From the NCBI RefSeq assembly GCF_000828615.1, contig NZ_AP012273.1:930001-994000 (forward strand): 64,000 nucleotides of DNA. Direction: 5' to 3'. Within the stretch, counting starts at the first letter, position 1. Each line of letters begins with the position of its first letter. The translations under genes were made by a program, and so were the position numbers. Positions 1-64,000 of this stretch are shown in pieces. This DNA comes from Thiolapillus brandeum. GTDB lineage: Bacteria; Pseudomonadota; Gammaproteobacteria; Chromatiales; Chromatiaceae. The notes beneath the pieces were generated by a model that was given only the letters and a program-made list of their open reading frames with translations, had not been told where the DNA came from and searched no databases.

Positions 1-3344
<3,344 letters not shown>

Positions 3345-3349
3345 ATGAA

Positions 3350-3513
3350 CACCTGAATCCGTGAGTTCATCGGGGTACATAGCACAAGCTCTTGATCCGT
3401 CTAGCTATATGAAAAATCTCACCAGACCTATGGGTATGGCTGCGATTTTTCATTACACTATCCGAATCAATATCTTGCGCTCTGCGCTCCCTCTGAACCC
3501 ACGGATTCAGGTG
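3350..3513. repeat. Inverted-repeat-bounded 164 bp intergenic element
   Basis: A perfect 14-base inverted repeat, CACCTGAATCCGTG at 3350-3363 and its complement at 3500-3513, bounds almost the whole gap between the MscS gene and slyX. Inside it is a second perfect inverted repeat, ATGAAAAATC at 3409-3418 with GATTTTTCAT at 3444-3453. No ORF is credible here. The layout resembles a small non-autonomous element or a large two-stem RNA or cruciform; no second copy was seen in the window. Confidence 0.6.
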
Positions 3514-3521
3514 AACAGGAA

Positions 3522-3734
3522 ATGAACGACATCCAGGATTTGCAAGTGCGCATCAGTTTTCAGGAAGACAGCCTGCAGGAACTGAACATTACCGTGGCCC
3601 GCCAGCAGACCGAACTGGACATCCTGCGCAAGGAGCTGCTGCGCCTTCAGGAGCGGCTGCTGGAGCTGGAAAGCAATCAGCCAGAGCCAGGGTCGGAAGA
3701 CGCCCCGGAAGCCGAGATACCCCCGCACTATTGA
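3522..3734 (+). CDS. slyX: SlyX family protein
   Basis: This 70-residue acidic protein has the SlyX pattern: an N-terminal amphipathic coiled coil (residues about 3-50, rich in Leu, Glu and Gln), then a Pro-rich acidic tail ending in PPHY. The family is widespread in proteobacteria and its biochemical role is unknown. An AGGTGAACAGG ribosome-binding region lies just before the ATG. It ends just before the signal peptidase gene, but the junction gives no sign of translational coupling. Confidence 0.9.
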   Translation: MNDIQDLQVRISFQEDSLQELNITVARQQTELDILRKELLRLQERLLELESNQPEPGSEDAPEAEIPPHY

Positions 3735-3808
3735 GCACTTGGGAACTTGCTCCTGAAGCAGGCTGTCTGATTGACCAGACATTATCGTCTGCTCCGGGGA
3801 GATCGACC

Positions 3809-4450
3809 ATGAAAACATCCATCAAGAACCTGATGCGCGGTTACCGTCCACTGATCATCTTTGCCATTCTGCTGGCATCCTTCCGCACCACCATCGCCGA
3901 CTGGTCTCCCGTACCCAGCGGTTCCATGGAACCCACCCTGGTGCCCGGCGACGTGGTATGGATCGACAAGACCGCCTTTGGCCCTTCCATTCCCATTCTC
4001 AACAAGAAACTTTTCTCCTGGGGCGCTCCCCGGCGCGGGGAAGTGATCACCTTCGTGCCGCCTCACAAAGACCAGTTGTTCGTCAAGCGCGTGATTGCCG
4101 TTCCCGGAGACCGCTTGCGCATCGAGGGCATGAAACTGTGGGTGAACGGACAGCTCCTGGCGCAGGGGATCACCCGGGAGGAGGCCGATGCCTTGTTGGG
4201 CGAGGAGACCATCGGTACTCACACTCACGCCTTCAAACTGACCCGGGGCATGGGCATGCCCTATGTAGGAAAGACCATCCAGGTGCCCACTGGCAAGTAC
4301 TTCGTCATGGGCGATCACCGCAACAACAGCGCCGACTCCCGTTTCTGGGGTTTCGTGGATGAAGACAAGGTCATGGGCCGTGTGACTGGCATTGCCCTGT
4401 CGTTTTCAACCCGGCGTGGCTGGGATCGTTTCGCCTTGCCGGTTCACTGA
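3809..4450 (+). CDS. lepB: Signal peptidase I, short form
   Basis: This type I leader peptidase removes signal peptides at the outer face of the inner membrane. With the ATG at 3809, preceded by a GGGGAGA ribosome-binding site, the protein has 213 residues. An N-terminal membrane helix (about 14-31) is followed by the catalytic serine in PSGSMEPT (Ser39), the general-base lysine in FVKRVIAVPGD (Lys93), and box E GDHRNNSADSR. The frame stays open upstream to 3731, but that extension has no recognisable start context. It is shorter than E. coli LepB (324 residues, two membrane helices) and is not beside lepA or rnc, so it may be a second, specialised peptidase. Its end overlaps the convergent cysZ by 7 bases. 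Confidence 0.93.
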   Translation: MKTSIKNLMRGYRPLIIFAILLASFRTTIADWSPVPSGSMEPTLVPGDVVWIDKTAFGPSIPILNKKLFSWGAPRRGEVITFVPPHKDQLFVKRVIAVPGDRLRIEGMKLWVNGQLLAQGITREEADALLGEETIGTHTHAFKLTRGMGMPYVGKTIQVPTGKYFVMGDHRNNSADSRFWGFVDEDKVMGRVTGIALSFSTRRGWDRFALPVH

Positions 4451-5166
4451 TCCGGCTTCGTGCGCACCCACCACAGGGTGGCCCCGGCCACGGAGGCGGG
4501 CATGGCGGCGAAGTTGATGACCGGGATCATCATCAGCAGGTTGGCCCCCGCGCCGAAGGCCCAGGTCTGGAAGGGGCGTTGGCGCAGGATGCGGCGCTGT
4601 TCGGCGGGGCGGATGTGATGATTGCCCATGGGGTAGTCCACGTATTCGATGCTCAGGAACCAGAAGCCCAGCAACAGCCACAAAACGGAACCGATGGCGT
4701 TGAGGCCGGGAATGATCATGAGGATCAGCACCGGGATGGCGCGCAACAGGAAATACCAGATCTTGCCCAGTTCGCCGCTGATGGCGGGAAGGATCTCCGC
4801 CAGGATGCTGCCGCTGTGATCCTCCGGCAGTCTGCCCGTGATCTGCTTTTCCACCTGGGCGGCAAGGATGCCATTGAAGGGTGAGGCGATGAGGTTGGCC
4901 ACCAGGGTGAAGCTGTAGAAGGCGATCACCAGATAGGTGAGGGCGAACAGGGGCCAGAGCAGCCATTCCAGATAGCTCATCCAGCTGTCCGCGGGAAGCG
5001 CCCAGTCGATGAATTCCTGGAAATAGACGCTGCCGATCCAGGCCGTGAGGCTGAAGATCAGGATATTGATGAGCAGGGGCATGGCCACATAGCGGCGCAG
5101 GCCGGGGCGCAGCAGCAGCCCCAGCCCGCGAAAAGGCATGAGGAAGGCGGCGATCAGGGCTGTCAT
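4444..5166 (-). CDS. cysZ: CysZ-like sulfate transporter (EI24 family)
   Basis: The 240-residue membrane protein has the CysZ/EI24 arrangement: about four long hydrophobic segments (roughly 25-50, 65-100, 140-175, 200-230) with the family-like stretches LIASPFNGILAAQVE and IPGLNAIGSVLW. CysZ imports sulfate across the inner membrane for cysteine biosynthesis. The start overlaps the stop of the upstream DUF3016 gene as ATGA, indicating co-transcription. No cys gene is adjacent, so the assignment rests on the protein alone. Confidence 0.85.
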   Translation of the reverse strand: MTALIAAFLMPFRGLGLLLRPGLRRYVAMPLLINILIFSLTAWIGSVYFQEFIDWALPADSWMSYLEWLLWPLFALTYLVIAFYSFTLVANLIASPFNGILAAQVEKQITGRLPEDHSGSILAEILPAISGELGKIWYFLLRAIPVLILMIIPGLNAIGSVLWLLLGFWFLSIEYVDYPMGNHHIRPAEQRRILRQRPFQTWAFGAGANLLMMIPVINFAAMPASVAGATLWWVRTKPDQ

Positions 5167-5654
5167 TGGTCAAAGGTTCTCTTGAACCAGCTTTTGAGCA
5201 TGCGTTTTTCCATTCCCAGGGATTCATTGCTGCCCGTGCGCAGGGAGGTACTGAGGGTGCGGCTCTGAATCTTCTCATCACCTTCCTTGAGTACATTGCC
5301 CTTGGCATCCAGCAGGCGGTAATGGAAAGTCATTCTTGCGGGATACATTTCCTTGACGACGCGCACATCCTGATGCTGGGTGCGGGCGCCACTGAGTTTC
5401 ACGTCGCCAGCCAGATCCAGGTCGGTAACCGTCATGTCCAGTTTCTGGCCATCAGGCAGGGATTCAGCCAGTTCGTTAATGGTGCTTTCCAATTCCTTCA
5501 GGGTGTATGCCATGAATTCCTCCTGGGCCCCATCGGTGGAAAACACGTCCTTGTAGCCTTCGGGGTTTGACCAATGGACTGCAGCGCTGCCAGTGGCCAG
5601 GGCCATGATGGGCAGAGTCAACAGGCTGGTGATAATCAAAATGGACTTTTTCAT
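5163..5654 (-). CDS. DUF3016-type exported protein of unknown function
   Basis: The 163-residue protein starts with a clear signal peptide (MKKSILIITSLLTLPIMALA). The rest alternates short strands and helices and includes TVTDLDLAGDVKLSG, which I associate with DUF3016 proteins of unknown role. The ATG at 5654 is chosen because the signal peptide begins there; the open frame upstream is translated repeat sequence. It lies directly upstream of cysZ with a 4-base overlap, which suggests joint expression but does not define a function. Confidence 0.75.
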   Translation of the reverse strand: MKKSILIITSLLTLPIMALATGSAAVHWSNPEGYKDVFSTDGAQEEFMAYTLKELESTINELAESLPDGQKLDMTVTDLDLAGDVKLSGARTQHQDVRVVKEMYPARMTFHYRLLDAKGNVLKEGDEKIQSRTLSTSLRTGSNESLGMEKRMLKSWFKRTFDQ

Positions 5655-5728
5655 GGTATGCCTCTTCAATGATCCAAGATGTTCTTGAAGCTCAGTCATC
5701 AGCCGGGCTAAAAAATGTTGGTACTTTG

Positions 5729-5897
5729 TTAACAGGCTGTTGAAAAACACCATTTTTCGGCAGCCTGATTGCCGCACAAGGAAGTGCGGCCATTTTCAAT
5801 GGCCATCAGTCATTGAAAATGGAGGAAAGACAAAATCGCATTTTTATCTTTCCGAGTTGAAAAAGCCCATGGAAGGGCTTTTTCAACATCCTGTTAA
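5729..5897. repeat. Family A hairpin-array element, copy 1
   Basis: The 169 bp element is bounded by near-perfect 19-base inverted repeats (TTAACAGGCTGTTGAAAAA, one mismatch). Inside are five stems in a row: 5735-5765 (GGCTG/CAGCC), 5771-5790 (GCCGCAC/GTGCGGC), 5790-5822 (CCATTTTCAATG/CATTGAAAATGG), 5824-5853 (GGAAAGA/TCTTTCC) and 5856-5887 (GTTGAAAAAGCCC, closed by ATGGAA). A second full copy is at 54896-55064 and a right-end fragment at 27859-27901. It lies 74 bp upstream of the minus-strand DUF3016 gene, in its presumed promoter region. Confidence 0.88.
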
Positions 5898-6127
5898 GGA
5901 TACCTCTAGTAATTCATGTCTTGACAAAGTAGCTTGTGAGTCAGAATGTTCAGTTCCTTGCGTACCCGGGGATTGGACTATTCATCATACACCCGGCAAC
6001 CCGGAGGGTGAACGGCACACGGGAACTTTTCCCGAAGAAGTAAAAACTTTGGCGAAGCAGTGACAATCACCTGCATTTTATCAGGAAGCCGTGTTCGATA
6101 AAAATATTACCCCGAGGAGGGCTGCTC
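5898..6127. other. Intergenic region, no gene seen
   Basis: These 230 bases lie between the family A repeat and the next ribosome-binding site. No ORF with coding character was found. A GAGGAGGG ribosome-binding sequence at 6113-6120 precedes the small ORF at 6128. No convincing promoter or terminator was seen. Confidence 0.5.
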
Positions 6128-6340
6128 ATGAATCCAAAAAGAATCCTGATTTCCCTATCGGGCAGCGGTAAGTCCATTGTGTTCCGTCCCCAGAACGCCA
6201 GTATTCACTGTGGCCGGGCAGAGGCGGATGATGTTTATATCAGTTTGCCCGGGAAGATCGTGCATACCGATTTCCTTGGGAGTATCGTGCGCTATGGAGT
6301 GCTGGTGGTACGGGAACGCATTCTTGCGCTGGCGGGGTAA
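6128..6340 (+). CDS. Small hypothetical ORF upstream of glycosyltransferase
   Basis: This 70-residue ORF has a strong ribosome-binding site (GAGGAGGG, 7 bases before ATG) and ends 7 bases before the glycosyltransferase start, so it could be translated as a leader or small partner. I do not recognise the protein. It carries a mixed sequence with VYISLPGKIVHTDFLG and a hydrophobic end (YGVLVVRERILALAG). It may also be a remnant of a longer gene. The only support is the ribosome-binding site and the tight spacing. Confidence 0.35.
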   Translation: MNPKRILISLSGSGKSIVFRPQNASIHCGRAEADDVYISLPGKIVHTDFLGSIVRYGVLVVRERILALAG

Positions 6341-6347
6341 ATTTCCC

Positions 6348-7490
6348 ATGGATAAGCCGGTTCAGCTGCGCTCTATTCTCTGTGTACACCAGGGAAGTGA
6401 GTTGTATGGCTCAGACAGAAGCTTTCTGCAGTCGGTCAAGTCATTACGGCGAAGCCATCCTGATGCTCATATCAATGTTGTCCTGCCCGTTCAGGGACCG
6501 TTGGTGGAGCTTCTGCAGGAGTTTGCGGATGAAGTTGTTGTCAGGGAAATGGCGGTGCTCCGTCGGGGAGGCTTTCTCCGGAGCTTTATGCCTTACCTGG
6601 GAAGACTGCCTGGTTTTGTCAGACGGGCGCATGCAGATTGCCGGGGAAAGGATCTCGTGTACATCAACACGGTGGTCTTGCTCGATTTCATCCTGGTTTC
6701 TTACCAGCCCGGCAGCCGCGCTTTCATTCATATCCGAGAGACCCCCGGTATTTTGTTGCGCATGCTATTCTCGTTGCTGTTGGCTCCAAGCCGCGCCAAG
6801 CTGATCTTCAATTCCAATTTTACGCGCAATGCCTATTTTCTTCTGGGATGGAAGCCCGGTTGTGTTATCCATAATGCAGCGCAGGATTATGATTTCATCG
6901 AACCGATGAGTCCCTCTGATGCCGGGTTGAGAATCCTGCATCTGGGACGTTTCAATGGCATGAAAGGCCAGGAACTATTGCTTGAAGCCGTGGCAGCATT
7001 GTCTACCGAGGAACAGCAAAAACTGCGTATCAGAATCGTTGGCAGTGAGTTCGGCAATCAGAATGGCAATGAAGCCAGAATACGCAAGCACAGCGCCGCT
7101 CTCGGATTGGATGGGCTTGTTGAAGTGCTTCCTTTTACGCCCTTTCCGGAAAAGCTGTTTGCCTGGGCGGATGTGGTGGTGGTTCCATCGACCCGGCCGG
7201 AGTCATTTGGCCGCATTGCCATAGAGGCCATGAGCGCGGGGCGTTGCGTGGTTGCTGCCAACCATGGTGGTCTGTCAGAAATTGTTACACCTTGCGTGGA
7301 TGGCCTGCTGTTTCGCGCCAACGATGTACGGGACTTGCGCAGCCGCTTGCGCCAGCTTCTGCACGACAGGGAAATGCTGCTGCAACTGGGAAAGCAGGGC
7401 CGGGTGAGCTACAAGCGAAGATTCACCGAAGATGGTTACGAGGTGAAGTTTACTCAATGCATCACTCATAAAGCAGGTGGCGGCTTCTGA
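6348..7490 (+). CDS. GT4-family glycosyltransferase
   Basis: This 380-residue GT-B enzyme likely transfers a sugar from a nucleotide donor to a cell-surface glycan precursor. The N-terminal half contains an acceptor-side motif (HQGSELYGSDRSFLQSV). The C-terminal half holds the GT4 donor region: LGRFNGMKGQELLLEA, then PSTRPESFGRIAIEAM near 280-295 with the E-x7-E pair (about Glu285 and Glu293). The ATG at 6348 begins the conserved region; the longer frame to 6177 overlaps the small ORF. No other polysaccharide genes are nearby except the convergent uppP, so the substrate is unknown. Confidence 0.88.
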   Translation: MDKPVQLRSILCVHQGSELYGSDRSFLQSVKSLRRSHPDAHINVVLPVQGPLVELLQEFADEVVVREMAVLRRGGFLRSFMPYLGRLPGFVRRAHADCRGKDLVYINTVVLLDFILVSYQPGSRAFIHIRETPGILLRMLFSLLLAPSRAKLIFNSNFTRNAYFLLGWKPGCVIHNAAQDYDFIEPMSPSDAGLRILHLGRFNGMKGQELLLEAVAALSTEEQQKLRIRIVGSEFGNQNGNEARIRKHSAALGLDGLVEVLPFTPFPEKLFAWADVVVVPSTRPESFGRIAIEAMSAGRCVVAANHGGLSEIVTPCVDGLLFRANDVRDLRSRLRQLLHDREMLLQLGKQGRVSYKRRFTEDGYEVKFTQCITHKAGGGF

Positions 7491-7497
7491 GCAGAGG

Positions 7498-8301
7498 TTA
7501 AAGATACAGAAACCCGAGTATGGTTGCGCCCAGCAACAGCCGATAAATGGCAAAGGGCGCCATGCCGATGCGTTCGATGAAGCGCAGGAAGAAATGGATG
7601 GTGGTGTAGGCGGCAATGAAGGACAAGAGTATCCCCAGGCCCAGGTCTCCCCAGTTCACGGCATTTTCGGTTGTCACCAGATCTTTGCCCACCCAGATCA
7701 CTGAAGCGAGTATGGTGGGGATGGACAGGAGGAAGGAAAAACGTGAGGCGGCTTCGCGGGTGTAGCCCAGCATCAGGGCGGCGGCCATGGTGATGCCCGA
7801 GCGGGAGGTGCCGGGAATCAGAGCGACAGCCTGGGCGACACCAATGAACAGGGCGTCCTTGAAGTTCATGCTGCCGATGCGCCGGTTGCGTTTCGACTGA
7901 TAGTCCGCCCACCACAGCAACAGACCAATGAGTATGGTGGTGGCGGCAATCACCTGGGGGGCGCGCAGCTGATGCTCCACCAGATCCTTGATCAGTACGC
8001 CCACGACCATCACCGGGATGGTCGCGAGTATGATGGCCCAGCCCAGGCGGCTGTTGGGGGTGGCCTTGCCGCCGGGCGCTACAGAGGCGAACCAGTCATG
8101 CAGCATGGCGATGACTTCATGGCGGAAATACAGAACCACCGCCAGCAGGGTGCCCAGGTGTACGGCAAGGTCGAAAGCCAGTCCCTGGTCGGCATAGCCG
8201 AATACATAGGGCGCCAGTATCAGATGTGCAGAGCTGGAGATGGGCAGGAATTCGGTGAACCCCTGTATCAGGGCCAGGAGGACGATCTGTAGGGTTTCCA
8301 T
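7498..8301 (-). CDS. uppP: Undecaprenyl-diphosphate phosphatase
   Basis: UppP (BacA) dephosphorylates undecaprenyl pyrophosphate so that the lipid carrier can be reused for peptidoglycan and O-antigen synthesis; loss causes bacitracin sensitivity. The 267 residues show both signatures: QGFTEFLPISSSAH at 13-26 with the catalytic Glu and Ser residues, and GTSRSGIT near 163-170. Several membrane helices follow the family pattern. It is convergent with the glycosyltransferase, only 7 bases separating the two stops, and lies downstream of the phosphopantetheinyl transferase on the same strand. Confidence 0.96.
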   Translation of the reverse strand: METLQIVLLALIQGFTEFLPISSSAHLILAPYVFGYADQGLAFDLAVHLGTLLAVVLYFRHEVIAMLHDWFASVAPGGKATPNSRLGWAIILATIPVMVVGVLIKDLVEHQLRAPQVIAATTILIGLLLWWADYQSKRNRRIGSMNFKDALFIGVAQAVALIPGTSRSGITMAAALMLGYTREAASRFSFLLSIPTILASVIWVGKDLVTTENAVNWGDLGLGILLSFIAAYTTIHFFLRFIERIGMAPFAIYRLLLGATILGFLYL

Positions 8302-8368
8302 GGGGGTGAAGGCCTAGGCTTCCGTAAATGGGATGCCATGATACCTGCCATCAGGCTGGTGGCCAAAT

Positions 8369-9076
8369 CTATCGGGGCTCGAGAAATTTCAGGGCAGGCA
8401 GGGCGCTGCCGGGGGGGGCTGCAATAGCAGCGATGAAACCCTCATGGGGGATGAAATGCCGGCATTCGGATTCGCCGGCAGGCACTTGTTCCGCGAATAT
8501 TCCCAGACCCACGGCCTTCTGCCGGGCTTCCATGGCGGTCCAATGGGTGAAGAACAATTGCTGGCGGTCCTTTTCATTTTGATTCTGCAGTTTTTCCATG
8601 GCCTGATCGTCAAAAATGCGTGCTGCGATGCCGGCCAGGTATTTCACCGGGCGCAGCTGTTCCAGATCCACGCCCAGGGGGCGCCCGGCGCTGACCGCCA
8701 GCAGACCCAGGCCGCGGCTGTGGCTCAGGTTGAATTCCAGAGGGTGATCCCGGAGATAAGGTTTGCCGCCCCTGGCCCTGCGTATATCCAGTTTCCCGGG
8801 AGGCTCCTGCAGGTAGGCAGCGAGAATTCGCCGGGTGAGGCAACGGGTGTTCAGATAGTGCCGGGCGGCGAGGGAATGGCGGAATCCGGCATGGCGTTCC
8901 TGTTCCGCCGGGCTGAGCAGGTTCAGGGCGTTGTCCGAATGGGCATCCAGGGGAAGTTTCCAGACATGGGCTTCACCCTCCGGAAGGGATAGAGGTGAGT
9001 TCAGGGATTCGCTTGTCCAGGATGGGTGGCGCACGGGATATGACTGGCTGAAGTCCAATGCCAACAAGTGTATCAT
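8369..9076 (-). CDS. Sfp-type 4'-phosphopantetheinyl transferase
   Basis: The enzyme transfers phosphopantetheine from CoA to a serine of carrier proteins. The 235 residues include the three Sfp-family motifs: LEFNLSHSRG, PLGVDLEQL (Mg-binding Asp and Glu) and FTHWTAMEARQKA (W-x3-E-x3-K type). The first ATG is at 9076; a TTG at 9091 is in frame but would overlap the divergent recJ start. No polyketide or peptide synthase is in the window, so it may serve fatty-acid or other carrier proteins. Only 8 bases separate its start from that of recJ. Confidence 0.88.
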   Translation of the reverse strand: MIHLLALDFSQSYPVRHPSWTSESLNSPLSLPEGEAHVWKLPLDAHSDNALNLLSPAEQERHAGFRHSLAARHYLNTRCLTRRILAAYLQEPPGKLDIRRARGGKPYLRDHPLEFNLSHSRGLGLLAVSAGRPLGVDLEQLRPVKYLAGIAARIFDDQAMEKLQNQNEKDRQQLFFTHWTAMEARQKAVGLGIFAEQVPAGESECRHFIPHEGFIAAIAAPPGSALPALKFLEPR

Positions 9077-9084
9077 CCCGGGCC

Positions 9085-10806
9085 ATGTCAAAGACCATTG
9101 TGACCCGAGATTCCCGGGGCGCCGGTGACCGGCTTCCCGACAGCCTGCACCCGGTGCTCAGGCGTATCTACGCCTGTCGTGGCGTGGAGAATGCTGAAGA
9201 ACTGAATCTCGGCCTGGATGCCCTGTTGCCCGTGGAGCTGATGACCGGTGCCGATGAAGCTGCCCGGATCATCGCCGGGCAGATGGAGAACGATGGACAC
9301 ATCCTGGTGATCGGCGATTTCGATTGTGATGGCGCCACCAGTACCGCGCTTTCCGTGTTGGCGCTGCGGGCCATGGGCGCGCGCCAGGTGGACTATCTGG
9401 TGCCCAACCGCTTTGAATACGGCTACGGCCTGACGCCGGAGATCGTCGAGCTGGCGGCCCGGGACAAGCCCGATCTGATCATCACCGTGGACAATGGCGT
9501 GTCCAGTGTGGATGGTGTGGCGGCAGCCAATGCCCTGGGTATCCCGGTTATCGTAACGGATCATCACCTTCCGGGAGAACAGTTGCCCGCAGCAGCGGCC
9601 ATGGTCAATCCGAATCTCCCGGACAGCCGTTTCCCGGCCAAGTCCACTGCGGGGGTGGGGGTGATTTTTTATGTGCTGCTGGCCTTGCGTGCCCTGCTGC
9701 GTGACCGTCAATGGTTCCGTGGCCGGGCAGAACCCAATATGGCGGACTATCTGGATCTCCTGGCTCTGGGCACCGTGGCGGACGTGGTGCCTTTGGAACA
9801 CAACAACCGCATTCTGGTGCGTCAGGGCTTGGCGCGGATTCGCGCCGGGCGTTGCCGCCCCGGCATATCCGCCCTGCTGGAAGTGGCCGGGCGCAGCCAG
9901 CACCGGGTCCAGGCATCGGATCTCGGGTTTGCCGTGGGGCCGCGCCTGAATGCCGCCGGACGTCTGGATGATATGTCCGTTGGTATCGAATGCCTGCTGG
10001 CGGATGATCCCCTGGAAGCCCGGCAGCTGGCGGTGCAACTGGATACCCTGAATCGCGACCGGCGCGTCATCGAGGATGACATGCGCCAGCAGGCGGAGGA
10101 AATGCTGGCCGGGCTGAAGATGAAAGAAATGGATCTTCCCCCGGGTCTGTGTCTGTACGATGAAAGCTGGCACCAGGGCGTGATTGGTATCCTTGCGTCG
10201 CGCATCAAGGAGCGCCATCACCGGCCGGTGATCGCGTTTGCACCAGGTGAAGGGGGAGAGATCAAAGGCTCGGCGCGTTCCATTCCCGGCGTGCACATTC
10301 GAGATGTGCTGGATGAGGTCAATGCCAAACACCCCGGCCTGGTGCCCAGGTTCGGCGGCCATGCCATGGCGGCAGGGCTGACCCTGGCATCCGGCAAACT
10401 GGATGCCTTCAGAGCGGCTTTCAATGAAGTGCTTCAGGCCCGGCTGGAGGGCAGGGATCTTGAACCTGTGATCGAATCCGATGGAGAGATCGCCCCCCAG
10501 GACATGCACCTGGAAATGGCGGGTCTTCTGGCCGATGGTGGCCCCTGGGGCCAGGGGTTTCCGGAACCCCTGTTTCATGGCGAGTTCGAGGTGGTGCAGC
10601 AGCGCCTGCTCAAGGACCGGCATTGGAAACTGGTGGTGCAGCCTGCCGGCGGTGACCAGATCGTTGATGCCATCGGCTTCAACCTGGCCGATGACATGCC
10701 CGGCCCCCTGCCGGAGCGGGTGCTCATGGCCTACCAGCTGGATATCAATGAATTTCGCGGCAATGTGAATCTGCAGTTGCGCATTGCCCATATGGAGGCG
10801 GCATGA
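9085..10806 (+). CDS. recJ: Single-stranded-DNA-specific exonuclease RecJ
   Basis: RecJ is the 5'-3' single-strand exonuclease of RecF-pathway recombination and mismatch repair. The 573-residue protein shows the DHH phosphoesterase motifs in order: GDFDCDGATSTAL, TVDNGVSS, VTDHHLPG, and later the DHHA1 region RFGGHAMAAGL. The ATG at 9085 gives MSKTIVTRDSRG, close to the usual N terminus; an in-frame ATG at 9058 is possible but overlaps the divergent gene. It overlaps darP by 4 bases. Confidence 0.96.
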   Translation: MSKTIVTRDSRGAGDRLPDSLHPVLRRIYACRGVENAEELNLGLDALLPVELMTGADEAARIIAGQMENDGHILVIGDFDCDGATSTALSVLALRAMGARQVDYLVPNRFEYGYGLTPEIVELAARDKPDLIITVDNGVSSVDGVAAANALGIPVIVTDHHLPGEQLPAAAAMVNPNLPDSRFPAKSTAGVGVIFYVLLALRALLRDRQWFRGRAEPNMADYLDLLALGTVADVVPLEHNNRILVRQGLARIRAGRCRPGISALLEVAGRSQHRVQASDLGFAVGPRLNAAGRLDDMSVGIECLLADDPLEARQLAVQLDTLNRDRRVIEDDMRQQAEEMLAGLKMKEMDLPPGLCLYDESWHQGVIGILASRIKERHHRPVIAFAPGEGGEIKGSARSIPGVHIRDVLDEVNAKHPGLVPRFGGHAMAAGLTLASGKLDAFRAAFNEVLQARLEGRDLEPVIESDGEIAPQDMHLEMAGLLADGGPWGQGFPEPLFHGEFEVVQQRLLKDRHWKLVVQPAGGDQIVDAIGFNLADDMPGPLPERVLMAYQLDINEFRGNVNLQLRIAHMEAA

Positions 10807-11312
10807 AAGAATTGGATGAGGACGGCCTGGTTGTTCGTCCCAACAAGACCCGGTTGAAAAGGGAGCTGGCGGATCTCCAGTCCCTGGTGATGGAAATCAT
10901 CGCCCTGGGGCCGGGTGACAGGGCCAGGCTTCACCTGGATGACAAGTTCCTGGAGGGTGTCGCCCTTGCCGCCAAAATGAAGCCTTCCACGGGGCGCAAC
11001 CGCCAGGTGAAGTATCTGGTGAAGCTGCTGCAGAAACAGGATCTGGATCAGGTGCGCCACTGGTTTGAAACCCGCAACAGCAAGCATGCGGAAGAGAACC
11101 GGCATTTTCATGCCCTGGAACAGTGGCGCGACCGGCTGGTGGAAGAAGGTGATGCCGCCCTGGGAGAATTCCTGGAGCAGTTTCCACAGACCGACCGGCA
11201 ACAGCTGCGTGCATTGATTCGTGGAGCGGTAAAGGAAAAGTCCACCGGCAAGCCGGCGGGAGCCGGGCGCAAGCTGTTCCGTATGCTGCGGGAAAACTCG
11301 GTAGAATCGTGA
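10803..11312 (+). CDS. darP: Ribosome-associated protein DarP (YjgA, DUF615)
   Basis: DarP helps late maturation of the 50S subunit in gammaproteobacteria. The 169-residue, highly charged helical protein has the DUF615 hallmarks: NKTRLKRELADLQSL near the start, STGRNRQVKYLVKLL in the middle and FHALEQWRDRL. The length fits the family (about 180). It overlaps the recJ stop by 4 bases and ends 48 bases before sdhC. Confidence 0.93.
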   Translation: MKELDEDGLVVRPNKTRLKRELADLQSLVMEIIALGPGDRARLHLDDKFLEGVALAAKMKPSTGRNRQVKYLVKLLQKQDLDQVRHWFETRNSKHAEENRHFHALEQWRDRLVEEGDAALGEFLEQFPQTDRQQLRALIRGAVKEKSTGKPAGAGRKLFRMLRENSVES

Positions 11313-11360
11313 GATTCTGCTAACTTACAACTATCAGACTCCATAACCACAAAGGAAACC

Positions 11361-11738
11361 ATGCAACCTGCCCACCGCCCGGTCTTTCTCAACCTGATGC
11401 AGATTCGTTTGCCGGTAGCGGCTGTCATGTCTATCGCCCATCGTGCGGCAGGGGTGCTGTTGTTTCTGGCCATTCCCCTGATTATTGGATTGTTGTCCCT
11501 GGCCCTGTCCGGAGATGACGGCTTTGTACGGGCCACGCAACTGCTGCAACAACCCTGGAGCAGGCTGGTGTTGTTCCTGTTGTTATGGGCACTGGCGCAT
11601 CATTTTCTTGCGGGTATCCGTTATCTGCTTCTGGATCTGCATCTGGGCGTGCGCGCGCCTTACTTTCGCCGGACCGCCTGGGCCGTTCTTGGCGCCGCCC
11701 CGGTGTTGGCCCTGATGTTGCTGTGGGGTCTGGCGTGA
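11361..11738 (+). CDS. sdhC: Succinate dehydrogenase cytochrome b556 subunit
   Basis: SdhC is one of the two membrane anchors of complex II and helps bind heme b and ubiquinone. The 125 residues start RPVFLNLMQIRLP and SIAHRAAGVLL, matching the family signature, and have three membrane helices. HHFLAGIRYLLLD carries the expected heme-ligand histidine region. An AAGGAAACC ribosome-binding site precedes the ATG. It is the first gene of sdhCDABE and overlaps sdhD as GTGA. Confidence 0.95.
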   Translation: MQPAHRPVFLNLMQIRLPVAAVMSIAHRAAGVLLFLAIPLIIGLLSLALSGDDGFVRATQLLQQPWSRLVLFLLLWALAHHFLAGIRYLLLDLHLGVRAPYFRRTAWAVLGAAPVLALMLLWGLA

Positions 11739-12070
11739 GTCGGCAGCTTTCGGGATTCCGCGCCTGGATGTGGCAGCGGGTCAGTGCGGTCTATATGGCG
11801 CTGTACATCAGCTACCTGTTGCTGCATCTGATGATTGCTCCTCCCGTGGATCGGGAGGCGCTGGCCGCCTGGATCGGCGCTTTGCCCATGTGGCTGGCAT
11901 CAGCCATATTCCTGCTCATGTTGTTGCTGCATGCCTGGGTGGGTGTGCGCGATGTGGCTCTCGATTATCTGAAACCTGCGCCCCTGCGCCTGCTGGTGCT
12001 GCTGGCGGTTCAGGCCTTTCTCCTTGCTTGCGGCCTTTGGGCCCTGGCGGTACTGGTAAGACTGCTATGA
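11735..12070 (+). CDS. sdhD: Succinate dehydrogenase membrane anchor subunit
   Basis: This is the second membrane anchor of complex II. The GTG at 11735 overlaps the sdhC stop and gives 111 residues, a normal SdhD length. The N terminus GFRAWMWQRVSAVYMALY contains the conserved quinone-site Trp, Arg and Ser, and HAWVGVRDVALDYL contains the heme and quinone region. Three hydrophobic helices are visible. It overlaps sdhA by 4 bases (ATGA). Confidence 0.94.
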   Translation: MSRQLSGFRAWMWQRVSAVYMALYISYLLLHLMIAPPVDREALAAWIGALPMWLASAIFLLMLLLHAWVGVRDVALDYLKPAPLRLLVLLAVQAFLLACGLWALAVLVRLL

Positions 12071-13830
12071 CCCTGATCAGAAAAAACTTTGACGTGCTCA
12101 TCATCGGCGCGGGCGGCGCCGGATTGAATGCGGCAGTGCAACTCGCCGAGGCGGATCTGCGAGTGGCGGTGGTGTCCAAGGTCTTTCCCACCCGCTCCCA
12201 TACGGTGGCGGCCCAGGGGGGCGTGAATGCCGCTCTGGGAAACGTGGATGAGGATAAGTGGCATTGGCATATGTTCGATACGGTCAAGGGTTCGGACTAC
12301 CTGGGTGACCAGGACGCCATCGAATTCATGTGCCGGGAAGCCATTCCTACGGTGTATGAGCTGGAGCACCAGGGCGTGCCTTTCTCCCGCCTGGACAATG
12401 GCCGGATCTATCAGCGTCCTTTCGGTGGTCAGAGCCGGAACTTCGGCGCGGAACAGGCCACGCGCACCTGCGCAGCGGCAGACCGCACTGGTCATGCGAT
12501 CCTGCATACCCTGTATCAGCAGAATCTGAAGGCGCGCAGCCATTTCTTCACCGAATATTTCGCCATTGACCTGCTGCAGGATGAAGAGGGCGGTGTTACC
12601 GGAGCCCTGGTCATGGATATCTCCAGTGGTGAGCCCATGATCCTGAACGCCCGAGCCACTCTGCTGGCGACCGGCGGTTGCGGTCAGGTGTTCCGCACCA
12701 CCAGCAATGCCCACATCAACACCGGGGATGGCATGGCCATGGCCTTGCGTGCCGGTGTTCCCCTGCAGGATATGGAATTCTTCCAGTTCCATCCCACCGG
12801 AGTGGCCGGGCGGGGCATGCTCATCACCGAGGCCTCCCGGGGGGAAGGCGGTTATCTCATCAACAAGGATGGCGAACGTTTCATGGAGCGCTACGCGCCT
12901 ACCGCCAAGGATCTGGCCAGCCGTGATGTGGTCGCCCGGGCCATTGTTACGGAAGTGCGTGAAGGACGAGGTTGTGGCCCCAGGGGTGATCATGTGTTGC
13001 TCAAGGTGGATCACCTGGGAGAAGCGACGGTTGCCAAGCGTCTGCCGGGCATTCGGGAGACCAGCAGGATTTTTGTGGGCATCGATCCCGCGTTCGAACC
13101 CATTCCGGTTTATCCCACCGCTCACTATGTCATGGGGGGTATTCCCTCGGACCGGTTCGGGCGGGTGGTGGCTCCGGCCCGTCATGGTCCGGAAGAAGTG
13201 GTGTCGGGACTCTACGCAGCCGGCGAGTGCGCCTGTGTCTCCGTGCATGGCGCGAATCGCCTGGGAGGAAATTCCCTGCTGGACATCCTGGTGTTTGGCC
13301 GTTTATCCGGGCTGGATATCCTGGAATACCTGGAAGAGCATCCCCGTCACGGCCAGACGGACAGCGCCAGCGAGGAAAAAGCCATGGCGCGCTTCCAGCG
13401 TTTCGACCGGGAAGGGGAGGGCATTGCGGTTGCAGAACTGCGTGCTGAGTTACAGAAAGTGATGGAAGATCACGCCGGAGTGTTCCGCACCCGGGAGATT
13501 ATGCAGGAAGGGCTGGAAAAGGTGCGCGCCATCCGGGACAAGCTGGATGATGTGCGCCTGCATGACCGCAGCCGTACCTTCAATACTGCCCGGGTGGAAG
13601 CTTTCGAGCTGGAAAATCTGGTGGATGTGGGGATGTCCATCGTGACTTCCGCCCTGCATCGCCAGGAGAGCCGGGGCGCCCACTCGCGGCCCGATTATCC
13701 GGAACGCGATGATCGCAACTGGATGCGCCACAGCCTGTATTTCCGTGAGGACGACCGCCTGGACTACAAGCCGGTGCGTACCCGTCCCCTGAGTGTGGAG
13801 AGCTTTCCGCCCAAGGCGAGGGTCTATTGA
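12067..13830 (+). CDS. sdhA: Succinate dehydrogenase flavoprotein subunit
   Basis: SdhA oxidises succinate to fumarate with covalently bound FAD on the cytoplasmic side. The 587 residues carry the Rossmann motif IIGAGGAGLNAA, the FAD-linking histidine in RSHTVAAQGG, the active-site stretch FHPTGVAGRGMLITE, and the C-terminal HGANRLGGNSLLD. The ATG at 12067 is the family start; the frame remains open upstream only through sdhD. Confidence 0.98.
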   Translation: MTLIRKNFDVLIIGAGGAGLNAAVQLAEADLRVAVVSKVFPTRSHTVAAQGGVNAALGNVDEDKWHWHMFDTVKGSDYLGDQDAIEFMCREAIPTVYELEHQGVPFSRLDNGRIYQRPFGGQSRNFGAEQATRTCAAADRTGHAILHTLYQQNLKARSHFFTEYFAIDLLQDEEGGVTGALVMDISSGEPMILNARATLLATGGCGQVFRTTSNAHINTGDGMAMALRAGVPLQDMEFFQFHPTGVAGRGMLITEASRGEGGYLINKDGERFMERYAPTAKDLASRDVVARAIVTEVREGRGCGPRGDHVLLKVDHLGEATVAKRLPGIRETSRIFVGIDPAFEPIPVYPTAHYVMGGIPSDRFGRVVAPARHGPEEVVSGLYAAGECACVSVHGANRLGGNSLLDILVFGRLSGLDILEYLEEHPRHGQTDSASEEKAMARFQRFDREGEGIAVAELRAELQKVMEDHAGVFRTREIMQEGLEKVRAIRDKLDDVRLHDRSRTFNTARVEAFELENLVDVGMSIVTSALHRQESRGAHSRPDYPERDDRNWMRHSLYFREDDRLDYKPVRTRPLSVESFPPKARVY

Positions 13831-14522
13831 TGCGTTTCGAAGTCTACCGATACAACCCCGACACCGACGCCAAACCAAGGATGCAGGCATTCGACGTGGA
13901 GGTGGAGCGAGGCATGATGCTACGGGATGTGCTGCTGCAGATCAAGGCAATGGATGAATCCTTTGCTTTTCGCCATTCCTGTGGCGAAGGGGTGTGCGGC
14001 TCCGATGGCGTGAACGTGAATGGCAGCAACCGCCTGGCCTGCATTACCCCGGTGGCGGAGTTTCAGGAGCCGGTAGTCATCCGCCCTTTTCCCGGCCGTC
14101 CCGTGATCCGCGACCTGGTAGTGGATATGAGTGATTTCTACCAGCAATACCAGGCGGTGGACCCCTGGCTCAAACGCAAGGATCCGGTTCCCGAACAGGA
14201 AAGCCTGCAGACACCGGAACAGCGTGCCCGGCTGGATGGTCTGTGGGAATGCGTCATGTGTGGCTGCTGTTCCACCTCATGTCCTTCTTTCTGGTGGAAT
14301 CCGGACAAATTCCTGGGCCCTCAGGCGCTACTGACGGCCTGGCGATTCCTGGCGGACAGCCGCGATCAGGGGGAAGAAGAACGCCTGGATGCCCTGGACG
14401 GCCCTTACAAGTTGTTCCGCTGCCACACTATCATGAACTGTGTGGAAGCCTGCCCCAAGCACCTGAATCCCACCGGGGCCATTGGCCATATCCGTAACCT
14501 TATGTTGAAGAAATCTGTGTGA
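13830..14522 (+). CDS. sdhB: Succinate dehydrogenase iron-sulfur subunit
   Basis: SdhB passes electrons from FAD to ubiquinone through three clusters. The 230 residues show the [2Fe-2S] ligands (SCGEGVCGSDG then LAC), and the [4Fe-4S]/[3Fe-4S] ligands CVMCGCCSTSCPS and CVEACPK. The ATG at 13830 shares one base with the sdhA stop (TGATG). It overlaps sdhE by 4 bases. Confidence 0.98.
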   Translation: MRFEVYRYNPDTDAKPRMQAFDVEVERGMMLRDVLLQIKAMDESFAFRHSCGEGVCGSDGVNVNGSNRLACITPVAEFQEPVVIRPFPGRPVIRDLVVDMSDFYQQYQAVDPWLKRKDPVPEQESLQTPEQRARLDGLWECVMCGCCSTSCPSFWWNPDKFLGPQALLTAWRFLADSRDQGEEERLDALDGPYKLFRCHTIMNCVEACPKHLNPTGAIGHIRNLMLKKSV

Positions 14523-14770
14523 GCCGTTCCAGCTTCAGGGAAAAGGAACGCCTGCAATGGCAGTGCCGCCGGGGAATGCTCGAGCTGGACTGCCTGTTGC
14601 GGCGCTTTCTGGATGAGCAGTATGAACTTCTGTCAGAGGAGTTGCAGGCCCGCTTCCGCCGGTTGCTGCGCGAAGCGGACCCTCATATCTACCAATGGCT
14701 GCTGACTGCGCCGGAAGAGGTTCCCGAGCAATACGTCGAACTGATCAGGGCAATACGCGCTGAAACCTGA
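14519..14770 (+). CDS. sdhE: FAD assembly factor SdhE
   Basis: SdhE promotes covalent flavinylation of SdhA. The 83-residue helical protein carries the diagnostic RRGMLELD (RGxxE) motif and the conserved DPHIYQWLL region. A GTG start at 14519 overlaps the sdhB stop, so translation is coupled to the complex it matures. It is the last gene of the operon and is convergent with the cytochrome c4 gene. Confidence 0.95.
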   Translation: MSRSSFREKERLQWQCRRGMLELDCLLRRFLDEQYELLSEELQARFRRLLREADPHIYQWLLTAPEEVPEQYVELIRAIRAET

Positions 14771-14808
14771 GCCATGGAGTTGTGTCCCCTCGGGGAGAGG
14801 CTGCCTGG

Positions 14809-15426
14809 CTACTGTGCGGCGTCTTCTCCGGATGGCTTGATTCCACTGACATACAGAGCCACGGCCTCCCGCTCCAACTCAGTCAGCTTGCTGGCCACCG
14901 TATGCATGATGGCGTTGTCGTTGGTTCGTGCCCGCAAGCCGAAGGCCAGGAGCTGATCCGATATGTATCGTTTGTGCTGGCCCGCCAGGCGTGGCAGTTC
15001 CGCACTGCCTTCAGCGTTCTTCCCATGGCAGGATTGGCAGGCGGGAATGCCGGAATACTGGTTGCCCTTCCTGAAAATATATTCGCCCACGGATGCCAGC
15101 ATTTTATCCTGGATCTGGTGTGACAGGGGCGGCTTGCTGCTGAAATATCCAGCCAGAGCATTGATTTCATCGTCCTGCAGTCCTGATACCATTTCGTTCA
15201 TGATTTCGCTCTTGCGCTTGCCGTCACGAAAATCTCTCAATTGCTTGACCAGATAGGTTTGGTTTTGTCCTGCGAGGCGTGGATAGATGGCGCTGGAAGC
15301 CTCGCCTTCCTCACCATGGCAGAGACGGCATTTTTCCTTGACGATGGCTTTGGCCGGTTCCGGATCGGCGGCCTGGCTGAGGCTGGCTGCCGTCAGCAAA
15401 CTCGTGGCAAACAGGATTCTTTTCAT
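14809..15426 (-). CDS. Diheme cytochrome c4
   Basis: This periplasmic electron carrier has a signal peptide (MKRILFATSLLTAASLSQA) and two homologous cytochrome domains, each with one heme site (CRLCH near 35 and CQSCH near 135) and a later methionine-ligand region. At 205 residues it matches cytochrome c4, which delivers electrons to terminal oxidases or other periplasmic enzymes. It stands alone, divergent from prfC and convergent with sdhE. Confidence 0.92.
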   Translation of the reverse strand: MKRILFATSLLTAASLSQAADPEPAKAIVKEKCRLCHGEEGEASSAIYPRLAGQNQTYLVKQLRDFRDGKRKSEIMNEMVSGLQDDEINALAGYFSSKPPLSHQIQDKMLASVGEYIFRKGNQYSGIPACQSCHGKNAEGSAELPRLAGQHKRYISDQLLAFGLRARTNDNAIMHTVASKLTELEREAVALYVSGIKPSGEDAAQ

Positions 15427-15548
15427 TGTGGGTATTCTCGATGATGCGGGTTACCGTTGCCATAAATGTAGCATAGCTCCGCGGTTTTCTCGTTCCCGCC
15501 CGCGTATCGTGAACCCGGGGGCGCCCATGCTCCGGATCAGGATTCAGG

Positions 15549-15554
15549 TATAAT
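15549..15554 (+). promoter_or_regulatory. Possible -10 box for prfC
   Basis: A perfect TATAAT lies 30 bases before the prfC ATG in the 158 bp divergent gap with cytochrome c4. No good -35 hexamer was seen at the expected distance, so the assignment is tentative. Confidence 0.4.
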
Positions 15555-15584
15555 CCGGCCCTTTCCCATTGTGTAGAGATCATC

Positions 15585-17168
15585 ATGGCGGATATTGCTG
15601 CCGAACTGGGCAAACGCAGGACGTTTGCCATCATCTCCCACCCGGATGCGGGTAAGACGACCCTCACCGAAAAGCTGTTGCTGTTTGGTGGGGCGATTCA
15701 GCTTGCCGGCACCGTGAAAGGGCGCAAGGCGGCCCGTCATGCCACGTCCGACTGGATGGAGATGGAGAAGGAGCGGGGCATTTCCGTGACCTCTTCAGTG
15801 ATGCAGTTCCCCTACCGGGAGCGCATCGTCAACCTGCTGGACACCCCGGGCCACGAGGATTTCTCCGAAGATACCTACCGTACCCTGACTGCGGTGGATT
15901 CTGCGCTCATGGTCATCGATGTGGCCAAGGGTGTGGAAGCGCGCACCATCAAGCTCATGGAAGTATGCCGTATGCGGGATACGCCGATTCTCACCTTCGT
16001 CAACAAACTCGACCGGGAAGGGCGTGATCCCATCGAGATTCTGGACGAGATCGAGAGCGTGCTGGGCATTGCCTGCTCGCCCGTGACCTGGCCCATTGGC
16101 ATGGGCAAACGCCTTAAGGGCGTCATCGATTTGCGCACGGAAACCACCCATTTGTTCAGCGCTTCCCATGGTGATCATGTGCTGGAAGGCGAGACCATCC
16201 ACGGCCTGGACAGTCCGGCCCTGCAGGAAGCCCTGGGCGAGCATGAGGTCGAGAAGCTCAAGGAGGAAATCGAGCTGGTTCGCGGCGCCAGTCATGAGCT
16301 GGATTTGGATGCGTATCTGCGTGGTGAACAGACGCCGGTGTTCTTTGGTTCCGCGATCAATAATTTCGGGGTGCGTGAGTTGTTGGATGCGTTCGTGGAG
16401 TATGCGCCACCCCCCCAGCCCCGCAGTACCCTGCAGCGCATGGTCGATCCGGCAGAGAGCAAGTTCACCGGGTTCGTATTCAAGATCCAGGCCAACATGG
16501 ATCCGGCCCACCGGGATCGCATCGCTTTTCTGCGTGTCTGTTCCGGCAGTTATCGCAAGGGCATGAAGATGAAGCATGTGCGCATCAACAAGACCGTGCA
16601 GGTATCCAATGCCATCACTTTCCAGGCGGATGCCCGGCGCCAGGTGGAAGAGGCCTTTCCCGGCGACATCATTGGCTTGCACAATCACGGTACCATCCAG
16701 ATCGGTGATACCTTCAGCGAAGGGGAAGACCTCAAATACGAGGGCGTGCCATATTTTGCTCCGGAACTTTTCCGCCGGGTGGTGCTCAAAGACCCTCTGA
16801 AGATGAAAGCCCTGCAAAAAGGCGTGTTGCAGTTGTGCGAGGAGGGGGCCACCCAGGTGTTCCGCCCCCTGCGCAACAATGACCTGATTCTGGGCGCAGT
16901 GGGAGTGCTGCAGTTTGAAGTGGCCGCAGCCCGCCTCAAGTCCGAGTACGGTGTGGAAGCCGTCGTGGAGCCTATCAACGTATATACTGCCCGTTGGGTG
17001 CAATGCGATGATGAAGCCGTGTTGAAGCGTTTCAAGATCAAGGCCCATGACAACCTGGCCCTGGATGGCGATGACCAGCTGGTATACCTGGCGCCCACCC
17101 GGGTGAACCTGAACCTTACAGAAGAACGCTGGCCGGAGGTGAAATTCCTGGCCACACGGGAGTTATGA
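15585..17168 (+). CDS. prfC: Peptide chain release factor 3
   Basis: RF3 is the translational GTPase that recycles RF1 and RF2 after termination. The 527 residues include the P loop [14 protein letters not shown], switch regions ([27 protein letters not shown]), NKLD ([11 protein letters not shown]), and the RF3-specific [13 protein letters not shown]. The length equals the E. coli protein (529). The stop overlaps the bolA-family start as ATGA. Confidence 0.98.
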
Positions 17169-17404
17169 CTATGGAAACATCAAGAATCGAGGAACTGATC
17201 CAGGCGGGGCTGCCTGATGCCCAGGCTACTGTGACTGGTGATGGCCGACATTTCGAGGCCGCCGTGGTCAGTGCCGCTTTCGAAGGCAAGTCTCTGATCC
17301 AACGGCATCGAATGGTGCTGGATACGGTGCGGGCGCAGATCGACTCTGACGAACTGCATGCTCTTTCCATCACTTCCGCCAGGACGCCGGCGGAAATTTC
17401 CTGA
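17165..17404 (+). CDS. BolA family protein (IbaG-like)
   Basis: The 79-residue protein has the BolA/IbaG fold pattern: [29 protein letters not shown], then the helical [12 protein letters not shown] with the conserved RHR, and [12 protein letters not shown]. BolA-type proteins work with monothiol glutaredoxins in iron-sulfur cluster handling. It lacks the longer loop of true BolA and looks more like IbaG/YrbA. The start overlaps the prfC stop. Confidence 0.9.
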
Positions 17405-17477
17405 AGTCCGGATTTGGCACCGGTACTCCAGAGCGTTATCCTTTTATTTCGTATTGTTGAAACACAGGAATGTTGAT

Positions 17478-19382
17478 ATGAATATTCGCCGCTATCTGTC
17501 AAACGGCCTGCTGCTCGCCGTCATGCTGTCCCTGTCCCTGGTCAGCATGGCTCAAACCTCCGGGCAAACATCAGGAGAGCGCACTGCCGTGTTCTCCAGG
17601 CTGGAAGACCGGGCCGTCGCCAATGGCGGGTACCTTTCGGTCATCGTGCGCATCGATGACCAGGGAGCTTTTCAGCCGGGGCAGCCTACCAACAAGGACA
17701 AGCTTCGTGCTGCCCAGGATGCGTTCCTGGAAAAGCTCGGGGGCCACGTGGAAAACATCACCCGTTTCAGGGCCTTCCCGTTTCTGGCGTATACCGTGGA
17801 GACTGCGGGCCTGTCCATCATGAAAAATGATGACCAGGTGGTTTCCGTACAGGAAAACCTTCCCAGGCATCCCAGTCTGCAGCAAAGCGGCCCCATTCTG
17901 GGGGCTCCCGTTGCCTGGGATGCCGGATACACGGGTGCCGGACAGTATGTGGCGGTCATCGATAGTGGCGTGGATGGATCGCATACCTTCCTGAAAGGCA
18001 GTGTGGCGGTAGAAGCCTGCTTCTCCGGTTACCTGGGAGAAACCGTATGTCCCAACGGACAGAAGGAACAGCATGGTGCCGGTGCCGCTGTTCCCTGCGA
18101 CATGGGAGGTTGCTCTCATGGTACTCATGTGGCGGGTATCGTTGCCGGCAACATGACCAAGATGCATGGCATTGCCAAAGGCGCCAAGATCGTTGCCCTT
18201 CAGGTGGGCAGTGGTGATAACGATGCGGATTATTGTGGTGATGAACCGGTTCCCTGCCTGACTTTCTGGGATGCGGATATCCTCAAAGCCATGGACTATG
18301 TCTATGACCTGAAACAGAACCAGGGCTACGAAATTGCTGCAGTGAACATGAGTCTGGGTGGCGAGGACAAGTTCACCACTCCCTGCGACAATGAATATCC
18401 CCAGTACCGGGATGCCATCGACTGGCTGCGGAATATTTCCGTGGCCACAGTGGTGGCTTCAGGCAATGAAAGTTTCAAGGATGGCCTGACGGCGCCGGCC
18501 TGCTTTTCCAAGGCCATCAGCGTCGGCTCCATATGCGACAGCAAGGATAATGATGAGTGCCGCCTGGGAGTGGGTGAGCTGGCCGACAGCTCCAACGTGG
18601 CCAACTACCTGTCCCTGTTGGCGCCTGGTGCCTGGATTACCTCTTCAGTGCCGGGCTCGGGTTATGGCACCTGGACAGGAACCTCCATGGCGGCTCCGCA
18701 TGTGGCAGGGGCCTGGGCCATCATGAAGCAGCGCAATCCCAATGCCAGTGTAGAGGATATTCTGACAGAACTGCGTAACCACGGTGATCTGCTCAGTGAT
18801 CACCGCAATGGCGGCGTGGTTCAGAACATGCGCATCGTAAACCTGGATTTTCTGGCGGGTAGCGGTGGCGATACCCTGGATGAACAGATCACGGTGCGTC
18901 TGGAAGAACCTGTGAATGGCAGCGTGGTCACCGGCGTGGGCAACCTGCGCGGCTGGGCCACGGGGCCGGATGGTATCGCCTACCTGGAGTACTACATCAA
19001 TGGCAAACTGCAGGGGCGTATTCCTTACGGGGGCAAAAGAGGGGATATCCACAACAAGTATCCCGACAACCCCGGTTCCCTCAATTCCGGCTATGGCGCG
19101 TCCTTTAACTACAATCTGCTGGCTGAAGGAACCCACACTTTCAAGGTCAGGGCTTACACCAGTTCCGGAAAGTACAATGAGAAGGAAAGTACGGTCCAGA
19201 CCATCAAGTTTCACAAACCCTATTTCAAGGGTGATGATGCCATGGATATCTCTTCCAGTAGCGTAAGCCGGGATGATACCGGTATTATTCTCAAAAATGT
19301 CAAGCTGGAAGGTGTGCCTTATGATATCCGCCTGGAGTGGAATGAGGCTACCCAGCAGTTTGGAATAGTGGAGATCCAATAA
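17478..19382 (+). CDS. Secreted subtilisin-like serine protease (S8)
   Basis: The 634-residue protein has a signal peptide (residues 1-25), a propeptide with an inhibitor-like fold (about 35-125), and an S8 catalytic domain with the full triad: Asp162 (AVIDSGVDGSH), His214 (HGTHVAGIVAG) and Ser403 (GTSMAAPHVAGAW). Cys pairs flank the His region (CFSGYL, VPCDMGGCSHG). After about residue 470 comes a beta-sandwich region (VRLEEPVNGSVVTGVGNLRG, EGTHTFKVRAY), probably Ig-like. It likely acts outside the cytoplasm. The ATG at 17478 starts the signal peptide, and a terminator follows. Confidence 0.93.
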   Translation: MNIRRYLSNGLLLAVMLSLSLVSMAQTSGQTSGERTAVFSRLEDRAVANGGYLSVIVRIDDQGAFQPGQPTNKDKLRAAQDAFLEKLGGHVENITRFRAFPFLAYTVETAGLSIMKNDDQVVSVQENLPRHPSLQQSGPILGAPVAWDAGYTGAGQYVAVIDSGVDGSHTFLKGSVAVEACFSGYLGETVCPNGQKEQHGAGAAVPCDMGGCSHGTHVAGIVAGNMTKMHGIAKGAKIVALQVGSGDNDADYCGDEPVPCLTFWDADILKAMDYVYDLKQNQGYEIAAVNMSLGGEDKFTTPCDNEYPQYRDAIDWLRNISVATVVASGNESFKDGLTAPACFSKAISVGSICDSKDNDECRLGVGELADSSNVANYLSLLAPGAWITSSVPGSGYGTWTGTSMAAPHVAGAWAIMKQRNPNASVEDILTELRNHGDLLSDHRNGGVVQNMRIVNLDFLAGSGGDTLDEQITVRLEEPVNGSVVTGVGNLRGWATGPDGIAYLEYYINGKLQGRIPYGGKRGDIHNKYPDNPGSLNSGYGASFNYNLLAEGTHTFKVRAYTSSGKYNEKESTVQTIKFHKPYFKGDDAMDISSSSVSRDDTGIILKNVKLEGVPYDIRLEWNEATQQFGIVEIQ

Positions 19383-19399
19383 CCGACAACTGTTCATGG

Positions 19400-19450
19400 A
19401 ACCGCGACGGAAGCCGTATGCACTGTACGGCATCTCCGCCGCGGTTTTTT
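19400..19450 (+). terminator. Rho-independent terminator after the protease
   Basis: A long imperfect stem (ACCGCG-CGGA-GCCGTA paired with TACGGC-TCCG-CGCGGT) is followed by six T residues at 19445-19450. It ends the protease transcript and lies 40 bases before the AAA ATPase gene. Confidence 0.85.
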
Positions 19451-19490
19451 CATGGCTGACTGATAGCGCTTTTCGTACAGGAGAATTTTC

Positions 19491-20963
19491 ATGAGTTCCG
19501 GCAACAGCAGGACCTTGCGCAAGCTCACCCGTGGCCTGCGTTCCCAGTATCCGCTTTTCTACCTGCTGGGCTGGGAGGAAGAGCGCATGGAAAACCTGTT
19601 GTCCACCCTGACAAACAGCTTGTACAAGGGTGAGGGAAGCCTCGTCACCTGGACCGAAACTCATGGCTTCGATGATCAGGAAGGCGCTACTGATCCACTT
19701 GCCGCCCTGGAGCGCATCTACCAGGATGAAGGCCCGCGTATCTACCTGCTCAAGGATTTGCCCGCCTGGTTTTCGGGCAACCCCGCGCTGGTTCGTGGCT
19801 TGCGGGATCTGTACTACCATCTTCGTGGCCGCAAGGTGCATGTATTCATCAGCCATCCTGAACTCAAACTTCCCGAAGCCCTGAAGAAGGAGCTGTTCCT
19901 GGTGGAAATGGCATTGCCTTCCGAGGAGGATATCCTGGCTCAGTTGCGCCGCCATTCCGATTCGGCCCAGGTACCCGATGATGACCTGTTGCACCAGATG
20001 GCTGTCGCCATGAAGGGACTGTCCATGAATGAGGTTGGACACCTGCAGAGCCGTTTGTATGGGATGCCGGACCTGGATGAAAGCATCGCGCTCCAGGAGA
20101 TCCAGGAGGAGAAATCCCAGGTCCTGGCCAAGGAGAGTGTGTTGCGTTTCTACCCGCCACAGCGCTCCCTGGATGAGATTGGCGGCCTGGACAATCTCAA
20201 GCAATGGGTGCGTACCCGCCAGGGACTGTTTTCCGGGGAAGCCTTGAAGGAAGGCGTTCCCCTGCCTGCCGGAGTGCTGTTCATGGGCATCAGTGGCTGT
20301 GGCAAGAGCCTGGCTGCCAAGACCATTGCCACGGCCTGGAACATGCCCCTTGTCCGTCTTGACATGAGCCTGGTGATGTCCGGCAGTTTTGGTTCGCCGG
20401 AATATGCCTTTGAGCGGGCTACGCGCATTGCCGAGGAGATTGCCCCGGTAGTATTGTGGATCGATGAACTGGAGAATGCTTTTGGCTATGACGAGGCCGG
20501 TTCATCGGCTGGCAACATCAATATCTTTTCCAGTTTTCTGACCTGGATGCAGGAAAAACCCGCCAGCGTGTTTCTTGCGGCCACGGCCAACCGGATCCAG
20601 GCATTGCCCGCCGAACTCATGCGTAAGGGACGATTCGACCAGTTGTTCTTTCTCGATCTGCCTGCTGCCAAAGAGCGAGCGGAGATATTTTCCATCCATA
20701 TTCGTCTGAATGGCCGGGATCCGGGAGACTTTGATACCGATTATCTGGCTGCTGCGACAAAAGGATGGAGCGGCGCCGAGATCGAAGCGGCGGTCAAGGC
20801 GGCCCGTATCGAAGCCTGGCAGGAGGGCAGGAGCTTCAATGAGCAGGATGTGATTCGCAACACGGCGAACATGGTGCCCCTGTCCCGCACCATGGAGGAA
20901 CAGATACAGGCGATCAAGGACTGGTCCTTCCAGCGCGCCATACCTGCTTCGGCGGTGCAATGA
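19491..20963 (+). CDS. Ycf46-like AAA+ ATPase
   Basis: This 490-residue protein has an N-terminal domain of about 240 residues (RGLRSQYPLFYLLGWEEERM, typical of Ycf46-type proteins), then one AAA domain with Walker A GISGCGKSLAAK near 266, Walker B VVLWIDELE near 320 and an arginine-finger region (LMRKGRFDQLFFLDLP). It has no membrane segment and no zinc protease site, so it is not FtsH. Ycf46 proteins are known from cyanobacteria and plastids and have been linked to carbon uptake there; the role in proteobacteria is unclear. An AGGAGA ribosome-binding site precedes the ATG. Confidence 0.85.
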   Translation: MSSGNSRTLRKLTRGLRSQYPLFYLLGWEEERMENLLSTLTNSLYKGEGSLVTWTETHGFDDQEGATDPLAALERIYQDEGPRIYLLKDLPAWFSGNPALVRGLRDLYYHLRGRKVHVFISHPELKLPEALKKELFLVEMALPSEEDILAQLRRHSDSAQVPDDDLLHQMAVAMKGLSMNEVGHLQSRLYGMPDLDESIALQEIQEEKSQVLAKESVLRFYPPQRSLDEIGGLDNLKQWVRTRQGLFSGEALKEGVPLPAGVLFMGISGCGKSLAAKTIATAWNMPLVRLDMSLVMSGSFGSPEYAFERATRIAEEIAPVVLWIDELENAFGYDEAGSSAGNINIFSSFLTWMQEKPASVFLAATANRIQALPAELMRKGRFDQLFFLDLPAAKERAEIFSIHIRLNGRDPGDFDTDYLAAATKGWSGAEIEAAVKAARIEAWQEGRSFNEQDVIRNTANMVPLSRTMEEQIQAIKDWSFQRAIPASAVQ

Positions 20964-21003
20964 GTGCTATGATGAAAGAAGGCCTTGGACAATCTGAATA
21001 ACG

Positions 21004-21651
21004 ATGATGATAAACATACTGTTGGTGGATGATCATGTACTGTTCCGTTCCGGAATAAAGAGCATTCTGGATGAGCAGGAGGGCATGGAAGTCATCGCGG
21101 AAGCAGAAAGTGGTGAGGAAGCCGTAGAGGCAGTGCGCCAGTCGCCGCCTGATGTGATACTCATGGATGTGAATATGGAAGGCATAGGCGGGATCGAAGC
21201 CACCCGGCGGGTATTGCGCTTGGCGCCGGATGTCAAGGTCATTGCCCTCACGGCCCTGGATGACACCCCTTTTCCCAACCAGTTGCTGGATGCCGGCGCC
21301 GTCGGATATGTCACCAAGGGGTGTCCTGCGGATGAACTCGCCTTGGCCATTCGCCGGGTGATGCGCGGTGAACACTATGTCTGCAATGAAGTGGCCCAGC
21401 GCCTGTGCCTGTCGGCGGTGGTGAACAAGGGGGAATCCACGCCCCTGGCCAAACTTTCCCCCCGGGAGATGCAGGTGATGCTCATGATTACCCAGGGCAA
21501 GACCACCCAGGATATTTCGGATTCGCTGTTTCTCAGCCCCAAGACCATCAGCACCTACCGGGCCCGGCTGTTTGAAAAGCTGGACATTCACAACGACGTG
21601 GAACTGACCCATTTTGCCCTGCGCCATGGCCTGATCGAATTGAATGGCTGA
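21004..21651 (+). CDS. uvrY: LuxR-type response regulator (GacA/UvrY-like)
   Basis: The 215-residue regulator has a receiver domain (LLVDDHVLFRSG, phospho-acceptor Asp in VILMDVN near 55, conserved Lys in YVTKG) and a C-terminal LuxR helix-turn-helix (LSPREMQVMLMITQG, TISTYRARLFEKL). It matches GacA/UvrY, which switch on small RNAs that antagonise CsrA. In many gammaproteobacteria this gene directly precedes uvrC; here a uracil-DNA glycosylase and a transporter intervene. The partner kinase is not in the window. No clear ribosome-binding site precedes the ATG. Confidence 0.9.
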   Translation: MMINILLVDDHVLFRSGIKSILDEQEGMEVIAEAESGEEAVEAVRQSPPDVILMDVNMEGIGGIEATRRVLRLAPDVKVIALTALDDTPFPNQLLDAGAVGYVTKGCPADELALAIRRVMRGEHYVCNEVAQRLCLSAVVNKGESTPLAKLSPREMQVMLMITQGKTTQDISDSLFLSPKTISTYRARLFEKLDIHNDVELTHFALRHGLIELNG

Positions 21652-22285
21652 ACCGGCCGCTTTTGATATGGACTGCACGGCCTGTCCCAGACTGGCCGGG
21701 TTTCTTCGGGAGCTGAAGCTGCAATATCCCGATTACCACTGCCGTCCCGTGGCCCCTTTTGGCGATCCGGATGCGCGCCTGCTCATCGTGGGACTGGCGC
21801 CGGGTATGCATGGCGCCAACGCTACGGGACGGCCTTTCACCGGGGATCATGCCGGAATATTGTTATACCAGACCCTGTACGAGTGTGGGCTGTCCAGCGC
21901 GCCGGAATCGGTGCATGCCGAAGACGCGCTGGAACTGCGGCGCTGCCGCATTACCAACGCGGTGAAATGCCTGCCGCCCCAGAACAAGCCCCTGGGGACG
22001 GAAGTTCGGGCCTGCAACGGTTTCCTGGTGAAGGAGCTTGAAGGGCTGCCTGACGATTCCGTGGTGTTGGCACTCGGTGGCGTCGCTCACCGGGCAGTGA
22101 TCAGTGCCCTAGGGTTGCGCCAGGTGGATTTCCCCTTTGGTCATGGCGCCGAGCACCGGCTGAACCCGGAGCTGGTACTGCTGGATTCCTATCACTGCTC
22201 CCGCTACAACACCCAGACCCGGCGCCTCACCCCGCAGATGTTCCGCAAGGTGTTTCAGCGCGCCACCAGTCTTTTGGAAGCCTAG
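21644..22285 (+). CDS. Uracil-DNA glycosylase superfamily protein (family 5-like)
   Basis: The 213 residues carry iron-sulfur cysteines (CTACPRL near 16-22 and later Cys), motif 1 VGLAPGMHGANATGRPFTGD, and motif 2 DSYHCSRYNTQTRRLT. This pattern belongs to family 5 (UdgB-like) glycosylases, which excise uracil and hypoxanthine from DNA. The start overlaps the uvrY stop by 8 bases. The TAG stop is supplied by the inverted terminal repeat of the adjacent element (22282-22564). Confidence 0.88.
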   Translation: MAEPAAFDMDCTACPRLAGFLRELKLQYPDYHCRPVAPFGDPDARLLIVGLAPGMHGANATGRPFTGDHAGILLYQTLYECGLSSAPESVHAEDALELRRCRITNAVKCLPPQNKPLGTEVRACNGFLVKELEGLPDDSVVLALGGVAHRAVISALGLRQVDFPFGHGAEHRLNPELVLLDSYHCSRYNTQTRRLTPQMFRKVFQRATSLLEA

Positions 22286-22564
22286 GAGTCTGTCGGGTTT
22301 GACCGTTTGACCGATGATTGCTCCTGCATAATCGGCATTTCCGCCATCCGTGGCGGTCAAGCGAAAATCACTGGTGGCGAATTAAATCAGTTTATCGAGC
22401 GAGGCGAAAAGAATGAATGGAGCATTCTTTCGCGCAAGCCCCGAAGGGGTGAAGTACAGGGAGGTACTTCACAATAGCAGGGCTATTTAACGAGTTCGAT
22501 AAGCTGAGTGAATCGCCATCCAGGGATTTGCAGCCAAACAGCGTTAAATCCGACAGACTCCTAG
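22282..22564. repeat. Family B hairpin-rich element with 19-base terminal inverted repeats
   Basis: The ends are CTAGGAGTCTGTCGGGTTT at 22282-22300 and its complement at 22546-22564, with one mismatch. Stems inside include CCGAT/ATCGG, CCGCCA/TGGCGG, GAATG/CATTC and GTGAAGTAC/GTACTTCAC. It holds no credible gene. The CTAG ends provide the TAG stop codons of both flanking convergent genes. A degraded piece of the same sequence lies between the tRNAGly and tRNACys genes (26770-26826). It looks like a MITE, and may serve as a bidirectional terminator. Confidence 0.85.
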
Positions 22565-24066
22565 CTCTCCTGGTCTGTTCTTCCTCCCTGTTCATGGGCC
22601 GTGGTGCGCCAGGGACGGCAGGCAATGGCAAAGGCACCGACCAGGGTGAGCAGCAGCCAGTCCCGGCCAATGATGATCAGGGAAGCCCAGCTGTAACCGC
22701 CGTAGGGCTTCTGGAATTCTGCGTACAGATCCCCGGCCAGGATGATCAGCAGCACCAGGGGTACGAACACTTTGATGAGGAAATCCCACCAGGCCCCCAG
22801 GGGGATGGAAGAGATGCGGTTGATGTGCTGGCGCAGTTTTGGCAGGCGGAACAGCCAGCCCACCACGAAGCACTCCATGATGCCCACGCTCACCAGGCCG
22901 TAATGGGTGACGAAATGATCCACGATATCCAGCCACAACAGTCCTGCATGGGTGGTGAATACGATGGAGCCGGTAAAGCCCAGCACCGAGATGAAAGTCA
23001 CCAGCTTCTGTCGGCTGATGCCGAACTTGTCCACCATGGCGGCGACGAAGGCTTCGATAATGGATACGGCGGAGGAGATGCCTGCCACTACCAGGCAAAG
23101 GAAGAACAGGGCGCCAAACAGATTGCCCCCGGGCATCAGGCTCACGGCCTTGGGATAGGCGACGAAGGCCAGACCAATGCTCTGGGCTACGACCTCGGAC
23201 ATGGGCTGGTTTTGGGAGGTTGCCATGAATCCCAGCACCGAGAATACCGCCAGGCCCGCGAACAGGGAAAAGCCGCTGTTGATCAGGGCCGTGAGCAGGG
23301 CGTTGCGGGTGATGTCTGCCTTGCGTGGCAGATAGCTCGCATAGGCGATCATGATGCCGAATCCCAGGCTCAGGGTGAAGAAGATCTGGCTGTAGGCGTC
23401 GATCCATACCTTGGGATCTGACAGATGGGAGAAGTCCGGCTCCAGGTAGGCCTTGAGGCCCAGGGCGGCGCCATCCAGCGTCAGAGACCAGCCCACCAGC
23501 GCTATAATGAGTACCAGCAGGGTGGGCATGAGGATCTTGTTCGCCAGTTCGATGCCGCGCTGCACGCCGCGGTACACCACTGCCCAGTTGATCAACCAGA
23601 CCAGGGCCAGAGCAGCCAGTATCGGTGTGCGCACCTCGCCGATGTCACCGGGCCGGTCGCTGACCTGGAGAAACTCCTTGAAGAAAAAGGCATTGGGATC
23701 GTTTCCCCAGCCCAGGTCGAAGGAAAGCAGAAAGAAGTTCATGCACCAGGCGATAACGACGGAGTAGTAGAGTACGATGCCGAACATGACGAACAGCACG
23801 GCCCACCAGCCCAGCCATTCCCAGCGCTTGTCGATCTTCGCGTAGGCCAGGGGTGCGGAGCCGATACGCTCATGACCGATGCCATACTCCAGGATCAACA
23901 GGGGAATCCCCGCGGTAAGCAGGGCCACCAGGTAGGGAATCAGAAAGGCACCGCCGCCGTGTTCGTATGCCAGATAGCTGAAGCGCCAGATATTGCCCAG
24001 GCCGATGGCTGACCCCACCGCCGCGAGCAAAAAACCGAATTGGGATTTCCATTGTTCTCTTGCCAT
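22561..24066 (-). CDS. Sodium:neurotransmitter symporter family transporter
   Basis: This NSS/SLC6 protein of 501 residues likely couples sodium to uptake of an amino acid or similar solute. The first helix has the sodium and substrate motif (AVGSAIGLGNIWRFSYLAYE, GGGAFLIPY), and about eleven to twelve membrane helices follow. The ATG at 24066 is chosen because GGGGATAACGGC precedes it; a TTG at 24093 is less likely. The gene ends in the family B repeat and is divergent from uvrC, with about 140 bases between the starts. Confidence 0.93.
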   Translation of the reverse strand: MAREQWKSQFGFLLAAVGSAIGLGNIWRFSYLAYEHGGGAFLIPYLVALLTAGIPLLILEYGIGHERIGSAPLAYAKIDKRWEWLGWWAVLFVMFGIVLYYSVVIAWCMNFFLLSFDLGWGNDPNAFFFKEFLQVSDRPGDIGEVRTPILAALALVWLINWAVVYRGVQRGIELANKILMPTLLVLIIALVGWSLTLDGAALGLKAYLEPDFSHLSDPKVWIDAYSQIFFTLSLGFGIMIAYASYLPRKADITRNALLTALINSGFSLFAGLAVFSVLGFMATSQNQPMSEVVAQSIGLAFVAYPKAVSLMPGGNLFGALFFLCLVVAGISSAVSIIEAFVAAMVDKFGISRQKLVTFISVLGFTGSIVFTTHAGLLWLDIVDHFVTHYGLVSVGIMECFVVGWLFRLPKLRQHINRISSIPLGAWWDFLIKVFVPLVLLIILAGDLYAEFQKPYGGYSWASLIIIGRDWLLLTLVGAFAIACRPWRTTAHEQGGRTDQES

Positions 24067-24203
24067 GCCGTTATCCCCCTGTCGAACGTACAAGCTGCCA
24101 ATGTACCAGCACAGGACAGTGGTATAAAGCCCGGAAAATTGCGCTCGCCTGGAACGCCGATCTGCGGCAAACTTCCGTCACCTCTTTTTTTTCTGTACTG
24201 CGT

Positions 24204-26024
24204 GTGAGCTACAAGACTGAGTTCGACTACAAGGCGTTTCTCAAGACCCTGACCCACAGGCCGGGGGTGTATCGCATGCTCGATCAGGAGGGAAAGATAC
24301 TCTACGTCGGCAAGGCCAAGGATCTCAGGCGCCGGGTGAGCAGCTATTTCCAGCGGGCGGGCAACAAACGCATCCAGACCATGGTGGCACAGATCCGGGA
24401 TATCCAGATCGTCGTCACCCACACGGAAGCCGAAGCGCTGCTCCTGGAGAACAATCTCATCAAGGAGCTCAAGCCTCGCTACAACATTCTGTTGCGGGAC
24501 GACAAGAGCTATCCCTATATCTATCTTTCCGACGATGAGTTTCCGCGCATCAGTTTCTACCGGGGGGCGCGCAAGGGCAAGGGACGTTACTTCGGCCCCT
24601 ATCCCAGTGGTGGGGCGGTGCGTGAGACCTTGTATCTGCTGCAAAAACTGTTTCCTGTGCGCCAGTGCGAGAACAGCTACTACAGCAACCGCTCCCGGGC
24701 CTGTCTGCAATATCAGATCAAACGCTGCACCGCGCCCTGTGTGGGCCTGGTGAGCCGGGAGGACTACATGCGCGATGTGCAGGACATCGTCCTGTTCCTG
24801 GAAGGCAAGACCCATGACGTGGTGGATGGCCTGGTGGCGCGCATGGAATCTGCTTCCGCGGATCTGGCATTCGAGGAAGCGGCCCGTTACCGGGATCAGA
24901 TCGACGCCATCCGCAAGGTTCAGGAGCGCCAGTACGTCAGTGGCGAGAAAGGCGATCTGGATATCGTTGCCTGTGCCAGGGCCGAGGGCCAGGCCTGCGT
25001 ACAGGTGTTCTTCATCCGCCAGGGACGCAACCTGGGCAACCGGCAATTCTTTCCCAAGGGCGCCAGGGGCCGGGTCGAAGGCGAGATCCTGTCAGCATTT
25101 CTGGGGCAGTATTATCCTGGCCGGCAACTGCCGACGGAAATTCTGCTCAGCCACAAGCCGGAAGACAGGGAGCTGTTGCAGGAGGCCCTGTCCCAACAGG
25201 CAGGGCGCAAGCTGGTTCTGCGCACCGCCCCCCGGGGGGAGCGGGCCCGCTGGCTGAAGATGGCCCGGCAGAACGCCGAGATTGCCCTCAAGGCGCGCCT
25301 GGCCGGTAGCAGCAATGCCCGCCTGCGCCTGGAGACCCTGCAGGAAGCTCTGGGCCTGGAGGAACCGCCTTCGCGCATGGAGTGTTTCGATATCAGCCAT
25401 ACCGGAGGCGAGCGCACCGTGGCGTCCTGCGTGGTGTTCAATGCCGAAGGCCCCTTGAAGAGCGACTACCGGCGCTTCAATATCGACGCCATTACCCCCG
25501 GGGACGACTACGCGGCCATGGCCCAGGCCCTGCGCCGGAGATATACGCGCATCATGTCCGGGGAAGGGCGTCTGCCGGATATCCTGTTCATCGACGGTGG
25601 CAGGGGGCAGCTGTCTACGGCTGCGCAGATTCTCGAAGACCTGGGCGTGCATGGTGTCTTGTTGGTGGGGGTCGCCAAGGGACCGGAGCGGCGTGCAGGC
25701 ATGGAACAACTTTTCTTGTTGGAACATCAGCACCCCCTTATACTTGATGCACATTCTCCCGCTTTGCACCTGGTGCAGCATATCCGGGACGAGGCGCATC
25801 GTTTCGCCATTACCGGGCACCGGCAGAGGCGCAACAAGGCGCGCAAGCGCTCGGTGCTGGAAGATATACCCGGCATCGGGCAGAAGCGCCGCCAACAGCT
25901 GCTCAAGCAGTTTGGAGGCATGCAGGGCCTGTCACGGGCGGGGATAGAGGATATCGCCACCGTGGATGGCATCAGCACCCGGTTGGCGGAAAAGATTTAT
26001 CAGGCATTTCATGGAACTGAATAA
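24204..26024 (+). CDS. uvrC: Excinuclease ABC subunit C
   Basis: UvrC makes both incisions in nucleotide excision repair. From the GTG at 24204 it has 606 residues, close to E. coli (610). The GIY-YIG nuclease domain is at the start (GVYRMLDQEGKILYVGKAK), the UVR motif in the middle (EEAARYRDQIDAIRKVQ), the RNase H-like nuclease includes FDISHTGG and IDGGRGQ, and a double helix-hairpin-helix closes the protein (IPGIGQKRRQQLL, VDGISTRLAEKI). The true start is uncertain because no good ribosome-binding site precedes it; the frame stays open to 24060. Confidence 0.96.
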   Translation: MSYKTEFDYKAFLKTLTHRPGVYRMLDQEGKILYVGKAKDLRRRVSSYFQRAGNKRIQTMVAQIRDIQIVVTHTEAEALLLENNLIKELKPRYNILLRDDKSYPYIYLSDDEFPRISFYRGARKGKGRYFGPYPSGGAVRETLYLLQKLFPVRQCENSYYSNRSRACLQYQIKRCTAPCVGLVSREDYMRDVQDIVLFLEGKTHDVVDGLVARMESASADLAFEEAARYRDQIDAIRKVQERQYVSGEKGDLDIVACARAEGQACVQVFFIRQGRNLGNRQFFPKGARGRVEGEILSAFLGQYYPGRQLPTEILLSHKPEDRELLQEALSQQAGRKLVLRTAPRGERARWLKMARQNAEIALKARLAGSSNARLRLETLQEALGLEEPPSRMECFDISHTGGERTVASCVVFNAEGPLKSDYRRFNIDAITPGDDYAAMAQALRRRYTRIMSGEGRLPDILFIDGGRGQLSTAAQILEDLGVHGVLLVGVAKGPERRAGMEQLFLLEHQHPLILDAHSPALHLVQHIRDEAHRFAITGHRQRRNKARKRSVLEDIPGIGQKRRQQLLKQFGGMQGLSRAGIEDIATVDGISTRLAEKIYQAFHGTE

Positions 26025-26599
26025 TGTGGAGCATCCCTAATCTGCTGACTTTCTCCCGGATCATCATGATCCCGGTATTCGTCGGCATGTTCTATCTGCC
26101 GGCCCCCTGGAATCACCAGGTGGCAGCCCTGGTGTTCATGGTGGCCGCCTTCACCGACTGGCTGGATGGCTTCCTCGCAAGGCGCATGGGCCTGACGTCA
26201 CCCCTGGGCGCCTTTCTCGATCCCGTGGCTGACAAGCTCATGGTAACCACGGCTCTGGTGCTGCTGGTGGCGGACAATCCCTCTCCCTGGATGGCACTCT
26301 CTGCGGCGGTCATCATTGGCCGGGAAATCACCATCTCGGCCCTCAGGGAATGGATGGCAGAACTGGGTGCGCGGGCCAAGGTGGCTGTGTCATGGGTAGG
26401 CAAATTCAAGACTGCCGCGCAGATGGGCGCCATCACGCTGCTTATTTACCGTCATGACCTGTTTGGTCTGCCCACCTACAGGATTGGCGAACTATTGCTG
26501 TATGTGGCGGTGGCTCTTACCCTGTGGTCCATGACAGTTTATTTGCGCGCTGCCTGGCCCAGCCTGTCCGAAGACAGAAAAAATGATTCCGGCGCTTGA
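26024..26599 (+). CDS. pgsA: CDP-diacylglycerol--glycerol-3-phosphate 3-phosphatidyltransferase
   Basis: PgsA makes phosphatidylglycerol phosphate, the first step to phosphatidylglycerol and cardiolipin. The 191 residues carry the CDP-alcohol phosphotransferase signature, read as DWLDGFLARRMGLTSP then GAFLDPVADK (D-x2-D-G-x2-A-R-x8-G-x3-D-x3-D), and four membrane segments. The start shares a base with the uvrC stop (TAATG). The TGA stop lies inside the -35 box of the following tRNAGly promoter. Confidence 0.96.
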   Translation: MWSIPNLLTFSRIIMIPVFVGMFYLPAPWNHQVAALVFMVAAFTDWLDGFLARRMGLTSPLGAFLDPVADKLMVTTALVLLVADNPSPWMALSAAVIIGREITISALREWMAELGARAKVAVSWVGKFKTAAQMGAITLLIYRHDLFGLPTYRIGELLLYVAVALTLWSMTVYLRAAWPSLSEDRKNDSGA

Positions 26600-26623
26600 C
26601 AACCGGCGCCGCGCAAGTAGAAT
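26596..26623 (+). promoter_or_regulatory. Sigma-70 promoter of tRNAGly
   Basis: TTGACA at 26596-26601 and TAGAAT at 26618-26623 are separated by 16 bases and sit 14 bases before the tRNA. The -35 box contains the pgsA stop codon. Confidence 0.75.
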
Positions 26624-26636
26624 ACCGCCTCACCAA

Positions 26637-26712
26637 GCGGGAATAGCTCAGTTGGTAGAGCACAACCTTGCCAAGGTTGGGGTCGCGAGTTCGAATCTCG
26701 TTTCCCGCTCCA
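26637..26712 (+). tRNA. tRNA-Gly (GCC)
   Basis: The 76-base cloverleaf has acceptor stem GCGGGAA/TTCCCGC, D arm AGCTCAGTTGGTAGAGC, anticodon loop TTGCCAA (GCC), T arm GCGAGTTCGAATCTCGT and an encoded CCA end. It follows pgsA as in many gammaproteobacteria (glyW position). Confidence 0.97.
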
Positions 26713-26724
26713 ATTTTTCGTAAA

Positions 26725-26748
26725 GCCCCGCGCACCGGCGGGGTTTTT
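26725..26748 (+). terminator. Terminator after tRNAGly
   Basis: A GCCCCGC/GCGGGG stem with a short loop is followed by five T residues. It would separate tRNAGly transcription from tRNACys. Confidence 0.85.
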
Positions 26749-26769
26749 CGTTTATGTCCATGGATGGAC

Positions 26770-26826
26770 TGGCCGATGATTGTTTCTGCAACATCGGCAC
26801 TACCGCCTCTTGTGGCGATGCGACGA
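26770..26826. repeat. Degraded fragment of family B element
   Basis: The sequence from TGGCCGATGATTG to GCGACGA matches the internal segment of the family B element near 22309-22365 at about 40 of 57 positions by eye, including the CCGAT/ATCGG stem and the GTGGCG run. Terminal repeats are absent. It separates the two tRNA genes. Confidence 0.6.
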
Positions 26827-26836
26827 CACCCAATAT

Positions 26837-26910
26837 GGCTGAGTGGCAGAGTGGTTATGCAGCGGCCTGCAAAGCCGTGGACCTCGGTTCGATTCCGGGC
26901 TCAGCCTCCA
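26837..26910 (+). tRNA. tRNA-Cys (GCA)
   Basis: The 74-base cloverleaf has acceptor stem GGCTGAG/CTCAGCC, anticodon loop CTGCAAA (GCA), T arm CTCGGTTCGATTCCGGG and an encoded CCA end (TCCA). It is in the cysT position downstream of pgsA and tRNAGly. Confidence 0.96.
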
Positions 26911-27012
26911 TATTGATTCAGGCACAAAGGGCTGTCACAGACACCCCTTTCTCACCTTTGAGTAACATTTCGATTCATTTATCAAGATTCTCATGATGGC
27001 ATCAGGCAGCTT

Positions 27013-27837
27013 GTGGCTCGACTTGGCATCATTCTGATCCTGCTGCTGGTGGTTACCAGCTGTGTGCGGATACCTCAGGATATCAACCTGCTCCAGAGCG
27101 GCCCGGGAGGTTATTCCTGCAGCCTTGCGGGAACTCATGCCGCTGCATCCGGGCTTACCGCGGAAGGATTCACCGTGACCACCTGGAATATCTGCAAGGG
27201 TTGTGGCCGGAGGTGGGTGGAGGATCTGCGGCTGCTGGCGAGTCACTCGGATCTGCTTCTGTTACAGGAAGCGCGCATGGAATCTCACCTGAAGCAGTTG
27301 TTGCAGGACTCGGATTTGTCCTGGAGCCTGGCCCATGCCTTCACCCTGGAAGGAACGCCTGTGGGCGTCTTGACGGGCGCCCGGGTGATGCCCCTGGCTG
27401 CCTGTGCCCAGCGCATAACCGAACCCCTGCTGCGGGTGCCAAAGACAGCTCTTGTCAGTTACTACGCCCTGGATGGAAGCGACCAGTCTCTGCTGGTGGT
27501 GAACATGCATGGTGTGAACTTTGTGCCAGGCAGTACGGAACTGGCGCGACAGCTTCACGCTGTGCAGAAAGTGGTGTTCGAGCATGATGGTCCTGTTATC
27601 GTGGCCGGCGACTTCAACACCTGGAGCGCCAGGCGCATGGCTGAATTGCAGAAGCTGGCGCAACGGGCGGGATTGCAACCCGTGACCTTTGAAGGCTCAC
27701 CCTCACGGCATTTCGGGCGGCAGCTGGATCATGTCTACTATCGAGGTCTGGTACCCCAGCATGCCTGGGTGACGGCACTGCAGTCGTCGGATCACTATCC
27801 TCTCAGTGTGACCTTCAAACTGGACAGCAAGATATAA
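27013..27837 (+). CDS. Endonuclease/exonuclease/phosphatase family lipoprotein (YafD-like)
   Basis: The 274-residue protein belongs to the metal-dependent EEP fold: TWNICKGCGRRW (catalytic Asn), LLLQEARM (metal Glu), NMHGVN, VIVAGDFNTWS (Asp and Asn) and the C-terminal SSDHYPLSV (Asp-His). A hydrophobic start with a VTSC lipobox suggests an exported lipoprotein, unlike cytoplasmic members. Start is GTG at 27013 because no in-frame ATG gives the signal sequence. The target phosphodiester is unknown. A family A repeat fragment with a hairpin follows the stop by 20 bases. Confidence 0.82.
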   Translation: MARLGIILILLLVVTSCVRIPQDINLLQSGPGGYSCSLAGTHAAASGLTAEGFTVTTWNICKGCGRRWVEDLRLLASHSDLLLLQEARMESHLKQLLQDSDLSWSLAHAFTLEGTPVGVLTGARVMPLAACAQRITEPLLRVPKTALVSYYALDGSDQSLLVVNMHGVNFVPGSTELARQLHAVQKVVFEHDGPVIVAGDFNTWSARRMAELQKLAQRAGLQPVTFEGSPSRHFGRQLDHVYYRGLVPQHAWVTALQSSDHYPLSVTFKLDSKI

Positions 27838-27858
27838 ATGGGCTGCACCGCCAGCCGG

Positions 27859-27901
27859 GATGAAAAAGACCACGGAAGGGCTTTTTCAACATCCTTGTTA
27901 A
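27859..27901. repeat. Family A element, right-end fragment
   Basis: This is the last stem and right terminal repeat of the family A element (GATGAAAAAGACCACGGAAG to CCTTGTTAA), nearly identical to the corresponding part of copy 2. The stem TGAAAAAG/CTTTTTCA could end transcription of the preceding gene. The left part of the element is missing and an esterase relic abuts it. Confidence 0.8.
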
Positions 27902-27904
27902 AGT

Positions 27905-28061
27905 GCGAACCACAGGTTTTTCCATAACTGGCTGGTAGCTTTATGCCTGCCAGCAACACTTTGGCACCAGCGTTTCTGCTCAATCGAATCATTTTCTCCA
28001 GGTTGTTGGTCATACTGGCCAGGGATTTTCCCGCAGTGTCCGTGCTGGATATCTGCGCCAT
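27905..28061 (-). pseudogene. Relic of a TesA/arylesterase-type SGNH hydrolase
   Basis: The minus-strand frame reads ASMTNNLEKMIRLSRNAGA followed by KVLLAGIKLPASYG, the internal helix-strand region of TesA-like esterases (compare the family pattern NLxxMIxxAxxAGAxVLLxGMxxPxNYG). The GDS catalytic block before it and the Asp-His block after it are absent, and the frame runs into the family A repeat fragment. It is a decayed internal piece. Confidence 0.6.
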
Positions 28062-28092
28062 GCCAGAGCGTATCCGCCGGATGAAAGAAAAC

Positions 28093-28132
28093 TTGCATAT
28101 CTCTGGTCTAGTGTTATAGTTATATATAACAC
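28093..28132 (+). promoter_or_regulatory. Promoter and operator of the YtrA-type operon
   Basis: A -35 box TTGCAT (28093-28098) and a -10 box TATAGT (28115-28120) are 16 bases apart. The -10 box lies inside an inverted repeat, GTGTTATA (28111-28118) with TATAACAC (28125-28132), which is the likely operator of the GntR regulator two genes along. Binding there would block RNA polymerase, giving autoregulation. Confidence 0.65.
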
Positions 28133-28165
28133 CAGTTCAGAGAAAGGTCATCAGGAGAAACCACC

Positions 28166-28525
28166 ATGAACATTCCCGGTAGAAAAATGGCAGCCCTGGC
28201 CATGTTGCTGACCATGGGAAGTGCGGGTGCCGATCCCGCCCAGGAACTTGCTGTCTGGCAGCAACAGCAGGTACAGGCATTGCTGAAAAATGGCAGTACA
28301 GCCCTGGAGCAAATGCGCACGCGGCCAAAACTGAACCTGGCGGCGCAGGTCGAGGCGCTGCAGGGGGAAAGTTATGTCAGTGACATCCGGAAACCGCCTG
28401 TAGATTGCGAGAGTGCGCAATTGATACTGCTGCCTGGTACGGAATCCGCTTTTGAGGGACAGAAATTGATGATTCCCACAGGCAAGGATACCGTGCTCTC
28501 TGTATTGATTTGCAAGACATTGTAA
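28166..28525 (+). CDS. Small exported hypothetical protein
   Basis: The 119-residue protein has a signal peptide ending near GSAGA and a Gln-rich helix (AVWQQQQVQALLKNG), followed by a compact region with two cysteines (DCESAQ and VLICKTL). I do not recognise a family. It has an AGGAGA ribosome-binding site, lies directly behind the palindromic operator and 10 bases before the GntR gene, so it is the first gene of that operon. Confidence 0.7.
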   Translation: MNIPGRKMAALAMLLTMGSAGADPAQELAVWQQQQVQALLKNGSTALEQMRTRPKLNLAAQVEALQGESYVSDIRKPPVDCESAQLILLPGTESAFEGQKLMIPTGKDTVLSVLICKTL

Positions 28526-28535
28526 GCCTCAGTAC

Positions 28536-28901
28536 ATGGCAGATATCCAATGGCGTGAAGACCAACCCATCTATGTGCAGATCAGAGAGCGGTTGGTATC
28601 CATGATTCTGGACGGCAGGTTGTCTCCTGGAGATGCACTACCGTCGGTGCGTTCCATAGCCACAGAACTGCAGGTCAATCCCATGACCGCCATGAAAGCC
28701 TACCAATCCCTGGTGGATGAAGGGGTGGTGGAGAAACGGCGGGGCAGGGGGATGTTCTGCCTCGAGGGTGCCCGGGAAAAACTGCTGAACATGGAGAAGC
28801 AGCGTTTCCTGGAACAGGAATGGCCGCATATACGCCAGCGTATCGAAGACCTGGGGTTGAGCGTGGATGTATTGATGAAAACCAGGGGGGCCTCTGATTG
28901 A
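28536..28901 (+). CDS. GntR-family transcriptional regulator, YtrA subfamily
   Basis: The 121-residue protein has a winged helix-turn-helix (IYVQIRERLVSMILDG, LSPGDALPSVRSIATEL, VNPMTAMKAYQSL, VEKRRGRGMF) and only a short C-terminal dimerisation tail. Small GntR proteins of this kind (YtrA type) repress ABC exporter operons in which they reside. It is followed after 134 bases by an ABC ATPase and permease and preceded by a palindromic operator. Confidence 0.9.
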   Translation: MADIQWREDQPIYVQIRERLVSMILDGRLSPGDALPSVRSIATELQVNPMTAMKAYQSLVDEGVVEKRRGRGMFCLEGAREKLLNMEKQRFLEQEWPHIRQRIEDLGLSVDVLMKTRGASD

Positions 28902-28936
28902 GGCTGGACACAGTGAATTGTGAATCAGAGGCCGGG

Positions 28937-28965
28937 CATTCCGGGTACAGGATGCGAGTTCATGA
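28937..28965. repeat. 29-base dispersed repeat, copy 1
   Basis: The sequence starting CATTCCGGGTACAGGATGCG and ending GAGTTCATGA matches 38681-38709 at 26 of 29 positions. It lies in the gap between the GntR gene and the ABC ATPase gene. Confidence 0.6.
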
Positions 28966-29035
28966 ATTGTTCATGAGGTTCCCGGATACGCTTCACGACC
29001 TGATCAAAGGCTTCCAGGACAGGAGATAGAGACCA

Positions 29036-29896
29036 ATGAAACCAGTTGTCAGTGCCAGGGATCTCACCAAGCGCTATGGTAGTTTCACCGCAGTCGATCA
29101 TATCAGTTTTTCGGTTCAACCCGGCAGGATTGTGGGCCTGGTGGGGCCAAATGGCGCGGGAAAATCCACCACCCTGAAAGCAATTCTCGGGTTGAGCACG
29201 TTTCGTGGTGAATTGCAGGTATTGGGCATGAAACCGGACAGGAATCGCGCCCGGCTGATGCAGGAAGTCAGCTATATCTCGGACGTGGCGGCATTGCCGG
29301 ACTGGATTCGCGTCGATCAGTTGTTGCGCCTGATGCAGGATGTTCACCCGTGTTTTGCACTCTCGAGAACCCGGGATTTTCTCGACGCCACGGATATTGG
29401 TATGAAACAGCGCGTGGCAACCCTTTCCAAGGGCATGAAAACCCAGTTGCATCTGGCTCTGGTGATGGGCGTGGACGCCAGGTTGCTGGTGCTGGATGAA
29501 CCCACCCTGGGGCTGGATATCATTTACCGCAAAAAGTTTTACCAACAGTTGCTGAACGAATACTTTGACGAGGAGAAGACCATAGTCGTGACTACTCACC
29601 AGATCGAAGAGATCGAACATATCCTTTCGGATGTATTGTTCATCAATCGTGGGCATCTCCTGCTGAACATGCCGGTGGAGGAAATTGCCACTCATTATGT
29701 CCAGTTGCGCGTGGCGCCGGACCGGTTGCAGGCTGCCCGGCAGCTGCAGCCCATACATGAGATTCGGCAACTGGACGAGAGTGTGCTGATCTATGAAGAC
29801 GTGGCGCGGGACAGGCTGCAGGATCTGGGACAACTGAGTACGCCGAATCTGGCCGACCTGTTTGTCGCCAAAGTGGAGGGTGATACTCATGCGTAG
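29036..29896 (+). CDS. ABC transporter ATP-binding protein
   Basis: The 286-residue ATPase has Walker A GPNGAGKST near 40, signature LSKGMKTQ, Walker B LLVLDEPTLGLD and the switch His (VVTTHQIEEIE). Its closest pattern is the YtrB/CcmA-like group paired with YtrA-type regulators. An AGGAGATAGAGACC ribosome-binding site precedes the ATG. It overlaps the permease gene by 8 bases. The transported substrate is unknown. Confidence 0.93.
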   Translation: MKPVVSARDLTKRYGSFTAVDHISFSVQPGRIVGLVGPNGAGKSTTLKAILGLSTFRGELQVLGMKPDRNRARLMQEVSYISDVAALPDWIRVDQLLRLMQDVHPCFALSRTRDFLDATDIGMKQRVATLSKGMKTQLHLALVMGVDARLLVLDEPTLGLDIIYRKKFYQQLLNEYFDEEKTIVVTTHQIEEIEHILSDVLFINRGHLLLNMPVEEIATHYVQLRVAPDRLQAARQLQPIHEIRQLDESVLIYEDVARDRLQDLGQLSTPNLADLFVAKVEGDTHA

Positions 29897-30875
29897 TTTT
29901 CCGGCCCTGTTGCGACGTGAACTCTGGGAACATACGGCCCTCTACCGTCTGCCCCTGGCGTTGATCCTGCTGGTGTTCCTGGGAAACCTGGCAACCATAC
30001 TCTGGGGATCGGATGTTGGCATATATGTGGCTCTCAAGAGTCGATCCATCCATGTCGGCAATGTCAATGAAATGGCATCCAGTGGTGCAGGCTTCGGCCA
30101 GGTGGCCGGTCTGTCCGAATCCATTCGCCTGGTGATGGCCGGCATCGGCATGATGATTTATTCCGTGATGTGGCTCCTGGTGGCCATCTATGCTCTGGAT
30201 TCCCTGTTCAAGGAGCGTAAGGACAAGAGCATTCTGTTCTGGAAGTCCCTGCCGGTCAGTGATGTGGAGATTGTCCTGTCCAAACTGGTGACGGCTGTGG
30301 TGGTCATTCCCTTGATCGCTTTCGTGGCAGTGGCAGTCAGCCAGTTGCTGACCTGGTTCATGCAGGGTATGGCTTTGGGAGAACTGCCTGATGCTCTGGC
30401 GACTCTCTGGGACTACGCCGGGCTGCCTCATTTCTGGGTCGGTTTCCTGTTCCTGGAAATTGAGCAGCTGCTCTGGTTCTTCCCCCTGGTGGGCTGGTTG
30501 CTGCTATGCTCGGCCTGGGCAAAGAAGTCACCGGCAACCTGGGCTTTCGCCCTGCCGTTGTTGCTTTCTTTTATTGATTCCGCCTTCCGCCTGCATACCG
30601 GATTCACCCAGCTGCTTTCGGAACGCCTTTCTTTCGGTCTGTTCACCCTGGGTCCCGTGGCTACCAGGGATGGGGGTAAGATAGAGGGCATGGATGGGTT
30701 GATGAAAACCGTGGACAGCCTGGTGACCTCAAGCTTTGGCGAACTGATGCAGTACCTGTTTCGGCCTGAAGTGCTGGGGGGGCTGGTGGTGGGTGTGATC
30801 TTTGTTGCACTGGCGACCCTGATCCGTCGTCGCCGTGGCGATGAGTCCAACCTGTTGATCCCAACCGGTGCATGA
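29889..30875 (+). CDS. ABC transporter permease
   Basis: The 328-residue membrane protein has about six hydrophobic segments (near 20-40, 80-105, 140-165, 190-215, 225-245, 295-315) and the cytoplasmic stretch LFKERKDKSILFWKSLPVS, typical of ABC-2 type export permeases. The ATG at 29889 lies within the end of the ATPase gene, showing coupling. It probably works with the preceding ATPase in export or envelope-stress defence. Confidence 0.88.
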   Translation: MRSFPALLRRELWEHTALYRLPLALILLVFLGNLATILWGSDVGIYVALKSRSIHVGNVNEMASSGAGFGQVAGLSESIRLVMAGIGMMIYSVMWLLVAIYALDSLFKERKDKSILFWKSLPVSDVEIVLSKLVTAVVVIPLIAFVAVAVSQLLTWFMQGMALGELPDALATLWDYAGLPHFWVGFLFLEIEQLLWFFPLVGWLLLCSAWAKKSPATWAFALPLLLSFIDSAFRLHTGFTQLLSERLSFGLFTLGPVATRDGGKIEGMDGLMKTVDSLVTSSFGELMQYLFRPEVLGGLVVGVIFVALATLIRRRRGDESNLLIPTGA

Positions 30876-30879
30876 AACC

Positions 30880-31503
30880 ATGAGTGCCACGCCAAGGGAT
30901 GTCATTCTGTGGTCGTTCCTGGGAAGCTTTTCCCTGCTGAGTGGTTGCGCCAGTTCGCCGCCCGGGGACATCAACAATATCTGCTCCATCTTCAAGGAAA
31001 AGAAGGGATGGTACAAAAGTGCCAAGGCTTCTGAGAAACGCTGGGGCACGCCGGTGCATGTGCAGATGGCCATTCTTCGCCAGGAATCCGCCTTCAGAGA
31101 TGATGCGCAGCCTCCTCGCGGAAGGCTGCTGGGTTTCATTCCCTGGAGCCGTCCGTCATCGGCCTATGGTTATCCCCAGGCCAAGGATGACACCTGGGAT
31201 TGGTATATCAGGAAAACCGGTAATCGGGGAGCAGACAGGGATGATTTTGCTGATGCCGTGGATTTCGTTGGCTGGTACACCACCATTACCCATGACAAGT
31301 TGGGTATTTCCAAGTGGGATGCGAAACACCAGTACCTTGCCTACCACGAGGGTCATGGTGGCTACCTGAAACGCAGCTATCGCAACAAGGCCTGGTTGCT
31401 CAAGGTCTCAGACAAGGTGGATCGGCAGGCGAAACGCTATGCCCGGCAGTTGAAAAGCTGCGAACAGGACCTGGACAAAGGCTGGTCGTTTTGGCCATTC
31501 TGA
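30880..31503 (+). CDS. SLT-domain-like lipoprotein
   Basis: The 207-residue protein has a lipobox (LLSGC) and a lysozyme-like region: WGTPVHVQMAILRQESAF with the expected catalytic Glu, then SSAYGYPQAKDDTWDWY and QYLAYHEGHGGYLKRSY. This resembles lytic transglycosylases that cut peptidoglycan from the outer-membrane inner leaflet. It starts 4 bases after the permease stop and may belong to the same operon. The enzymatic role is inferred from motifs. Confidence 0.78.
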   Translation: MSATPRDVILWSFLGSFSLLSGCASSPPGDINNICSIFKEKKGWYKSAKASEKRWGTPVHVQMAILRQESAFRDDAQPPRGRLLGFIPWSRPSSAYGYPQAKDDTWDWYIRKTGNRGADRDDFADAVDFVGWYTTITHDKLGISKWDAKHQYLAYHEGHGGYLKRSYRNKAWLLKVSDKVDRQAKRYARQLKSCEQDLDKGWSFWPF

Positions 31504-31551
31504 AATGCGCTTGGCGATGCCTTTGGACAGGCCCTTTTCCGGACAACAGTA

Positions 31552-31560
31552 TGCTAGAAT
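31552..31560 (+). promoter_or_regulatory. Extended -10 of tRNALeu
   Basis: TGCTAGAAT is an extended -10 element (TGn plus TAGAAT) 45 bases before tRNALeu. No good -35 box is visible. Confidence 0.45.
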
Positions 31561-31604
31561 TCTGCTCCTCCGGAGGTTTGTCCGCTGATCCTTCCGGCAG
31601 TCCG

Positions 31605-31692
31605 GCCCAGGTGGCGAAATTGGTAGACGCAAGAGACTTAAAATCTCTCGACCCTTGCGGTCGTGCCGGTTCAATTCCGGCCCTGGGCACCA
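31605..31692 (+). tRNA. tRNA-Leu (TAA)
   Basis: The 88-base class II tRNA has acceptor stem GCCCAGG/CCTGGGC, D arm GCGAAATTGGTAGACGC, anticodon TAA at 31639-31641, a variable arm (CGACCCTTGCGGTCG), T arm GCCGGTTCAATTCCGGC and an encoded CCA. In many relatives it directly follows tRNACys; here 4.7 kb intervene. Confidence 0.97.
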
Positions 31693-31756
31693 TCTTGTTC
31701 TTCCTCTGCTGTTTTGTCGGTACCCCGTATTCAGGTTTTTTACCCGGAGCCATAGC

Positions 31757-32902
31757 ATGACTGAAAGCCCATCCGGGGCCGGGATAAGGATTCTTGCCCA
31801 TGAGAAGGAGCTGTTGATCCAGAGTTTTGGGCAATGGCGTGCCGAAACCCTGGGCAGCTTGCCTCGTGATCTCGAAAAGCGCCTGACCCGGTTGCAAGGG
31901 AAAAAGCTGCTTTGGGATTTCTCCCGGGTTGCTGCCATGGATTCCAGCGGAATGGTGTTGCTCATGCACTATCTCGATTCGCTGCGCGGGCAGGGTTGTG
32001 AGGTCGAGCTGTCCGGCCTCAGGGAAGATCAGCAGAAGCTGCAGGCCATGATCGATGGCTATGCGCCGCCACCCGAAGTGGGAAAGAAGCATGGGGAATC
32101 CCGCCTGTTCTCCCTGCTGGTGACGACCGGGGAAGCCGTGGTCGGGGCCTGGAGGGATCTGGTTTCCTTTCTGGCATTCCTTGGGGAAGACTTTCTCGTA
32201 TTCCTGCAATTGCTATGGCGACCATGGAGAATGCGCTGGGGCGCCATCGTCAAAAACATTCAGGAAGCCGGGGTGCGGGCCTTGCCCATCATCACCCTCA
32301 CCAGTTTTCTTATCGGTGTGGTGATCGCTTATCAGGGCGCGGTGCAGTTGCAGAAGTTCGGCGCCAATATCTTTGTCGTGGACATGATTGCCATTTCCGT
32401 GACCCGGGAACTGGCGCCCCTGATCACTGCCATCGTTGTGGCGGGCCGTACGGGATCTTCTTACACGGCCCAGATCGGCGTCATGAAGATTACCCAGGAA
32501 ATTGACGCCATGCGCATCATGGGTTTTGAACCCCACCGGTTCCTGGTGCTGCCCAGGGTGATTGCCGTGATGATCGCGTTGCCTCTGATGATCTTTTTCG
32601 CGGACATCATCGGGATCATCGGGGGCATGGTGGTTGCCAATATTCATCTGAATATTTCCTGGGCGGAGTTCATTCATCGTCTGCAGAATGTGCTGGATGT
32701 CAAACACGTCTGGATTGGTATCGCCAAGGGGCCGTTCTTTGCCTGGTTGATCGCCATGGTGGGATGTTTCCGGGGATTCCAGGTATCCCGCAACACGGAA
32801 AGCATCGGGCGTTACACCACCATCAGCGTAGTGAACGCAATTTTTCTGGTGATTGCCTGTGATGCCCTGTTCTCCGTGGTCTTTACCAGGCTGGGCATAT
32901 GA
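31757..32902 (+). CDS. STAS-MlaE fusion, MCE-type lipid ABC transporter permease
   Basis: The 381-residue protein fuses an N-terminal STAS domain (residues about 1-95, with LLWDFSRVAAMDSSGMVLL) to an MlaE-type permease (about 130-381, with FLIGVVIAYQGAVQLQKFGA, VTRELAPLITAIVVAGRTGS and GAEIDAM-like TQEIDAMRIMGFEP). In E. coli the STAS protein MlaB and the permease MlaE are separate. The complex moves phospholipid across the periplasm through a hexameric MCE ring. It has a CCGGAG ribosome-binding site and overlaps the ATPase gene by 4 bases. Confidence 0.93.
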   Translation: MTESPSGAGIRILAHEKELLIQSFGQWRAETLGSLPRDLEKRLTRLQGKKLLWDFSRVAAMDSSGMVLLMHYLDSLRGQGCEVELSGLREDQQKLQAMIDGYAPPPEVGKKHGESRLFSLLVTTGEAVVGAWRDLVSFLAFLGEDFLVFLQLLWRPWRMRWGAIVKNIQEAGVRALPIITLTSFLIGVVIAYQGAVQLQKFGANIFVVDMIAISVTRELAPLITAIVVAGRTGSSYTAQIGVMKITQEIDAMRIMGFEPHRFLVLPRVIAVMIALPLMIFFADIIGIIGGMVVANIHLNISWAEFIHRLQNVLDVKHVWIGIAKGPFFAWLIAMVGCFRGFQVSRNTESIGRYTTISVVNAIFLVIACDALFSVVFTRLGI

Positions 32903-33663
32903 GCAAGGTTATCTCGGTAACAGATGTCGTAACCCGCTTTGGCGAAAACCTGGTGCACGATCATGTGAGCCTGTCCGTGGGTGAAGGGGAGATCTACGGG
33001 TTGCTGGGAGGCAGTGGATCGGGAAAATCCACTCTGCTGCGGGAAATGATCATGCTGCAGCGGCCTGAGTCCGGACATCTGGAAGTACTGGGATATGAAC
33101 TGGATCGCCTGTCCCGTGATCAGGCGGCCTGGCTGCGCCGCCAGTGGGGAGTGCTGTTTCAGGCCGGAGCCCTGTATTCCTCCCTGACGGTTGCGGAGAA
33201 TATCGGTATTACCCTGAAGGAATACACCCGGCTGCCACCCTCTATCATCGATGAGATCGTACATCTGAAAATCGCCATGGTGGGCTTGCCGGATCATGCC
33301 GCCCGCCTGTACCCGGCGCAGCTGAGTGGCGGTATGGTCAAACGTGCTTCTCTGGCCCGGGCCCTGGCCATGGATCCCCGCTTGTTGTTCCTGGATGAGC
33401 CCACATCCGGATTGGATCCCATAGGTGCGGAGGCATTTGATAAACTGATTCTGGAACTTAGAGAAATGTTGAAACTCACGGTGGTCATGGTGACCCATGA
33501 CCTGGATTCCATTTGGACCACCGTGGACCGGTTGGCCGTCCTGGGGGAGAAAAGAGTGATTGCAGAGGGCACTCTACAACAAGTGATGCAGCAATCACAT
33601 CCTGTTATTCGCCAGTTCTTCTACGGCGAGAGAGGGCGCTTGCGCAGCCATCATGGAAAGTAG
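32899..33663 (+). CDS. MlaF-type ABC ATPase
   Basis: The 254-residue ATPase drives the MCE transporter. It shows Walker A GGSGSGKST, the Q loop LFQAGALYSSLTV typical of MlaF, signature LSGGMVKR, Walker B LLFLDEPTSGLD and the switch MVTHDLDS. It overlaps both neighbours in the operon. Confidence 0.95.
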   Translation: MSKVISVTDVVTRFGENLVHDHVSLSVGEGEIYGLLGGSGSGKSTLLREMIMLQRPESGHLEVLGYELDRLSRDQAAWLRRQWGVLFQAGALYSSLTVAENIGITLKEYTRLPPSIIDEIVHLKIAMVGLPDHAARLYPAQLSGGMVKRASLARALAMDPRLLFLDEPTSGLDPIGAEAFDKLILELREMLKLTVVMVTHDLDSIWTTVDRLAVLGEKRVIAEGTLQQVMQQSHPVIRQFFYGERGRLRSHHGK

Positions 33664-34537
33664 GATCAACTACGCCATCGTGGGCCTGTTCGTGGTGGCC
33701 CTGACTACGGGGTTGCTGTGGTTTGCCTACTGGCTGGCCAGCGATGGCGGACAGGACAACTATGTGGAGTACCATGTCTACATGCAGGAATCCGTGGCCG
33801 GGCTCAGTGCGGACGCAGCGGTCAAGTACCGGGGGGTGGACGTGGGTACGGTGAAGCGCATGATGCTCGATCCGGACAACCCGGAGCAGGTATTACTGGT
33901 GCTGCGCATCCGCAATGATACGCCGGTGACCACGGCAACCCGGGCGACGATCCGTTTCTACGGTGTTACCGGGCTGGGATATGTGGAGTTGCAGGGGAAC
34001 AGTCGCCAGGCGCCGCGCCTTAAAGCAGCGCCTGGAAAGGTGCCGGTTATCCCATCCACGGCATCCACCATGACCCGGCTGGACGAAGGTTTGACGGGCC
34101 TGGCGGAACAGGCCAACCGGATGCTGACCCGTATCAATCTTCTTCTCAGTGATGAGAACCTGCAGGCTTTTTCCTCTCTGATGGAGGAGGCCCGGCGCCT
34201 GGCGATTCATCTGCGCGGGCAGACCACCCGCTTGCATGAACTCATCGACAAGGGTGTGGTCATGGAGGAAGAAGTGATTCTGGCATTCGAGACGGTACAA
34301 ACTTCCGCAGATACGGTGGAGCAGATGGCCGATACCCTGCGTGGTACTTATGGCGAATTGGGCCAGGATCTGCAGCAGAAAATGCAGGCCGGTTTTGAGA
34401 ATCTCCAGCAGTTGCTGGAAGAGCTTTCCATTCTTACCCGGGAAATGCAGCGCAGCGTTCGGCAGTTCAACAGTGCTCCAGCCGACCTCCTGTTCAGGCG
34501 CAGCAGTCCGCGTCCTGGCCCTGGAGAAAAACCATGA
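33653..34537 (+). CDS. MlaD-family MCE domain protein
   Basis: The 294 residues begin with one membrane helix (about 7-27) and a single MCE domain (about 40-120, with SVAGLSADAAVKYRGVDVG and ATIRFYGVTGLGYVEL). A long alpha-helical tail follows (about 150-275). E. coli MlaD is shorter (183). The protein forms the periplasmic hexameric ring for lipid passage. The start overlaps the ATPase gene by 11 bases. Confidence 0.93.
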   Translation: MESRINYAIVGLFVVALTTGLLWFAYWLASDGGQDNYVEYHVYMQESVAGLSADAAVKYRGVDVGTVKRMMLDPDNPEQVLLVLRIRNDTPVTTATRATIRFYGVTGLGYVELQGNSRQAPRLKAAPGKVPVIPSTASTMTRLDEGLTGLAEQANRMLTRINLLLSDENLQAFSSLMEEARRLAIHLRGQTTRLHELIDKGVVMEEEVILAFETVQTSADTVEQMADTLRGTYGELGQDLQQKMQAGFENLQQLLEELSILTREMQRSVRQFNSAPADLLFRRSSPRPGPGEKP

Positions 34538-35145
34538 TCCATCGTCTTCATAGAGTATGGCTGCTGCTGGCGGTTCTTGTGTTGAGTGCCTGTGCGGGGA
34601 CGCCACAACCTCCGGTGACCGAATATGCCTTGTCGCCTGGCATAACGCTCACCAAACCGCCGCAACCGCTGTTGCCCCTCACCCTGCGGCTTGCGCCCCT
34701 GTCGGCATCCCAGATGTACCTGAGCACGAATATCTATTACGTGGATGATGCCTACAGGCGCAATCCTTATGCTTACAGCCGTTGGGTGGACGCCCCCGTG
34801 CGGATGCTGCAACTGGTGCTGCAGGATGGCCTGGAACAGAGTGGATTGTTCAAGGCGGTACTGCCGTCAACATCCATGCTGGTGGCGGATCTGCGCCTGG
34901 AGACCACGATTTATGATTTTTCCCATCATCTGGAGCCTGACGGGAAATCGGAGGCGGTGGTGCGCCTGGGGTTTCATCTGCTGGATGCGCACAAGGCGCA
35001 GCTGTTGGCTTCGCGGCAGTTCGAAGTCAGGATTCCGGCTGTGAGCCGGAATGCGGAAGGGGCGGTAATGGCCATGAATCAGGCGGTCGCGGCTTTACTG
35101 CCGCAGCTTGCCGATTGGCTGAGGGATGTCTTGGGCCATCGCTGA
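34534..35145 (+). CDS. ABC-type transport auxiliary lipoprotein (PqiC/DUF330-like)
   Basis: The 203-residue lipoprotein has a lipobox (VLSAC, lipidated Cys near 20), the family start YALSPGI, and later RLAPLSASQMYLSTNIYY. PqiC-type proteins sit in the outer membrane and receive lipid from MCE tunnels. It overlaps the MlaD gene by 4 bases. No mlaC or mlaA lies in this operon, so this lipoprotein may take their place. Confidence 0.87.
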   Translation: MIHRLHRVWLLLAVLVLSACAGTPQPPVTEYALSPGITLTKPPQPLLPLTLRLAPLSASQMYLSTNIYYVDDAYRRNPYAYSRWVDAPVRMLQLVLQDGLEQSGLFKAVLPSTSMLVADLRLETTIYDFSHHLEPDGKSEAVVRLGFHLLDAHKAQLLASRQFEVRIPAVSRNAEGAVMAMNQAVAALLPQLADWLRDVLGHR

Positions 35146-35174
35146 TGGGAATGCTTCCCGTGTCCGGGACGCAT

Positions 35175-35978
35175 TCAGTGCATGATTTCCGCCGTGATAT
35201 GCACGGCAATTTCCTCGATGGATATGGCCGTGGTGTCGATCACGGGGATATGGTGTTTGCGGAACAGGTTTTCTGCCTGGTGTACTTCCCATTCACATTG
35301 CCCGGGTGATGCGTAGCGGCTTCCGGGACGCCGTTGTTGGCGTATGCGATGCAGTTGCCTGGGATCGATGGTCAGCGCCACCAGCTTGGATTTGAATTCC
35401 TGTAATACCCCGGGAAGACGGCTGCTTTCCAGATCCTCATCCACGAGGGGGTAGTTGGCGGCCTGCAGGCCGTTGTGCAGAGCCAGGTACAGGCAGGTGG
35501 GGGTCTTGCCGCTGCGGGATACGCCGATCAGAATCACATCCGCTTTTTCGTAGTTCCGGGTAATGGATCCATCATCGTGAATCATGGCGTAATCCAGGGC
35601 CTTGATGCGGGCTGTGTAGGAACCTGAATTGCCAATCCCATGCAGCTGTCCGGTAACGGGAGATGCGGGCTCTCCCAACACTTTTTCCAGGGGCGGGGTG
35701 AAGGCCTCGAAGATGTCGAACAGGCGCTTGCCGCATGTTCTGACAAGAAGATCCCGTATCTCGCCATTGACGAAGGAGCTGAACACCAGAGGGGGCTGGT
35801 GTTCAGCATTCAGGCGTGCGATTTCGGTCACTATGGCGGTCACTTTCTCCAGACTGTCCAGAAAGGGATGCTCCTCCAGTTCAAAGGACTGGTGGGGAAA
35901 CTGGGCCAGCAGGGCGCGGCTGATGGAAGCCGCGGTAATGCCTGTATGATCCGAGAGAATGAAGACCCTGGTGCTCAT
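35175..35978 (-). CDS. ppsR: PEP synthase regulatory kinase/phosphorylase
   Basis: This 267-residue DUF299 protein switches PEP synthase off and on by ADP-dependent phosphorylation and Pi-dependent dephosphorylation of a threonine. It has the start [15 protein letters not shown], the P loop [10 protein letters not shown] and the end [10 protein letters not shown]. The ATG at 35978 overlaps the ppsA stop, so enzyme and regulator are co-translated. Confidence 0.95.
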
Positions 35979-38329
35979 TTGAGTTTGGCCAGATCCATCC
36001 AGGTCTGAATGACCGTATCCGGGTTCAGGGAAATGCTGCTGATACCTTCCCTGAACAGCCATTCCGCCAGATCCGGATAGTCGGATGGCCCCTGGCCGCA
36101 GATACCCACGTATTTGTTTTGCGCCCGGCAGGCATCTATGGCCATCTTCAGCAGGGCTTTCACCGCCGGATTGCGCTCGTCGAACTTGTCTGCCACCAGG
36201 GAGGAATCACGATCCAGCCCCAGGGTAAGCTGGGTGAGATCGTTGGAGCCGATGGAAAATCCGTCATAGTATTGCAGAAATTCGTTGGCCAGAACTGCGT
36301 TGGAAGGTATCTCGCACATCATGATTACGCGCAGGCCGTTCTCACCGCGTTTCAGGCCATTGTCCGCCAACAGATCGATGATCTGCCGGGCTTCCTCCAG
36401 GGTGCGCACGAAAGGTGTCATGATCTCAACGTTGGTGAATCCCATCCCTTCGCGCACCCGGCGCAGGGCCTCGCATTCCATTTCGAAGCAGGGGCGGAAG
36501 TCTTCGGAAAGGTAGCGGGAAACGCCCCGGAAGCCGAGCATGGGGTTTTCCTCGTCAGGCTCGTAGCGGCTGCCGCCCAGGAGATTGGCGTATTCGTTGG
36601 ACTTGAAATCCGACAGGCGCACGATCACCGGTTTGCCGTTGAAAGCCGCTGCCAGAGTGGCAATGCCTTCCACAAGCTTTTCCACGTAGAAACTGCGGGG
36701 GTCGGAATAACCGGCCATATGTTCCAGGATGCGCTGGCGGATATCGAGAGGCTGGCTGTCGAACTCCAGCAGAGCCTTGGGATGGACGCCAATGGTATTG
36801 TTGATGATGAATTCCAGACGTGCCAGGCCTACGCCCTGGTTGGGAATACGGGCAAAACCAAAGGCCCGGGACGGGGAGGCCACGTTCATCATGATCTTCG
36901 TGGGAAGTTCCGGCATGTCGCCAGTGTTTGTGTGGGTGATTTCGAATTTCAGCAAACCTGCGTAGATATGGCCGTCATCACCCTCGGCGCAGGAAACAGT
37001 GACCTCCTGTCCTTCTGCGACTCTCTGGGTGGCATCGCCGCAGCCCACCACTGCGGGAATACCCATTTCCCGGGCAATGATGGCGGCATGGCAGGTGCGG
37101 CCGCCACGGTTGGTGACAATGGCGGAAGCACGCTTCATGATGGGTTCCCAGTCCGGGTCGGTCATGTCGGTGATGAGCACATCGCCGGGTTTGACGCGCT
37201 GCATCTCGGAAGCATTTTCGATCACCCTGGCCGTACCCTGGCCAATGCGCTGTCCGATGGCACGGCCCTGGCAGAGCAGTTTGCCGGTTTCCAGCAAATG
37301 GTATTGCTCCAGTCCGGTGCTGCTGCGGCTTTCCACAGTCTCCGGCCGGGCCTGGAGGATATACAGTTTGCCGTCTTCGCCATCCAGAGCCCATTCGATA
37401 TCCATGGGGCGCTGATAGTGGTTTTCGATGATGATGGCGTAACGGGCCAGTTCCTCGATCTGTTCGTCTTTCAGAGAGAAATGCTCCCGCTGATCCTCAG
37501 GCACATCCACCGTGGCCACGTTATCCGCGTCTTCGGAGTAGACCATTTTGATGAGCTTGCTGCCCAGGGTGCGGCGCAGTATGGCAGGCCGGCCCTGATT
37601 GAGGTTGTCCTTGTGGACATAGAACTCATCCGGGTTCACTGCGCCCTGAACTACGGTTTCACCCAGGCCATAACTGGATGTGATGAACACCACATCGCGG
37701 AAGCCGGATTCGGTGTCCAGGGTGAACATCACCCCGGCGGCGCCGATGTCCGAGCGCACCATGCGCTGGATGCCTGCGGACAGGGCCACGTTGTCGTGAT
37801 CAAAGCCCTGGTGCACCCGGTAGGCAATGGCCCGGTCGTTATACAGGGAAGCGAACACCGCGCGTATATAGTGCAGTACATTGTCCCGGCCGGTGACATT
37901 CAGGTAGGTTTCCTGCTGCCCGGCAAAGGATGCGTCGGGCAGATCCTCGGCAGTAGCGGATGAGCGTACCGCCACCGTAGCCGGCTTGCCGTTCACCGAC
38001 ATCTTTTCATAGGCGGCGCTTACGGCGATCTCCAGGGCTTCGGGCAGTTCGGCTTCCATGACCCATTGACGGATGGTTCTGCCGGCTTCCGCCAGGGCCA
38101 CCACATCATCCACATCCAGACGGGCGAGCAGGGGGTCGATGCGCGCTTTGAGGCGGTTGTGATTGAGAAAATCACGGAACGCATGGGCGGTAGTGGCAAA
38201 GCCCCCCGGCACCCGCACTCCGGCGCTGGAGAGATTGGAAATCATCTCCCCCAGAGAGGCATTCTTGCCGCCCACCTGGGGCAGGCTTTCCATGGAAAGG
38301 TTTTCGAACCAGATGATCTGCTCCAGCAT
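35975..38329 (-). CDS. ppsA: Phosphoenolpyruvate synthase
   Basis: PEP synthase converts pyruvate, ATP and water to PEP, AMP and Pi. With the ATG at 38329, preceded by a GAGGA ribosome-binding site, it has 784 residues (E. coli 792). The N-terminal ATP-grasp domain has [13 protein letters not shown]; the swivelling domain has the phosphohistidine ([15 protein letters not shown], His414); the C-terminal barrel ends with [19 protein letters not shown]. An in-frame ATG at 38359 is also possible. It lies downstream of rnf and PFOR genes on the same strand, which would draw pyruvate toward gluconeogenesis. Confidence 0.96.
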
Positions 38330-38363
38330 GAGTGAATCCTCAGTGATGTTGGTATTCATGGCA

Positions 38364-38546
38364 TTAAGTCTCTCCGCGTTGACAGCTGCCACCCTTGCAG
38401 CCGCATGATTTTCCACAACCGCCCCCTTCTTCACGATAGGGACCCAGTTCCGGGTTCTTCCTGGCAAACTGTCTGCCAAGTTGTTGAATGAGTAACCAGC
38501 CCACCAGGAGCAGGGGCACGGCCAGAATGGCGATCAGGTAGCGCAT
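38364..38546 (-). CDS. Small Cys-rich membrane protein
   Basis: This 60-residue protein has one membrane helix (residues about 3-22), a basic segment ([18 protein letters not shown]) and a tail with four cysteines ([12 protein letters not shown]). It lies between rnfA and ppsA, 34 bases before the ppsA start. The layout recalls NqrM, the small single-helix protein with four cysteines needed to mature the Na+-NQR complex, a relative of Rnf, but the cysteine spacing differs. A role in Rnf iron or cluster assembly is only a hypothesis. Confidence 0.7.
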
Positions 38547-38680
38547 GTTCAGTGCCCCCCACTCCCGGAGTGCCTGGTCAGGTCAGGACAAAACAGGTCG
38601 TGATTCAGAATGTCCGGATACAAGGCGCCGATGACATGCAATAACGAGCCATTGCGAAGATTTGCAACGCGGCAGCCAAA

Positions 38681-38709
38681 CATTCCGGATACAGGATATG
38701 AGTTCATGA
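38681..38709. repeat. 29-base dispersed repeat, copy 2
   Basis: This copy differs from 28937-28965 at three positions. A nearby shorter direct repeat (GTCCGGATACAAGG, near 38610) resembles its centre. It lies in the 168-base gap between rnfA and the Cys-rich gene; no terminator was recognised there. Confidence 0.6.
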
Positions 38710-38714
38710 TCTGA

Positions 38715-39299
38715 TCAGGTACTCCCTAGTCCCGCAAACCCCATGAAGGACAAGGATAGCAGACCGCCGAGCATCAGGCTCAAAGCCGCTCCCTGGGTGA
38801 TGCTGGGCAGCTTTGACAGGGCCAGCTTTTCACGCAGTCCCGCCATCAGGGCAATGGCCAGGGTAAAGCCCGTGCCGGCGCCCAGGGCGTAGGATACGGA
38901 CTGAGCAAAATTATAATCCTTGAATGTCTGAAACAGGGCCAGGCCCAGGATGGCACAGTTGGTGGTGATCAGTGGCAGGAAGATACCCAGAGAGCGAAAC
39001 AGGGCGGGACTGTATTTCTTCAGCGTCATTTCCACCAGTTGCACAGCGCTGGCGATGATCGCAATGTAGGCGATGAGGCGCAGAAATTCGATGTCCAGGG
39101 CCACCAGCACCAGGTTTACCGCGTAGGCCGAAATGGAGCTGACCAGCATCACGAAACCGGTGGCAATGCCCATGGGAATGGCCGTGTTCAACTTGCCGGA
39201 TACTCCGAGAAAAGGACAGAGTCCCAGAAACATGGCCAATACGAAGTTGTTGGCCAGCACCGTGTTGAGAAAAATGAAGCCCAGGGAATCAGCGTGCAT
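38715..39299 (-). CDS. rnfA: Ion-translocating oxidoreductase subunit RnfA
   Basis: RnfA is an inner-membrane subunit of the Rnf complex, with six helices around an iron-sulfur site shared with RnfE. The 194 residues match the family along their length (FLNTVLANNFVLAMFLGLCP, ITTNCAILGLALF, including the conserved cysteines in LCP and NCA). It overlaps rnfE by 11 bases and is the last rnf gene, unlike the usual rnfABCDGE order. Confidence 0.96.
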   Translation of the reverse strand: MHADSLGFIFLNTVLANNFVLAMFLGLCPFLGVSGKLNTAIPMGIATGFVMLVSSISAYAVNLVLVALDIEFLRLIAYIAIIASAVQLVEMTLKKYSPALFRSLGIFLPLITTNCAILGLALFQTFKDYNFAQSVSYALGAGTGFTLAIALMAGLREKLALSKLPSITQGAALSLMLGGLLSLSFMGFAGLGST

Positions 39300-39933
39300 G
39301 GATGCTTTCTCCTTCAGGTTGGGTCTTGCGCGCCTTCAGCCAGTCGAACAGCAGCAGCCAGGTTCCCAGTACCAGGAACCCCCCGGCAGGCAGTACCATC
39401 ACCACCCAGGGTTGAAAGCGTGGTCCGAACAGGTCGAAACCGAACAGGCTGCCAGCCCCCAGGAGTTCTCTGACCACCCCCAGGCAGAGCAGGGCGAAGG
39501 TAAATCCCAGGCCCATACCCAGGGCGTTGGTCAGGGACTTCAGAGGACGATGTTTCGAGGCATAGGCCTCCGCCCGGCCGAGGATGATGCAGTTCACCAC
39601 GATGAGCTGGATGAAGGCCCCCAGGGCGTTGTACAGATCCAGGGATATGGCCTGGATGACATAGTCCACCATGGTCACGAAAGTGGCAATGATGATGATA
39701 TAGGTGGCAATGCGCACCTGCCTGGGAATAAAGTTGGCAATAAGAGAGATCAGCCCCCCGGAAGCCAGGAGGACGAAAGTGGTGGCCAGGCCCATGGCCA
39801 GGGCGTTGGTGGCGGAGTTGGTCACGGCCAGCACCGGGCACATGCCGAGCAACATGACGAATACCGGATTGTCCCGCCACAGGCCTTCACTGAAAGTATC
39901 CCAGGTAATCCTGTTGTCCATACTGCGGCTCAT
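39289..39933 (-). CDS. rnfE: Ion-translocating oxidoreductase subunit RnfE
   Basis: The 214-residue membrane subunit is homologous to RnfA and shows the paired cysteines (LLGMCPVLAVTNSA and VVNCIILGRAEA). Start at the ATG at 39933, overlapping the rnfG stop; a second ATG at 39921 is possible. With RnfA it forms the membrane cluster site on the electron path. Confidence 0.96.
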   Translation of the reverse strand: MSRSMDNRITWDTFSEGLWRDNPVFVMLLGMCPVLAVTNSATNALAMGLATTFVLLASGGLISLIANFIPRQVRIATYIIIIATFVTMVDYVIQAISLDLYNALGAFIQLIVVNCIILGRAEAYASKHRPLKSLTNALGMGLGFTFALLCLGVVRELLGAGSLFGFDLFGPRFQPWVVMVLPAGGFLVLGTWLLLFDWLKARKTQPEGESIHAR

Positions 39934-40634
39934 TTCCCCAGTTCCTCCAGCTCCGGTATCAGGGGTTTGAGCTTGGGCAACAGCATCTGCGCGGAGCGGT
40001 TCAGTGCCTTGCCCACAGCCTTGGAGGAAATGGTGGCGCCGGAGATGGCGTCGATCTCCCAGGCCTCGCTCTTGCTCCCATGCTTGACGGTGAGTATAGG
40101 ATGGATCAGGGCCGTCTGCCGGGCATCGAGGCGGGCATCCAGGGCCTTGAAGTTGGCCTGGAAATCCGGGTCGCTCATGATTCTGTCGCCCAGGCCGGGA
40201 GTTTCCGCCATCTTCAGCACCTTGATGCCGCGGATGCATTCACAGGTGGGATCATACCCGTACAGCAGATAGATCATGCCCGCATAGCCCTGGGCGCCGG
40301 TTTCAGCGGCAATGCCCAGAAGCCTGCCTTTGGCATCATAACCGGCATGGATGATGGGACCATCAGCCCCTTTCCGTGCCGGCTCCAGCTTGCCATGGGT
40401 CAGCAGGAACTGCTTATGGGTCACGCTGCCGGGAATCACCTTGTTCACTGCCGCTTCTATGGCCAGGCGCTGGTTCTCCTCGATGAAAGGGCGGGTGAAC
40501 TGGTCTGTGAGCACGACCAGCAGGCCGGATAACATGGCGATGCCGGTGAGCACCAGGATCATGGCGGTGCTCGGAGTAGTGGATCCGGCCATGGCCTTGT
40601 CCCCGGCGTTGGCAGTATCAGATGGTTGATTCAT
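39930..40634 (-). CDS. rnfG: Ion-translocating oxidoreductase subunit RnfG
   Basis: RnfG carries covalently bound FMN on the periplasmic side. The 234 residues have one membrane helix (about 24-44) and the flavinylation motif AISGATISSKAV, where the Thr is modified. An extra N-terminal stretch rich in Thr, Ser and Ala precedes the helix. The GLGDRI and YAGMIYLLYG regions are typical. It overlaps rnfD and rnfE by 4 bases each. Confidence 0.95.
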   Translation of the reverse strand: MNQPSDTANAGDKAMAGSTTPSTAMILVLTGIAMLSGLLVVLTDQFTRPFIEENQRLAIEAAVNKVIPGSVTHKQFLLTHGKLEPARKGADGPIIHAGYDAKGRLLGIAAETGAQGYAGMIYLLYGYDPTCECIRGIKVLKMAETPGLGDRIMSDPDFQANFKALDARLDARQTALIHPILTVKHGSKSEAWEIDAISGATISSKAVGKALNRSAQMLLPKLKPLIPELEELGK

Positions 40635-41647
40635 GAGCGTTTCTCCCCAAATACCCGGGGCTGGGTGAATTGCTCGATGAGGGGAGTAGCGGCATTGCCG
40701 AGTAGAATGGCATACATGACCCCCTCACTGAGTCCTCCGAAAAGACGAATGATGATGGTCAGCACGCCAATGAGCAGGCCATAGACCACCACCCCCCAGG
40801 GGGTCACCGGTGATCCCACCATGTCCGTGGCCATGAACCAGGCGCCCAGCATCAGTCCCCCGGAGAACAACATGAAAGGTGCTGAAGGGTATTGCTGGGG
40901 GTCCAGGGCGTGAAACAGGGCCGCAGTCAGGCCCGCGCCCAGGAGCACGAAAAGGGGAATGCGCCAGTCGAGGAACTTGCGTGCCGCCAGGTACAGGCCG
41001 CCAAGCAGTATGATCAGAGCAGAGGTTTCTCCCGCGGATCCTGCCGCGTTGCCCAGAAACAGATCCAGTACCGGGGTGCTCACTCCCTCGAACTTGTGCA
41101 GGCCCAGGGGAGTGGCGCCGGTGAAGCCGTCGATGGCCACCCGGCTGTTCCATTCCGCCACGGCCGGGGGAATGGTAAAGGGCAGGGTGAAGCTGGTGGG
41201 AATGAACTCCCTGAAGCGGCCCTCGAACAGGGCCGGGGTCCAGGTGGTTATGGCGACGGGGAAAGCGGCCTGGACAAAGGCTCTGCCCACGAGGGCCGGA
41301 TTGAAGACGTTCATGCCCAGGCCGCCAAACAGGAGCTTGCCCAGAGCCATGGCCACGAATCCGGCTACAGCAGCCATCCACAGGGGAAAGGCCGGGGGCA
41401 GGGTGAGCGCCAGCAGCAGTCCGGTGATGGCGGCCGACCAGTCACCCAGGGTGTTGCGCGGGTTGAACAGGCGCTCGGTGATCAGGCAGCTGGCCAGGGT
41501 GGTCAGGATCAGGGCCAGGGCGCTGATGCCAAACTGCCATACCGACCAGGCGCAAATGGGTAGCAGGGCGAACACTACGTTGCGCATGATGATGATCACG
41601 TTGTCCGGGGCGTGCAGGTGGGGGGTGGTGCGCAGTTCGATGCTCAT
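40631..41647 (-). CDS. rnfD: Ion-translocating oxidoreductase subunit RnfD
   Basis: The 338-residue membrane subunit carries the second covalent FMN, bound at the Thr of GFTGATPLG. About nine to ten helices are visible, with NVFNPALVGRAFVQAAFP and the end DMVGSPVTPWG typical of RnfD/NqrB. The ATG at 41647 overlaps the rnfC stop; the upstream frame is antisense noise. Confidence 0.96.
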   Translation of the reverse strand: MSIELRTTPHLHAPDNVIIIMRNVVFALLPICAWSVWQFGISALALILTTLASCLITERLFNPRNTLGDWSAAITGLLLALTLPPAFPLWMAAVAGFVAMALGKLLFGGLGMNVFNPALVGRAFVQAAFPVAITTWTPALFEGRFREFIPTSFTLPFTIPPAVAEWNSRVAIDGFTGATPLGLHKFEGVSTPVLDLFLGNAAGSAGETSALIILLGGLYLAARKFLDWRIPLFVLLGAGLTAALFHALDPQQYPSAPFMLFSGGLMLGAWFMATDMVGSPVTPWGVVVYGLLIGVLTIIIRLFGGLSEGVMYAILLGNAATPLIEQFTQPRVFGEKRS

Positions 41648-42975
41648 GCGGCCTGCTCCCGGTTGATGGCCTTGGCGATGCGGAAATACTGCACCAGGGG
41701 AATATTGGAAGGGCATACATAGGAGCAGCAGCCACATTCGAAGCAGTGTTCGAGATTGGCGGATTCTGACATCCGGGCATATTCTCCGGCAGCGGCCAAC
41801 TGGCCCAGCCAGGCGGGATTGAGATGCATGGGGCAGGCGGACACGCAGTGGCCGCATTTGATACAAGCCCAGCGAGGCCGACTTTCCTTTCGAACCTGTG
41901 GCTCATTCAATACCAGCAGCCCGGAAGTGCCCTTGGTGATGGGGGTGTCCAGGGAAGATACCGCCGGTCCCATCATCGGGCCGCCGAGGATAAACTCGTT
42001 GGCCCCGCCTTCATAGCCGGCCTGTTCAAGGATGAAACCGATAGGCGTGCCCAGAGGCACCCGGTAGTTGCCCTGGCGCTCGATGCCGGGGCCGGTGACC
42101 GTGATCACCCGCTCGATAAGGCCTTCCCCCCGGGGCAGCAACTGGCCCAGGGCAGCCATGGTGCCAACATTGTTCACCACCACGCCAATGTCGGCGGGGA
42201 TGCCGCCAGCGGGTACTTCCCTGTCCAGCAGGGATTTGATGAGCATCTTCTCCGAGCCCTGGGGATACTTGGTTTCCACGGCTTGTACGCTGATGTGGGG
42301 AATGTCCTTCAGGTGTTCCGCCAGGAGGTTCACGGCATCCATCTTGTTGTCCTCGATGCCGATGATGGCCTGGCGGGTGCCCGAGGCCTGCATGGCCAGC
42401 TGAATGCCACGAATCAGGTCATCGGGGCATTCGAGCATGATGCGATGATCGCAGGTCAGATAGGGTTCGCATTCGCAGCCGTTGATAACCAGGGTGTCCA
42501 CGCGCTTGTCATCAGGGATTCTGAGCTTGATATGCGAGGGAAAGGCGGCGCCTCCCAGACCTACAAGCCCGGTGTCCTGGATGGCTTGCAGCAACGCATC
42601 CCGGCTCATGCCGTCCAGGTGGCGGGGTTGCTGCCACAGGACCTCCTGGGTGGAGGCTTCATAGACATTCAGGATGATGGCCGGTTCCCGGGTGCCTCTG
42701 CTGGTCGGCACGGATTCGATGCGCAGCACCTGTCCCGTGGCCGGGGCATGCAGAGGAACCGATACTGCACCCGCCGCGGAAGCGATGGGTTGTCCGCGCA
42801 CCACTTCCTGACCTTTGCTCACCAGGGCCTTTGCCGGTGCGCCGATGTGTTGTCCCAGAGGCAGGATCAGCTGCGGCGGGAAGGGCAGGCGCCGGATGGG
42901 CATTTGCGCGGTGCCGTCCTTGTGCGCCGGTGGATGCACGCCATGGGAGAAACTGTGCCGCCGGAACAGACTCAT
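41644..42975 (-). CDS. rnfC: Ion-translocating oxidoreductase subunit RnfC
   Basis: RnfC docks on the cytoplasmic face and links NADH to the ferredoxin branch. The 443 residues include the glycine-rich GLGGAAFPSHIKL (NADH/FMN region), CECEPYLTCDHRIM, and two [4Fe-4S] sites CIKCGHCVSACP and CFECGCCSYVCP near the C terminus. The C-terminal Ala/Lys-rich tail of E. coli RnfC is absent. The ATG at 42975 is preferred because its GGAG site has better spacing than that of 42981. Confidence 0.95.
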   Translation of the reverse strand: MSLFRRHSFSHGVHPPAHKDGTAQMPIRRLPFPPQLILPLGQHIGAPAKALVSKGQEVVRGQPIASAAGAVSVPLHAPATGQVLRIESVPTSRGTREPAIILNVYEASTQEVLWQQPRHLDGMSRDALLQAIQDTGLVGLGGAAFPSHIKLRIPDDKRVDTLVINGCECEPYLTCDHRIMLECPDDLIRGIQLAMQASGTRQAIIGIEDNKMDAVNLLAEHLKDIPHISVQAVETKYPQGSEKMLIKSLLDREVPAGGIPADIGVVVNNVGTMAALGQLLPRGEGLIERVITVTGPGIERQGNYRVPLGTPIGFILEQAGYEGGANEFILGGPMMGPAVSSLDTPITKGTSGLLVLNEPQVRKESRPRWACIKCGHCVSACPMHLNPAWLGQLAAAGEYARMSESANLEHCFECGCCSYVCPSNIPLVQYFRIAKAINREQAA

Positions 42976-43020
42976 GGCCATTCTCCTGTCTCCCTGCCTG
43001 AACGGATTTCCGTGTTCATG

Positions 43021-43524
43021 TCAGTGCTGCAGTGCTTCCAGAACGGCATCGTAGTCCGGCTCGTCGGCTATCTCTTCCACCAACTGTGTGTACATGACCG
43101 TACCGGCTTCGTCGATGATGACAACGGCTCGGGCAGCCAGGCCCGCCAGAGGGCCATCTGTCAGCAGTACGCCATAGTCCTTGGCGAACTGCCGATCCTG
43201 CATCATGGACAGGGAGATCACGTTTTTCAGTCCCTCGGTGCTGCAGAAGCGCTCCTGGGCAAAGGGCAGGTCGGCAGAGATCACCAGTACTACAGCATCC
43301 TTCCTTTGGGCAAAGGCTTCATTGAACCGGCGGGCGGAAGCGGCACAGGTGGGTGTGTCCAGGCTTGGGACGATATTCAGAACAATCTTGCGGTTGGCAT
43401 AGTCACTCAGTCTGTGGATTTGCAGATCGCTGCCGGTCAGCTCGAATTCCGGTGCCAGCTCGCCGGGTTGGGGCAGTTCGCCATTGGTGGGCATGGGGTT
43501 GCCGTTCAAAGTCACTGTAGTCAT
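43021..43524 (-). CDS. tpx: Thiol peroxidase Tpx
   Basis: Tpx reduces peroxides with thioredoxin. The 167 residues contain the peroxidatic Cys in PSLDTPTCAASAR and the resolving Cys in AQERFCSTEGL, the atypical 2-Cys arrangement. The ATG at 43524 follows a GAGGAAGATCCT ribosome-binding site. It is inserted between the PFOR gene and rnfC with gaps of 31 and 45 bases, consistent with protection of oxygen-sensitive iron-sulfur enzymes from the same transcript. Confidence 0.94.
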   Translation of the reverse strand: MTTVTLNGNPMPTNGELPQPGELAPEFELTGSDLQIHRLSDYANRKIVLNIVPSLDTPTCAASARRFNEAFAQRKDAVVLVISADLPFAQERFCSTEGLKNVISLSMMQDRQFAKDYGVLLTDGPLAGLAARAVVIIDEAGTVMYTQLVEEIADEPDYDAVLEALQH

Positions 43525-43555
43525 AGGATCTTCCTCGTGGATCATCGATAGTGGA

Positions 43556-46500
43556 TTACTGGTATTTCTCGGCCCGCTTTACAAGCTTGTCGATATCCTT
43601 TTCCTGCATGTTCCAGGGCGTGCCCGGGTGTAGGCAACCTGCAGTGCATTTCTCTGCGGCGCGCACGATGTCCTTGTATTTGCCTCCCTGGGGGTTGGCC
43701 ACTACGGCCTGCTTGTCCTCGTTGTAGGCAAAGATACCTGGAGCGATGCTGGTGCATTCGTCGCAGGCCGTGCATTCCGGGGTCTCTATCCATACGGGCT
43801 CATAATCAGTATTGGATGGGTTGCCGGTAGTGGCTGGGGCGTCACTGGCGTTCATGCCATTGGCCGAGATGCTGCCGGTGAGGGCACCGGCATTGCCGGA
43901 AGCCACCAGTGAGAGCAGGGTGGAGCTGAGACGGTTGGCCATGTCTGCCTTGGTCTGCTCGACGAGGGCATCGACATCTACCGGATTCAGTTCTCCGGCG
44001 ATATCCTTGAGCTGGTGCCAGAACTGGCGGCGCTCCTCCCCGGAATTGACGATCTCCTGTGAACAGATGATGCGCGTCAGCTGGTTTGCGGCATTCACAC
44101 CCCAGATGAAGGGATAGCAGTCTTCACGCTCACTTTCATCCAGGTCCAGGAACTCGTGATAGGGGATCATGCGCTCGTCCCAGGTTTCCCGGGGTGCGGG
44201 GCGGAAATGCTTGCGGAAGCGGCCTTCGCTGGCGGCAAAGTCGGCAAAAGTCACCGGCAGCTCCATGCTCTGTTCTTTGCCGTTTTCATCCTGGTACCTG
44301 AGCTCATAGGTGGGCCAGTCGGTGTCCATGGCGGGATTACCGTCCAGATCCATGCATTCCTCCAGGGTTTCCCCGGCATCCGGATCGAACTTCATCAGGG
44401 GATAGGCGCGGGATTCCACGGCGAGCTTCGACTGCCTTGCCGTGGCATCGTCGGCGACACCATGCTCGGGCTGGCAGGTGGAATAGATGTTGAAAAGAGC
44501 CGGACGGCGGCTGTTGAGGCCGTCGATATAGCCCTCGATGAGGTGCGTGGTATTGGCCGGTGAGCCCTGCAGTATGAAGGCACTGCGGTGAGCCATGCCG
44601 ATGAGGCTCATTTCCTTGCGGATTTCCTTCTTGCCTTTCATCGCCTTGCCGTAGGGGCTCATGTCTGCCACCTGGCCAATGAAACCTGAGGTGCAGGCCT
44701 GGCCGCCGGTGTTGGAATATACCTGGGTGTCCAGCACCAGTACCTTGATTGGGGTTCCGGATGCCAGGGCCCGGGATAGATTCTGGAAACCTATGTCATA
44801 CATGGCGCCATCGCCTCCGATGGAGACTACGGGGGGACACAGGCGCCATTCTTCGTCACTGAAAGCCTTCCAGTCGAACTGCTGCAGCCAGCTGTCATGT
44901 TCCGCCGGGTTGTATTCGCCCGCCAGTTCCAGCTCCGCCAGGCGGATGGCCTTGAAGCCTTCCGCCATCTTGGCCATATGCCCTTCGAACAGGCCCATGG
45001 CCATGGAAGGACTGTCCTGGAACAGGTGGCTGGTCCAGGGGAAGGGATAGGGGTTGTAGGGGTAGGTCGAGCCCCACACTGAGGTACAGCCGGTGGAATT
45101 GACGATGCCCATGGCTGCCCGGCCATTGCGCGCCGGGCCTTCCCGGTAGCGCCAGTGCAGGTCGCGCAGTTGTTCCAGCACTGAGGTCATACGCGCCAGC
45201 CATTCCTTGTCCACCAGGGTTTTCTCATGATCCGGATCCATGCTGTCGGAGAGTTTGGACAGGGTGAGATCCTGGTCATCGCTTTGGGCGGCCTGTTCCA
45301 GGGCGGATATATTGCTCAGATCCACGCCTTCTGCCAGCTTCAGGCGGATGTGCTGTTCCAGCCGGGCGATGAGATCGTCCAGCCGGGCCAGGTGTTGTTT
45401 CACCCGGGGTTGCATGAGGGCGGTCACAGTAGCAGTGAACAGGTGGATATTCGTCTTTTCCCCGCAGCCCAGGCAGGCGCCGTCGCCACAGACCATGGAG
45501 TCATAGCTGTCCTTGTTGAGCAGCAGGGTTTCCAGGGCGCCGATTTTTTCATCCAGGTCGTCGATGCGGCTGAAGTTGGGATTGGAGGTGGGTAGATCCA
45601 GCCAGAAGGACCAGTCTTTGCGCAATCGCTCCACGGCGGCATCATCCTGGCGCGTGGCGACCAGGGCCTGGTCGTCGCAGACATCCACGCACTCCATGCA
45701 ACCCTTGCAGGTATAGGGGTTGATGGTGATGGAGAACAGGCCGCCGCTGCCGGGTGTTTTTCTTTCTCTGGTGTTCCAGTAGGGCTTGGTGATGGAGAAC
45801 TCGAAGCTTCCCAGTTTGTCCAGGAACAGAGCGAATTCCGTCTCCAGGGCCACGCGGCTTTCACCTTCCGTGTCTGATGCATTGATGGTTTCGAGCACGG
45901 CCTGATCCAGGGCGGCACGTACGGCTGCGCTTTCCCCCTGTTCATTGAGCAGCTCCCGCAGGCGTTTTTCCACCTTGCGGGTTTCCCGGCGCAGGTAAAG
46001 GGTGGGAGTGCCGCCGGTTTCAATACGGTCGATGACCGTATTGAACACTTCGCTCACCGTATTGACCAGGCCAGGTATGGCGCTGTCGGGGCAGATGGTG
46101 TAACAGTCGCCGCAGGCGGTGCAGTTTTCCGCCACCCACTTGGGGTATTCAAAGCGGATCTGGGTCATGTCCCGATAGACCCCTGTGGATGCCGGCACCA
46201 GGGACAGGGCCTGGTGAGGGTCGGCAAGGTTGGACTCACCCTGACCCCGGGCATAGAAATTGCCGGTCTGTTCCCAGAAGCGGTGGATATCCGTAAGTTC
46301 ACAATTGCCCTGGGGCAGTTGTTTGAGCAGCACCGGCAGATCGATCTCGTGCTTGAGTTCCCGGGCGTGGCTGAGATTGAGTTCCCGGGTAGTGATCTCG
46401 TGAATCTCCTCGAACCCCCGGCGCACGATGCGCAGGTTGTCTTCCACAACTCCTTTACCCTTGGCGCCGAACTTGGCGTCAAGCTGGGCTTCGATGGCGG

Positions 46501-48484
46501 CAAACAGTTTTTTCTCATCCAGGCCGGTGATCTTCATCAGGGGGGAACCGGCGAAGAAAGCGCCCTGAAAGGCATTGCCTTGCATGCGCAGCTGCAACTC
46601 CGGGTTGGAAGCTTCTTCCCGGGCGATACGGAAACCGTCGATGTAGAACACGGAAATGTCCTTGTCGATGATCTGCTGCTGCATCCAGCGGGGGAAGCTG
46701 GCCCATACCTCGGCCTGGTCTTCCAGGGAAGACTGGATGATGAGGGTGCCGCCCTCCTTGAGACCCGCCAGGGGGTTGGAATGGTTGAAGACCTTGGGAT
46801 CGGGACTGAGCACCACGTCCACGAACTTGTATTCGCAGTTCAGGGGAATGGGGGTGGGGGCAACCGCCAGGTAATAGGTGGTGGGCTGGCCCTTCTTTTC
46901 CGACCCGTACTTGGGATTGGCCTTGATCTCCCAGCCCAGCAGTTCGTACAGGGTCATGACCAGGTTCTTGCCCGTGGTGATGGCGCCCCAGCCACCTACG
47001 GAGTGCATACGCACAGTGATGGAATCTTCCGGCATGAGGTTGGGATTTTCCGAACCATGAACTGCCAGGCTGCCGATATCGGGGTAGGCTTCCAGCAGTC
47101 GTTGGATGTGGATTTCCTGTTTGGGATTGGTCGGTTCCCGAACGAAATCGATGCCCAGGTAGAAGAACGGCTTGTGATCGCCTTCCGGCAACATGTTTTC
47201 CACCGCGCCGATGAGATCTGCGGGTTGCAGATCCCGTGAGCCCATGCCGAAAGCGCCGGAGTACAGGCGGGGAAGATCCCTGAGACTGCGGTAACCGGCA
47301 TAGTCCGGCCAGGGCTTTTCCCCAGCGGCCTGGCCGTTCTCCAGGCACTTGCCCAGGGCCGCCCGCACTTCACGCATAAGGGGCAGGTCTTCGGCTAGGG
47401 GCTGATCGGTGCGTTCCAGTACCACCACCCCTTTGCAGCCTTGTACGGCCTTGCCAATGAGATCGCCGGGGAAGGGGCGGTACATGGTGAGATCCACGAC
47501 GCCCACGCGCAACTTGCGGGTTTTATATAAATACTCGGAAACGCCAACGGCTTGAACCACCATCGAACCCATGCCCAGGATAACGTACTCCGCCTTGTCC
47601 ATATTGAAGCTGGCGATACGGCTGTAGCGGCGTCCCGTGAGCTGGTAATACTCTTCCATCACCTGCTCGGTGATCTGTGGTACATGGTCATAGAAATACG
47701 GGCGCTGGGCTGCCTGGGTCTGCATGTAGGCGTCCTGGTTCTGTACCACGCCGGATTGCAGGGGATTGTCCACGTCCCAGATGGCGGGTACCCGGCGGCG
47801 GGTTTCACCGTAGATGATCTTTTGGGCCGGAGTGGGGCATTCGATCTCATCATCAGGCCGGCCCAGAAACTCCTCGATGAGTTCCCGCTCGGGCACCATC
47901 AGGGGTTCGATGAGATGGGTGGTGAGAAAACCATCCTGGCCCACAGCCGCAGGGGTGAGGGAAAGCTCGGCGGTTTTGCGGGCAATGAGATTCAGATCCG
48001 CAGCGGCCTGGGCATCCCGGGCGAACAGCTGAAAGAAGCCGGTGTCGTCGATACAGTGAAAATCGTCATGGCCGCAATGCACATTCAGGCTGGCCTTGGT
48101 GATAGCCCGGCAACCGATGTTCAGCACATAGGGCAGGCGCTTGCCGGCAGCGGCATACAGGGACTCGTGCATGAAGGCCACACCCTGGGAAGACGAGAAA
48201 TTGGTGGCGCGCAGACCGGTCATGCTCATGCCCGCAGTCACGGCGGCAGCGGCATGTTCGGATTCGGGTTCGACGAAGACCAGAGCGTTGTCGGAGATGT
48301 TCACATGCCCCTTGGCCATTTCCTCGGCCCAGTATTCCCCCATCTGCGTGGAAGGGGTAATGGGATAGGCACCAGCGGCATCGGAAGCCTCCCGTTCGCA
48401 CATGATCACAGCCGTGTTGCCATCCATGGCCATGCGTTGGCCAGGGTACTTGAAACGGGGAGTTGTGTTTTTGCGGAAGTTCAT
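43556..48484 (-). CDS. Pyruvate:ferredoxin oxidoreductase with C-terminal ferredoxin domain
   Basis: This 1642-residue protein interconverts pyruvate and acetyl-CoA plus CO2 with low-potential electrons. Domains in order: the PFOR alpha part (1-450, PITPSTQMGEYWAEE), the gamma part (about 480-730, MHSVGGWGAITTGKN), a first [4Fe-4S] site near 786 (CTACGDCYTICP), a second near 928 (CKGCMECVDVC), the TPP-domain cluster site near 998 (CGDGACLGCGEK), TPP binding near 1223 (GGDGAMYDIG), then after a Ser/Ala/Gly-rich linker a ferredoxin-like end near 1573 (CTACDECTSIAPG, CTAGC). Usual NifJ has about 1180 residues. The extra length lies in long inserts between cluster sites and around the TPP domain, plus the tail. 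It follows rnfB by 34 bases. The keto-acid substrate is assumed to be pyruvate. Confidence 0.93.
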   Translation of the reverse strand: MNFRKNTTPRFKYPGQRMAMDGNTAVIMCEREASDAAGAYPITPSTQMGEYWAEEMAKGHVNISDNALVFVEPESEHAAAAVTAGMSMTGLRATNFSSSQGVAFMHESLYAAAGKRLPYVLNIGCRAITKASLNVHCGHDDFHCIDDTGFFQLFARDAQAAADLNLIARKTAELSLTPAAVGQDGFLTTHLIEPLMVPERELIEEFLGRPDDEIECPTPAQKIIYGETRRRVPAIWDVDNPLQSGVVQNQDAYMQTQAAQRPYFYDHVPQITEQVMEEYYQLTGRRYSRIASFNMDKAEYVILGMGSMVVQAVGVSEYLYKTRKLRVGVVDLTMYRPFPGDLIGKAVQGCKGVVVLERTDQPLAEDLPLMREVRAALGKCLENGQAAGEKPWPDYAGYRSLRDLPRLYSGAFGMGSRDLQPADLIGAVENMLPEGDHKPFFYLGIDFVREPTNPKQEIHIQRLLEAYPDIGSLAVHGSENPNLMPEDSITVRMHSVGGWGAITTGKNLVMTLYELLGWEIKANPKYGSEKKGQPTTYYLAVAPTPIPLNCEYKFVDVVLSPDPKVFNHSNPLAGLKEGGTLIIQSSLEDQAEVWASFPRWMQQQIIDKDISVFYIDGFRIAREEASNPELQLRMQGNAFQGAFFAGSPLMKITGLDEKKLFAAIEAQLDAKFGAKGKGVVEDNLRIVRRGFEEIHEITTRELNLSHARELKHEIDLPVLLKQLPQGNCELTDIHRFWEQTGNFYARGQGESNLADPHQALSLVPASTGVYRDMTQIRFEYPKWVAENCTACGDCYTICPDSAIPGLVNTVSEVFNTVIDRIETGGTPTLYLRRETRKVEKRLRELLNEQGESAAVRAALDQAVLETINASDTEGESRVALETEFALFLDKLGSFEFSITKPYWNTRERKTPGSGGLFSITINPYTCKGCMECVDVCDDQALVATRQDDAAVERLRKDWSFWLDLPTSNPNFSRIDDLDEKIGALETLLLNKDSYDSMVCGDGACLGCGEKTNIHLFTATVTALMQPRVKQHLARLDDLIARLEQHIRLKLAEGVDLSNISALEQAAQSDDQDLTLSKLSDSMDPDHEKTLVDKEWLARMTSVLEQLRDLHWRYREGPARNGRAAMGIVNSTGCTSVWGSTYPYNPYPFPWTSHLFQDSPSMAMGLFEGHMAKMAEGFKAIRLAELELAGEYNPAEHDSWLQQFDWKAFSDEEWRLCPPVVSIGGDGAMYDIGFQNLSRALASGTPIKVLVLDTQVYSNTGGQACTSGFIGQVADMSPYGKAMKGKKEIRKEMSLIGMAHRSAFILQGSPANTTHLIEGYIDGLNSRRPALFNIYSTCQPEHGVADDATARQSKLAVESRAYPLMKFDPDAGETLEECMDLDGNPAMDTDWPTYELRYQDENGKEQSMELPVTFADFAASEGRFRKHFRPAPRETWDERMIPYHEFLDLDESEREDCYPFIWGVNAANQLTRIICSQEIVNSGEERRQFWHQLKDIAGELNPVDVDALVEQTKADMANRLSSTLLSLVASGNAGALTGSISANGMNASDAPATTGNPSNTDYEPVWIETPECTACDECTSIAPGIFAYNEDKQAVVANPQGGKYKDIVRAAEKCTAGCLHPGTPWNMQEKDIDKLVKRAEKYQ

Positions 48485-48518
48485 GGCAATACCTTTTATG
48501 TTCTCGTGAGCAGTAGCG

Positions 48519-49397
48519 TTATCGGAGAGGCAGCGGTTTCCGGCGGATGATGCGTCTGGCCTGTCTGCCTTTCAGCGGCTGCTCCTGTTGCAGCCAGACA
48601 ATGGCCCCCGTGGGACAACGCTCGATAGCGGCGGGTGAGGCGAGTTGATTCTTGTGATAGTCGATGACCGCAAGATTGTTGCGGATCTCTATGAGCCCGT
48701 CCGGAGCATCCACAGCGCATTTTTCACAGGCTGTGCAGGCGACTTCGCAATCGGCTTCAGCATCATCGCCGTGGAGCTGATTGTTACAAGCCACCCACAA
48801 CTGATGAGTGATGGGCTGCAGGGAGAACAACCCTTTGGGGCAGATTTCCACGCAGTCGTTGCAAGCGGTGCATTTGTCGGGGTCGACCACTGGCAGACCC
48901 ACCGGGTTCATATGAATGGCTTTCTGGTCACAGACTTCAGCACAATCCGACAGGCCAATGCAGCCCCAGGCACAGCCTTTGGGACCGCCGGATACCATGG
49001 CGGCTGCGCGGCAGGATTCCAGGCCATCATAATGCGCCTTGTTGCGTGCGACATGTGTGCCCCCGGCACAAGCCAGGCGGGCTACGCGCTTGATCACATC
49101 GCCGGCGTCCACGCCCAGATATTCAGCAATATCCTCGGCGGCATCCCGGGAGTTGACCGTGCATTGGGCGGGTTTGAGTTCGCCCCTGATCAGTGCCTCG
49201 GCAAAGGGACGGCACCCAGCTGTGCCGCAGGCGCCGCAGTTGGTGCTGGGGAGCAGCTCTTCGACTTCATCGATACGCGGGTCTTCATAAACCCACAGCT
49301 TGCGATTGGCCAGGGCCAGAATACCGGACAGCATCAGGCCCAGGGCGGACATGAAACCAATGGCAACCAGGATGTGGCTCAATTCGATTTCGGCCAT
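48519..49397 (-). CDS. rnfB: Ion-translocating oxidoreductase subunit RnfB
   Basis: RnfB passes electrons between ferredoxin and the membrane part of Rnf. The 292 residues start with a membrane helix (8-28), then the Fe-S domain (STNCGACGTAGC, later Cys), and ferredoxin-like sites CTACNDCVEICPKG and CTACEKCAVDAP. Its tail extends beyond the last site (ERCPTGAIVWL, then a basic end). A GGGAG ribosome-binding site precedes the ATG. It is the first gene of the minus-strand cluster and is split from rnfC by the PFOR and tpx genes. Confidence 0.95.
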   Translation of the reverse strand: MAEIELSHILVAIGFMSALGLMLSGILALANRKLWVYEDPRIDEVEELLPSTNCGACGTAGCRPFAEALIRGELKPAQCTVNSRDAAEDIAEYLGVDAGDVIKRVARLACAGGTHVARNKAHYDGLESCRAAAMVSGGPKGCAWGCIGLSDCAEVCDQKAIHMNPVGLPVVDPDKCTACNDCVEICPKGLFSLQPITHQLWVACNNQLHGDDAEADCEVACTACEKCAVDAPDGLIEIRNNLAVIDYHKNQLASPAAIERCPTGAIVWLQQEQPLKGRQARRIIRRKPLPLR

Positions 49398-49467
49398 GTG
49401 GATTACTCCCAGTGGGGGTGGCGAAATACCTGCTTTCGATATGTGGTTATAATGGGCAGGAGTTAAG

Positions 49468-49514
49468 TATTGAGCAATAAAATAATTTCAATGTAATGCA
49501 TTGAAATATTCAAT
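49468..49514. promoter_or_regulatory. Stacked ATTG/CAAT dyads between rnfB and the LysR gene
   Basis: Three overlapping or adjacent inverted repeats fill this stretch: TATTGAGCAATA (49468-49479), ATTTCAATG with CATTGAAAT (49485-49493 and 49499-49507, perfect 9-base arms) and ATTGAAATATTCAAT (49500-49514). LysR-type regulators bind T-N11-A dyads in such divergent promoters, so this is the probable operator region for both the regulator and the rnf-PFOR cluster. Confidence 0.7.
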
Positions 49515-49535
49515 ATATGGAAGGTGAGTATTGAA

Positions 49536-50480
49536 ATGCCAAATACCAAGAAAAACCTGTATTACAAGCAAAACCGTCTCAAGCAATTGCGGGCGTTTTG
49601 TGCGGCGGCCCAGGCCGGCAGTATCTCCCTGGCGGCAGAGCAACTGTTTTTGAGTCAACCCACGGTGACTTTGCAGATACAGGCCCTGGAGCGGGATATG
49701 CAGGTCGTGTTGTTCGAACGCCGGGGACCAAAAATCTCCCTGACTCCGGAGGGTGTGGTGCTGAATGAGATCGCCCGTCCCCTGGTGGATGGCATCGAAG
49801 GCCTGGAAGAGAATTTCAATGCCCATTTTGGCCGCCTGGACAGCGGTGAGTTGAACATTGCTGCCGGAGAGTCCACGACTCTCTACATACTGCCGGAGTA
49901 TATCAAACGCTTTTCACTGGCCTATCCCGGCATCAAGCTCAAATTGCACAATGTGACCGGCAGGGATGGCATGGCCATGTTGCGTGCGGATGAAGCCGAC
50001 CTGGCGGTGGGTTCCATGCTGGAAGTGCCGGATGACATCATTTATCACCCGTCCATGTCCTACAGTCCTACATTGATTACCCCTCTGGACCATCCTCTGG
50101 CAGGCAGAAAAAAAGTGACTCTGCAGGACATTTGTCCCCATGGATTGATACTTCCTCCCCGGCATTTGGCGACCTGGAGATTTCTGGAACTGGTATTCAG
50201 TCAGGCCGGGTTGAAGTTCAAAGTCTCTCTTGAGGCAGGTGGCTGGGAGATCATAAAGAAATATGTGGAACTGGGGATGGGTATCTCTATCGTCACCGGA
50301 GTTTGCCTGACTGGAGAGGAAAAACTGGTAACCACGCCCATGGACGAATACATCCCCAAGCGTTCCTATGGCGTAGTGGTGCGGCGGGGCAAGTTTCTCA
50401 GTCCCCAGGCACAGGCTTTCATCGACATGATGGATCCTGATTTCTTTCGCGAAGGCTTTTCCGACAGAGGGGTTGCATGA
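49536..50480 (+). CDS. LysR-family transcriptional regulator (CysB-like)
   Basis: The 314-residue protein has the N-terminal winged helix (LRAFCAAAQAGSISLAAEQL, LSQPTVTLQIQALERDM, FERRGPKISLTPEG) and a periplasmic-binding-like effector domain (LNIAAGESTTLYILPEYI, DLAVGSM). It is divergent from rnfB with dyad-rich DNA between, so it likely controls the rnf, PFOR and possibly ppsA genes in response to an unknown metabolite. The ATG at 49536 is chosen for its spacing from GGAAGGTGAG; a GTG at 49524 is in frame. Confidence 0.9.
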   Translation: MPNTKKNLYYKQNRLKQLRAFCAAAQAGSISLAAEQLFLSQPTVTLQIQALERDMQVVLFERRGPKISLTPEGVVLNEIARPLVDGIEGLEENFNAHFGRLDSGELNIAAGESTTLYILPEYIKRFSLAYPGIKLKLHNVTGRDGMAMLRADEADLAVGSMLEVPDDIIYHPSMSYSPTLITPLDHPLAGRKKVTLQDICPHGLILPPRHLATWRFLELVFSQAGLKFKVSLEAGGWEIIKKYVELGMGISIVTGVCLTGEEKLVTTPMDEYIPKRSYGVVVRRGKFLSPQAQAFIDMMDPDFFREGFSDRGVA

Positions 50481-51001
50481 AGGCGATCATCACTTACAGG
50501 TTACCGGAACACAGCAAATCATACAGCCGATTATGTGGGAAGAGAGATCTGCAGGGAGTGCCATGTGAAGCAGGATGACTGATTGCAGAATGCAGATTCG
50601 AAGATGAGAAGTCGGACAGAGCTTTTCCGAAAGCTGGTATTTCTTGATATGTCTCAAGGTGGTTGGTGAGCGAGTTTTGTATGTTGATTACAGAAAAGAA
50701 TAAAAACAGTTGTTCCGTAATGCTTGGCTAGCAAGCTGTTTCAGTAATTCCTGATGTGATTCAGGAAAAGTCCGGTCATCTCTCAATACCTGATCAATGT
50801 TGCTGGGGGAAGGTGGTCGCTTGGCCGCAAGCCGAGTACAAAAACAAATCAAGAAAAAACCGGATTTTCTTTATTTGTGTACATGAGCACCCGATTTCAA
50901 TATTTGTCCGGCAACGGATAGCCGGTACTTGGAAATGGCATTGCTTGCATTCCTTGTGAATGGCGAATTCAACTTTCATTTATTCCATGAGGATGTAATG
51001 T
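50481..51001. other. 521-base AT-rich intergenic region before nap
   Basis: No gene is supported here. Two short frames near 50756-50979 lack coding character. The last part contains a possible sigma-54-like promoter (50929-50945) and the napD ribosome-binding site GAGG at 50989-50992. No clear FNR dyad, NarL heptamer pair or terminator was recognised by eye. Confidence 0.5.
50929..50945 (+). promoter_or_regulatory. Weak sigma-54-like -24/-12 site before napD
   Basis: TTGGAAATGGCATTGCT keeps the GG and GC dinucleotides at the correct spacing, but the CAC of the -24 element is AAA. It lies 57 bases before the napD start. The match is much weaker than that before the FadL gene. Confidence 0.25.
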
Positions 51002-51256
51002 ATGGCGATATGCAGTTTGATTGTTCAGGCTAACCCTCAGTGTCTGGATACCGTCAAAGAATCACTCGGTGCCATGAAGGGTGTTGAGGTACATGCGCAT
51101 AATGAACAGGGGAAAATGGTTGTAAGCATCGACCATCCCAGCCGGACTTACTGCAGCCAGGCCATGTCCGATATGACACAAATACAGGGTGTCATGAGCA
51201 CATCACTGGTGTATGAATACCAGGAAGACCTGGAGCCAGGCTTCGCCAGCAAATAA
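51002..51256 (+). CDS. napD: NapA chaperone NapD
   Basis: NapD binds the twin-arginine signal peptide of NapA and holds it until the cofactor is inserted. The 84-residue ferredoxin-like fold protein begins AICSLIVQANPQCLDTVKES and includes GMKGVEVHAHN-like and KMVVSIDHPS segments. It is first in the operon, 36 bases before napA. Confidence 0.92.
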   Translation: MAICSLIVQANPQCLDTVKESLGAMKGVEVHAHNEQGKMVVSIDHPSRTYCSQAMSDMTQIQGVMSTSLVYEYQEDLEPGFASK

Positions 51257-51292
51257 ATCAATAAAATTTCATCACCACAGGGGGATGTATCA

Positions 51293-53830
51293 ATGAAACT
51301 ATCGAGACGTAACTTCATCAAGGCTCAGGCGGTGGCTGCGGCTGCGGCAACGGCTGGCCTGAGCCTGCCTGCAACACAGTTGGCCCATGCGGAAGATGAT
51401 GATGAGGAAGAGATCAGATGGGACAAGATCCCTTGTCGTTTCTGCGGGACAGGCTGTAGTGTTTTGGCCGGCACACTGGGTGGCCGCATCGTTGGCACCC
51501 AGGGTGATCCTGATTCAGAGGTCAACAAGGGCCTGAACTGCATCAAGGGTTATTTCCTGTCCAAGATAATGTATGGCAGGGATCGTCTCACAACGCCACT
51601 GCTGCGCAAGAAGGATGGCAAATACGACAAGAATGGCAAGTTCGAACAGGTCTCCTGGGAGGAAGCTTTCGATGTCATGGCGGAAAAATGGAAAGCGGCG
51701 CTGAAAGCCAAAGGGCCAACCGCTGTTGGCATGTTTGGCTCCGGGCAATGGACGATATGGGAAGGTTATGCGGCCTCCAAGTTCATCAAGGCTGGATTGC
51801 GTTCGAACAATCTTGATCCCAATGCCCGGCATTGCATGGCTTCTGCGGTCGGTGGCTTCATGCGCGCATTCGGCATCGATGAACCCATGGGAAGCTATGA
51901 CGATCTGGAACATGCTGATGCCTTCGTTCTCTGGGGTTCCAACATGGCCGAGATGCACCCCATCCTGTGGTCGCGCCTGGTGGACACTCGCCTGACCCGC
52001 GAGGGCGCAGAGGTGCACGTCTTGTCCACCTACAAACACCGCAGTTTCGAACTGGCCGACAACGGCATAATTTTTGAACCCCAGACCGATCTTATGATCG
52101 CCAATTACATTGCCAACTACATTATCCAGCACAAGGCTTATGACAAGAAGTTCCTGAAAGACCATGTCAACATCAAGAAAACGCTTACGGATATCGGTTA
52201 CGGCCTGAGGCCGGACAATCCCCTGGAGAAAAAAGCCAAAAATTCCGGCAAGGGCAAGCTGTCGAACATGAGCTTTGATGAATATGCCAGGGCGGTTTCA
52301 AAATATACGCTGGAGTATGTTTCCAGGCACTCCAAAGTGCCGGCGGACAAACTGGAGCGTCTGGCAAAACTCTACGCCGATCCCAAAAAGAAAATCATGT
52401 CCTTGTGGACCATGGGCATGAATCAGCATACCCGTGGCGTGTGGATCAACGGTCTGGTCTATAACATCCACCTGCTGACAGGAAAGATCTCCGAACCCGG
52501 AAACAGCCCTTTCTCCCTGACCGGCCAACCCTCAGCCTGCGGCACTGCGCGTGAGGTGGGAACCTTTGCACACCGGTTGCCCGCAGACCTGGTGGTCAAG
52601 AAGGAAGCCCATCGGAAAGTGGCCGAAAAGATATGGAAGCTGCCGGAAGGTACCATCAACCCCAAGCCGGGATATCATGCCGTGCTCATGCAGCGCATGA
52701 TCAGGGACAAGAAGATGAACTGCTACTGGCAGCAATGCAACAACAACATGCAGGCTGGCCCGAATATCAATGAGGAAATACTCCCGGGGTGGCGGGATCC
52801 GGACAACTTCATTACCGTTTCAGATCCCTATCCCACGGTCTCCGCGGTTTCAGCGGATCTGATTCTGCCTACCGCCATGTGGGCGGAGAAGGAAGGCGCA
52901 TTCGGAAACGCCGAGCGGCGTACTCAGTTCTGGCGCCAGCAGGTCGATGCGCCGGGCGAGTCGAAATCCGATCTCTGGCAAATCATGGAGTTCTCCAAGC
53001 GTTTTACCGTGGAAGAGGCATGGGGTGAGGATCTGGTCGCCAGGAAACCGGAATACAAGGGAAAAACCCTGTATGAAGTGCTGTTCAAGAATGGACAGGT
53101 CAACAAGTTTCCGTACAAGGATGGAACCGTCACGGACGAAGATGAGAACCGCTACCACAATGATGAATCCAAACACTTCGGGTTCTATGTGCAGAAAGGT
53201 CTTTTCGAGGAGTATCGTCGCTTTCAGACAGAAGGCCCCAAGCAGGGGCACAACCAGGCGCCTTTCGACGAATACCACAAAGTACGAGGCTTGCGCTGGC
53301 CGGTCGTCAACGGGAAAGAAACCCTGTGGCGTTACCGTGAAGGGTACGATCCCTTCGTGAAGAAATACAATCCCCAGGTCAAGAAAGGCGATGTCTATTT
53401 TTATGGCAAGAAGGATGGCAAGGCCAACCTGATCTTTGCGCCCTATGAGCCACCACCGGAAGTGCCTGGCAAGGAATTCGACCTCTGGCTGTGTTCCGGG
53501 CGCGTGCTCGAGCACTGGCACACGGGATCCATGACCAATCGTGTTCCGGAGCTGCACCGAGCCGTACCCGATGCCCTGGTTTACATGAACCCCAGTGATG
53601 CACGCAAGCGAGGCATCAGAAATGGCGCGAAGGTAAAGATTACCAGTCCCAGGGGGTCGATTACCACGCGGGTTGACGTGAGGGGCCGGAACAAGCCCCC
53701 CAAAGGTTTGGTTTTCATCCCGTTTTTTGATGCAGGTCGTCTCGTCAACAAGCTGATTCTTGATGCCACTGACCCTTTGTCAAAGGAAACGGATTACAAG
53801 AAATGCGTTGTCAAGATCGAGTTGGCTTAG
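51293..53830 (+). CDS. napA: Periplasmic nitrate reductase catalytic subunit
   Basis: NapA reduces nitrate to nitrite in the periplasm. The 845 residues start with a Tat signal (SRRNFIK, cleavage near residue 33), then the [4Fe-4S] ligands CRFCGTGC (Cys48, 51, 55) and Cys83 in LNCIKG. The molybdenum ligand is Cys181 in [13 protein letters not shown]. The C-terminal domain binds bis-MGD ([18 protein letters not shown]). It lies between the chaperone and napB. NapF, NapG and NapH genes are absent. Confidence 0.97.
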
Positions 53831-53841
53831 GGGAATTAGCA

Positions 53842-54279
53842 ATGAAAAAGATCAATGTTGCATTGGCGTTTGGGGTGTTGTCAGTCAGTATTCAGGCCAC
53901 GCCACTATTCGCTGAGACAGTTCAATCCCTTAGGGGAGATATTCCAGTAGAGAAGCCTGCGGAAATACCACCCGTCCCGCGCACAATGGCAGTGGATGGC
54001 GGTATCGACGTCAACTATGAAGACCAGCCTCCTCTTATTCCACACAGTATTGACAAGACCCGGATCACTCTCAACCAGAACAGTTGTCTGAGTTGTCACA
54101 GTAGAGAGTATTCAAAAACTGAAAATGCTGTCAGGCCACCCAAAAGCCACTACAAAACGCGGGACGGAAAGAAATTGAAGCAGATTTCCACCGGACGCTA
54201 CTTTTGCACGCAATGTCATGTCCCCCAGGCTTACACCAAGCCCCTGGTGCAAAATGATTTTAAAAGTCAGCCTGAATGA
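53842..54279 (+). CDS. napB: Diheme cytochrome c NapB
   Basis: NapB passes electrons to NapA. From the ATG at 53842 the protein has 145 residues, with a signal peptide (MKKINVALAFGVLSVSIQA) and two heme sites (CLSCH near 80 and CTQCH near 120). IPHSIDKTRITLNQNSC and CHVPQ are family-typical. It starts 11 bases after napA. Confidence 0.95.
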   Translation: MKKINVALAFGVLSVSIQATPLFAETVQSLRGDIPVEKPAEIPPVPRTMAVDGGIDVNYEDQPPLIPHSIDKTRITLNQNSCLSCHSREYSKTENAVRPPKSHYKTRDGKKLKQISTGRYFCTQCHVPQAYTKPLVQNDFKSQPE

Positions 54280-54296
54280 AGTGTGGAGATATATCA

Positions 54297-54800
54297 ATGA
54301 ATAACGACGCAAATCAATGGAACTACTGGAAACCTCTCTTCCTGCTACCGGTGTTGATGGTGTTCAGTTCATCTCCCGTACTGGCAGAGAAGCTGAAAGC
54401 ATTGCAGGACTGCGGAGCCTGCCACACAGAGCAATCTGAGGACTATCATACCAGCGTGCATTACATAAACCGCTCAGGTGTCCAGGCGGCGTGCAATAAC
54501 TGCCATAAGGGTTATCAACACAAGGCTGGCAAGAAAACCAGCAAACACGTAAAAACACCTCGTATGAAGATGGCCATGAGCGAATGGAAGCGCATGACAG
54601 CCAACAAATCCAGGGAGTGCAAATCCTGCCACAGCGATTTGGCCATGGATTTCAGCAAGCAGGAACCCCGTAGCGTGGAACGGCATGAGAAAAGTTTTGC
54701 CGAACACGAAACTTCCTGTATCGCCTGCCACAAGGGTATTTCTCATCAATTGCCACACGGATGGAAGGAAATCGCGAGGAAGGCTGGTTTGCAGAAGTGA
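54297..54800 (+). CDS. napC: Small tetraheme cytochrome c, NapC/NirT-like
   Basis: This 167-residue protein should carry electrons from the quinol pool to NapB. It has four heme sites (CGACH, CNNCH, CKSCH, CIACH) and NapC-type stretches SVHYINRSGVQAAC, EWKRMTANKSREC and CHKGISHQLPHGW. The N terminus reads as a signal peptide ending VLAEKL rather than the usual uncleaved anchor helix, and about 25-30 residues between hemes 2 and 3 are missing compared with NapC (about 200 residues). It may be soluble or weakly anchored, which would leave the quinol link unclear. Confidence 0.88.
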   Translation: MNNDANQWNYWKPLFLLPVLMVFSSSPVLAEKLKALQDCGACHTEQSEDYHTSVHYINRSGVQAACNNCHKGYQHKAGKKTSKHVKTPRMKMAMSEWKRMTANKSRECKSCHSDLAMDFSKQEPRSVERHEKSFAEHETSCIACHKGISHQLPHGWKEIARKAGLQK

Positions 54801-54895
54801 ATGGGGGGTGGCTCTTTGTATACCAAAAGAATGCCACCATTCATGAGTACATAGTAGATAAAGGAAGGCTCCCTGCAACGGGCAATGATACTGAC

Positions 54896-55064
54896 TTAAA
54901 AGGCTGTTGAAAAACACCATTTTTCGGCAGCCTGATTGCCGCACAGGGATGTTCGGCCATTTTCAATGACCATAAGTCATTGAAAATGGAGGAAAGACAA
55001 AATCACATTTTTGTCTTTCCGAGATGAAAAAGACCACGGAAGGGCTTTTTCAACATCCTTTTAA
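54896..55064. repeat. Family A hairpin-array element, copy 2
   Basis: This 169 bp copy has the same length, orientation and stems as copy 1 at 5729-5897. The outermost bases differ but pair: TTAAAAGG here with CCTTTTAA, against TTAACAGG with CCTGTTAA in copy 1. It lies between the convergent napC and HDOD genes, 95 bases after the former and 38 after the latter. Confidence 0.88.
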
Positions 55065-55102
55065 GGGGGGCAGTGTTGCCGGATCAGTCATGAGCGTGGT
55101 AT

Positions 55103-55966
55103 CTATTTCAAGGCCGATACGAAAGAGGCCACTTCTTCCGCATAGGTTTCGATGATCTCGGAGACATTGCTTTCATCGATATCCAGCTTTCTACAGGAAG
55201 GAATTCGGCTGTAGTCTGTTTCCAGATCCTCATTGCCACTTTCCGCCTGGGAAAGAAGTTTGGCGCAGATAATGACATCGCGGATGTCCGGTGTATCTTC
55301 TTCCGTTTCAAGGAGCAGTTCGTTTTGTTTGTCGATGGCTGCGGAGATGCTTTCCGGAAATCCCCAGTTACTCACCAGGGCCTGTCCGATTCCCGGTCCC
55401 CAGTTGTCCATGATTTCCTTGGATACCAGATCAGGGAACTCATCTGCCCGGGACAGAATATAATGCGTGCCGATGTTGTGCAGCAGCCCCGCCAACATGG
55501 CATCGTGTTTATCATTTCCCATGCCGCTACGGATGGCCAGTAGATAGCTGTAGGCGGCTACTCTTACGGATTCGACCCGGGTCTTGTTCAGCATGTAGCT
55601 TAAACTGGACCCCTTGGGGACCTGAAACACATCCTTGGTGGCAAGCCGGACTGTCGCACTGTTTACCGCAGACAACCCCAGACGGGAAACGGCGATGTTC
55701 AGGTCCGTAACCTTTACTCCAGACCGGTTGAGCAGTGCGGAATTGGCCAGTAGCAGGATGCGCACGCAAAGATCCGGGGCAGCAACCAACATGCGGCTGA
55801 CATCCTGGATGGAAATGTTGGGGTCATGCAAGGTTCTTATGATTTGCGCATAGATATCCGGAAAAGGGGGTAGGTCGATTTCACGGGAAGCCAGTTTTGC
55901 TGTGAGATCCTGCAGAAAGCAAAGTTCTCTTTCCAGGATTGGTTGTTGCTGGGGCTGCTGTTGCAT
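55103..55966 (-). CDS. HDOD domain protein
   Basis: The 287-residue protein starts with a Gln/Pro-rich segment, then an HDOD domain (about 30-240: LPPFPDIYAQIIRTLHDP, VSRLGLSAVNSATVRLAT, GLLHNIGTHYIL). HDOD proteins are thought to act in signalling and regulation; most, as here, lack the full metal site of HD phosphohydrolases. The ATG at 55966 follows an AAGGT site; the upstream frame to 56038 is less likely. It is convergent with nap and probably unrelated to it. Confidence 0.85.
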   Translation of the reverse strand: MQQQPQQQPILERELCFLQDLTAKLASREIDLPPFPDIYAQIIRTLHDPNISIQDVSRMLVAAPDLCVRILLLANSALLNRSGVKVTDLNIAVSRLGLSAVNSATVRLATKDVFQVPKGSSLSYMLNKTRVESVRVAAYSYLLAIRSGMGNDKHDAMLAGLLHNIGTHYILSRADEFPDLVSKEIMDNWGPGIGQALVSNWGFPESISAAIDKQNELLLETEEDTPDIRDVIICAKLLSQAESGNEDLETDYSRIPSCRKLDIDESNVSEIIETYAEEVASFVSALK

Positions 55967-56121
55967 TGATTGTGACCTTGTATGTTGGATTGGGTTCAGA
56001 TGAACAGTCGGCCGGTAGTAGGAGATTCTTAAGAACACAGAATGTGAACGCTTTGGCGAATTTCAATTGATGCTGCGGATGCCTGAGCCGGGATATGTGA
56101 TCTATACCGATTGTCAGGACA

Positions 56122-56141
56122 CCTCAGTTGATCAACTGAGG
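56122..56141. repeat. Perfect 20-base palindrome
   Basis: CCTCAGTTGATCAACTGAGG is a perfect palindrome 54 bases from the transposase relic. It may be part of an insertion-sequence end or an operator; nothing else supports either. Confidence 0.45.
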
Positions 56142-56195
56142 AGACATAAGATGGCAACGAGAAAAATCTTCAAAGTCATTCGGTTCTTCGACGTT

Positions 56196-56490
56196 TCATG
56201 TGGATTCCAGGATCTTGCCCGCCGGGCTGGCGATCAGGTAGATCATGATCATGAAGGTCTCGGTATCGCGGTAGCCTCTGGCTCTTGCGCGTGCAGTCTG
56301 GAAGAGTCCGTTCAGGCCTTCCAGTCGGGCATTGGTGTAGGTGGATGTCCATCGCCTGACGATCCGTTCCGCATGCGTGCGTAGGGTCTGCAAGGCCTTG
56401 CGTACCGGCTCCAGCAAGTCGGATTCGCCAACCAGCTCCAAGGTAATCTCCCGGATCGCCATGCCGTCCCCGTGATACCAGCGTCGAATT
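56196..56490 (-). pseudogene. ISL3-family transposase, C-terminal relic
   Basis: The minus-strand frame encodes the end of an ISL3-type transposase: ALQTLRTHAERIVRRWTS, then NARLEGLNGLFQTARARARG and YRDTETFMIMIYLIASP. The central catalytic Asp residues and the N-terminal zinc-binding region are missing. The coding sequence breaks near 56490, shortly before a 10-base perfect hairpin and the nested inverted-repeat element. Confidence 0.8.
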
Positions 56491-56511
56491 ACATTTAACC
56501 AATAAAGGGAA

Positions 56512-56534
56512 ATCCCCCGGCTTTGCCGGGGGAT
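56512..56534. repeat. Perfect GC-rich hairpin
   Basis: ATCCCCCGGC and GCCGGGGGAT form a 10-base stem with a TTT loop. No poly-T follows on either strand, so it is not a typical terminator. It sits between the transposase relic and the family C element. Confidence 0.6.
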
Positions 56535-56542
56535 ACTTACTA

Positions 56543-56823
56543 TTAACCCGGCGACCAAGTATGCCTGTTTCAGGACGCAGAGAAGGGCGCTGAACAAGGC
56601 GTGGCGCGCAGGCAATGGCCCAGTCCTTGGCAAGGGCCACAACGTAGTGCAGCGACCTTCTCTGCGTCCCTAACTTATTGATGTTGTGCCGAAAGGCCAA
56701 GCTGTGCTGCCCCACGGACAGCGTTGCCACCGCTTGCAGTAGGCGCGCTACAGCGGCGCGGCGGCGCCTTGCCGTGAAGCAGCACAGCTTGGCTGAACCA
56801 GACCTACTTGGTCGCCGGGTTAA
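56543..56823. repeat. Family C element with nested perfect inverted repeats
   Basis: The 281 bp element has perfect 19-base ends (TTAACCCGGCGACCAAGTA at 56543-56561, complement at 56805-56823). Inside are two further perfect 14-base inverted repeats side by side: GGACGCAGAGAAGG (56573-56586 with 56656-56669) and CCAAGCTGTGCTGC (56697-56710 with 56779-56792). It would fold as one outer stem with two arms. TA flanks both sides, as in a TA target duplication. It encodes nothing credible and looks like a MITE. Confidence 0.88.
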
Positions 56824-57066
56824 TAATGCCACGTCTATCACTCCTTTTTATCTCCTGCTCATCTCTCAGCAGGACAGGATTACACGTGGGTCAATTTTCC
56901 GTGCAAATTACCGCTTCAGGTGGGGCAGTTGTGAATGCGATCCAACATTCGTCATTTGATGAGATGCTCGAAATAATTTGTGAAATGGCGAAATGGTGAA
57001 AATCCCGTCCTGGAGCAGATTGAAAAAAATATCAGGAAAAACTGCCTGTTAGGTTTCACGTCAGGA
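56824..57066. other. Regulatory region upstream of the FadL-phenol hydroxylase cluster
   Basis: No gene is present. The segment lies where enhancer sites for a sigma-54 activator would be expected. One weak dyad, TTTGA with TCGAAA at 56955-56973, lies about 95 bases before the -24 element. It is not a good match to known XylR/DmpR sites, so no activator site is called. Confidence 0.45.
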
Positions 57067-57083
57067 TTGGCACGGGAGTTGCA
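57067..57083 (+). promoter_or_regulatory. Sigma-54 promoter
   Basis: TTGGCACGGGAGTTGCA matches the -24/-12 consensus (YTGGCACG-N4-TTGCW) at every conserved position. Transcription should start near 57095, about 40 bases before the FadL ATG. Phenol hydroxylase operons of the dmp type are classically sigma-54 dependent through a phenol-sensing NtrC-type activator; no activator gene is inside the window. Confidence 0.85.
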
Positions 57084-57133
57084 TTCACACCTGAGGACGC
57101 ATAACCATAAATTTAATAGTGGGAGGAATATCG

Positions 57134-58519
57134 ATGGCGATACGCCGGCTTCTTGCAGTTGCGCTGAGTTCATGTCTGGTATCGGGCAGTGCCCTTGCTA
57201 CCAATGTCTTCAACCTCGAAGGTTTCGGGCCTGTCTCGCGTGCGCTTGGTGGTGCCGGGGTGGCGCATGATGTTGGCCCGGCCGCGATGATGTACAACCC
57301 GGCGACGCTGGGGCTGATGGAATCGGAGTCGGCGGTCTATGTGGGCCTGGATCTCATCGGGACCGATATCGATATAAAGAACACCTCCACGGGTGCCAAC
57401 GCATCATCGGGTAAGGATTCCATGTCCTCCAATCGCGGTCCTGTCTATTATGCGCCGGAGGCGGCCTATACCACTCGGATGGGTGATCTCGTGTTGGGTG
57501 TCGGCGCGTTCGCCCAAGGTGGCCTCGGAACCGAGTATGGCAAGAACAGTTTCCTGTCCACCACTACCGTCAACAATGTTGAAACAGGGCTGGAGAATTC
57601 GTCGCGCCTGCTGAATCTGCGCATTCCCTTTGCGGCTTCCTATAAAGTGAATGATCGTCTCCAGGTTGGTGGCTCTGTTGACGTGATCTGGACCCAGCTG
57701 AATCTCGAGCTGCTTCTCGATGTCAGTCAGGTGGGCTCCCTAGCTGGCGATGGGCGCGTATCCGGTTCTCTGGTTCCGGCATTGCTGGCAATTCCAGGCC
57801 TGAGCGGGGCGCATTTCGGCTTTACCAAGGACAATATCGTAGGCGGAGGGGTCGACGGCTGGGGAGTCGGCGGCAAACTCGGCTTTACCTATCAATTCAC
57901 CGATGCCACCCGATTTGGCATGGCCTACAACTTCGAGACGAATGTCGAGGATCTGTCGGGTCATGCCGTGTTGACGGCCGTAGATAATGCGAACCACCAT
58001 ATCCCGCTCAGCGGCAGGATCAAGATTCGTGACTTCCAGAATCCTGCCCAGCTCTCGCTGGGGGTCGACCACCGGGTCAATGACAAACTGACGGTCGTGG
58101 CGGATATACAGCGCGTCTTCTGGGAGGATGTGATGAAGGATATCGATGTCGGTTTCGTCCAGGATGGGACGGGTGCCAATCTCGACGTCCTGTTGCCGCA
58201 GAACTACAAGGACATCAATATCTATACCATTGGCGCGGAATATCAGTACGACAATGCCTGGACCTTGCGCGCCGGCTTCAGTCACGCCGATCAGGCTGTC
58301 CGCAGCAATCTTCTGTTCGCTGTTATTCCCGGCATTCTGCAAAACCACCTGACCGGTGGTTTCAGCTATGCCTGGAGCAAGTCCAGCAAGTTGGACTTTG
58401 CCTTGTCCTATGCGTTTGAAGAGACCATGAGCAATTCCGCTCAACCCAATACCTCGGTACCGATCAAGGCCAGCCATCGTCAGCTGAATGCCGTCATCGG
58501 CTACACCTATCGATTCTGA
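57134..58519 (+). CDS. FadL/TodX-family outer membrane transporter
   Basis: The 461-residue outer-membrane barrel takes up hydrophobic compounds. After a signal peptide (1-22) comes the family start ATNVFNLEGFGPVSRALGGA and the NPA motif (AAMMYNPATLGLME). Alternating strands continue to a terminal aromatic (AVIGYTYRF). Relatives such as TodX and TbuX import monoaromatics. It is the first gene behind the sigma-54 promoter with a GGGAGGA ribosome-binding site, 17 bases before the dehydrogenase gene. Confidence 0.92.
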   Translation: MAIRRLLAVALSSCLVSGSALATNVFNLEGFGPVSRALGGAGVAHDVGPAAMMYNPATLGLMESESAVYVGLDLIGTDIDIKNTSTGANASSGKDSMSSNRGPVYYAPEAAYTTRMGDLVLGVGAFAQGGLGTEYGKNSFLSTTTVNNVETGLENSSRLLNLRIPFAASYKVNDRLQVGGSVDVIWTQLNLELLLDVSQVGSLAGDGRVSGSLVPALLAIPGLSGAHFGFTKDNIVGGGVDGWGVGGKLGFTYQFTDATRFGMAYNFETNVEDLSGHAVLTAVDNANHHIPLSGRIKIRDFQNPAQLSLGVDHRVNDKLTVVADIQRVFWEDVMKDIDVGFVQDGTGANLDVLLPQNYKDINIYTIGAEYQYDNAWTLRAGFSHADQAVRSNLLFAVIPGILQNHLTGGFSYAWSKSSKLDFALSYAFEETMSNSAQPNTSVPIKASHRQLNAVIGYTYRF

Positions 58520-58536
58520 GGCAGGAGGGCAAGAGA

Positions 58537-59598
58537 ATGAAAGCAGCTGTTTACTACGGCCCCAAGGATATTCGGGCCACCGAGATCGATGATCCCAAAC
58601 TGAACGAGGACCACGCCATGCTGGTCGAGGTCTCGGCCACATCGATATGTGGATCCGACCTTCACCTGTACCGCGGCGCCCTCGATCCCATCATGGAGAA
58701 AGGGCGTTCCCAGACCGGCCATGAGTTAATTGGGGTCGTTCGTGAAACCGGCTCGAAGGTGGGTAATTTCAAGCCGGGAGACCGGGTCTCCATGGCCTAT
58801 TCCTGCTCCTGCGGTGAATGCTATATGTGTGAGGTGGGGCAGACTGCCCACTGTGAAACGACCCAGAAAGCCGTGTACGGTTTTGGTGTTCCCTTCGGTG
58901 ACCTCAACGGAACCCATGCCGAGGCGCTGGTGCTGCCGCATGCCGATGCGCATGTGATCAAGGTGCCGGAGGCCATCCCCGATGCGGCGGCGCTGACACT
59001 GTCCTGCAACCTGCCTTCCGCGATCATTGCCAATCGACTGGCGGATATTCAGCCGGGTGAGAATGTGGCGCTGATCGGAGTTGGCCCAACCGGACTGATG
59101 ACATTGGATATCACCCTCAACCGGGCTCCCGGAAAGGTCGTGGTTCTGGACAGGGTCAGGCATCGCCTGGATGCAGCAGCGCGCAAGGGGGCGGTCACCA
59201 TCAATGTAGAGGACGCGGACTGGAAAGAGCAGGCACTGTCCCATTGTGACGGGCGGGGTTTCGACAAGATCATCGAGGTAGTGGGCTATCCGGAGACCCT
59301 GCAGATGGCGCTCGATCTGGTGCGCCCGGGTGGGACTATCGCCGCCATTGGCGTGTTTTGTGATCAGGAATTCAATCTGGTATTGGCGGATGTCTTTCTG
59401 CGCGACATCAGTCTGCACATGAATGGCTTTGCCAATGTACAGCCCTTCATGTGGGAGGGACTGCGCCTGATGGAGCGGGGTGTCCTCGACCCCGGCGAGT
59501 ATTTCTCACACGAATTCAAGCTGGATGACATCGACAAGGCCTATGCGACCTTCCATGAGAAGGCCGATAACGCCATGAAGATGCTGATTCGTCCCTGA
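58537..59598 (+). CDS. Zinc-dependent alcohol dehydrogenase
   Basis: The 353-residue MDR enzyme has the catalytic zinc ligands Cys and His-Glu (ICGSDLHLYRG, TGHELIGV), the structural zinc cysteines CGECYMCEVGQTAHC, and the NAD fold (NVALIGVGPTGLM). It is between the porin gene and the phenol hydroxylase genes, 17 and 7 bases from its neighbours, so it is probably part of the same operon. Its substrate is unknown; an aromatic or aliphatic alcohol formed by the monooxygenase is possible. Confidence 0.9.
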   Translation: MKAAVYYGPKDIRATEIDDPKLNEDHAMLVEVSATSICGSDLHLYRGALDPIMEKGRSQTGHELIGVVRETGSKVGNFKPGDRVSMAYSCSCGECYMCEVGQTAHCETTQKAVYGFGVPFGDLNGTHAEALVLPHADAHVIKVPEAIPDAAALTLSCNLPSAIIANRLADIQPGENVALIGVGPTGLMTLDITLNRAPGKVVVLDRVRHRLDAAARKGAVTINVEDADWKEQALSHCDGRGFDKIIEVVGYPETLQMALDLVRPGGTIAAIGVFCDQEFNLVLADVFLRDISLHMNGFANVQPFMWEGLRLMERGVLDPGEYFSHEFKLDDIDKAYATFHEKADNAMKMLIRP

Positions 59599-59605
59599 GG
59601 TGGTC

Positions 59606-59869
59606 ATGACCGGCGAGAGCGGTGAACCGCAGAAATTCGACCCAAATCAGCGGTTCGTGCATATCACGAATGTGCGCCCGGATGGTTTCATCGAATTCGA
59701 TTTCTCCATCGGCGAGCCGGAAATCTACGTCGAGTTGGTGCTGCCCTGGCAGGCATTCGAGGCATTTTGCGCCCACAACCAGGTCAAGCATCTGACCGCA
59801 GAAGAGGCTGCGAACGTCGAATACGATCGTCTCAAATGGCGCTATGGCAAGCCAGGTGTTACGAGTTGA
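59606..59869 (+). CDS. dmpK: Phenol hydroxylase component P0 (DmpK-like)
   Basis: The 87-residue protein matches DmpK-type accessory subunits: RFVHITNVRPDGFIEFDFS, EIYVELVLPWQAFEAFC and the end YDRLKWRYG. In the dmp system this component helps load iron into the oxygenase and is not part of the turnover complex. The ATG at 59606 follows GAGGTGGTC. It opens the six-gene monooxygenase block. Confidence 0.9.
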   Translation: MTGESGEPQKFDPNQRFVHITNVRPDGFIEFDFSIGEPEIYVELVLPWQAFEAFCAHNQVKHLTAEEAANVEYDRLKWRYGKPGVTS

Positions 59870-59915
59870 CGGGGTACATCCCCGATGTTTTTGAAGCAAT
59901 ATTAGAGGAAGGTCA

Positions 59916-60911
59916 ATGAATATTGATATCAAGGCCAAAGAGATCAAGCCAGTAAGGCATACCTATTCACACATAGCGCGCCGTCTCGGCGTCGACAAGC
60001 CCGCGTCCCGTTATCAGGAGGCGACCTACGACGTGCAGGCGACGGAGAATTTCCACTACCGCCCCACCTGGCAGCCGGACAAGGAACTCTACGACCCGGC
60101 GCGCACGGCCATCGTCATGGAGGACTGGTACCAGTTTCTCGACCCGCGTCAGCTCTATTACGGCAATTACTGCATGGTGCGGGCGAAGCAGCAGGATTCC
60201 GCCGATCAGAACTTCAAGTTTGTCGAAAAGCGTGGTCTCCTCAATCTGCTGCCGGAAGAGGTCAAGACCTCCATTCAGCGCCATGTGGTGCCGCTGCGCC
60301 ACTATGAGTGGGGCGCAAACATGAACAACTATCAGATTTGTGCCATGGGCTATGGCACGGCAATTACGGCACCTGCGTCCTTCCATGCATCGGATCGCCT
60401 GGGCAATGCCCAATACATCACCCGAATCGGGCTGGCCCTGGCGGAGAACGACACGGCCATCATCGACACCGGTCTGAACAACTGGATGGAGGCAGCGGAA
60501 TGGCAGGGGCTGCGTCGGCTGGTGGAAGACAGCTTCGTGGTGGAGGATTGGTTTGAACTCTTCGTGGCGCAGAACCTTGCCATGGACGGACTGGTGCATC
60601 CTCTGTTCTTTGAACGTTATGAGCAGCAACTGGCCATTCAGGGCGCGAGCTCCTACTCGATGCTGACGGAGTTCATTGTGGACTGGTACGGCGAGTCTTC
60701 GCGTTGGGTCGACAAGCAGATCAAGGTGGCCTGCAGCGAATCGGAGGCCAACAGGGCACTGGTGAGCGGTTGGTATAAAGAGTGGCGGGATGCTGCCCAA
60801 GAGGCGTTGAAGCCGCTGGCGGCATCCATGCTGGAAGACGGCGAAGCTGTGCTGCAAGAGCTGGTCGAAACCATGGATGCCCGGGGCAAGAAGGCCGGTA
60901 TCGAAGTCTGA
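59916..60911 (+). CDS. dmpL: Phenol hydroxylase oxygenase small subunit (P1)
   Basis: DmpL forms the beta subunit of the (alpha-beta-gamma)2 oxygenase. The 331 residues have the fold and motifs of the family (TYSHIARRLG, REASRYQEATYDVQ-like start, PLRHYEWGANMNNY, FHASDRLGNAQYITRIGLAL). It lacks the di-iron ligands, which are on the alpha subunit. An AGAGGAAGGTCA site precedes the ATG. Confidence 0.95.
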   Translation: MNIDIKAKEIKPVRHTYSHIARRLGVDKPASRYQEATYDVQATENFHYRPTWQPDKELYDPARTAIVMEDWYQFLDPRQLYYGNYCMVRAKQQDSADQNFKFVEKRGLLNLLPEEVKTSIQRHVVPLRHYEWGANMNNYQICAMGYGTAITAPASFHASDRLGNAQYITRIGLALAENDTAIIDTGLNNWMEAAEWQGLRRLVEDSFVVEDWFELFVAQNLAMDGLVHPLFFERYEQQLAIQGASSYSMLTEFIVDWYGESSRWVDKQIKVACSESEANRALVSGWYKEWRDAAQEALKPLAASMLEDGEAVLQELVETMDARGKKAGIEV

Positions 60912-60923
60912 GGAGATCGAAGA

Positions 60924-61196
60924 ATGAGCAAAGTATTTTTGGCCTTGCAGGATGTAGACGAGGCGCGGCCCATTATTGAGGCCATCGAAAAGGACAATCC
61001 CGGCGTTGAAATTGATCATCAGCCGGCAATGATTCGCCTGACGGCTGAGGACAAGTTGGTTGTCAATCGGGAGACGGTGGCCGATATCAGCGGTTACGAC
61101 TGGGACCCGCAGGATCTGCAACTGGTCTTGATCTCGTTTGGTGGTCACGTTGATGAAGACGATGACCATTTCACGATCTACTGGAACAAGGGCTGA
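60924..61196 (+). CDS. dmpM: Phenol hydroxylase effector protein (P2)
   Basis: This 90-residue MmoB/DmpM-type protein couples electron transfer to hydroxylation by binding the oxygenase. Typical segments are VFLALQDVDEARPIIEAIE, DNPGVEIDHQPAMIRL and YDWDPQDLQLVLISFGGH. It has no cofactor site. It begins 12 bases after dmpL with a GAGGAGATC ribosome-binding site. Confidence 0.96.
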   Translation: MSKVFLALQDVDEARPIIEAIEKDNPGVEIDHQPAMIRLTAEDKLVVNRETVADISGYDWDPQDLQLVLISFGGHVDEDDDHFTIYWNKG

Positions 61197-61242
61197 CGCG
61201 TACGAGCGTCCTGCCGATTGATAGCAATACGAGGAGAAGCAC

Positions 61243-62772
61243 ATGGCCAAGCGACTGAACATGCGTGAGCGCTACAAGTTGATGACCCGGCTGGGTTGGG
61301 AAACCAGCTACCAGCCGATGGACAAGGTATTTCCCTACGACAAGTACGAAGGGATCAAGATCAAGGACTGGGATGCCTGGGAAGATCCCTTCCGTATGAC
61401 CATGGACGCCTATTGGAAATATCAGGGCGAAAAGGAAAAGAAGCTGTATGCCATCATGGATGCCTTCGCTCAGAACAATGGGCACCTGAATGTGACCGAT
61501 GGCCGTTATGTCAACGCCTTGAAGCTGTTCATCCAGGGTGTCTCGCCCCTCGAGTACCAGGCTCACCGCGGCTTTGCGAGGCAGGGGCGCCATTTCACTG
61601 GCGAGGGTGCGCGCATCGCCTGTCAGATGCAATCATTGGACGAGTTGCGTCATACCCAGACCCAGATCCATACCATCAGCCATTACAACAAGTATTTCGA
61701 CGGTTTCCATGAGTTCCCTCTGTGGCATGACCGGGTCTGGTACCTCTCGGTGCCCAAGTCGTTCTTTGACGATGCCAATACGGCAGGGCCGTTCGAATTC
61801 ATGGTCGCCATAGGCTTTTCATTCGAATACGTACTGACCAATCTGCTGTTCGTGCCTTTCATGTCGGGCGCGGCCTATAACGGCGACATGTCCACGGTCA
61901 CTTTCGGCTTCTCGGCGCAGTCGGATGAAGCACGCCACATGACGTTGGGCCTGCAGGCCATCAAGTTCATGCTCGAACAGCACGAGGACAATGTGCCCAT
62001 CGTCCAGAAATGGATCGACAAGTGGCTGTGGCGAGGCTACAAGGTTCTGAGCCTCGTGGGTGCCATGATGGACTACATGCTGCCGGAGAGCCCCATGTCC
62101 TGGAAGGAGGCCTGGGAGATCTACTTCGAAGAGAACGGCGGGGCCTTGTTCAATGATCTGGCCCGGTATGGCATAAAGGTGCCGGACTATGCCGCCATCT
62201 GCGAGAAGGAGAAGGACCACCTGAGTCATCAGATATGGGGCATTCTCTACAATCACACGGCTGCGGCCGCCATTCATACCTGGATGCCGGACGATAAGAA
62301 GATGGACTGGTTGTCCGCCAAATATCCCGACACCTTCGACAAGTACTACCGTCCGCGCTTCGAGTATTGGAAGGAACAGGAAGTCAAGGGCGAGCGCTAC
62401 TATTCCCAGACCCTGCCGTGCATCTGTCAAACCTGTCAGATTCCCATGGGTTTCATGGAGCCTGACGACCCGACCCAGGTGGCTTATCGCAGCACCGTCT
62501 ATGAAGGCGAGCGTTACCATTTTTGCTCCGATCCCTGCAAGCAGATCTTCGAGGACGAACCGGAAAAGTATGTGCATGCCTGGCTGCCGCCGCAGCAGAT
62601 CTTCCAGGGAAACTGCGGTGGAGCGACGCTGGAGGACGTACTCAAGTGGTACCACTTCAATGTCGGCGCCGACAACATGGACTATGTGGGATCCCCGGAT
62701 GAGAAGCGCTGGAAAGCGTGGAAAGGCCTGGATCAGGAAGACGACGAACTGCGTGGTACCGGTACCGAATGA
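61243..62772 (+). CDS. dmpN: Phenol hydroxylase oxygenase large subunit (P3)
   Basis: The 509-residue alpha subunit holds the carboxylate-bridged di-iron centre that inserts oxygen into the aromatic ring. Ligands lie in SPLEYQAHRGFARQG, QSLDELRHTQTQ, FEYVLTNLLFVPF and SAQSDEARHM, giving two ExxH pairs. The C-terminal YHS-like region has CQTCQIP and FCSDPCK. The match to DmpN, PhkD and toluene-2-monooxygenase alpha subunits is strong over the whole length. Substrate may be phenol, cresols or toluene. Confidence 0.97.
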   Translation: MAKRLNMRERYKLMTRLGWETSYQPMDKVFPYDKYEGIKIKDWDAWEDPFRMTMDAYWKYQGEKEKKLYAIMDAFAQNNGHLNVTDGRYVNALKLFIQGVSPLEYQAHRGFARQGRHFTGEGARIACQMQSLDELRHTQTQIHTISHYNKYFDGFHEFPLWHDRVWYLSVPKSFFDDANTAGPFEFMVAIGFSFEYVLTNLLFVPFMSGAAYNGDMSTVTFGFSAQSDEARHMTLGLQAIKFMLEQHEDNVPIVQKWIDKWLWRGYKVLSLVGAMMDYMLPESPMSWKEAWEIYFEENGGALFNDLARYGIKVPDYAAICEKEKDHLSHQIWGILYNHTAAAAIHTWMPDDKKMDWLSAKYPDTFDKYYRPRFEYWKEQEVKGERYYSQTLPCICQTCQIPMGFMEPDDPTQVAYRSTVYEGERYHFCSDPCKQIFEDEPEKYVHAWLPPQQIFQGNCGGATLEDVLKWYHFNVGADNMDYVGSPDEKRWKAWKGLDQEDDELRGTGTE

Positions 62773-62786
62773 GGAGGATTGGTTAG

Positions 62787-63146
62787 ATGAGTGTCAATGC
62801 AATTGGAGAATACCCTGTCCTGCCACGGGACCTGAAGGAAAACTTTCACGGCAACATCATGGTGATCGTGGGTTGGGACAAACACATGATGATCAGCAGT
62901 CCCATGGCGTTTCCCCTGCCGCCGGACATGCCTTTTGGCGCCTTCGTGAAGGAAGTGATGCCAGCTGCCTTTGCGCCCCATCCTGATTGGGAAAAGATCG
63001 ACTGGGACAGTGTCACCTGGCTGCTCAACGGCGAGCCGTTCCAGCCGGACATGGAAGCCAGCCTTGCCGATAACGGGCTGGATCACAAATCCGTGGTTCG
63101 TTTTCAGACTCCCGGGTTGAACGGGATCCAGGGTTCGGGGAGCTAA
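62787..63146 (+). CDS. dmpO: Phenol hydroxylase oxygenase gamma subunit (P4)
   Basis: The 119-residue subunit completes the oxygenase. It starts SVNAIGEYPVLPRDLKENFH, followed by YVGWD-like VIVGWDKHMM and PFGAFVKEVMP, as in DmpO. It is 14 bases after dmpN with a GAGGAGG site. Confidence 0.95.
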   Translation: MSVNAIGEYPVLPRDLKENFHGNIMVIVGWDKHMMISSPMAFPLPPDMPFGAFVKEVMPAAFAPHPDWEKIDWDSVTWLLNGEPFQPDMEASLADNGLDHKSVVRFQTPGLNGIQGSGS

Positions 63147-63156
63147 GGAGCCACGC

Positions 63157-64000
63157 ATGACCTATGAAGTGACAATCGAGCCATTGGGCGAGACCATCGA
63201 GGTCGAGGAAGATCAGACCCTGCTGGACGCGGCCTTGCGCGCCGGGATTTATCTGCCTTATGCCTGTGGCCACGGCCTGTGTTCCACCTGCAAGATCGAT
63301 GTTCTCGAAGGCGAGGTCGATCAGGGTGAGGCATCTCCGTTCGCGCTCATGGATTTCGAGCGGGAGGAAGGAAAATGCCTGGCCTGTTGTGCGCGCCCGA
63401 CGAGCGATCTGGTCATCGAGGCCGACGTTGATGAGGATTCGGATGCTCGCCGATTGCCGGTCAGGGATTTCACCGCCAAGGTATCCCGGATCGACCATCT
63501 CACGCCCCGGATCAAGTCCATCGTGCTTGCCATCGTCGATGATGAGATCGAATTCCAGGCCGGTCAGTACGTCAACCTGTTCGTGCCGGGCCTGGAAGAG
63601 CACCCGCGTGCCTTTTCCATCGCCAATCCCCCTTCCGAGTCCACCTTCGTGGAACTGAATGTGGCATTGGTTGAAGGCGGTGCGGCCACGACCTGGCTGC
63701 ACGAAGCGCTGAAGGTCGGGGATACGCTACGCTTTAGCGGCCCCTTCGGGCGATTCTTCGTCCGCAAGTCTGCGCCCGAGCCAATGATCTTTCTGGCGGG
63801 TGGTTCCGGCCTCTCCAGTCCCAAGTCGATGATCCTGGATCTGTTTGAAAATGGAGAGATGCGCGACGTCACACTGATCTATGGGGCCCGCAACCAGGAT
63901 GAGCTCTATTACCGGGAACTCTTTGAGGAACTGGCCAAGGAGCATTCCAACTTTCGCTACGTGCCGGCCCTTTCAGAAGAGCCGGAGGATTCCGGCTGGG
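63157..64000 (+). CDS. dmpP: Phenol hydroxylase reductase (P5), 3' truncated by window edge
   Basis: The reductase passes electrons from NADH through FAD and a [2Fe-2S] centre to the oxygenase. About 281 residues are present and the frame runs off the window. The N-terminal plant-type ferredoxin has YACGHGLCSTCKID and CLACC; the FAD domain has PRAFSIANPPS; the NAD domain has FLAGGSGLSSPKSMI. The usual length is about 350 residues. It starts 10 bases after dmpO with an AAGGAG site. Confidence 0.96.
   Translation, partial: MTYEVTIEPLGETIEVEEDQTLLDAALRAGIYLPYACGHGLCSTCKIDVLEGEVDQGEASPFALMDFEREEGKCLACCARPTSDLVIEADVDEDSDARRLPVRDFTAKVSRIDHLTPRIKSIVLAIVDDEIEFQAGQYVNLFVPGLEEHPRAFSIANPPSESTFVELNVALVEGGAATTWLHEALKVGDTLRFSGPFGRFFVRKSAPEPMIFLAGGSGLSSPKSMILDLFENGEMRDVTLIYGARNQDELYYRELFEELAKEHSNFRYVPALSEEPEDSGW

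Follow-up and report, generated by a model that had tools for sequence, protein, structure and literature searches.

A MITE of Thiolapillus brandeum whose conserved RNA core is predicted to carry CsrA-binding hairpins

Two 169-nt segments of the genome of the sulfur-oxidising bacterium Thiolapillus brandeum (5729–5897 and 54896–55064 of the window, the 64,000-nt stretch of DNA analysed here) share five consecutive hairpins and are 93% identical, which raises the question of whether they are mobile DNA, a structured RNA or both. MITEs are usually regarded as inert relics of insertion sequences. An earlier note on the window had reported the two copies together with a right-end fragment; all are present (Table 1), and the five hairpins are borne out by the minimum free energy of copy 1, which is −81.2 kcal/mol compared with −38.8 ± 3.7 kcal/mol for shuffled sequences (z = −11.6). 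The chromosome of strain Hiromi 1 is 3,129,661 bp long and is accompanied by two plasmids (PMC4136832); the genome searched here amounts to 3.15 Mb in a main contig of 3,129,662 bp and two small contigs. Genome-wide collection of the repeat, a check that the note had proposed, gave 56 near-full copies with common ends and several fragments. It also gave six or seven short forms that lack most of hairpins 3 and 4 as well as the 3′ arm of hairpin 2. The common orientation that the note had remarked on is confined to the window, and both strands are used across the genome.

Table 1. Coordinates of the element, its hairpins and its target-site duplications in the window.
Feature	Positions	Strand	Basis
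Target-site duplication, left, TTAA, copy 1	5729..5732	.	Direct 4-bp YTAR repeats genome-wide
MITE body, copy 1, 161 bp, CAGGCTGTTGAAAAA...TTTTTCAACATCCTG	5733..5893	+	Alignment of copy ends
Hairpin 1, copy 1: left terminal repeat then its own inverted copy	5733..5767	+	Fold
Hairpin 2, copy 1, CsrA-type, GCCGCAC[AAGGAA]GTGCGGC	5771..5790	+	Fold, core alignment; consensus in PMC7652899
Hairpin 2 ANGGAN hexaloop, copy 1	5778..5783	+	Fold, loop columns
Hairpin 3, copy 1 (CATTTTCAATG...CATTGAAAATG): stem covaries, loop variable	5791..5821	+	Fold, core alignment
Hairpin 4, copy 1 (GGAAAGACAAAA...)	5824..5853	+	Fold
Hairpin 5, copy 1: right terminal repeat preceded by its inverted copy and the loop, which is the second of CsrA type	5854..5890	+	Fold, hairpin-5 loop survey
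Hairpin 5 ANGGAN hexaloop, copy 1 (ATGGAA)	5869..5874	+	Fold, hairpin-5 loop survey
Target-site duplication, right, TTAA, copy 1	5894..5897	.	Direct 4-bp repeats genome-wide
MITE fragment: hairpin 5 and right end only, loop ACGGAA (~27872–27877), then GTTAA	~27855..27901	+	Sequence
Target-site duplication, left, TTAA, copy 2	54896..54899	.	Alignment of copy ends
MITE body, copy 2	54900..55060	+	Alignment of copy ends
Hairpin 2, copy 2: loop AGGGAT, one stem mismatch	54938..54957	+	Alignment
Hairpin 5, copy 2: loop ACGGAA (55036–55041)	55021..55057	+	Alignment
Target-site duplication, right, TTAA, copy 2	55061..55064	.	Alignment of copy ends

It is nearly certain that the repeat is a MITE, as the note had suggested: it is short (161 bp), multicopy and free of a transposase gene, its body ends in the terminal inverted repeats CAGGCTGTTGAAAAA / CAGGATGTTGAAAAA, and it is flanked by 4-bp direct target-site duplications, mostly of the form YTAR. 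Identical 4-mers flank 28 of the 56 copies (TTAA in 15, TTAG in seven, CTAA in three, CTAG in one and others in two), and all ten informative, non-palindromic flank pairs in the genome are direct (TTAG/TTAG seven times and CTAA/CTAA three times), none being inverted. Since TTAA is palindromic, a direct duplication had been mistaken for part of a 19-base inverted repeat with paired changes. A true inverted repeat of about 15 bp is left once the outer four bases are assigned to the target site, and the idea that the outer changes reflect conserved pairing of the ends is lost with them; covariation of an RNA was rejected for these positions. The outermost C-G versus A-T difference is a single case, and the copy at C1:1631679 has A...G there. 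Duplication of 4 bp in direct orientation argues for a DDE mechanism and not for a single-strand (REP/REPIN-like) one, the marks of which are a GTAG-type foot and a RAYT transposase.

The filled and empty states are resolved within the genome itself. The copy at C1:886416 interrupts a transposase gene that is IS3-like by sequence, and two uninterrupted versions of this stretch, at C1:2953474 and C1:637554, match the joined flanks with 100% identity and have a single CTAA. Comparison with relatives, also proposed earlier, succeeded in part: the genes next to window copy 1 adjoin without the element in two congeners, and the joined flanks of copy 595605 align straight across in several, with a junction too diverged for the duplication to be read. 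The short forms have spread without the 3′ arm of hairpin 2, from which it follows that the RNA module is not needed for movement. One of these forms (L093:764-880) is abutted by an IS701-family element, the end of which begins TTAATTCTACTTTGTCA and which has apparently inserted at the TTAA duplication of the MITE. The genome also has scattered partial copies, some of them reduced to hairpin 5 alone (L040, L041, L044, L048 and 27855–27901 of the window); a lone hairpin 5 may have been kept as a terminator or as a site for CsrA.

A likely partner in transposition resides in the same genome. The chromosome and both small contigs carry an IS5-family element (NCBIfam NF033581, 272 bits; DUF772 and DDE_Tnp_1; L091/L092/L095) with the structure TTAA or TTAG, CAGGGTGTTGAAAAACCC ... 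CGGCCTG, TTAA or TTAG. Its ends match those of the MITE strongly without being identical and its duplication is of the same type, so that, judged by these sequences, it is compatible as the source of transposase. The IS701 element (L093/L094) was rejected as parent since its ends differ. When the transposase of this genome was used as query against 19 other carriers, no close relative was found in 18 and a weak partial match in one. No copy of the MITE was found on plasmids or phages by blastn. The window also holds a 33-nt inverted-repeat pair (56541–56573 and 56793–56825, 91% identity, 219 nt apart, TATTAACCCGGCGACCAAG...), which probably represents a second repeat family; a similar sequence (TATTAACCCGGCGACCAAA) abuts the MITE copy at C1:2152416.

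The inner part of the element is distributed far more widely than its ends. In blastn searches of relatives nearly all congeners give full-length matches and other families give matches to the core only. A covariance model (R1) built on hairpins 2–4 finds this core in 62 of 369 sampled Gammaproteobacteria (E ≤ 1e-4) and, at E ≤ 1e-5, in 41 of 399 genomes of a phylum-wide sample, and the majority of these 41 belong to a second class of the phylum. When named genomes were scanned with a sequence pattern, the matches listed were all gammaproteobacterial and included Sedimenticola, Chromatiales, Thiotrichales, Porticoccaceae and Lysobacterales. The core is bordered by at least five unrelated terminal repeats, the main end-types being CAGGCTGTTGAAAAA, GAGGGTGTCGCAAAA, GGAAGCTCTGAATAA, GGGAAACTCTGAATTG and GGGCACCTTGAAAAATT, often with a YTAR duplication. 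In most end-types each terminal repeat has an inverted copy of itself on its inner side, with which it forms hairpin 1 at the left end and hairpin 5 at the right. In one complete relative (G075, L165:1440-1740) hairpins 2–5 are repeated in tandem, as ~2.3 units of 121 bp with no separate left ends.

Among 37 diverse cores, 13 of the 20 base pairs of hairpins 2 and 3 show compensatory change. Double-change cells number 72 in these hairpins, compared with 15 in shuffled data, and pairing is retained at 92%, compared with 35–49% in controls with slid positions. To judge by this pattern of change in the aligned sequences, what has been kept is an RNA structure with two GGA loops. The proposal of a structured RNA module thus survives on the compensatory changes in the internal stems across genera and on two invariant GGA loops; the paired terminal changes, being mostly target-site duplication, no longer contribute to it.

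Hairpin 2 has the form AC[ANGGAN]GU, with the loop closed by a C-G pair and the adjoining pair being A-U or G-C. Its loop columns read A in 36 of 37 cores, a variable base, G in 37, G in 35, A in 37 and again a variable base. The 37 cores were gathered by similarity and the constancy of this loop alone could be biased, and hairpin 5 offers a fairer test because the 102 loci examined for it were picked by the hairpin-2 pattern alone, with three hairpins downstream. GGA lies in the loop of hairpin 5 in 92 of the 102 loci, compared with two for hairpin 3 and four for hairpin 4 (Fisher p ~1e-40, a value that overstates independence given the limited number of genomes); a second hairpin caller places it there in 64 of 78. 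Every end-type has a wholly different hairpin-5 stem, yet NGGAN persists in the loop, as an ANGGAN hexaloop in the host end-type and as five nucleotides in others. Members from the second class agree, their hairpin-5 loop also being NGGAN.

This geometry, which the note does not mention, is that of ligands of CsrA/RsmA, CsrA being a global regulator. The SELEX consensus of CsrA is RUACARGGAUGU, most selected ligands present GGA within a six-nucleotide loop with the upstream AC paired to the downstream GU, and RsmE contacts an ANGGAN hexaloop with variable N positions (PMC7652899). Hairpin 2 has the same A(N)GGA loop in a hexaloop closed by AC/GU, on a 7-bp stem that is longer than in most SELEX ligands, and the congener G005 (L103) reads GUACAAGGAUGU exactly. 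With hairpin 5, each element RNA contains two CsrA-type sites, and on these sequence grounds the + strand RNA is likely to bind CsrA at both hairpins. The two loops are separated by ~85 nt along the chain, which is above the 10–63 nt over which CsrA bridges sites (PMC7652899) unless hairpins 3 and 4 shorten the distance spatially. The host CsrA is present with its usual sequence, and a check of 45 carrier genomes detected csrA in 44, a co-occurrence that is weak evidence given how common the gene is in these classes. One carrier genome (G527) gives nine csrA matches, and the host has a second, diverged csrA-like stretch with an in-frame TAG (L136:1501-1623), possibly a pseudogene. The start region of the IS5-family transposase (L091:850-900) reads ACAUGGACAAACGAUG / CCACAUGGACAAACGAUG, with a CsrA-like ACANGGA motif overlapping the likely ribosome-binding site; if CsrA represses this transposase, RNA from the MITE could relieve the repression, although this is a single case.

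The explanation that we regard as probable is that the element is a transposable, transcribed and predicted CsrA-binding module on a MITE mobilised by an IS5-family transposase. Such a transposase, with YTAR as its target, would mobilise the non-autonomous element, the cargo of which would be a conserved RNA module instead of a gene. The copy examined contains no promoter-like site, so transcription must come from neighbours, and read-through from host promoters in the + direction would yield an RNA with five local hairpins. Each terminal repeat would be locked in its own hairpin, keeping the two ends from pairing with one another. The GGA-containing loops of five or six nucleotides (ANGGAN) in hairpins 2 and 5 would serve as CsrA/RsmA recognition elements and could occupy the two faces of one CsrA dimer, with hairpins 3 and 4 as spacers. 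The upstream gene reads into the + strand in about half of the copies, which would place the module in the 3′-UTR of that gene; in about half, a neighbouring gene runs antisense to the element, and on that strand the loops read UCC and not GGA. The many sites in a genome could thereby act as transcribed CsrA decoys, bring recipient 3′-UTRs under CsrA control or do both. Whether binding would result in a decoy, 3′-UTR control or insulation is speculative.

Several other explanations deserve consideration. Mobility and IS5-like ends would suffice to account for the copies if this were an ordinary IS5-type MITE whose hairpins are by-products of its origin and whose GGA loops, inherited as passengers, have no protein partner, and the spread of short forms without an intact hairpin 2 fits such a view. 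However, the stems show compensated changes and the GGA of both loops stays constant next to freely varying N positions, the hairpin-5 loop outlasts complete replacement of its stem, and a non-coding passenger is not expected to keep its loops across families and two classes, all of which makes this explanation unlikely. A mobile terminator or 3′-end module, with hairpin 5 terminating bidirectionally and the element retained at gene ends, is unlikely. The terminator role suggested in the earlier note does suit hairpin 5 of the host end-type (GCCC...GGGCTTTTTC), in which a GCCC-loop-GGGC stem is followed by UUUUU, with a similar arrangement on the reverse strand. The right end is turned towards the 3′ end of a gene in 33 instances to 14 (p 0.008), the left end is without preference (25 to 26), end placements within 15 nt number 26 for gene 3′ ends and two for gene starts, and in 19 copies the right end is within 15 nt of the 3′ end of an opposing gene, all of these counts being based on rough gene calls. 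However, YTAR contains TAA or TAG, so the choice of target by itself leads to insertion at stop codons, and much of the placement may arise in this way. Several end-types with the GGA loop intact, the common GGAAGCTCTGAAT type among them, have no U-run, and terminator function therefore cannot be the conserved property; moreover, a scan gave no terminator call for hairpin 5, and termination needs no GGA in the loop.

The conservation of the loops across all end-types would also suit a partner other than CsrA, such as the anti-Shine–Dalgarno sequence of the ribosome (GGA resembles part of the Shine–Dalgarno sequence), another RNA- or DNA-binding protein or perhaps the transposition machinery. 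The variable base before GGA, however, leaves weak Shine–Dalgarno matches (ACGGAU, AUGGAC), the ends of the resident IS5 element have no such hairpins, and AC[ANGGAN]GU is the geometry known from ligands of CsrA/RsmA, so that a different partner appears highly improbable. With its pair of GGA hairpins and what may be a terminal stem-loop, the element could also give a free-standing sRNA, as a multicopy sponge gene of the CsrB/RsmZ type turned mobile, and sRNAs derived from MITEs are known in Coxiella (PMC5896051). A self-contained sRNA gene was rejected given that the examined copy has no promoter-like site of its own; in addition there is no Rfam match at the gathering score and each unit has two strong sites only. 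A free sRNA is thus an improbable reading, and a transcribed CsrA decoy or 3′-UTR tether is more likely.

With IS5-mobilised MITEs the element shares short length, lack of coding capacity, high copy number, terminal inverted repeats, a 4-bp YTAR duplication and a compatible IS5-family element, but it adds a five-hairpin core with two invariant GGA loops that outlast changes of end-type, and it folds each terminal repeat into its own hairpin. With CsrB/CsrC and RsmX/Y/Z it shares hairpin loops with GGA, two or more sites on each RNA and the AC/GU-closed hexaloop, but it is mobile and present in many copies, has two sites only and, in the copy examined, no promoter was found. Neither the window nor ten relatives give a match to any Rfam family at its gathering score, and a known family was rejected on these grounds; the rsmX model scores 13.1 against a cut-off of 56. 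The best weak match is TD-2 RNA (RF03162; 26.9 bits, E 0.024), and membership of this family was rejected because its gathering score is 48.7 bits. TD-2, TwoAYGGAY (RF01731) and Bacillaceae-1 are structured RNAs with two A(N)GGA-loop hairpins, as here; the latter two have been proposed as CsrA binders, and none is reported as transposable in the same paper (PMC4333381). QMITE1 and QMITE2 of Coxiella, the sources of CbsR sRNAs, are likewise gammaproteobacterial MITEs that give structured RNAs, but are larger or have different direct repeats (2–3 nt; 7–9 bp), and CsrA is not mentioned in the paper describing them (PMC5896051). Nor does CsrA appear in a 2024 review of prokaryotic MITEs, and a literature search, with subscription journals and preprints mostly outside it, found no link between CsrA and MITEs, one Rfam update naming both without linking them. 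A MITE with a conserved double CsrA-type hairpin as cargo and with exchangeable ends thus appears to be an undescribed variant.

A core of a MITE has been kept as an RNA structure over dozens of families and in a second class, with its ends exchanged for those of unrelated elements. It is quite possible, and we put this forward tentatively, that it belongs to a widespread superfamily of transposable CsrA-binding RNA modules, in which a parasitic or domesticated core has kept two CsrA sites and swapped its terminal repeats to use different transposases, flooding genomes with CsrA sites that titrate CsrA or wire new transcripts into the Csr network. If CsrA does bind, genomes with very many copies must hold a large CsrA sink, and mobile DNA would have supplied CsrA sites again and again, with implications for the rewiring of the Csr network.
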